This document shows, piece after piece, positions 1 through 24,091 of a stretch of 24,091 bases of DNA; positions within the stretch are counted from its first letter, which is position 1, and each line of letters begins with the position of its first letter. Position numbers and translations under genes: made by a program. Source of the stretch: Chloroflexota bacterium. Its GTDB lineage: Bacteria; Chloroflexota; UBA4733. Under the pieces are notes generated by a model, which saw nothing but the letters and a program-made list of their open reading frames with translations, searched no databases and was not told the DNA's origin. The stretch is taken from assembly GCA_025449435.1 (NCBI GenBank), contig JANWJO010000092.1, positions 1-24,091 of the forward strand, written 5' to 3'.

Positions 1-165
1 CGGCGCAACGTCCCCCCCAACGGGGGAGACGACAGGGGGGTCAACCCTCGATCGCCGACGAGCGCGCACGACTGGCACAGTCTCGTATCATCCCTACATA
101 AGCCTTGCCGGCCTGTTGGGTTGGTGGGTGGAGGACGCATTGGTTGAAGGGGTTGGGAGAATAGC
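1..165. other. Intergenic region upstream of the aminotransferase
   Basis: No gene is seen here. A run of seven C, AAC, then five G (12-26) can fold into a small GC hairpin, possibly the end of a transcript from outside the window. GACTG/CAGTC is a short inverted repeat at 70-82, and TATCAT at 86-91 is a possible -10 element for the following gene, but no convincing -35 accompanies it. Confidence 0.4.
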
Positions 166-1338
166 GTGACCAGCACTCGGCACTCGACAGCATATGACCA
201 GATCACTGCTGCCCAGTTGCACCAGCGGGGCACCAGCAAATGGACACGGTACGGCAGCGATGTGCTGGGTGCTTGGGTTGCCGAGATGGATTTCACCGTG
301 GCGCCGCCCATCAAAGCGGCGTTGCAAGCGGCGATAGACTGCGATTGTTTCGGCTATGCTCCTGGCGACGAGCACACCGGCCTGACCGCTGCTACTGCAG
401 CCTTTCACCGCCGCAACGGTCTGAACGTTGAATCCAACCAGATCTTTGTGATGCCCGACGTGCTCAAAGCGTTAGAGTTAGGTATCGACGCCTTTTCGCC
501 GCCAGGGTCGGCCGTGGTGGTCTTGACTCCCGCCTATCCGCCGTTTTTCTCGGTAGCGCAGTTGCTGGAGCGACCCGTCGTCGAGGTGCCGATGCACAAC
601 GATCGCGGCTACCACACGCTCGACCTGGATGGTATCGACCGTGCCTTTGCCAGCGGCGCCAAGACGCTCATCCTGTGCAACCCCCACAACCCCCTCGGCC
701 GGCTGTTTTCACGCCAGGAGTTGAGCGCACTGGCCGCCGTTGTACACAAGCACGGTGCGCGCGTGGTCACCGACGAGGTACACGGCCCGCTCACGATGCC
801 TGGCGAAACGTTCACTCCTTACGCCACGGCTTCAGCCGAGGCCGCTGGCCACTCGGTGACGCTCACATCGGCTTCCAAAGGCTGGAACGTGGCGGGACTC
901 AAGTGCGCCCAGCTCACCGTCACCAATCCCGACGACATCGCCACCTGGAAGCGCGTACCCGGCTTGCGCTCACATGGAGCCAGCATCCTGGGCATCATCG
1001 CTAACCGCGTGGCCTATGAGCAAGGATGGGATTGGCTGGAGGACACCCTGGCGTACCTCGACGGCAACAGGCGGGCACTGGAGAACTTGCTGCGTGCCTA
1101 TCTGCCGCAGGTCGTGTACTGGAAGCCGCAGGGCACCTATCTCTCGTGGCTGGATTGCCGGCAGCTTGGTCTAGACAATCCTGGCGAGTTTTTCCTGGAG
1201 CACGCCAAGGTGGCCGTCAATGACGGCTCACACTTTGGTGAACCCGGCAAGGGATTTGTGCGCCTCAACTTTGCCACCTCCGCTGCCATCCTCGGGCAGA
1301 TTGTGAAGCAGATGGGGCAAGCCGTCGCAGCGCGGTAG
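166..1338 (+). CDS. MalY/PatB-family PLP aminotransferase (cystathionine beta-lyase type)
   Basis: This is a fold-type I pyridoxal-phosphate enzyme of the MalY/PatB group, whose members cleave cystathionine or other C-S bonds or act as class I/II aminotransferases in the cytosol. The 390-residue length is normal for the family. The N-terminal WVAEMDF motif (about 37-43) is typical of MalY/PatB. The NPHNP motif near 170-174 and TDEVH near 202-206 are cofactor-binding features, and the Schiff-base lysine is K238 in SASKGWN. The GTG at 166 is the first start that keeps the whole N-terminal motif, although no strong ribosome binding site precedes it. The gene stands alone and is separated by about 135 nt from the VOC gene in the same direction. 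The precise substrate cannot be read from sequence; C-S lyase and aminotransferase are both open. Confidence 0.9.
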   Translation: MTSTRHSTAYDQITAAQLHQRGTSKWTRYGSDVLGAWVAEMDFTVAPPIKAALQAAIDCDCFGYAPGDEHTGLTAATAAFHRRNGLNVESNQIFVMPDVLKALELGIDAFSPPGSAVVVLTPAYPPFFSVAQLLERPVVEVPMHNDRGYHTLDLDGIDRAFASGAKTLILCNPHNPLGRLFSRQELSALAAVVHKHGARVVTDEVHGPLTMPGETFTPYATASAEAAGHSVTLTSASKGWNVAGLKCAQLTVTNPDDIATWKRVPGLRSHGASILGIIANRVAYEQGWDWLEDTLAYLDGNRRALENLLRAYLPQVVYWKPQGTYLSWLDCRQLGLDNPGEFFLEHAKVAVNDGSHFGEPGKGFVRLNFATSAAILGQIVKQMGQAVAAR

Positions 1339-1473
1339 AGGAGTGGTCGCACCCCACCCCCGCGCCCAGAGGGCACCCGGCCCCGGTCCCCGGAGCGGGG
1401 AGCAGACACGACGGTCCTCATCCCGGGAAGCAGGTACGATATCAGCACTGCTTCAGTGTGAAAGGACCGTGCT

Positions 1474-2382
1474 ATGACCGCCGTACAGCCAGCACCAGTT
1501 CCGTTTGTGATCGATGCCGCAACGCACATCGGCGCCGTGTCCTTACGCGTGGCCAACCTGCGCCGGTCACTTGACTACTACACCCGAGCTATTGGGCTCA
1601 CGGTGCTGGAACAACGGCCTCTAGGCGCAACGCTGGGGGTGGGCGCCACTCCCTTGCTGTACCTGCAGGAGCAACCAGGCGCACTGCCCTGGATGGTCGA
1701 TAACATGACGGGCCTGTACCACTTTGCCATCCTTGTGCCAACCCGCGCCGACCTCGGCCGCTGGTTCCGCCATTACTTGCCACTCGAGTTCTCCCCGCCA
1801 GGCCAGGGTGACCACATTGTGAGCGAAGCGCTATACCTGCGCGACCCCGATGGCCACGGCATAGAGATATACGCCGACCGGCCGCGCGCTGGCTGGCAGT
1901 GGACTGATGGCTCCGTGCGCATGGGCGGCGGCCCCGTGGACGTGCGCGGTTTGCTCGCTGAAGCAGCCGCTGCTAACGCTAGTTGGGCCGGCATGCCCGA
2001 AGGAACCTACCTGGGCCATATGCACTTGCAGGTGAGTGACCTCACCGAAGCGCACGATTTTTACTGCGGTGTGCTGGGGTTTGAAGTGGTGGCCGGCGGC
2101 ATCGACTTTGGCGCACTGTTTGTCTCCGCTGGGCGCTACCACCACCACATCGGCATGAACACCTGGCATAGCAAGGGCTTCACAGCTGCTCCCAGCGACA
2201 CCGTCACCCTGCAAGCCTTCTCCATCACCCTACCGGGTGAGCAAGCCGTACACGCCATCGCCGGCCGGTTACAGGCAGCCGGCATTGCCTACCAGCGGCA
2301 AGGTAACGCGATCACCACGCACGACCCCTGCGGCAATGAAGTCGTGCTGCGCACTGGCGCCTCACCTATAACGGTGCTGTAG
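1474..2382 (+). CDS. Two-domain VOC protein, CatE-like (catechol-2,3-dioxygenase/glyoxalase superfamily)
   Basis: The protein has two vicinal-oxygen-chelate modules: one from about 17 to 140 (HIGAVSLRV, YHFAILVP, GIEIYADRP) and one from about 184 to 298 (HMHLQVSDL, YHHHIGMNTW, NEVVLR). Each supplies the H...H...E metal-ligand pattern of the glyoxalase/bleomycin-resistance/dioxygenase superfamily. The internal WQW segment and 302-residue length match the CatE/YfiE group of Bacillus-type catechol 2,3-dioxygenases, so ring cleavage with Fe or Mn is a reasonable guess, but glyoxalase-like roles remain possible. AAAGGA lies 7 nt before the ATG, fixing the start. TACGAT at 1435-1440 is a possible -10 element. 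It lies downstream of, but is probably transcribed separately from, the aminotransferase gene. Confidence 0.85.
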   Translation: MTAVQPAPVPFVIDAATHIGAVSLRVANLRRSLDYYTRAIGLTVLEQRPLGATLGVGATPLLYLQEQPGALPWMVDNMTGLYHFAILVPTRADLGRWFRHYLPLEFSPPGQGDHIVSEALYLRDPDGHGIEIYADRPRAGWQWTDGSVRMGGGPVDVRGLLAEAAAANASWAGMPEGTYLGHMHLQVSDLTEAHDFYCGVLGFEVVAGGIDFGALFVSAGRYHHHIGMNTWHSKGFTAAPSDTVTLQAFSITLPGEQAVHAIAGRLQAAGIAYQRQGNAITTHDPCGNEVVLRTGASPITVL

Positions 2383-2664
2383 AACGAACCAAACCCCACC
2401 CCCTCGCCGGGTGTCCGCGCCGCTGGCCGCAGGAGAATTTGGGCCGTAACGCGGGGTGCGACAGTGTTGGGACCACAGGTTTGATGCGTACCGCTTCGTT
2501 CGGCCGACTGTCGCAAATGTAGCTCATGAGCTATGACATGATGCCGAGCTCCGGTAGTGCCGTGTTGATTGTCATCTGCTTCGGCATCCTGCTTGGACAC
2601 CCCTCCCTAGCTTACTAGGGCGGGTGCCTTTGGGCGACCAGGGGTGGGACCTTTCTTCCATCCC
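2383..2664. other. Intergenic region with GC-rich repeat remnant, 14-bp palindrome and hairpin
   Basis: No credible gene is present. A C-rich segment at 2389-2425 resembles the other GC-rich intergenic tracts in the window. TAGCTCATGAGCTA (2520-2533) is a perfect 14-bp palindrome. A hairpin at 2598-2626 (CACCC..CCCTAG, loop CTTA, CTAGGG..GGGTG) is followed by CCTTT and may terminate transcription ahead of the PadR promoter, although it has no real T run. Confidence 0.4.
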
Positions 2665-2693
2665 TTGACAAGGTGTGCATCGCGATGTATTAT
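2665..2693 (+). promoter_or_regulatory. Sigma-70-type promoter of the padR–ABC operon
   Basis: TTGACA at 2665-2670 is a consensus -35 box. After exactly 17 bp comes TATTAT at 2688-2693, one mismatch from the -10 consensus. It lies about 57 nt upstream of the PadR start codon and is the best promoter in the window. The -10 box lies at the centre of the palindrome described separately, so a bound repressor would block RNA polymerase. Confidence 0.8.
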
Positions 2694-2711
2694 CGATATA
2701 TCGCGATGCAC
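2675..2711. promoter_or_regulatory. 37-bp palindromic operator, probable PadR binding site
   Basis: The arms GTGCATCGCGAT (2675-2686) and ATCGCGATGCAC (2700-2711) form a perfect 12-bp inverted repeat around a 13-bp AT-rich centre. The core ATCGCGAT is itself palindromic, and a further partial copy (TATCGCG) occurs at about 2720-2726. The site covers the spacer and -10 of the promoter. PadR-family repressors commonly bind inverted repeats over their own promoters, so autoregulation of the PadR–ABC operon is the simple reading; the binding itself is inferred. Confidence 0.75.
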
Positions 2712-2750
2712 CCGTGACGTATCGCGTTAGGTACACAAGGAGAGAAATAC

Positions 2751-3440
2751 TTGTACCCCCAACCACAACTGCGAGGCAGGCGTAACCTGCACGATGAAGA
2801 ATCCTGGCGTGGACGCCACCGCCGCGGCGGCCCCGAGTTCGGTCCCCACATTGGTGGACCCGGCCATCCCGAAGTCCATCCACTGTCCAACTGGATGCGC
2901 GGCTGGCGCTCCGGGCACGGCCCGCAAGCTGGCCGGGGTGATGTGCGCGCTGCGCTGCTCGCCCTGCTCGCCGAAAAGCCGCTGCACGGCTACCAGCTTA
3001 TCCAGGAAATTGAGCAGCGTAGCGGCGGTGCCTGGCGGCCGAGTCCAGGCTCGATCTACCCGGCGCTGCAACTGCTCGAGGACGAAGGCCTTATCCAGTC
3101 CCAAGAAGCGGACGGCCGCCGCGTCTACCAGCTCACCGATGCCGGCAAGGCAGCGGTAGCTAGCCACCACGACGCCCTGGCCGAGCTGTGGCAATCGCGG
3201 CGAGGTCCGCGCCCCACCGCTATGCGTGAGCTGCACGAGATGGTGCATCACCTCGTGGCCGCGGTGAGCCAGGTTGCCCGCGCCGGTTCTGATGCCGAGA
3301 TTGCTCAGGCTAAAGAAGTGCTGGTGCAAGCGCGCAAGCAACTGTATCGCCTGCTGGCCGAGGGTGGCCCGACGGCCGAGCCAACCCCGCCGGCGCCCAA
3401 AGCGCCGCCGGCGCCCACCCCCGGTAGCACCACGCTGTAG
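2751..3440 (+). CDS. PadR-family transcriptional regulator
   Basis: The winged-helix PadR domain runs from about residue 62 to 140 (GRGDVRAALLALLAEKPLHGYQL, GSIYPALQLLEDEGLI, RRVYQLTDAGK). It is preceded by a Gly/His/Arg-rich tail often seen on PadR proteins encoded beside ABC exporters. A C-terminal helical segment (about 150-205) should mediate dimerisation, and the last 25 residues are Pro/Ala-rich and probably disordered. The TTG start at 2751 is supported by AAGGAGAG 6 nt upstream and by the good promoter. The gene precedes an ABC half-transporter by about 66 nt, an arrangement like LmrR with its multidrug exporter, so it probably represses that exporter until a ligand is bound. The ligand cannot be inferred. 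Confidence 0.93.
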   Translation: MYPQPQLRGRRNLHDEESWRGRHRRGGPEFGPHIGGPGHPEVHPLSNWMRGWRSGHGPQAGRGDVRAALLALLAEKPLHGYQLIQEIEQRSGGAWRPSPGSIYPALQLLEDEGLIQSQEADGRRVYQLTDAGKAAVASHHDALAELWQSRRGPRPTAMRELHEMVHHLVAAVSQVARAGSDAEIAQAKEVLVQARKQLYRLLAEGGPTAEPTPPAPKAPPAPTPGSTTL

Positions 3441-3506
3441 CATGCGCATAGGGCGCCTGCACAGGCAGAGCACCTCCCGCCATTGCGGGGGAACGGAGAC
3501 ACGCCA

Positions 3507-5426
3507 GTGATGTGGATGGGACATGGCGGCATGGGTGGTGGTCGCAATAGCGACGAATCCGCCGTGCCAGCCAAACTGAAGCTGCAACACCTCGGCCGCA
3601 TCGCTGGCTACCTCAAGCCATACATCTGGCACACATCAGGCATTTTCGTCTGCGTCGCGGTGGCAGCCATCGTCGGCCTGCTGCCACCGCTAGTTATCCG
3701 CGCCATCATCGACCAGGCACTGCCCAACCACAATGGCTCGTTGCTCAACCTGCTAGTGCTGGCGATGATCCTGGTCCCCATCGGCAGTGGGCTGGTGGGA
3801 GTGGTCCAGAACTACCTGAACACCATCGTTGGCCAGCGCATCATGCTGGACATGCGCGACGAGTTGTTTTCGCACCTGCAGCGCATGTCGTTGCGCTTCT
3901 ACGTATCGACGCAGACCGGCCCGATCATGTCGCGCGTCAACAACGACGTCGGCGCCGTGCAAAACTCGGTGACCGGCACCCTGGTGGGCATCGTCACCAA
4001 CATCATCACCGTGGCTTCGACCCTCGCCGTGATCTTCGTCCTCAACGCGCCGCTGGCGCTCCTGGCGGTGGTGATCCTGCCAGCCTTCGTGCTGCCCATG
4101 CGCTCCGTGGGCCGCTTCCGCCAGAAGATTTCCCGTCTCACCCAGCAGCGCCAAGCCGACCTGACGGCGCATATGGAAGAGCGCCTGTCTATCAGCGGCT
4201 TCATCCTCACACGGGTGTTTGGCCGCCAGCAGGACGAACGCGCTCGCTTTGGCTCGATCAACAGCAGCCTGATGGATCTGCAAGTGCGCCAGGCCATGGT
4301 GGGCCGCTGGTTCTTCATGCTGATGGGCGTCCTGGGCTCCGTGGGCCCCGCGCTCATCTATTGGTTTGGTGGCCACCTCGTCATCAGCAACACGCTCACT
4401 ATCGGCACAGTGGTCGCCTTCGTCGCGTATCTCGGCAACCTATACGGCCCAGTGGCGAGGCTAGCCAATGTCTACGTCGACTTGCGCGGCGCGCTGGGCG
4501 TGTTCGATCGCATCTTCGAGTATCTCGATATGGTGCCCGAGGTGAGCGATGAACCCGGCGCTGTGCCGCTCCCGGCGGTGAAGGGGCGGATCACCTTCCG
4601 CGACGTGAGCCTCCTCTACCCTGGCGCTGAGCAGCCGGCCGTCGACCATGTGTCGTTCGACGTCCAGCCGGGCCAGGTGGTGGCGCTCGTGGGACCCAGC
4701 GGTGCTGGCAAAACCACTGCCACGATGCTCATTCCGCGCTTCTATGACCCGACGAGCGGCAGCGTAGAGATCGACGGAACCAACATCCGGCACGTCACGC
4801 TCGACTCGCTGGGCAGCCACATTGCAATGGTCACCCAGGAGACCTACCTGTTCCACACCACCATCATGGAGAACTTGCGCTACGCGCGTCCCCAAGCTAC
4901 CGAAGCTGAAGTGATCGCCGCCGCTCGCGCCGCCAACATTCACGACTTCATCGCGTCGCTGCCCCCCGGCTACCAGACCGTGGTGGGCGAACGTGGCTAC
5001 CGGCTGTCCGGTGGGGAGAAGCAGCGCGTCGCTATCGCCCGTGCCTTGCTCAAAGACCCCGCCATCCTGATCCTCGATGAGGCCAGCAGTGCACTGGACT
5101 CTACGTCCGAGGCGCTGATCCAGGAAGCGCTCGTCCCACTCATGCACGGACGCACCAGCGTGGTGATCGCGCACCGCCTGTCCACCATCCTATCGGCTGA
5201 CTTGATCCTGGTACTCGATAAAGGGCAACTGGTCGAGCGCGGCACGCATGCTGAGCTGCTGGCCTACGATGGCCTGTACGCTTCCCTCTACCGCCGGCAG
5301 TTCCGCGACTTGCCGGCGGCGCTGCCGCCAGATGGCATGGCGCTCCCTGCCGATCGCGATGATCTGGTGCCCGTCCAGGGCGGCCGTCTGGCACTCAATG
5401 GCCGGACCCCCGCCGGCGTACCGTAG
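3507..5426 (+). CDS. ABC exporter half-transporter (fused permease and ATPase, multidrug/lipid type)
   Basis: The N-terminal six-helix exporter domain (about residues 30-320) is followed by a nucleotide-binding domain carrying Walker A GPSGAGKT (K near 402), the Q-loop in TQETYLF, signature LSGGEKQ (about 500-506), Walker B ILILDEASSALD and the switch histidine in IAHRLST. A protein of about 640 residues with both domains works as a homodimer at the cytoplasmic membrane and exports drugs, lipids or peptides, as in BmrA/MsbA-type pumps. I chose GTG 3507 (ATG 3510 is equivalent) because ACGGAGAC lies about 7 nt upstream; a TTG at 3483 extends the frame but lacks a ribosome binding site. It is cotranscribed with padR. 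A single half-transporter gene suggests a homodimer. Confidence 0.93.
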   Translation: MMWMGHGGMGGGRNSDESAVPAKLKLQHLGRIAGYLKPYIWHTSGIFVCVAVAAIVGLLPPLVIRAIIDQALPNHNGSLLNLLVLAMILVPIGSGLVGVVQNYLNTIVGQRIMLDMRDELFSHLQRMSLRFYVSTQTGPIMSRVNNDVGAVQNSVTGTLVGIVTNIITVASTLAVIFVLNAPLALLAVVILPAFVLPMRSVGRFRQKISRLTQQRQADLTAHMEERLSISGFILTRVFGRQQDERARFGSINSSLMDLQVRQAMVGRWFFMLMGVLGSVGPALIYWFGGHLVISNTLTIGTVVAFVAYLGNLYGPVARLANVYVDLRGALGVFDRIFEYLDMVPEVSDEPGAVPLPAVKGRITFRDVSLLYPGAEQPAVDHVSFDVQPGQVVALVGPSGAGKTTATMLIPRFYDPTSGSVEIDGTNIRHVTLDSLGSHIAMVTQETYLFHTTIMENLRYARPQATEAEVIAAARAANIHDFIASLPPGYQTVVGERGYRLSGGEKQRVAIARALLKDPAILILDEASSALDSTSEALIQEALVPLMHGRTSVVIAHRLSTILSADLILVLDKGQLVERGTHAELLAYDGLYASLYRRQFRDLPAALPPDGMALPADRDDLVPVQGGRLALNGRTPAGVP

Positions 5427-5455
5427 CGCACGTACCGGCAGCTGTGCTGGGCCGT

Positions 5456-5464
5456 CCGGATACT
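5456..5464 (+). promoter_or_regulatory. CCGGATACT element upstream of pyruvate kinase
   Basis: The nonamer CCGGATACT lies 84 nt before the preferred ATG of pyruvate kinase. The same core occurs 70-85 nt upstream of three minus-strand genes in this window. GATACT could serve as a -10 hexamer, but no -35 consensus is seen. The role is unproven. Confidence 0.35.
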
Positions 5465-5548
5465 CCAGGCGGCGTCGCGGCGTGACGTGCTACGGTACAG
5501 AGAGTGGCCCGTGCTGGTCACGCGTACCACGCGTGCCTTCAGGCTCGA

Positions 5549-7054
5549 ATGGATGTGCCGGACATGTTGCAGGATCACCACAGCGCCATCGGCACCCACT
5601 ACCGCCGCCCCAAAATCGTCGCTACGCTGGGTCCGGCCTGCCGGAGCCCCGAAACGCTGCGCGCCATGCTCGAAGCCGGCGTCGATGTGGTGCGGCTGAA
5701 CTTGTCACACGGTCGCCACGAAGAACACGCCCAACTGGCGCAGCAAGCGCGCTGGCTCGCGGATGCGTTGGGCCGGCCATTGGCCATCTTGCTGGATCTG
5801 CAAGGACCCAAGATTCGCACCGGCGAGCTGCTAGACGGTAAGCCAGTGCTGCTGCTGAACGGCTCGCCTATCGCCATCACCACCCAGCCGGTGGTGGGCA
5901 CCGCCGAGCTCGTCTCCACCACTTACACGGACCTGCCGCGCGACGTGCGGGTGGGGTACCGCCTGTTGCTCGACGACGGCTTACTCGAACTCGTGGTGCG
6001 CTCTGTGGATGGGGCAACGGTGCACTGCGAGGTGGTGCAAGGTGGCTGGCTGGGGGAACACAAGGGAATTAACCTTCCCGGCGTAGCGCTGAGCACGCCT
6101 GCCCTCACCGACAAGGACGCTGCCGACTTGCGCTTTGGCTTAGGTATCGGTGTGGACTACGTGGCGCTATCGTTCGTGCGCGAGGCCACTGATGTGCTGC
6201 CGGTGCGCGAGTGCATGCGCGTCGTGGGCCGGCACGTGCCGGTGATCGCCAAGCTGGAAAAGCCAGAAGCGCTCCAGCACCTCGATGCCATCTTGAGTGC
6301 GTTCGATGGCGTCATGGTGGCGCGAGGCGACTTGGGTGTTGAACTGGCGCCCGAACTTGTACCTGGCTTGCAAAAGCACATCATTCAGCGCGCCCGCCAG
6401 CACGGCAAGGTCGTGATCACGGCGACCCAGATGCTGGAATCCATGACCACCCAGCCACGGCCCCCCCGCGCCGAGACCTCTGACGTGGCCAACGCGATTT
6501 GCGACGGCACCGACGCCGTGATGCTCAGCGGGGAAACCGCCGCTGGCAAGTTTCCAGTGGAAACCGTGGCGGTGATGGACCGCATCGCCCGCCAAGCGCA
6601 GGGACTCCAACTCGCGGGTGTACACGATCACGTCCAGCGCTCCCAAGCGCACGCCGTGGCACTGGCCGCGTGCACCCTCGCCCAGGAGATTCGGGTCTGC
6701 GCCATCGTGGTGTTCACGCGGTCCGGCGCGTCGGCGCATCTGGTCGCCCAATGCCGCCCGAGTGCCCCCATCTTTGCCTACACCTCCGAAGAGAGCACCT
6801 ATCGCGCGCTGGCCCTGTGGTGGGGAGTGCAGCCTATGCTCCACGCCTTCACCGGCGGCACCGACGCCCTGGTCGAGATGGTGAGCGCGGACCTCCGGCA
6901 AAAGGGCCTGGCGGGCGAGGGCGACTTACTGGTAGTGGTGGGCTCGACGCCCATCCTGGTGCGTGGACGCACCAACTTCATCAAGCTCCACACGGTGACC
7001 AAGAGCCGTACGCCAGAAGTGGTCTCCCCCAACCCGGAGCGCATGCCGCTTTAG
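5549..7054 (+). CDS. pyk: Pyruvate kinase
   Basis: The enzyme transfers phosphate from phosphoenolpyruvate to ADP in the last step of glycolysis. RRPKIVATLGPA opens the TIM barrel, VDVVRLNLSHG follows, the B domain lies at about 80-175, IAKLEKPEAL carries the phosphoryl-transfer lysine, and MVARGDLGVEL (near 254) and ITATQMLESM with LSGETAAGKFP are the active-site signatures. The C-terminal allosteric domain is complete and ends normally. The frame is open back to a GTG at 5504, but the extra 15 residues are not family-like and ATG 5549 sits at a distance from the CCGGATACT element similar to other genes here. No strong ribosome binding site is seen for either start. The 3' end overlaps the convergent exchanger gene by 4 nt. 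Confidence 0.95.
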   Translation: MDVPDMLQDHHSAIGTHYRRPKIVATLGPACRSPETLRAMLEAGVDVVRLNLSHGRHEEHAQLAQQARWLADALGRPLAILLDLQGPKIRTGELLDGKPVLLLNGSPIAITTQPVVGTAELVSTTYTDLPRDVRVGYRLLLDDGLLELVVRSVDGATVHCEVVQGGWLGEHKGINLPGVALSTPALTDKDAADLRFGLGIGVDYVALSFVREATDVLPVRECMRVVGRHVPVIAKLEKPEALQHLDAILSAFDGVMVARGDLGVELAPELVPGLQKHIIQRARQHGKVVITATQMLESMTTQPRPPRAETSDVANAICDGTDAVMLSGETAAGKFPVETVAVMDRIARQAQGLQLAGVHDHVQRSQAHAVALAACTLAQEIRVCAIVVFTRSGASAHLVAQCRPSAPIFAYTSEESTYRALALWWGVQPMLHAFTGGTDALVEMVSADLRQKGLAGEGDLLVVVGSTPILVRGRTNFIKLHTVTKSRTPEVVSPNPERMPL

Positions 7055-7977
7055 CGGCCAGTGGCGATGTGCAGTACCACGGAGCCCGCGTAGCTCGCCA
7101 CCAGCACGGCGCCCAGTGCGCGCCCAGCCCACCCCCGCCACAATGCGAACGCCGTGAGCCAGCTCACCGCGACGAGGAACGGCCAGTCCAGCGTGCGCAC
7201 GCTAGGCTGCACAGCGGCTGGTGTGAGCAGCGCGATCAGGCCCAGGTTGCACAGCACGAAGTAGAACTGCGTGCCGATGAGGTTGCCAGCGCTCACGTCG
7301 GCGCGGCCGGCTAACGCCGGCACGATCTCGCGCACGATCTCATCCAACTCCACGCAGGCCGGTGTCACCACCATGCCCATAAGCAGTGCGGGGATGCCCC
7401 AGCCAGCGATGAGCCCCTGCGCGCCGCCGGCGATCAACTCACCGCCTACGGCGAGCACGCCGATACCCAGGAGCGTCGTGAACACAGCAGCACGCGGTGG
7501 CAGCAGCGGCGCCTCCAGCGCTTCTTCCATTTCCTCGCTGATCAACAGCGATGTGGTGCTCCCCGTGCGCAGCACTAGCACCATGCTCCCGGCGAACAGC
7601 GCCAGTAGCACGGCGCCAGCCCAGCGCGGCGTGGCGCTCCCCAGGAGGGCAATCCCGCTGATCACTGGTGCCGCTGCAAACAGCAGCAGCAGGTGTGGTG
7701 GAAAGCGGACTGGGAACGGCGCCACGACCAGGCTCAAGCCGAAGGCAATGCAGATCAAGAACATGGCGCCGCCGAACACACTGCCCAGCGCCACTGCATC
7801 GACGCCGCGCTGTCCCGCCGCGAGGCCCAACGCCACGTTCTCGGCCTCCAGTCCGGACAGCACGGCGCCAGCACCAAAGGGAGACAGGTGCAACAGTCCA
7901 GCGACGCCAAGCAGGCCGCGCAGCAAACGTTCGGTCGACCAGATGGCTAGCGCCACACCAACGGCAAACAGCACCAA
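7051..7977 (-). CDS. Sodium/calcium exchanger (CaCA) family membrane protein
   Basis: About ten hydrophobic helices are arranged as two halves. Each contains an alpha-repeat-like segment: GAGAVLSGLEAENVALG followed by ALGSVFGGAMF in the first half, and GMVVTPACVELDEIV followed by SAGNLIGTQFYF in the second. These resemble the cation-coordinating repeats of CaCA antiporters such as YrbG, with acidic residues in the expected places, joined by an acidic loop (SEEMEEALEAP). The substrate is therefore probably Ca2+ or another cation exchanged for Na+ or H+, though the motifs are divergent. The first usual start is TTG 7977, but it lacks a ribosome binding site and begins inside a helix. A CTG at 7998 in frame has AGAGGGG 6 nt upstream and would complete the helix, giving 315 residues. 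Confidence 0.8.
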   Translation of the reverse strand: MVLFAVGVALAIWSTERLLRGLLGVAGLLHLSPFGAGAVLSGLEAENVALGLAAGQRGVDAVALGSVFGGAMFLICIAFGLSLVVAPFPVRFPPHLLLLFAAAPVISGIALLGSATPRWAGAVLLALFAGSMVLVLRTGSTTSLLISEEMEEALEAPLLPPRAAVFTTLLGIGVLAVGGELIAGGAQGLIAGWGIPALLMGMVVTPACVELDEIVREIVPALAGRADVSAGNLIGTQFYFVLCNLGLIALLTPAAVQPSVRTLDWPFLVAVSWLTAFALWRGWAGRALGAVLVASYAGSVVLHIATGR

Positions 7978-8213
7978 GGCAACAACAGCGCTAGCCAGAA
8001 AACACCCCTCTTGGTAGCCTCACCAGCCGCCGCACGGAAAATGTGAGATGGGCACAGCATAACAACGGTGTGTGGTTGTGACTATCCCGTAGCCAGGCGC
8101 GTCATACTTTTTGGGTGCGGCTGAGCAATCGGTTTTCAAGCGCTCTGGAGCAAGTACATGGCGATCCCAATGATCGTCGTTTTGCGGAGGCAGCGAAAGC
8201 CGGTGGCAGACGC

Positions 8214-9620
8214 TTGATCTTCCCTTCCGTACCCTTTGCCGTTTTCTTCGTCTGGGTGCTCCCCATTTCGTGGGCCTTGATGCCACGGCCCAAGTTGTGG
8301 AAGCCGTTCATGATCCTGGCGAGCTACTTCTTCTATGGCAGCGCCTACCCGCTGTACCTGCTTATCCTGATCGGCTGCACCATTTGGAGCCAGACCTTTG
8401 CCACGCTCATCTACCGGTCGGCTGGACATGAGCGCAGGCAATCCGCCCTGCTGACGGTTGCCATTGTTGGCGACTTAGGCATCTTGGGCTGGTTCAAGTA
8501 CTACGGGTTCTTCGTGAATAACGTGGGAGCGCTCACAACTTCCATCGGCGTACCCTTGCCATTACCGCTCATCCAGATGGCGCTGCCGGTAGGCATCTCC
8601 TTCTTCACCTTTCAGGCCATGTCCTACGTTATCGACATCCGGCGCGGCCAGCGGCAGCCGTCCACCCCGCTCGATTTCGCCCTGTACCTCACGTTTTTCC
8701 CCCACCTCGTGGCCGGCCCCATCGTGCGCGCCAACGAGCTGATTCCGCAGTTCGCCTCACCGCGTGACCCGCGCCACATCGAAGCCGTGCGGGCCTTCGA
8801 ACTCATCGCCGGTGGCTTGGTGAAGAAGATCGTGATCGCCGACTTCATCGCCACCCAATTTGTCGATCCGGTGTTTGGCGCGCCCACCGTCCACTCTCGC
8901 CTCGACGTGATCATGGCCGTGTATGCCTACGCCGTGCAGATCTATTGCGACTTCTCGGCCTATTCCGATATGGCTATCGGCATCTCGCTGCTGCTGGGCT
9001 TCAAGCTGCCCATCAACTTCGACCGGCCGTATACCGCGATCACGCTGCAAGAGTTCTGGCATCGCTGGCATATCACGCTGTCACGCTGGCTGCGCGACTA
9101 CCTATACATCGGCCTGGGTGGCAACCGCAAGGGTAAGGCCCGGACGTACCTCAACTTGCTCATCACGATGCTGCTGGGCGGCCTGTGGCACGGTGCGGCG
9201 TGGCATTTCGTGCTGTGGGGCGGGTTGCTCGGCGGTGGGCTCGCCGTCGAGCGCTTCATCGAAGAGCGGCGTGGCAAGCGGCCCTATCGCTGGCCCTGGT
9301 TGCGCTGGCTGATCACCTTCCACGTCATCGTCCTTTCCTGGTTGTTCTTTCGGGCCGACAGCCTCTCGACCATCGGTGAGATGCTCCATCGGGTGTGGGT
9401 TGGTGGCGGCACCACCACCCTCTCCTGGCTGGTGGTGTTGATCGTGGTTGCCGGGTTTGTGCCACAGTTCCTGCCACGTACGCCCATGCTGCGTGGTCGC
9501 GACCTGTTCGCCCGGCTGGGGGCGGTGCCACAGGGTCTCGTGCTGGCAACCGTGCTGGCACTCATCACGTTCACGGTGAATGGGCAAGGCGTTGCGCCTT
9601 TTATCTACTACCAGTTCTAG
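8214..9620 (+). CDS. MBOAT-family O-acyltransferase (AlgI-like)
   Basis: This polytopic membrane enzyme belongs to the AlgI/DltB branch of membrane-bound O-acyltransferases, which pass acyl groups across the membrane for surface polymer O-acylation. Family marks are LIFPSVPF at the start, ALPVGISFFTFQAMSYVID, FFPHLVAGPIVR, YCDFSAYSDMAIG, LQEFWHRWHITLSRWLRDYLYIGLGG and GGLWHGAAWHF with the catalytic histidine at about 326. I prefer TTG 8214 because AlgI proteins begin at this LIFPS segment. The frame is open to GTG 8115, which would add 33 residues of unrelated character. Neither start has a strong ribosome binding site. The next gene overlaps its end by 41 nt and encodes an SGNH hydrolase, the usual periplasmic partner. 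Confidence 0.92.
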   Translation: MIFPSVPFAVFFVWVLPISWALMPRPKLWKPFMILASYFFYGSAYPLYLLILIGCTIWSQTFATLIYRSAGHERRQSALLTVAIVGDLGILGWFKYYGFFVNNVGALTTSIGVPLPLPLIQMALPVGISFFTFQAMSYVIDIRRGQRQPSTPLDFALYLTFFPHLVAGPIVRANELIPQFASPRDPRHIEAVRAFELIAGGLVKKIVIADFIATQFVDPVFGAPTVHSRLDVIMAVYAYAVQIYCDFSAYSDMAIGISLLLGFKLPINFDRPYTAITLQEFWHRWHITLSRWLRDYLYIGLGGNRKGKARTYLNLLITMLLGGLWHGAAWHFVLWGGLLGGGLAVERFIEERRGKRPYRWPWLRWLITFHVIVLSWLFFRADSLSTIGEMLHRVWVGGGTTTLSWLVVLIVVAGFVPQFLPRTPMLRGRDLFARLGAVPQGLVLATVLALITFTVNGQGVAPFIYYQF

Positions 9621-10920
9621 CCGCGCCCGCCTCCTCGACGTCGTGGTGGAGGCCAAGCTGGCGGAACCGATCCATCCGCCACTCGCGGCGCCTGCCGTCG
9701 CCGGGGAGGCCGAGACTTCGCCGCGGGTTGGGCTCGTGCACGTGCTGGTGACGCTCATGACCACCCTCGTGGTGCTCGCGGTCATCGATGCTGGATCGCT
9801 CATGAACGGCGCCAAAGCGATGGACCCATCGTGGCAGCGCACCGTCACCCTGGTGGTGGGTCAGCCAGCTCTGGTGCTGGCACGTGTTACCCACCTAGAT
9901 TGGCCGCACAATGCATTGGACGCGGCCCTCGGCAGGCAGCAGACGATGGCCAGCGCGCAGTCGCCGTTACTGGCCGCGCCGGCCATGACGATCGAGCGCG
10001 GCACCCAGACCGTGCCGGAGCGAACGGCGACCGCGGCGCCCAGTCCCTCGCCCACGCCAATGCGACCCACGGTCACGGCCGCGCCCACCGCCGCGCCCAC
10101 CGCTGTGATCAACGGCGTACTCCTTGGATCCGTAGGCTCGCTTGGTGGGATGGAGGCGGTGACCACCGTGGTCGCCACAGCAACGCCGGTCCCCGTCGCG
10201 ACAGCGACGCCCACGCCCCGGCCTTCACCCAGCCCCACAGCCACGCCGCTGCCGGTGCATGCGCTCTCAGCGGACCATCCGTTGCGGCTGCTCGTCACCG
10301 GCGATTCGCTCACTGGCTACCTGGGTCCCGAACTCGTGGATCGTGTGGCCGCGCTGGCACCGGTGGTGGGCTTTGTGGATACGCATAACGGTACCGGGCT
10401 CACCCGCCCCGACTACGTCGATTGGTCAGTCGTGGCGCAACATCAGGTGGATGCTGATAACCCCGACGCGGTGGTCATCATGATCGGCGGCAATGATTTC
10501 CAAAACATGGCGTTGGGTAACGGCCAGGTGCTGACCGCCGGCACGCCAGAGTGGACGGCCGAGTATCAGCGGCGAGCGGAGGTGCTGCTGCGGATCTGGA
10601 CGCGCAATGGTACCAAGCGTGTGTACTGGCTCTCGATCCCACCGGCCCGCAATGCTTTTTGGGCGTCCATCGATGCATTAATCAACCAAGCCGTCACGCG
10701 CGCCACGGCCGCCATTCCCGGGGCTACGTTTATCAATATCTTGAACTTGGTGACGGTCGACGGGAAGTACGCCGATTTCGTGCCGGGCAGCAACGGCAGT
10801 CCACTGCTGATACGGGAGCCGGATGGCGTACACCTCAACCCCGATGGTTCGGCCATCGTGGCCGATAGGATGCTGAGCATCCTGGAGACCGAGTGGCACT
10901 TCGGCCCCGCCGCGAAGTGA
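9580..10920 (+). CDS. Membrane-anchored SGNH/GDSL hydrolase (DUF459-like), partner of the MBOAT
   Basis: The N terminus has a cytoplasmic stretch and one transmembrane helix (about 50-71), then a long Ala/Thr/Pro-rich extracellular linker (about 140-225) with repeated TATP-type motifs. The SGNH domain starts near 235: nucleophile in GDS (S243), IGGND (N305), and catalytic D415 and H418 in DGVHLNPDG. Such domains move or remove acyl groups on surface polysaccharides or peptidoglycan. The start ATG overlaps the MBOAT gene by 41 nt, implying translational coupling, so the pair probably acts as a relay in which the MBOAT exports the acyl group and this protein places it on a glycan. The linker length suggests reach through a cell wall or surface layer. 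The acceptor polymer is unknown. Confidence 0.88.
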   Translation: MGKALRLLSTTSSSRARLLDVVVEAKLAEPIHPPLAAPAVAGEAETSPRVGLVHVLVTLMTTLVVLAVIDAGSLMNGAKAMDPSWQRTVTLVVGQPALVLARVTHLDWPHNALDAALGRQQTMASAQSPLLAAPAMTIERGTQTVPERTATAAPSPSPTPMRPTVTAAPTAAPTAVINGVLLGSVGSLGGMEAVTTVVATATPVPVATATPTPRPSPSPTATPLPVHALSADHPLRLLVTGDSLTGYLGPELVDRVAALAPVVGFVDTHNGTGLTRPDYVDWSVVAQHQVDADNPDAVVIMIGGNDFQNMALGNGQVLTAGTPEWTAEYQRRAEVLLRIWTRNGTKRVYWLSIPPARNAFWASIDALINQAVTRATAAIPGATFINILNLVTVDGKYADFVPGSNGSPLLIREPDGVHLNPDGSAIVADRMLSILETEWHFGPAAK

Positions 10921-10951
10921 TGTGAGCGCCACCCGGCACGTGTTCTGTGAG

Positions 10952-12043
10952 CTATCCCTTGTACGAATCCAGCTCCCACATACCCGGGGCGCTAGTGGTG
11001 TCGCCCAGATCGGACATCTGCTTCACTAAGCCGATGTTGGCTACATACCACATGGTGAGGTGAGTCAAGATGTGCAAAGGCGTGGTCTTGCCGCTGGCAT
11101 CTTTGGTCGTCGTGTCGGTGGTTTCCACGCCCGTGACCTTGTAGGCGTTGAAGGTGCCCGCCTTGACGGTGACGGACTCTTGCGCGGCGATGGTGAAGTC
11201 GATCTTTGTCATCACAGGGCTGTCATCCGCTTGGGCGCCCGGCACATGGATGGTGGACGTTTCTGTCCACGTCTTTCCTACCGCCCAATCACTGTCCCTC
11301 GGCACCAGCACCCCAGTGGTAGCTGTGACCGCAATCAGGCTGCTCGGGTCAATCGGGCCACCAGGTGATGTATTGGTTCCTACCAGGTTCATGCCAGCAT
11401 CGGTACATGCCCAGTAACTATCCACCAGGACGCCGTCACCCTCGTCGGTCTCCTCGGTAAAGCTGTTCTGCTTCACCTCAGTAATGGTCGAGGTCTCCTG
11501 GAAAGGGGTATCGACCACGCCATGGACGGTGTAGACGTGCTGGAAGTGGAGCTTTATGGGTAAGTAGGTACTGGCACACGCAGCCGTTCCGGTGATCAGG
11601 GTGGCTGGCCCGGCCGCTGTCGTAGCCGCCTGGCTCGCCGAGGTTGCCGCTGAACTGGTTGTAGCGCTGCTTACCGCGGCGGTGGAAGCGTTCGCCGCCA
11701 CGGATGTGGCCGTCTCTTGTGTCGCGGTGGTTAGGGCACTGCTCGCCGTTGTGATTGCCGAGGCCGTTCCAGTAGAGCTTGGGCTGAACGTTGTGGCTGT
11801 CGTGCTTGTGGCTGGCTGCGCTGTCGTGGCGGCTGTGGTTGTGCTCGCACTGGCCTGAGCAGCCGACGCCGCGCTCACCGCTGCTGCTAGCGCACTGGTG
11901 ACCGCGCTGGCGCTGGCGCTTTGCTGGGCAGCAAGTGAACTGACGGCGGATTGGGTGGCACTAGCCGTGCTGGCGGGATTGCCGCCTCCACAGGCTGACA
12001 CCAGGAGAATGCTAGCGACGATGAAACCAAGGGCGCGATGCAC
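10952..12043 (-). CDS. Lipoprotein, paralogue 4 of the tandem family
   Basis: A signal peptide ending in the lipobox VSAC (about residues 15-18) marks a lipoprotein. It is followed by a roughly 130-residue low-complexity Ala/Ser/Thr segment and a C-terminal domain of about 200 residues shared by all four neighbours. Shared landmarks are YLPIKLHFQHVY, DSDWAVGKTW, FTIAAQESVTVKAGTFNAYKV and WYVANIGLVKQ. I do not recognise a named function; similar beta-rich domains in other bacteria are annotated only as hypothetical or DUF-type. The start is GTG 12043, chosen because AAGGAG lies 6 nt upstream and the homologous position is the start in its neighbour; an ATG at 12067 would add eight residues. 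It is the last gene of a probable operon, 51 nt after the preceding gene, and is the most divergent C-terminal domain. Confidence 0.85.
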   Translation of the reverse strand: MHRALGFIVASILLVSACGGGNPASTASATQSAVSSLAAQQSASASAVTSALAAAVSAASAAQASASTTTAATTAQPATSTTATTFSPSSTGTASAITTASSALTTATQETATSVAANASTAAVSSATTSSAATSASQAATTAAGPATLITGTAACASTYLPIKLHFQHVYTVHGVVDTPFQETSTITEVKQNSFTEETDEGDGVLVDSYWACTDAGMNLVGTNTSPGGPIDPSSLIAVTATTGVLVPRDSDWAVGKTWTETSTIHVPGAQADDSPVMTKIDFTIAAQESVTVKAGTFNAYKVTGVETTDTTTKDASGKTTPLHILTHLTMWYVANIGLVKQMSDLGDTTSAPGMWELDSYKG

Positions 12044-12094
12044 AGGTATCTCCTTCAGTGGTGCCACTGCTCAAAACGAGCGTCGCCAGGGTGC

Positions 12095-13090
12095 CTAGGA
12101 GAGCTTGTATGAGAGGAGCACCTCGTCCGTGATAGGAGCCTTGTTTGGTCCTACAACAGTCCGCTGTGATTTGACTTGACCTACGTTGGCTGCGAACCAC
12201 ACGTCGGTATCCACCGTCACGTTCATCGGTATGGAGACACCCGCGGCGACCATCGTCAACTTTTCCGTCGTGATTTCGTGGACCTTGAACGCATTCGTGA
12301 ACGTGCCGGCTGGCACGGTAACGGGCTCCTGCGACACGATGGTGAAATCAATCGTCACTGTCCCTTTGCTCCCCGCGGCAACGCTGGTCGCAGAACTGGT
12401 GGCGTTGCCGGTAACCGTGACGGTGGGCAGGGTCATGGTGACGTCGTAGGACACCGACCACTTTTTGCCGATGGACCAGTCGGCATCTGGTGGAATCCAG
12501 ACGCCCGTCTCGTTGGTTATGGTCATCGTCATTTTGCTGGTGGGAGATGAGGAACTATCTCCGCCGAGGTCGAGCGTTGTCGAGGCAAGTCCACTCGCAG
12601 AGCAGTTCCAATGCACGTCAACAGCATCGTGGCCTTCCAGTTGCTCGGACATGCCAAAAGAGGTGGGTGTGACATCAACGATTGTTTGGGTTGTTTGCGT
12701 TGGCTTACCCGAGGCAGTTTGCGTGGATTGATACACCCACTGGTTGTTATTCTTGATGGGGAAGTATTTGCTGTGCACACACTGCCCAGTACCTGCGCCT
12801 CCTGAACTCGCGGCGGCTGAGGGTCGCGAAGTGGCCGACGTGGTGATGGCGCGGCGCGTGGGTGTTGCCGGTGGCGGTGAGGAGGCGGCTGTCGTCGTGC
12901 TCGCCACCGACGTGAGGTTCACGCTCGTTGGCACGGCTGTAGCACTGGCTGCGGATTGCACAACGCTGGCCACCGGTGCCGCGCTGGTGGTCACGGCTTG
13001 AGTGGTACTCTCAGCGCTGGCGTCACTGCCGCCTCCACAGGCCGCCACGAGCAACATGGCCACGACGATATAACCGCTGGCGCGATGCAT
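12095..13090 (-). CDS. Lipoprotein, paralogue 3 of the tandem family
   Basis: MHRASGYIVVAMLLVAAC is a lipoprotein signal peptide with lipobox VAAC. A Ser/Thr/Ala-rich linker to about residue 105 leads to the shared C-terminal domain, with KYFPIKNNNQWVYQST, GVWIPPDADWSIGKKW, FTIVSQEPVTVPAGTF and WFAANVGQVKSQ. Two cysteines in the C-terminal domain (near GQCVHSKYF and WNCSASG) recur in the other copies and may form a disulfide outside the cell. ATG 13090 is preceded by AAGGAGG at 5 nt, fixing the start although the frame is open further upstream. DNA similarity to the next upstream copy is high over the C-terminal half, so the two probably arose by recent tandem duplication. The function is unknown; a cell-surface or binding role is only inferred. 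Confidence 0.88.
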   Translation of the reverse strand: MHRASGYIVVAMLLVAACGGGSDASAESTTQAVTTSAAPVASVVQSAASATAVPTSVNLTSVASTTTAASSPPPATPTRRAITTSATSRPSAAASSGGAGTGQCVHSKYFPIKNNNQWVYQSTQTASGKPTQTTQTIVDVTPTSFGMSEQLEGHDAVDVHWNCSASGLASTTLDLGGDSSSSPTSKMTMTITNETGVWIPPDADWSIGKKWSVSYDVTMTLPTVTVTGNATSSATSVAAGSKGTVTIDFTIVSQEPVTVPAGTFTNAFKVHEITTEKLTMVAAGVSIPMNVTVDTDVWFAANVGQVKSQRTVVGPNKAPITDEVLLSYKLS

Positions 13091-13139
13091 GGGTACCTCC
13101 TTCGAGGGTGCCGCTGCACGGAATGCGCCGTTGCTAGGT

Positions 13140-14309
13140 CTAGGAGACCGTGTAGGATACGAGCTGCTGGTCAATAGAAGCGGCGTTAGGGATCGTTGTT
13201 TCCGACTTTACCTGGCCCACGCCGGCCACGTACCACGTGTCGGTTGTAAACGTGATGTTGATCGGTATGGATATGCCCGCGGCGCCCATCGCCAGATTTT
13301 CTGTGATGACCTGGTGGACTTTGAACGCGTTGTTAAAGGTGCCTGCTGGCACGGTGACCGGCTCCTGCGACACGATGGTGAAGTCAATCGTCACCGTCCC
13401 CTTGCCGCCCATAGAAAGGGTGGTTGCGGTGCTGGTCGAGTTGCCGGTGGCGGTGACGGTGGGCAGAGCCATGGCGACGTCATAGGACACCGTCCACTTC
13501 TTGCCGACTGCCCAGTCGGCATCTGGTGGGATCCAGACGCCCGTCTCGTTGGTCACGGTCATCGTCATTTTGCTGGCAGGAGAGGAACCTCCCCCGCCCA
13601 GGTCGAGCGTCGTGGAGGAAAGGCCACCAGCGGCGCACGTCCAGTTAAGAGCAACCGGTGACTTGCCTTGCAGCGTTGTTTGCATGCCGAAGGACGTCGG
13701 GGTGACGGCGGTGATGGTTTGGGTGACCTGCGTTGGCGCCCCAGTGACCGCGTCGGTCGTTTGATACACCCATTGGTTGTTGATTTTGATCGGGAAGTAT
13801 TTGCTGTTGACACATAGCCCGGTGCCGCCGCCACCAGAACTCGCGGATACTGCAGGCTTCGAGGTGGCCGCGGACGTGGTAGCACTGCTCGTGGTCGTTG
13901 CCGGTGGCGGTGAGGAGAACGCCGTGGTGGTGCTTGCCACCGAGGTGAGGCTTGCACTGGCTTGCGCAGCCGAGGCGGCGCTCTCGATGGCCGCCGAATT
14001 GGCCGAGGCGACGCTCGCTGCCACCGACGCAGCGCTCTCGATGGCCGCCGAATTGGCCGAAGCAAAGCTCGCCGCCGCCGACGCAGCGCTCTCGATAGCT
14101 GACGAATTGGCTGAGGCGAAACTCGCTGCCAGCGACGCCGCACTCTCGATAGCGCTCTGTTGCGATTGCAGCGCGACGGCGAGCGATGACGCGCTGGTGA
14201 TTGCCGCTTGGGCCGTGCCAACGGCGCCCGCCGGGTTACTCAGGTCACACGACGTCAACAGCAACATGGCAGTGATGATGAGCCCGAAGGCTCGAGGTGC
14301 GCGCTGCAT
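13140..14309 (-). CDS. Lipoprotein, paralogue 2, with internal 18-residue repeats
   Basis: The signal peptide ends in lipobox LTSC. The linker contains three full copies and one partial copy of an 18-residue unit of the form SAASxAASxASANSxAIE, predicted to be an Ala/Ser-rich helix or disordered stalk. The C-terminal domain has KYFPIKINNQWVYQT, GVWIPPDADWAVGKKW, FTIVSQEPVTVPAGTF and WYVAGVGQVKSE and matches the next gene closely. ATG 14309 has GGAAGGGA about 5 nt upstream; an in-frame ATG at 14333 lacks this. It is the first gene of a probable three-gene run, with gaps of 49 and 51 nt. Upstream lie a nine-base G/C homopolymer and a GCCGGATACT element. The repeats make its length prone to change by slippage or recombination. 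Confidence 0.88.
   Translation of the reverse strand: MQRAPRAFGLIITAMLLLTSCDLSNPAGAVGTAQAAITSASSLAVALQSQQSAIESAASLAASFASANSSAIESAASAAASFASANSAAIESAASVAASVASANSAAIESAASAAQASASLTSVASTTTAFSSPPPATTTSSATTSAATSKPAVSASSGGGGTGLCVNSKYFPIKINNQWVYQTTDAVTGAPTQVTQTITAVTPTSFGMQTTLQGKSPVALNWTCAAGGLSSTTLDLGGGGSSPASKMTMTVTNETGVWIPPDADWAVGKKWTVSYDVAMALPTVTATGNSTSTATTLSMGGKGTVTIDFTIVSQEPVTVPAGTFNNAFKVHQVITENLAMGAAGISIPINITFTTDTWYVAGVGQVKSETTIPNAASIDQQLVSYTVS
13981..14158. repeat. 54-bp in-frame tandem repeat (three full copies plus a part)
   Basis: Units start at 13981, 14035 and 14089, with a partial unit at 14143. Each begins CTCTCGATRGC on the plus strand and encodes the 18-residue lipoprotein stalk unit on the minus strand. 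The unit length is a multiple of three, so copy-number change would keep the frame and only lengthen or shorten the stalk. Confidence 0.9.
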
Positions 14310-14486
14310 GGCAGTCCCTTCCGGTGAGTACACGTGGGCAGAGCATGGTTAAAGAGCGTTGCACAAGGGTGCCAGGATTGCTTTCCTGGAGGAGAGTATC
14401 CGGCAAATGGGGGGGGGCACACCATTCGTACAAGTGGCCATCGCATCAATCCCCCAAGGTTCCTACCAATGCCCAGGCGCCGAGGG
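14310..14486 (-). promoter_or_regulatory. Upstream region of the three-lipoprotein operon
   Basis: This gap holds a run of nine G on the plus strand (14409-14417; nine C on the coding strand). Immediately downstream on the coding strand is GCCGGATACT (14404-14395), which ends 85 nt before the start codon. A small inverted repeat CCAGGA/TCCTGG lies at 14372-14389. No consensus -35 box is found at the usual spacing. Confidence 0.45.
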
Positions 14487-15404
14487 CTAAATGGTGTAGG
14501 ACACCAGTTCGGTGTTGATTTCCGTGAGCGAGCCGATGCTCTTGTCATATTTCACGCGGCCGACGTTGGCCACATACCAGGCGGCAGAGTTCACCACCTG
14601 GTTGGTAGGTAGCAACGTGCCAAACATATTGACCGTCATGTTCTGTGTGGAGACCTCTGTCACTTTGTAGGCGGTAAACGTGCCGGCAGGTACGGTGACC
14701 TGCTCTTGCGACGCGATAGTAAACACCGTTGACACCGTGCCCTTGGCGGTGAGTGTGCCGCTGATGTTGATGGAATAGCTCACGGTCCAGGTTTTCCCTA
14801 CGGCCCAATCGGTGTCTTTGGGCAACCATACCCCCGACACGTTATCAGCTTTGACGGCGAGCACCGGCTGGTTACCGCTACTTGGGCCGAGCATGGGCGC
14901 GTTATCCAAGAAAGCCGAACTCAAGCCATCCTGCGTGCACTGCCAGGTGCCGGTGACCGCTGCGCCGTTCGCGTCCTTCTCTTCCAACGTAAACGACGAC
15001 GGTTGCACAGTCAGGATGGTTTCGGTGGATTGCGGCATGGCCTTACCCTGCGGGCCGGTTTCGTTGTACACCCATTGAGCGTTGGCCTTCACGGGCATGT
15101 ACTTGTTATTGCAGGAGCCAGTGCCATTCCCTGCCGTGTTGGCCACGGTGGTGGCCAGTTGCGGCGAGGACGTCGCCGAGGTAATGGCAGTCGTGCTGGT
15201 GGCGCTCGCGGTTGCGCTTTGCGCCGCCACGAGTGAATTGGAGAGTGCATCGACGCTACTCTCGGACTGCTCCACCACGCTGACGAACGATGACGCGGTA
15301 CTGATCATGGCTTCAGCGGTGCCAGTAGCGCCAGCAATGTCGCTGGGGCCACACGCTGTGAGCAGCACCACGGCAAGGACTAAGGTGCACAGAGGGCGCG
15401 ACAT
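14487..15404 (-). CDS. Lipoprotein, paralogue 1 of the tandem family
   Basis: MSRPLCTLVLAVVLLTAC is a lipoprotein signal peptide with lipobox LTAC. The Ser/Ala/Thr linker is short (to about residue 95) and the C-terminal domain carries KYMPVKANAQWVYNE, GVWLPKDTDWAVGKTW, FTIASQEQVTVPAGTFTAYKV and WYVANVGRVKYD, the same landmarks as its three neighbours. The ATG at 15404 follows GGAAGGGA at a good distance. A 177-nt gap before the next copy, and its own GCCGGATACT element ending 81 nt upstream, suggest separate transcription. The family domain ends in an AGTF..YKV..WY..NVG pattern common in uncharacterised exported proteins. I assign no function. Confidence 0.88.
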   Translation of the reverse strand: MSRPLCTLVLAVVLLTACGPSDIAGATGTAEAMISTASSFVSVVEQSESSVDALSNSLVAAQSATASATSTTAITSATSSPQLATTVANTAGNGTGSCNNKYMPVKANAQWVYNETGPQGKAMPQSTETILTVQPSSFTLEEKDANGAAVTGTWQCTQDGLSSAFLDNAPMLGPSSGNQPVLAVKADNVSGVWLPKDTDWAVGKTWTVSYSINISGTLTAKGTVSTVFTIASQEQVTVPAGTFTAYKVTEVSTQNMTVNMFGTLLPTNQVVNSAAWYVANVGRVKYDKSIGSLTEINTELVSYTI

Positions 15405-15718
15405 GCCAGTCCCTTCCTAAAGTGGTGCCAGTTTTGTTGCCAATATTGGGTGCCAAACGGCAGGATTAATGGTTTGCGTCCAGCAAGTATCCGGCAATGC
15501 AGGTGAATTGTGGCGCGTTGTTAGGTTGCGGGCTGATGAGTCCCCCAACACTCCTACGCGCAGGCACGAACCTCTCCCCACTAGTTCCCCCACAGCGGAC
15601 GATGCGCCCGGAGTGCGTGGCGACGCGGCTACCGCGTCGCCACTGAGAGCAAAGTATTGGAGATGAGGTAGTGTGCCCCGCCCCGGTGGCCGGGGCGGGG
15701 ATTGGGCTGGGGTTGCGC
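15405..15718. other. Intergenic region upstream of the first lipoprotein gene
   Basis: No credible gene is seen. On the minus strand it carries GCCGGATACT (15495-15486) for the lipoprotein gene. CCAATATTGG (15440-15449) is a perfect 10-bp palindrome. The GC hairpin at 15676-15700 is described separately. Confidence 0.4.
15676..15700 (-). terminator. Perfect 11-bp GC stem-loop downstream of the AIM24 gene
   Basis: CCCCGCCCCGG and CCGGGGCGGGG pair perfectly around a 3-nt loop, 18 nt after the AIM24 stop codon. There is no T tract, so it is not a classical intrinsic terminator; it may stabilise the 3' end or be one copy of a dispersed GC-rich repeat. A related element lies at 19849-19887. Confidence 0.5.
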
Positions 15719-16417
15719 CTACTCAGCGGTGGGGAGGTGAATGTACCCCGATTGAATGCCGATGCGTCCGGGGCCGGTGAACCGGTTCCAGATCAGGCGG
15801 CCAGCGCCGCCAAATATGCCGGTCTTGAGCCCGAAGATGGTCTGGTTCATCTGCACCGACTCTTCGTAGTACACCCAGCCACCCGGTTCGACGTCGATCT
15901 GCTCGCCTGGCCCCAGCGCCTTCTCGAACACATTGCCGTAGCCGTGAACCCAGATCACTCCCTCGTGGTTCTTGGCACTAAACCGGTCCAGGAAGATGCC
16001 GCTATTGCCATACAGCATGTTCGCAATGCCCTTGAGCCGGATGTAGTTGTAGTCCACGTTGCCGGTGGCCGCGACATACTGGTGTTCGCGCACGATCACC
16101 GATTGCCCTGCTGCGAGGTGCAGCGGAAACACGTGTCCGGGGTCATCACGCGAAAAGGCAATTTCGCCGGGGCCGCGCGCCTCGGTGAGAAACAGTTGCA
16201 TGCCCGCCAGCATCCGCTTGAAGCTTATGCCTGGCCGCACACCGATCTCCAGGCTCGTGTCTTTCCACAACACGATGTGGTGTTCAAAGTACACCGGTAC
16301 CTGCCCATCGAGCCAGAGATGCAGAACTGGAACCAACTCTCCTTGGATGCGGTACCGGATACCTGGCGCTTGGCCGTCTGACACATTCGTTGGCAAAAGC
16401 TCCGGCGGATTAGCCAT
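15719..16417 (-). CDS. AIM24-family protein
   Basis: The 232-residue protein is an all-beta, Gly-rich AIM24/TIGR00266-type protein. Family-like segments are IRYRIQGELVPVLHLWLDGQVPVYFE, MLAGMQLFLTEARGPGEIAFSRDDPGHVFPLHL, LAAGQSVIVREHQYVAAT, WVHGYGNVFEKALGPGEQIDVEPGGWVYYEESV and GPGRIGIQSGY near the C terminus. Bacterial members are cytosolic and of unknown function (the yeast namesake is mitochondrial). ATG 16417 is preceded by GGAAGGA about 7 nt upstream; the frame is open 12 codons further without a ribosome binding site. It is a single gene, about 300 nt from its neighbour on the same strand, and ends at a strong GC stem-loop. Confidence 0.88.
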   Translation of the reverse strand: MANPPELLPTNVSDGQAPGIRYRIQGELVPVLHLWLDGQVPVYFEHHIVLWKDTSLEIGVRPGISFKRMLAGMQLFLTEARGPGEIAFSRDDPGHVFPLHLAAGQSVIVREHQYVAATGNVDYNYIRLKGIANMLYGNSGIFLDRFSAKNHEGVIWVHGYGNVFEKALGPGEQIDVEPGGWVYYEESVQMNQTIFGLKTGIFGGAGRLIWNRFTGPGRIGIQSGYIHLPTAE

Positions 16418-16549
16418 GGACGGATCCTTCCACTGCCGCGTCGATGTGGGCAACTTCAGGTGCTGCCACGAGGTGCCTCCTGTTGCTCCAGCATAGCGCT
16501 TGGAGATGGGGGCGCTAGCGGGCCCTGGATGAATAGGACCATTGGTGTA

Positions 16550-16766
16550 TGAATATCGAGACAGTGGCTACAAGCAGATCACTCAGAGGGCACACACGAA
16601 GCAACGCTCCCCCTGGTGTGGTGGCCAGGGGGAGTAGCTGCTTGAGAAGAGGGGCGGCGTATCTATGCCAGCGCCGTCCCCTCGTGAGTGGTGGCGACGG
16701 ATCGGGGCGAGTACCCTACGCCCCGATCCTGATTTTGCGTCCCCACTGTCGATCCACAGCATTTAA
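16550..16766 (-). ncRNA. Three-hairpin structured region downstream of the permuted tRNAs
   Basis: No gene is seen. Three strong stem-loops follow the second tRNA on the minus strand. GGATCGGGGCG/CGCCCCGATCC is a perfect 11-bp stem (16699-16729, 9-nt loop). GGGGCGGCG/CGCCG-T-CCCC is 9 bp with one bulge (16651-16681). CTCCCCCTGG/CCAGGGGGAG is a perfect 10-bp stem (16607-16634, 8-nt loop). None has a T tract. They could protect or terminate the tRNA transcript, or form part of a larger RNA; no known RNA family is recognised. Confidence 0.4.
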
Positions 16767-16784
16767 GGCGGGGGTCACGTCTTA

Positions 16785-16867
16785 GACAGTTAGCTCTACC
16801 ACTGAGCTACCTCACCATGATCATCTAGAGGTGAGGGCTGGGATCGAACCAGCGGCCAACAGTCTCG
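16785..16867 (-). tRNA. Circularly permuted tRNA-like gene, identity unassigned
   Basis: On the minus strand the 3' half comes first: anticodon-stem strand CTGTT (16862-16858), variable GGCC, T arm GCTGG-TTCGATC-CCAGC (16853-16837), acceptor strand CCTCACC and T73 (16829). A 12-nt linker (16828-16817) follows, then the 5' half: acceptor GGTGAGG (16816-16810), T8 A9, D arm GCTC-AGTGGTA-GAGC (16807-16793), T26 and AACTG (16791-16787). The acceptor pairs 7/7 and the T stem 5/5; A14, G15-C48, G18 G19, T54 T55 C56 and A58 are present. The anticodon stem has one central T-T mismatch. The halves would rejoin at the anticodon loop, but every split I tried leaves no T33 and no clear anticodon; the short variable loop excludes Leu or Ser class II. 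CCA is not encoded. It could be functional or decaying. Confidence 0.75.
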
Positions 16868-16948
16868 CCCCACGCCGGTCGAGAGGACCGACGAACGCGC
16901 ATGCGAAGCCTGGAGCAATAACCTCAACTTGATGCTCCGGCGAATCTC

Positions 16949-17027
16949 GTGGGTGTGCGCTATCCGCTACGCCACCCCGGCATGGAGTGCCGGGGGATGG
17001 ATTCGAACCACCGTTCTCACCCTTCGT
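16949..17027 (-). tRNA. Circularly permuted tRNA gene, Arg(ACG)-like
   Basis: On the minus strand the 3' half comes first: ACGAA (17027-17023), anticodon-stem strand GGGTG (17022-17018), variable AGAAC, T arm GGTGG-TTCGAAT-CCATC, acceptor strand CCCCGGC and A73 (16988). A 6-nt linker CTCCAT follows, then the 5' half: acceptor GCCGGGG (16981-16975), T8 G9, D arm GCGT-AGCGGATA-GCGC, A26 and CACCC (16955-16951). Rejoined, it gives a standard 73-nt class I tRNA with 7/7 acceptor, 5/5 anticodon-stem and 5/5 T-stem pairs (one G-T). T8-A14, G15-C48, G18 G19 and T54 T55 C56 A58 are intact. ACG followed by AA, with A20 in the D loop, matches bacterial tRNA-Arg(ACG). Position 33 would be C rather than T under the obvious split. 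CCA is not encoded. Confidence 0.85.
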
Positions 17028-17084
17028 TGGATTCTTCCGGATGTTTAGCCTCAGCCTGCTACCAAAGCTGGATTGCTCCCTCCA

Positions 17085-17818
17085 TTATTTTGCGAATACG
17101 TGGTCGAAAAACGCTTTCCCGATCTGGGGCTGCGTCACTTCCATGCTGTTCGCTGCTTCCCGCGCGAATTGTACCGCCTTCTTCAGGGCGTCCACGCGTT
17201 CCAGCAGTTGCGCCACCCGCTGCTGCGGGAGCGCGCCAGAGTATTCAATTTTGGTCCACTCGCCGACCTTGACGTCCTCATGCCACACCTGGACCTGGGC
17301 TGGGTGCTCCTTGGTCGCCTCATAGGTCACGAGGACGCGCGGCACTTTCTTCGAGCGCACGGTGCGTACGGGCGCTGTCGCGTAAGCGTCCACAGCGGCG
17401 TCGTAGTGCCTTCCTGCTCCTGTGAGAGCACCGGTAGTTTGGAGACAAAGGTGTGCAGGTCGACCAGCTGCTTTTCGAGGAACAGCAGCAAGGTGACCGG
17501 TGCATCCTTGACGATGACCTTGCCATCGATCGTGACGTCTGCCTTGGCGAGCCCGTTGGCGGTTTCCTTGGTGGCAGTGATGTCCATGAGATCAGTCCAC
17601 GCCTTGACCGTCTCATCGATGATGGTTTGGGCGCGCAACTGCACGCGCGTGGACTCCGGCGGGAGCGTTTCCCCCTCATCGTCCAAGGGCTGGTAGGTCC
17701 GGGACAGCCCGATAAACGCGGCCGGCTTCTGGACCTGCTTGTACGCCTCGTTGATCTGGTCGTTGGTTCGAGTCTTCTCGCCCTTCTCGATGGCGATGAT
17801 CTGATTCAGCTTTGGCAC
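17085..17818 (-). pseudogene. Conserved hypothetical protein gene split by a frameshift
   Basis: The first part opens MPKLNQIIAIEKGEKTRTNDQI (GTG 17818, AAAGGAG 8 nt upstream) and runs through VTLLLFLEKQLVDLHTFVSKLPVL to about 17416. The reading then continues only in another frame as HYDAAVDAYATAPVRTVRSKKVP and runs to TAA at 17085. Joined, they give one protein of about 243 residues that resembles a widespread family of unknown function (I recall it as a DUF-type family, not confirmed here). One missing base near GGAAGGCAC (about 17415-17420) would explain the break. It could be a true mutation, an assembly error or, less likely, recoding; no classical slippery heptamer is seen. TATACT (17864-17859) is a possible -10 box. 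The stop codon lies about 5 nt before the pairing flank of the first permuted tRNA, so they may share a transcript. Confidence 0.75.
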
Positions 17819-18042
17819 CGAGCGTGCTCCTTTCGCTTAACACGGGCCAGCTTGCCATAGTATACCGTGTGCTTGTTGCTGGCATGCCGCGCACTGGGGC
17901 CAGCCACAGTCTGGACGGCGCCGTGTGAAACCATGCGGTGCGGTCGGCTGTAGTATTCCCTCTAGGCAACGCGGTTGGAGGCAGCCACATACGGAACTCG
18001 CTCAGTACTAGGACCAATTGGGCACGAACCGCTAAGCAGTGG
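17819..18042. other. Intergenic region, little content
   Basis: This gap separates two minus-strand genes. It contains the ribosome binding site and a possible TATACT -10 box for the frameshifted gene, and I see no RNA gene, strong hairpin or small gene in it. Confidence 0.4.
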
Positions 18043-18831
18043 CTACAAGGCGAGGCACGCCTCGGCTGCCAGCCAGAACAGGCGCTCGCGGATCTCCGGC
18101 TGCTTGATCCAATCGCGATGGTTCCACACTTCGCCGCCCACATCGTCGGCGCCATACAACAGTTGCCCAAACTGGACGCCGCGAAAGTGCGCAACGGCAA
18201 AGAAGGCTGCGGTTTCCATCTCCACCGTGATGCATCCCTCTTGTTTCCGGCGAGCGATGCGCTCCTTGGTCTCACGGTAGATGCCGTCGGTGGTCCACGT
18301 CTTGCCCAAACGATACGGCACGCCACTGCGCTGGAGGGTGCGTTCGAGCACCTGGACGGCGTTGCCGGGCGCCTCCACCTCGCGGGCTGGTGGCAGGTAG
18401 TGGTATGACGTGCCTTCGTCGCGAACCGCAGCGGTGGGGATGATGGTGTGCCCCAGCGGGATACTGCTGTCTAGCACGCCTGCGCCGCCACACGCCACCA
18501 CGCGCGTGCAGCCGTGGGCAATGAGCGACTCGAACATGAACCCTGCCATCGGGGCGCCCTCGCCAGGGTGAAACACGGTGACCGGCTGCCTGTCCACCTC
18601 GACCCTGTAGATCCGGTGAATGCCCGTTTCACTATGCACTTGGTGAATCACTACGGCTTGCCGAGCCTTGACCAGGCGGCTCAGCACATCCTGGAAGAAG
18701 CACGCCACACCGGCGACTGGTAGGTCGGGCGCTGTGTCGCTGCGGCGTGGATTGAAGTGCGCCACAGGCGCGCTATCAAACTCGTGCAACGGTAGGGGCA
18801 CAGCCTGGGCAGATAGTTGCTCGCCAGACAC
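18043..18831 (-). CDS. Nucleoside phosphorylase family protein (uridine/purine phosphorylase type)
   Basis: The PNP_UDP_1 fold is indicated by VTVFHPGEGAPMAGFMFESLIAHGCTRVVACGGAGVLD (about 85-125), where the phosphate and nucleoside sites form, by the acidic motif ITVEMETAAFFAVAHFRGV (about 205-222) that contacts the ribose, and by YGADDVGGEVW near the C terminus. Such enzymes split nucleosides with phosphate in the cytosol for salvage; the base preference is not readable. The chosen GTG 18831 directly follows the stop of the upstream SGNH gene (TGACGTG), consistent with coupled translation, but no strong ribosome binding site is visible. An in-frame ATG at 18864 or a GTG at 18801 (just before PLPLHEFD, where relatives seem to begin) are alternatives. 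Confidence 0.85.
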   Translation of the reverse strand: MSGEQLSAQAVPLPLHEFDSAPVAHFNPRRSDTAPDLPVAGVACFFQDVLSRLVKARQAVVIHQVHSETGIHRIYRVEVDRQPVTVFHPGEGAPMAGFMFESLIAHGCTRVVACGGAGVLDSSIPLGHTIIPTAAVRDEGTSYHYLPPAREVEAPGNAVQVLERTLQRSGVPYRLGKTWTTDGIYRETKERIARRKQEGCITVEMETAAFFAVAHFRGVQFGQLLYGADDVGGEVWNHRDWIKQPEIRERLFWLAAEACLAL

Positions 18832-18832
18832 G

Positions 18833-19720
18833 TCAGTCGATCTGCCGGACGAGTTGCTGCACATCGCCGTTAGAGGGAAACGGCGCCAGTTGCGGCGCGC
18901 CATCGTCCCAGAAGCTCGCTTGCCAGGTTACCGCCGCCAGCTTGTTTTGTCCAGCGATGCTCGGATGGAAATAATCGACCTCGCTTGCGTCGGTAGCTCC
19001 GAACTGATTGTCAAACACCGCTAGTTGGTCAAACCGGCAGTTGGCGTAGGTGCTGCACAAGCTCTGCAAGATAGCGTTGTAGTCCTCTTCCTGGGAGAGC
19101 GCTTGCTGGCGGAGCGCATCGGTGGTGGCGGTCGCCAATAGAGCGGGACAAATGTTGAACGACTGCCAGGCCAGGCTGGCGTAGTGGTTGCCGTGGAGCG
19201 TTTGCCACAGTTGATACAGGTTCGGAATGCTGGCCACAAACACCAGCGCGTGCGGGTCGGCGGTAAAGAAGTCACTCAGGGCCCGCGCATACTGATTTTG
19301 AAAGTCGATCACCGAGGTGGGCTGCGACGCTACCGGCCCGCAGATGTCATTCGCACCGATGAGCACGGTGAGGTAATCGACGTTGAGCGCTGCCGCCTGT
19401 TTCACCTGGCCATCCAGTTGCGCCATTCGTGCCCCAAATTGCGCCAGGTTGGTTGCGTGTCCTCGTATGGCTGGGTTGAGTGCCAGGAGGTGCTGATACT
19501 GGCTGTTGACCTGGCCACCGTCGCCCGTGGACCAGGAGGCGCCTGGGCTGTTGTCCAAGGCACAACACCAAGCCACGTCGAAGGCAGTGGTCATCGAGTC
19601 GCCAGCGGCGGCGATGGAATAGGGGAGTGGCGTAGCGGAGGCTGAAGCGGTTGGCGCCACGCGTACGAGCAACACGATGCTCAGCAGGCTGGCGATCGCC
19701 AAGCGAGCTGCCCCTGGCAT
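18833..19720 (-). CDS. Secreted SGNH/GDSL hydrolase
   Basis: A signal peptide (MPGAARLAIASLLSIVLLV to about residue 28, cleavage after ASA) is followed by an SGNH domain: nucleophile S42 in AAGDSMTT, oxyanion-hole asparagine in LIGANDICG, and the catalytic D and H in EVDYFHPS near 265. Several cysteines (AWCCALD, NICPALL, LCSTYANC) suggest disulfides in an exported enzyme. It resembles actinobacterial- and Chloroflexota-type secreted lipases or esterases of the SGNH class; the substrate is unknown. The reading frame is open for another 96 codons upstream, but that stretch is low quality and reads through the GC-rich repeat, so ATG 19720 (AGGAG just upstream) is the start. A GCCGGATACT element ends 70 nt upstream. 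The nucleoside phosphorylase follows with 1 nt between stop and start. Confidence 0.88.
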   Translation of the reverse strand: MPGAARLAIASLLSIVLLVRVAPTASASATPLPYSIAAAGDSMTTAFDVAWCCALDNSPGASWSTGDGGQVNSQYQHLLALNPAIRGHATNLAQFGARMAQLDGQVKQAAALNVDYLTVLIGANDICGPVASQPTSVIDFQNQYARALSDFFTADPHALVFVASIPNLYQLWQTLHGNHYASLAWQSFNICPALLATATTDALRQQALSQEEDYNAILQSLCSTYANCRFDQLAVFDNQFGATDASEVDYFHPSIAGQNKLAAVTWQASFWDDGAPQLAPFPSNGDVQQLVRQID

Positions 19721-19790
19721 GCTCCTCGCCTTTCCGCTAGATGGTGAAATACATGGTGGTGCCGGTTTTGTGGCTGTGCGCACTGGAACC

Positions 19791-19800
19791 AGTATCCGGC
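19791..19800 (-). promoter_or_regulatory. GCCGGATACT element upstream of the secreted SGNH hydrolase gene
   Basis: Read on the minus strand this decamer matches those upstream of two lipoprotein genes (14395-14404 and 15486-15495) and, for its last nine bases, the one upstream of pyruvate kinase. It lies 70 nt before the start codon. CTGGTTCCAG, a perfect palindrome, begins at its last two bases. Confidence 0.35.
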
Positions 19801-19848
19801 GTGCTCTGCGTGGTGGCAAATGTGCCCACGACCCCTGTCGTACCTGCT

Positions 19849-19887
19849 CCCCGCCCGGGGAAATCGGGGCGGGGTTGGGGGTGGGGC
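19849..19887. repeat. GC-rich intergenic hairpin repeat
   Basis: CCCCGCCC (19849-19856) pairs with GGGCGGGG (19867-19874), followed by TTGGGGGTGGGGCTGCG. The element at 15676-15717 has the same plan: a CCCCGCCCC stem followed by ATTGGGCTGGGGTTGCG. Looser C- or G-rich relatives lie at 1351-1403, 2389-2425 and 20935-20960, all between genes. Confidence 0.5.
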
Positions 19888-19959
19888 TGCGACTCACTTT
19901 CCCTTTCACCCTTCCCAACAGGGGTGCGAGCCATACTCGCGTGCAAGCCACTTGCGCCG

Positions 19960-20895
19960 GTGCGCTATGATGCCGCGGCGACGGGCACCTGCTGGCGGGA
20001 CAGGACACAGCGCATCGGCCAGGTCTACGCGATAGGCAGCGCCGTCACCTGGGCGATGAGCAGCGTGCTGCTCAAGGGCGCCACGGGACGCCTCACCGCC
20101 GTGCCGATGAACGCCCTGCGCTCGATCACCGGCCTGGTGTTTCTGCTGCTGGTGCTCCTGGTAACAGGGCGCTATCACGCCTACGCCAGTCTCACGGTCT
20201 CGACGGGCATCTTCCTCTTGCTCAGCGTTGCGTCGGGCATGATCATCGGCGATACCTTGTACATACGCAGTCAGGGGATCATGGGTGTGGCACGCGCCAT
20301 GCCCATCGCTGGCACCTACCCATTGTTCACGTTGTTCATTGCCGTAACCGCACTGCACGAGTCGGTGTCACCACGCGGCTTGCTGGGGGTGGTGCTGGTG
20401 GTAGCCTCCGTGGTGGCGCTGGTGCTGCCCGAGATGCTCACCCCAGCCGATCGTGCTGGTGTGTCGCGCGACGCGCTGCTGCGAGGCCTCGGTCTGGCAC
20501 TCATTGCGGCAGTTGGCTGGGCGGGTTCGGCGTCGTTTCTGCGGCTGGGATTGCAAGACTTTGATGTGGTGGCAGCGAGCTGTCTACGCCTGGTGGTGAC
20601 CTTTGGTGCGCTTATGCTGCTGGGCGGTGGGATGCGTGGGGCACGCGCGTGGCGGCAAGCGGGGTTGCGAGCGACCAGTCTGGTGATGCTGGCTGGCATC
20701 GTGGGGAGTGGATTGAGTGCCATGATGTTTCTGGCGGCCATCCAGCTGGCGGGTACGACGCAGGCAGCCACCCTTTCCGCTACGGCTCCGCTGTGGGCGG
20801 CGCCGCTGTCGGCCATCTTTTTGGGGGAACAGATGAGCGGCTTGCTCGTGTTGGGCATCGTCATGTCGGTGGCGGGAGTATGGCTACTCCTGTAG
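19960..20895 (+). CDS. EamA/DMT-superfamily transporter
   Basis: Ten hydrophobic helices form two EamA repeats of about 140 residues. QVYAIGSAVTWAMSSVLLKG begins the first, and LGLALIAAVGWAGSASFLRLG begins the second. Typical ends of each repeat are GTYPLFTLFIAVTALHESVSPRGLLGVVLVV and SATAPLWAAPLSAIFLGEQMSGLLVLGIVMSVAGVWLLL. Such proteins move small metabolites such as amino acids, sugars or nucleosides across the cytoplasmic membrane; the substrate is unknown. The frame is open to 19741, but the extra N terminus reads through a GC-rich repeat. GTG 19960 is the last usable start before the first helix; it has no good ribosome binding site, so the start is uncertain. It lies 70 nt before the SIS gene in the same direction. 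Confidence 0.85.
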   Translation: MRYDAAATGTCWRDRTQRIGQVYAIGSAVTWAMSSVLLKGATGRLTAVPMNALRSITGLVFLLLVLLVTGRYHAYASLTVSTGIFLLLSVASGMIIGDTLYIRSQGIMGVARAMPIAGTYPLFTLFIAVTALHESVSPRGLLGVVLVVASVVALVLPEMLTPADRAGVSRDALLRGLGLALIAAVGWAGSASFLRLGLQDFDVVAASCLRLVVTFGALMLLGGGMRGARAWRQAGLRATSLVMLAGIVGSGLSAMMFLAAIQLAGTTQAATLSATAPLWAAPLSAIFLGEQMSGLLVLGIVMSVAGVWLLL

Positions 20896-20965
20896 GTATC
20901 CCACTCCTTGACCTCTTGGCCCATGAGTGCTAGCTTCCCCCTGCGGGGTAGGTGGGGGTGAACTG

Positions 20966-21730
20966 GTGACTGCTGCCGAAGCCTATTGTGCTGCCGCGCG
21001 TGCGACGCTCGACGCGGTAGCCTCATCCCAGTTGCCCGGCATTGAGGAAGCGGCCCAACGCTGCGCCCGCAGTATTCAGAGCGGTGGCTTAGTTCACCTA
21101 TTTGGCAGTGGGCACTCGCGCATGGCGGTAGAGGAAGTGTGGCCCCGCTATGGTAGCTTCCCCGGCTTTCACCCTATCGTGGAACTATCGCTCACTTTCC
21201 ATAATCAGGTAGTGGGCGCCAACGGCCAGCGCCAAGCCATGTTCATCGAGAGCACGCCCGGGCTGGCAGCGGTTATCCTGCGCAACTTCCGCCTGGACCC
21301 GCGTGACGTGATGCTGGTGTTCTCGACGTCCGGCACCAACGTCGTGCCGGTAGAGATGGCATTGCATGCGCAGCAACAGGGTCTGTTCACCATTGGCGTG
21401 TTGTCGGTAGCGCATTGTCGGGCCGCCACCGCCAAGCAACCCGATGGCAAGAAGTTGCTGGATGTCGTGGACCTCGCACTCGACAACTTCGCTCCTCCTG
21501 GCGATGCAGGCGTATGGGTCAAAGGCTTGCCCTGGCCGGTGGGGCCACTGTCAACTATCGGCAACACGCTGATCGCCAACGCTCTCAAGTGCCGCGTTGC
21601 CGAACTGTTAACGGAGTGGGGCAAACCGCCGGTGGTGCTCACAAGCAGCTACCACGTGGGTGCTGAGGAATCTGCGCGGCTGTTTGACGCCGCCTACGAT
21701 GCCTATCGCGAGCAGGTGAGCCGGTTGTGA
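20966..21730 (+). CDS. SIS-domain (sugar isomerase/sugar-phosphate binding) protein
   Basis: A single sugar-isomerase domain covers most of the 254 residues. LVHLFGSGHSRMAVEE (about 42-57) and MLVFSTSGTNVVPVEMAL (about 114-131) are the phosphosugar-binding loops. It resembles the group of proteins called UPF0309 or sugar isomerase domain-containing. The frame is open to a GTG at 20927, but GTG 20966 gives a family-like start (VTAAEAYCAAARATLDAV) and has GGGGGTGA about 5 nt upstream. Its stop overlaps the start of the SDR gene in GTGA (21727-21730), so the two are translationally coupled. Together with the SDR and ROK genes it suggests metabolism of a sugar or amino-sugar; the true substrate is open. 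Confidence 0.88.
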   Translation: MTAAEAYCAAARATLDAVASSQLPGIEEAAQRCARSIQSGGLVHLFGSGHSRMAVEEVWPRYGSFPGFHPIVELSLTFHNQVVGANGQRQAMFIESTPGLAAVILRNFRLDPRDVMLVFSTSGTNVVPVEMALHAQQQGLFTIGVLSVAHCRAATAKQPDGKKLLDVVDLALDNFAPPGDAGVWVKGLPWPVGPLSTIGNTLIANALKCRVAELLTEWGKPPVVLTSSYHVGAEESARLFDAAYDAYREQVSRL

Positions 21731-22488
21731 CCGCGCTGGCCGGCAATGTTGCCATCATCACCGGGGCAGGCGGAGGTATCGGGCAGGCGGCGGTTGCCCA
21801 ATTTGCCGCTGCGGGCGCCTGTGTGCTGGCGGTGGATCGTGATGCCGGGCATCTGGCTGGCCTTGCCAGCAGCGATCAGGTGGTGACGCTGCTGGGCGAC
21901 GTGACCGACGATAGCGTGTGCCGGGCTATGGTGGCGCAGGCGGTCGAGCGTTGGGGTGCGCTCCATGTGCTGTTCAACGTGGCAGGCATCAGCGGCCGGC
22001 GGTTTGGCGACGGGCCGGTAGACCAGTGCACCGATGCGGGCTGGGATACCGTGCTGAACGTCAACCTGCGCAGCGTGTTCCTCAGTTGCAGGGCTGCAGT
22101 GCCAGCCATGCTCGCGTCCGGCGGTGGGTCGATCATCAACCTCGCGTCGGTGCTCGGCATGGTGGGCGGCGGCGAACTGTTTGCCACACACGCCTATGCG
22201 GCGAGTAAGGCTGGCATCATCGGGCTTACGCGCGCAATGGCTACCTACTACGCTGCGCAACACTTGCGAGTCAACGCGCTGTGCCCCGGCTTGATCGATA
22301 CGCCGATGGCCGCGCGCGCCATCAGCGATGCCGCCACGCACGCCCACATCGCCGCCATGCAACCGCTGCTGGCCGGACCGGGCGACGCGGCACACGTGGC
22401 GTCGGCGGCCGTGTTCCTGGCGTCGGACGCAGCCAAACTGATCACCGGCGCCGTGTTGCCGGTGGATGGCGGCTGGACCGCGCAGTAG
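21727..22488 (+). CDS. Short-chain dehydrogenase/reductase (SDR)
   Basis: A classical SDR of 253 residues. The nucleotide-binding glycine motif TGAGGGIG (about 12-19) and acidic D37 after the second strand (LAVDRD) favour NAD(H). NVAG is the structural motif, a serine in IINLASVLG is the active-site Ser, and Y157 and K161 in YAASK are catalytic. The C-terminal PGLIDTPMA and DGGW motifs are typical of polyol, sugar or 3-oxoacyl reductases. GTG 21727 overlaps the preceding stop. It probably oxidises or reduces a sugar or polyol handled by the SIS and ROK proteins, an inference from neighbours only. Confidence 0.92.
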   Translation: MTALAGNVAIITGAGGGIGQAAVAQFAAAGACVLAVDRDAGHLAGLASSDQVVTLLGDVTDDSVCRAMVAQAVERWGALHVLFNVAGISGRRFGDGPVDQCTDAGWDTVLNVNLRSVFLSCRAAVPAMLASGGGSIINLASVLGMVGGGELFATHAYAASKAGIIGLTRAMATYYAAQHLRVNALCPGLIDTPMAARAISDAATHAHIAAMQPLLAGPGDAAHVASAAVFLASDAAKLITGAVLPVDGGWTAQ

Positions 22489-22532
22489 CCAGTGTGCTCT
22501 GGCTGGCGCTCGGGTGGTGGAACGGTAGACGA

Positions 22533-23483
22533 ATGGGAAGCTGTGCGATTGGCATTGATGTCGGCGGTGCCTACATCAAGCTCGTGGCGCTCGATGACGT
22601 CGGGCGCGTGTGGCGCAAGAAGCAAGTCGCCACGTCGACGGAGGGTCCGCCGGTGATCGTGCCGCGCCTGGTCGAAGAAGCGCGTTTACTCGCGGGTGAG
22701 CTCGATATCGCGTCGGTGGGCGTGGCAGTACCCGGTGTGGTGGATATGGCGCGCGGTGTGGTGGAGTTTGTGCCCAATATTCCTGGCAACTGGGATGACT
22801 TACCGCTCGCTCACCAGATCAGCGAGGCACTGCGCGCCCCCACCCTGCTGTTGAACGATGTGCGCGCGGCCACCTACGGCGAGTTGCACTACGGTGCAGG
22901 CCGGGGCGTCCAAAACTTCATCATGGTAGCGGTGGGCACCGGCATCGGCGGCGGCATCGTGGCTGGCGGCGACCTGTTGTTAGGAAGCAATGGCCGAGCT
23001 GGCGAAGTGGGTCATCAGGTCATCGACGTGCATGGGCCGCACTGTGGCTGTGGCAACAGCGGTTGCGTCGAATCACTCGCGTCGGGGCCGGCCATTGCTA
23101 CGGAGGCTGCCCGGCTGGTGTTGCAAGGGATACCCACCGGCTTGCGCGAAGCGTGCAACGGTGATGTGAGCCGGATCACGCCTCGCCTGGTCGCCCACAC
23201 GGCGGCGGCCGGCGATGCTAAGGCGCGTGAAATCATCGAACAAGAGGCCGAGCGGCTCGGTATCCTGGCGGCCAACCTGACGTTAGTGCTCAACCCGGAG
23301 CGCATCATCGTGGGTGGGGGCGTATCGCTGATTGGCGAGCCGTTGCTGGAGGGTATGCGGCGGACCATCGCCGCGCGGATCGGCTGGTACACCCGGCGTG
23401 CGCCGGTGGACGTCGTAGCTGCGGCGCTGGGTGAGGAAGCGGGCGCGATGGGCGCCGCCGCCTGGGGTCGCGCCAAAGCCTAG
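22533..23483 (+). CDS. ROK-family sugar kinase
   Basis: The 316-residue protein has the ROK/glucokinase layout: ATP-binding IGIDVGGAYIKL near the start, LLNDVRAATYGE with catalytic D109, the second phosphate loop AVGTGIGGGIVAGG (about 130-143), the zinc-binding CGCGNSGC with C171, C173 and C178, and a C-terminal GGGVS segment. There is no N-terminal helix-turn-helix, so it is a kinase rather than a NagC/XylR-type repressor. The substrate is likely glucose, fructose, N-acetylmannosamine or a similar hexose. ATG 22533 is the first start that opens at MGSCAIGIDVGG; the frame is open further upstream only by overlap with the SDR gene. It is the third gene of the SIS–SDR–ROK operon, 44 nt after the SDR gene. 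Confidence 0.92.
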   Translation: MGSCAIGIDVGGAYIKLVALDDVGRVWRKKQVATSTEGPPVIVPRLVEEARLLAGELDIASVGVAVPGVVDMARGVVEFVPNIPGNWDDLPLAHQISEALRAPTLLLNDVRAATYGELHYGAGRGVQNFIMVAVGTGIGGGIVAGGDLLLGSNGRAGEVGHQVIDVHGPHCGCGNSGCVESLASGPAIATEAARLVLQGIPTGLREACNGDVSRITPRLVAHTAAAGDAKAREIIEQEAERLGILAANLTLVLNPERIIVGGGVSLIGEPLLEGMRRTIAARIGWYTRRAPVDVVAAALGEEAGAMGAAAWGRAKA

Positions 23484-23490
23484 GTCACTA

Positions 23491-24091
23491 TCAACCGCCG
23501 AATGTGGCTGCCATCACCTTGTACAGCACAAAGCACAGGGTGCCGCCGGTGATGGGGCTGATGGCCCACCCCTTGACGATGCCGATCAGCGTTGCCGTTT
23601 GCACGGTTTGCTTGCCGCGTGCCAGACCAGTGCCAAACATCGCTCCCACCAGCGCATGGTTCATCGAGGTAAACAATCCTTGCGACACCGCAAGCAACAC
23701 GACCAGCGCTTGCACGAACTGCGCAGCGCTAGCCATGGCGAGGTCCATCTTGACGATATCGAACGCAACACGGTTGAGAATGCGCTGTCCCCAGGTGAGA
23801 GCGCCGGCGGCCATGGCGACGCCGCCGGCCAGGCCAGCGATGAACAAGCTGGTGAGGTTGATCGACGACCACACGCCGACGGCATTGGACACGTCGTTAG
23901 CGCCGAGCACAAACGCCGCGGCGACACCCACCACCACCAGCAGGCGCGGGAGCACCACCAGGTGCTGTTGCGGCATTCGTGCTTCTGGCACGAGCGCATC
24001 GATCAGGCGGGTGAATGCGTAGCCCAACAGCGCAGCCAGCGGTGGAGCGAGCACCCAGGTTGCGATGAGTTCCCAGATCGTGGGACTGTGC
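23491..24091 (-). CDS. PiT-family inorganic phosphate transporter, C-terminal part (cut by window edge)
   Basis: The frame stays open to the end of the window, so the gene begins outside it. The visible part starts WELIATWVLAPPLAALLGYAF and contains the second PiT signature, VLGANDVSNAVGVW, followed by hydrophobic helices and the SMNHALVGAMFG and GIVKGWAISPITGG segments typical of PiT phosphate permeases. Such proteins bring in inorganic or metal-complexed phosphate with H+ or Na+. An ATG-like internal start would give only 187 residues and would lack the N-terminal repeat, so it is not used. It converges with the ROK gene with 7 nt between stops. Confidence 0.9.
   Translation of the reverse strand, partial: HSPTIWELIATWVLAPPLAALLGYAFTRLIDALVPEARMPQQHLVVLPRLLVVVGVAAAFVLGANDVSNAVGVWSSINLTSLFIAGLAGGVAMAAGALTWGQRILNRVAFDIVKMDLAMASAAQFVQALVVLLAVSQGLFTSMNHALVGAMFGTGLARGKQTVQTATLIGIVKGWAISPITGGTLCFVLYKVMAATFGG

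What the first reader, a model, noticed from the sequence alone, without database searches (positions are those of the whole stretch)
16936..17041. Circularly permuted tRNA-Arg(ACG)-like gene in a bacterial chromosome
On the minus strand the 3' half of a tRNA (anticodon stem, variable loop, T arm, acceptor strand, A73) precedes its 5' half (acceptor strand, D arm, anticodon stem), joined by six bases. Rejoined, the halves form a complete 73-nt tRNA with perfect acceptor and anticodon stems and all conserved tertiary positions. The acceptor halves match each other and no other nearby sequence, so this is not a chance mixture. Permuted tRNA genes are established in red and green algae and in some archaea; I know of no established bacterial example.
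Basis: partly seen in the sequence, partly recalled or inferred. Interest (0 to 1): 0.95.

Follow-up and report, generated by a model that had tools for sequence, protein, structure and literature searches.

The report
Double tRNA-mimic RNA with protein partner
The suspected permuted tRNA gene is one of two tRNA-shaped arms of a predicted RNA, conserved across many bacteria and phages, that usually sits beside the gene for an uncharacterised protein (DUF7873), and it likely works as a tRNA mimic in a complex with that protein rather than as a tRNA.

Summary
The permuted order is real: on the minus strand the T arm and 3' acceptor strand precede the 5' acceptor strand and D arm. It is most likely not a tRNA-Arg gene. 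A second permuted module lies about 100 nt downstream (16793-16853); both belong to one predicted structured RNA just 3' of a frameshifted DUF7873 gene. The same RNA was found for 111 of 114 DUF7873 loci (108 nearby, three of them weak; 3 elsewhere in the genome or record). In two phylum samples a full-length domain-2 match of 78 bits or more occurs in 13 of 15 genomes with DUF7873 and 0 of 285 without; in six of the 15 it is unlinked from the gene, so it is not merely a 3' UTR. Domain 2 covaries strongly (30 of 33 pairs), including its stem outside the tRNA-like module. The anticodon depends on where one joins the halves, and U33 is missing in every join that gives a 7-nt loop. The module matches the tRNA-like domain of bacterial Y RNAs (Rfam YrlA, below threshold), but stem motifs, double architecture and partner gene differ. 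Most likely a Y-RNA-like tRNA mimic acting with DUF7873; expression, binding and function are untested.

The parts
   Evidence: Motif scan, all 16 stem pairs formed; sequence; relatives align
16912..17080 (-). Domain 1 of the predicted RNA: module 1 plus its flanking stem; boundaries approximate, set by eye at the complementary GGAGCAAT and ATTGCTCC
   Evidence: Alignment A4; family stem 72-76% of cells paired, whole structure 85.1% against 34.7-44.0% for slid versions; folds with the module forced
16793..16853 (-). tRNA-like module 2, same permuted order, 13-nt linker
   Evidence: Motif scan; Rfam YrlA 30.9 bits at 16766-16872, below the 69-bit gathering score
16729..16900 (-). Domain 2 of the predicted RNA: module 2 on a long covarying stem with a conserved GATCGA / CTTAAAYG internal loop (window copy CTCGACC / CCTTAAATG)
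   Evidence: Covariance model R1, 110.9 bits, full length (the window copy was one of the 26 training sequences); covariation
16700..16729 (-). GC-rich hairpin with GGGTA in its loop region, seen in aligned relatives as GGNYA; possible 3' end or third element
   Evidence: Seen in sequence and alignment by eye; the terminator scan did not report it
17085..17818 (-). DUF7873 gene, broken by a frameshift near 17400 in this record: ORF 17327-17818 matches profile 1-136, ORF 17085-17393 matches 144-243
   Evidence: Pfam PF25283 at 179.5 and 135.1 bits; relatives of 244 aa

Best explanation
The locus carries a predicted noncoding RNA with two tandem, circularly permuted tRNA-like modules, each predicted to cap a longer stem as in bacterial Y RNAs, and the RNA likely forms a ribonucleoprotein with the DUF7873 protein, mimicking tRNA instead of maturing into tRNA-Arg. 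Shown: the modules, their order, their conservation, the covarying stem of domain 2, and the co-occurrence with DUF7873 even when unlinked. Inferred: that the RNA is transcribed as one piece, that DUF7873 binds it, and that the tRNA-like arms present a surface to an enzyme that recognises tRNA. Committed mechanism: the stems would dock on DUF7873 while the two arms tether a tRNA-recognising enzyme (for Y RNAs this is reported for PNPase), making a scaffold for RNA processing or decay. I give the RNP partnership about 0.72 and the specific scaffold role about 0.35.
For: Two modules in the window. Module(s) within 700 nt 3' of the DUF7873 gene in 101 of 114 loci: two in 58, one in 43, none in 13. 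Of those 13, L016, L056, L106 and L112 have R1 hits of 66-132 bits in the locus and L091, L092, L103 weak ones of 31-37 bits; L006 (110.8 bits) and L088, L089 (48.4 bits) have it elsewhere in the genome or record, L006 and L088 checked to carry a second module hit and the TTAAAYG motif. Unresolved: L038, L105, L110. Covariation of domain 2: 30 of 33 pairs with two-sided changes, 96.8% of cells paired, score 0.724 against 0.227 +/- 0.014 shuffled and at most 0.145 slid; 16 of 17 pairs outside the module have two-sided changes. Co-occurrence: Chloroflexota sample, DUF7873 in 12 of 151 genomes, full-length R1 hits of 78 bits or more in 10 genomes, all among the 12; an eleventh (G037) has a 37.2-bit hit beside its gene together with domain 1 and the motif. 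Actinomycetota sample: 3 of 149, R1 147.9-175.9 bits in exactly those 3. Unlinked: other contigs in G059, G068, G103, G109, 123 kb apart in G126, 1.8 Mb in G134; tblastn finds no DUF7873 in the five fetched RNA loci of G059, G103, G109, G126, G134, four of which show both modules by the scan and the fifth one module plus the R1 hit. Named phages: Arthrobacter phage Mimi (85.2 bits), Gordonia phage Ronaldo (67.2 bits), Klebsiella phage KpLz-2_45 (32.8 bits, module-level; DUF7873 28% identical). Same kind of module beside Ro60 genes in 7 of 8 loci.
Against: No expression or binding data. DUF7873 is not basic (median net charge -1, median pI 6.4 over 55 proteins). Its predicted fold (pLDDT 91) has no clear known relative. 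The window RNA alone does not fold better than shuffles (z -1.24), and in that unconstrained fold module 1 forms its acceptor stem but not its T and D arms. In the window copy DUF7873 is frameshifted. The domain-1 outer stem is only moderately supported (72-76% of cells paired) and RNAalifold did not predict it. One DUF7873 genome, G124 (locus L038), has only a 50.1-bit hit without a first module or the motifs, and the model also gives 56.3 and 50.9 bits to Ro60-linked RNAs, so hits near 50 bits do not identify the family. The genome samples include their centre genomes, chosen because they carry DUF7873, and close relatives, so counts are not independent events.
Confidence: 0.72

Rival explanations
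1. A true circularly permuted tRNA-Arg(ACG) gene, matured through a circular intermediate as in algae.
For: Permuted order with complete acceptor, T and D arms and a 5-bp GGGTG/CACCC helix with a 5-nt variable loop in the window copy. Permissive ARAGORN accepts rotated forms.
Against: ARAGORN accepts some rotation of all 155 modules, so the test does not discriminate; the anticodon varies with the join. No 7-nt loop has U33. The domain-2 outer stem covaries as part of the structure, and full canonical anticodon stems are the minority in relatives. Permuted tRNA genes in a 2014 review (passages, PMC3978253) rely on a bulge-helix-bulge motif and the splicing endonuclease and were then known from six algae and one archaeon.
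Confidence: 0.03
2. A tRNA decoy: the RNA, perhaps with DUF7873, soaks up tRNA-cleaving or tRNA-modifying enzymes in conflicts between phages and hosts. This shares the RNP with the best explanation and differs in the job.
For: The cassette is carried by phages, in Mimi beside an array of 22 tRNA genes in the stretch shown and in KpLz-2_45 with tRNA genes about 3 kb away. A decoy role was suggested for YrlA against an anticodon nuclease (PMC7790460, passage).
Against: The arms lack an anticodon loop, a usual nuclease target. No PADLOC match, and apart from ORFs overlapping the gene or the RNA no ORF family recurs in more than 15 of 114 loci, none of these in viral loci.
Confidence: 0.25
3. An ordinary Ro60-binding Y RNA that happens to lie near DUF7873.
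For: Best Rfam match is YrlA; same module type as Ro60-linked RNAs, two of which score 56.3 and 50.9 bits with R1. TROVE genes occur in 12 of 25 DUF7873 genomes, in 5 of the 12 DUF7873 genomes against 2 of the other 139 in the Chloroflexota sample, and one lies about 4.5 kb from the RNA in G103.
Against: YrlA scores are 27-33 bits against a gathering score of 69. 13 of 25 DUF7873 genomes have no TROVE match. Stem motifs differ: GGTTATCG or GGTTACTTC is in 8 of 8 Ro60 loci and 1 of 114 DUF7873 loci; TTAAAYG is 3' of the gene in 78 of 114 DUF7873 loci and 1 of 114 control stretches, and in 1 of 8 Ro60 loci.
Confidence: 0.08
4. A cis-acting 3' UTR element of the DUF7873 mRNA.
For: Usually 50-150 nt 3' of the stop codon on the same strand.
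Against: Unlinked copies in six sampled genomes and copies upstream of the gene in L056 and L112.
Confidence: 0.04
5. Remnants of two tandem tRNA genes: the 3' half of one followed by the 5' half of the next.
For: The scan also picks up neighbouring tRNA genes in phage tRNA clusters.
Against: Conserved order and spacing in several phyla and covariation; ARAGORN finds no tRNA in the window.
Confidence: 0.01

Closest known systems
Bacterial Y RNA, YrlA (Rfam RF02553), partner of Ro60/Rsr
   Same: tRNA-like module in the same permuted order (T arm, acceptor, D arm) on a longer stem; my scan finds it beside Ro60 genes; YrlA is the best Rfam match, to module 2 of the window and to modules of three of seven relatives
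   Different: Two modules in one predicted RNA, different stem motifs, partner gene DUF7873 instead of Ro60, scores far below the family threshold
Circularly permuted tRNA genes of algae and archaea
   Same: 3' half precedes 5' half
   Different: No settled anticodon, no U33, stem conserved beyond the anticodon helix, linker not shown to be cut out
tmRNA, including permuted two-piece forms
   Same: Permuted tRNA-like domain in two-piece forms (recalled); weak cyano_tmRNA hit over the T arm and acceptor
   Different: A 4-bp D stem is present, and 8 of 8 DUF7873 genomes tested have an ordinary tmRNA besides

Membership tests
Circularly permuted tRNA gene | 3' half encoded before 5' half with complementary acceptor strands | tested here: met
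Circularly permuted tRNA gene | A 7-nt anticodon loop with U33 and a defined anticodon after joining | tested here: not met
   Position 33 is A or C in all eight joins; 21 anticodon labels for module 1 depending on the join
Circularly permuted tRNA gene | Bulge-helix-bulge at the junction and processing to a mature, charged tRNA | not testable with these tools
   Processing needs RNA data; the fold shows irregular internal loops, no 3-4-3 motif by eye
Bacterial Y RNA (YrlA, Ro60 partner) | tRNA-like module of T, acceptor and D arms on a long basal stem | tested here: met
   for domain 2; positive control
Bacterial Y RNA (YrlA, Ro60 partner) | Scores above the Rfam gathering threshold for YrlA | tested here: not met
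   27.3-33.1 bits against 69 where it matches; four of seven relatives gave no match
Bacterial Y RNA (YrlA, Ro60 partner) | Encoded near a Ro60/TROVE gene | tested here: not met
   Seven ORFs of the window have no TROVE match; 13 of 25 DUF7873 genomes have none; of 8 TROVE loci fetched, 7 lie on contigs of other length and 1 about 540 kb away on the same contig. Exception: about 4.5 kb from the RNA in G103
Bacterial Y RNA (YrlA, Ro60 partner) | Binds Ro60 | not testable with these tools
   Needs a binding assay
tmRNA | Is the genome's tmRNA | tested here: not met
   8 of 8 tested genomes have a separate tmRNA match over the cut-off
DUF7873 (PF25283) | Profile match over the curated cut-off | tested here: met
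   Both ORFs of the broken gene, 179.5 and 135.1 bits against 27

The most novel reading that the evidence does not exclude
A Ro60-independent class of ribonucleoprotein shared by bacteria and phages: a protein with no recognised fold plus one RNA bearing two permuted tRNA-shaped arms, a double Y-like RNA that acts in trans as a scaffold or decoy for tRNA-handling enzymes.
Probability: 0.52. Interest if true: 0.87.

Novelty: new variant of a known kind. Interest (0 to 1): 0.73.

Why it matters
In the papers I could read, tRNA mimicry by bacterial Y RNAs is tied to one protein, Ro60. Here a different, uncharacterised protein family with thousands of members (3372 hits) co-occurs with an RNA that carries two such arms, in Actinomycetota, Chloroflexota and other phyla and in phages. 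That would give DUF7873 a testable partner, adds an RNA that no Rfam 15 family recognised above threshold in the window or seven relatives, and asks why cells and phages both keep tRNA look-alikes that cannot decode. It also gives a simple rule for 'permuted tRNAs' in bacteria: check for a mimic on a longer stem before claiming a tRNA gene.

Tried and rejected

Corrected on checking: I first counted genome G124 (locus L038) as a carrier on a 50.1-bit hit. Fetched and scanned, it has one module, no first module and no TTAAAYG, so it is counted as unresolved. I therefore use 78 bits as the threshold, above the 56.3 bits that R1 gives to a Ro60-linked RNA. The 31.2-bit hit of L103 was seen but not in the whole-record search.

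Rejected: permuted tRNA gene, cis-acting 3' UTR, tandem tRNA remnants, tmRNA (see rivals and membership test). Not excluded: a decoy role; Ro60 as an additional partner.

Literature: no paper in the library held names DUF7873; searches on Y RNA, YrlA, permuted tRNA, tRNA mimics and phage or Streptomyces tRNA-like RNAs listed nothing that I recognised as this RNA. I saw passages of PMC7824862, PMC7790460, PMC8394870, PMC3978253 and PMC12282133. The key Y RNA papers (Chen 2014, Sim 2020, Wang 2018) are not held and are known to me by citation and recall only, so I could not check their species lists.

Full report
Observation. The minus strand at 17041-16936 holds, in this order, an anticodon-like strand GGGTG, a T arm, the 3' acceptor strand with A73, six bases, the 5' acceptor strand, a D arm and CACCC. 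ARAGORN finds no tRNA in the window. Rfam at E up to 1 gives YrlA (Y RNA-like) over module 2 at 30.9 bits, below the 69-bit gathering score, and a weaker match to cyanobacterial tmRNA.

Surroundings. The two ORFs just upstream, 17327-17818 and 17085-17393, match the first and second parts of Pfam DUF7873: one gene broken by a frameshift in this record. Relatives of 244 aa or so with 74-86% identity over the first part exist. The first strand that I assign to the RNA begins about 5 nt after the stop codon; no transcript end is known.

Relatives. One or two permuted modules lie within 700 nt 3' of the gene in 101 of 114 (two in 58, one in 43). Of the other 13, four have a clear domain-2 model hit in the locus (L016, L056, L106, L112; 66-132 bits; upstream of the gene in L056 and L112) and three a weak one (L091, L092, L103; 31-37 bits). 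L006 has a 110.8-bit hit elsewhere in its genome, and L088 and L089 a 48.4-bit hit elsewhere in their records; fetched pieces for L006 and L088 carry a second module hit and the TTAAAYG motif. Unresolved are L038 (a 50.1-bit hit in its genome without first module or motif), L110 (only weak hits) and L105 (no hit in a 38.6-kb record). The scan also fires inside phage tRNA clusters, where neighbouring tRNA genes imitate the order, so isolated scan hits there prove nothing.

Structure. For 26 diverse domain-2 sequences RNAalifold predicts 33 pairs, 30 with compensatory changes. Counting gives 96.8% of cells paired and a covariation score of 0.724, against 0.227 +/- 0.014 in shuffles (0 of 500 as high) and 0.120-0.145 when partners are slid. 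Sixteen of the 17 pairs outside the tRNA-like module have two-sided changes. For 32 domain-1 sequences RNAalifold predicts only the module; a stem that I placed by eye from one sequence reaches 72-76% paired cells, with the whole structure at 85.1% against 34.7-44.0% slid, so that stem is likely but less firm. The window RNA alone is not more stable than shuffles (z -1.24), and in that fold module 1 forms only its acceptor stem while module 2 forms all three arms.

Co-occurrence. A covariance model of domain 2 (R1) was run on whole genomes. In 151 Chloroflexota genomes, 12 carry DUF7873; full-length R1 hits of 78 bits or more occur in 10 genomes, all among the 12. Of the other two, G037 has a 37.2-bit hit beside its gene, with domain 1 and the motif, and G124 is unresolved. 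In 149 Actinomycetota genomes, 3 carry DUF7873 and exactly these have R1 at 147.9-175.9 bits (reported down to E 1e-7). Among the 285 genomes without DUF7873 the best hit listed is module-only, 52.0 bits (G197). So 13 of 15 against 0 of 285 at 78 bits; Fisher's exact test gives 5e-21, without correction for relatedness, and both samples include a centre genome chosen because it has DUF7873. The threshold matters: R1 gives 56.3 bits to a Ro60-linked RNA (L115) and 50.9 to another (L116). In six of the 12 Chloroflexota genomes RNA and gene are apart: on different contigs in G059, G068, G103 and G109, 123 kb apart in G126, 1.8 Mb apart in G134. In the five RNA loci fetched (all but G068) tblastn finds no DUF7873; four show both modules by the scan, the fifth (G109) one module and the R1 hit. 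ORFs listed for three of them are unrelated genes. Some of these genomes look closely related (same flanking genes in L123 and L127), so the number of separate unlinking events is smaller than six.

Phages. Arthrobacter phage Mimi carries DUF7873 (gene 144) with R1 at 85.2 bits just downstream and 22 tRNA genes in the 6 kb upstream; Gordonia phage Ronaldo has R1 at 67.2 bits; Klebsiella phage KpLz-2_45, whose DUF7873 is 28% identical over the first part, has a scan module and a separate 32.8-bit partial hit; Vibrio phage D517 has one scan module, 16.8 bits with R1.

What it is not. As a tRNA the rejoined form fails: no U33 in any join with a 7-nt loop, an anticodon that depends on the join, and full canonical anticodon stems in only 14 of 91 and 10 of 64 related modules, with 4 of 5 pairs in 30 and 7 more. 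As a Ro60 Y RNA it lacks the family score, the stem motifs of Ro60-linked RNAs (GGTTATCG or GGTTACTTC in 8 of 8 Ro60 loci, 1 of 114 DUF7873 loci; TTAAAYG in 78 of 114 DUF7873 loci) and, in 13 of 25 genomes, any TROVE match. In the Chloroflexota sample TROVE is in 7 of 151 genomes, 5 of them among the 12 with DUF7873, and in G103 about 4.5 kb from the RNA, so a link to Ro60 in some genomes is not excluded. As a tmRNA it would be redundant: 8 of 8 genomes have one.

How it probably works. By analogy with Y RNAs, whose stem holds Rsr and whose tRNA-like domain binds PNPase (PMC8394870, passages), the stems would dock on DUF7873 and the two arms would bind an enzyme that recognises tRNA. The RNP partnership rests on co-occurrence, also in trans; the scaffold role is analogy. 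Against it, DUF7873 is slightly acidic and its confident model (pLDDT 91) resembles no known fold clearly. A decoy role in phage-host conflict is the main alternative.

Novelty. The tRNA-like module is known from Y RNAs. New here, as far as Rfam 15 on the window and seven relatives and the papers I could search show, are the double-module RNA, its stem motifs and its pairing with DUF7873. The main Y RNA surveys were not available to check.

Noticed in passing
window 17327-17393: The DUF7873 gene of the window is split by a frameshift between two overlapping ORFs; whether this is a sequencing error or real decay is not known.
   Followed up: partly
window 16700-16729 and relatives: A GC-rich hairpin with a GGNYA loop segment follows domain 2 in many aligned relatives (by eye); it could be a third element or the 3' end.
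   Followed up: no
window 10952-15404 (-): Four consecutive ORFs look by eye like paralogous Ser/Ala-rich secreted lipoproteins; one, 14487-15404, has a sub-threshold DUF3108-like match.
   Followed up: no
G103 contig C8, about 80088-84999: In this Chloroflexota genome a TROVE (Ro60) match lies about 4.5 kb from an unlinked copy of the RNA.
   Followed up: partly
L115, L116: Ro60 loci of two DUF7873 genomes carry three Y-RNA-like permuted modules in a row.
   Followed up: no
L134 (G124 contig C31, 20141-20293): A single permuted module scoring 50.1 bits with R1 in a genome with DUF7873 and no TROVE match, but without the motifs of either RNA family; possibly another kind of tRNA-mimic RNA.
   Followed up: partly
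Phage tRNA clusters (L100, L104, L106, L112, L130): Adjacent tRNA genes can imitate a permuted tRNA when the 3' acceptor strand of one pairs with the 5' strand of the next; a trap for permuted-tRNA scans.
   Followed up: partly
Control genome Deinobacterium chartae: Among 14 control genomes it alone rings for both DUF7873 and TROVE.
   Followed up: no
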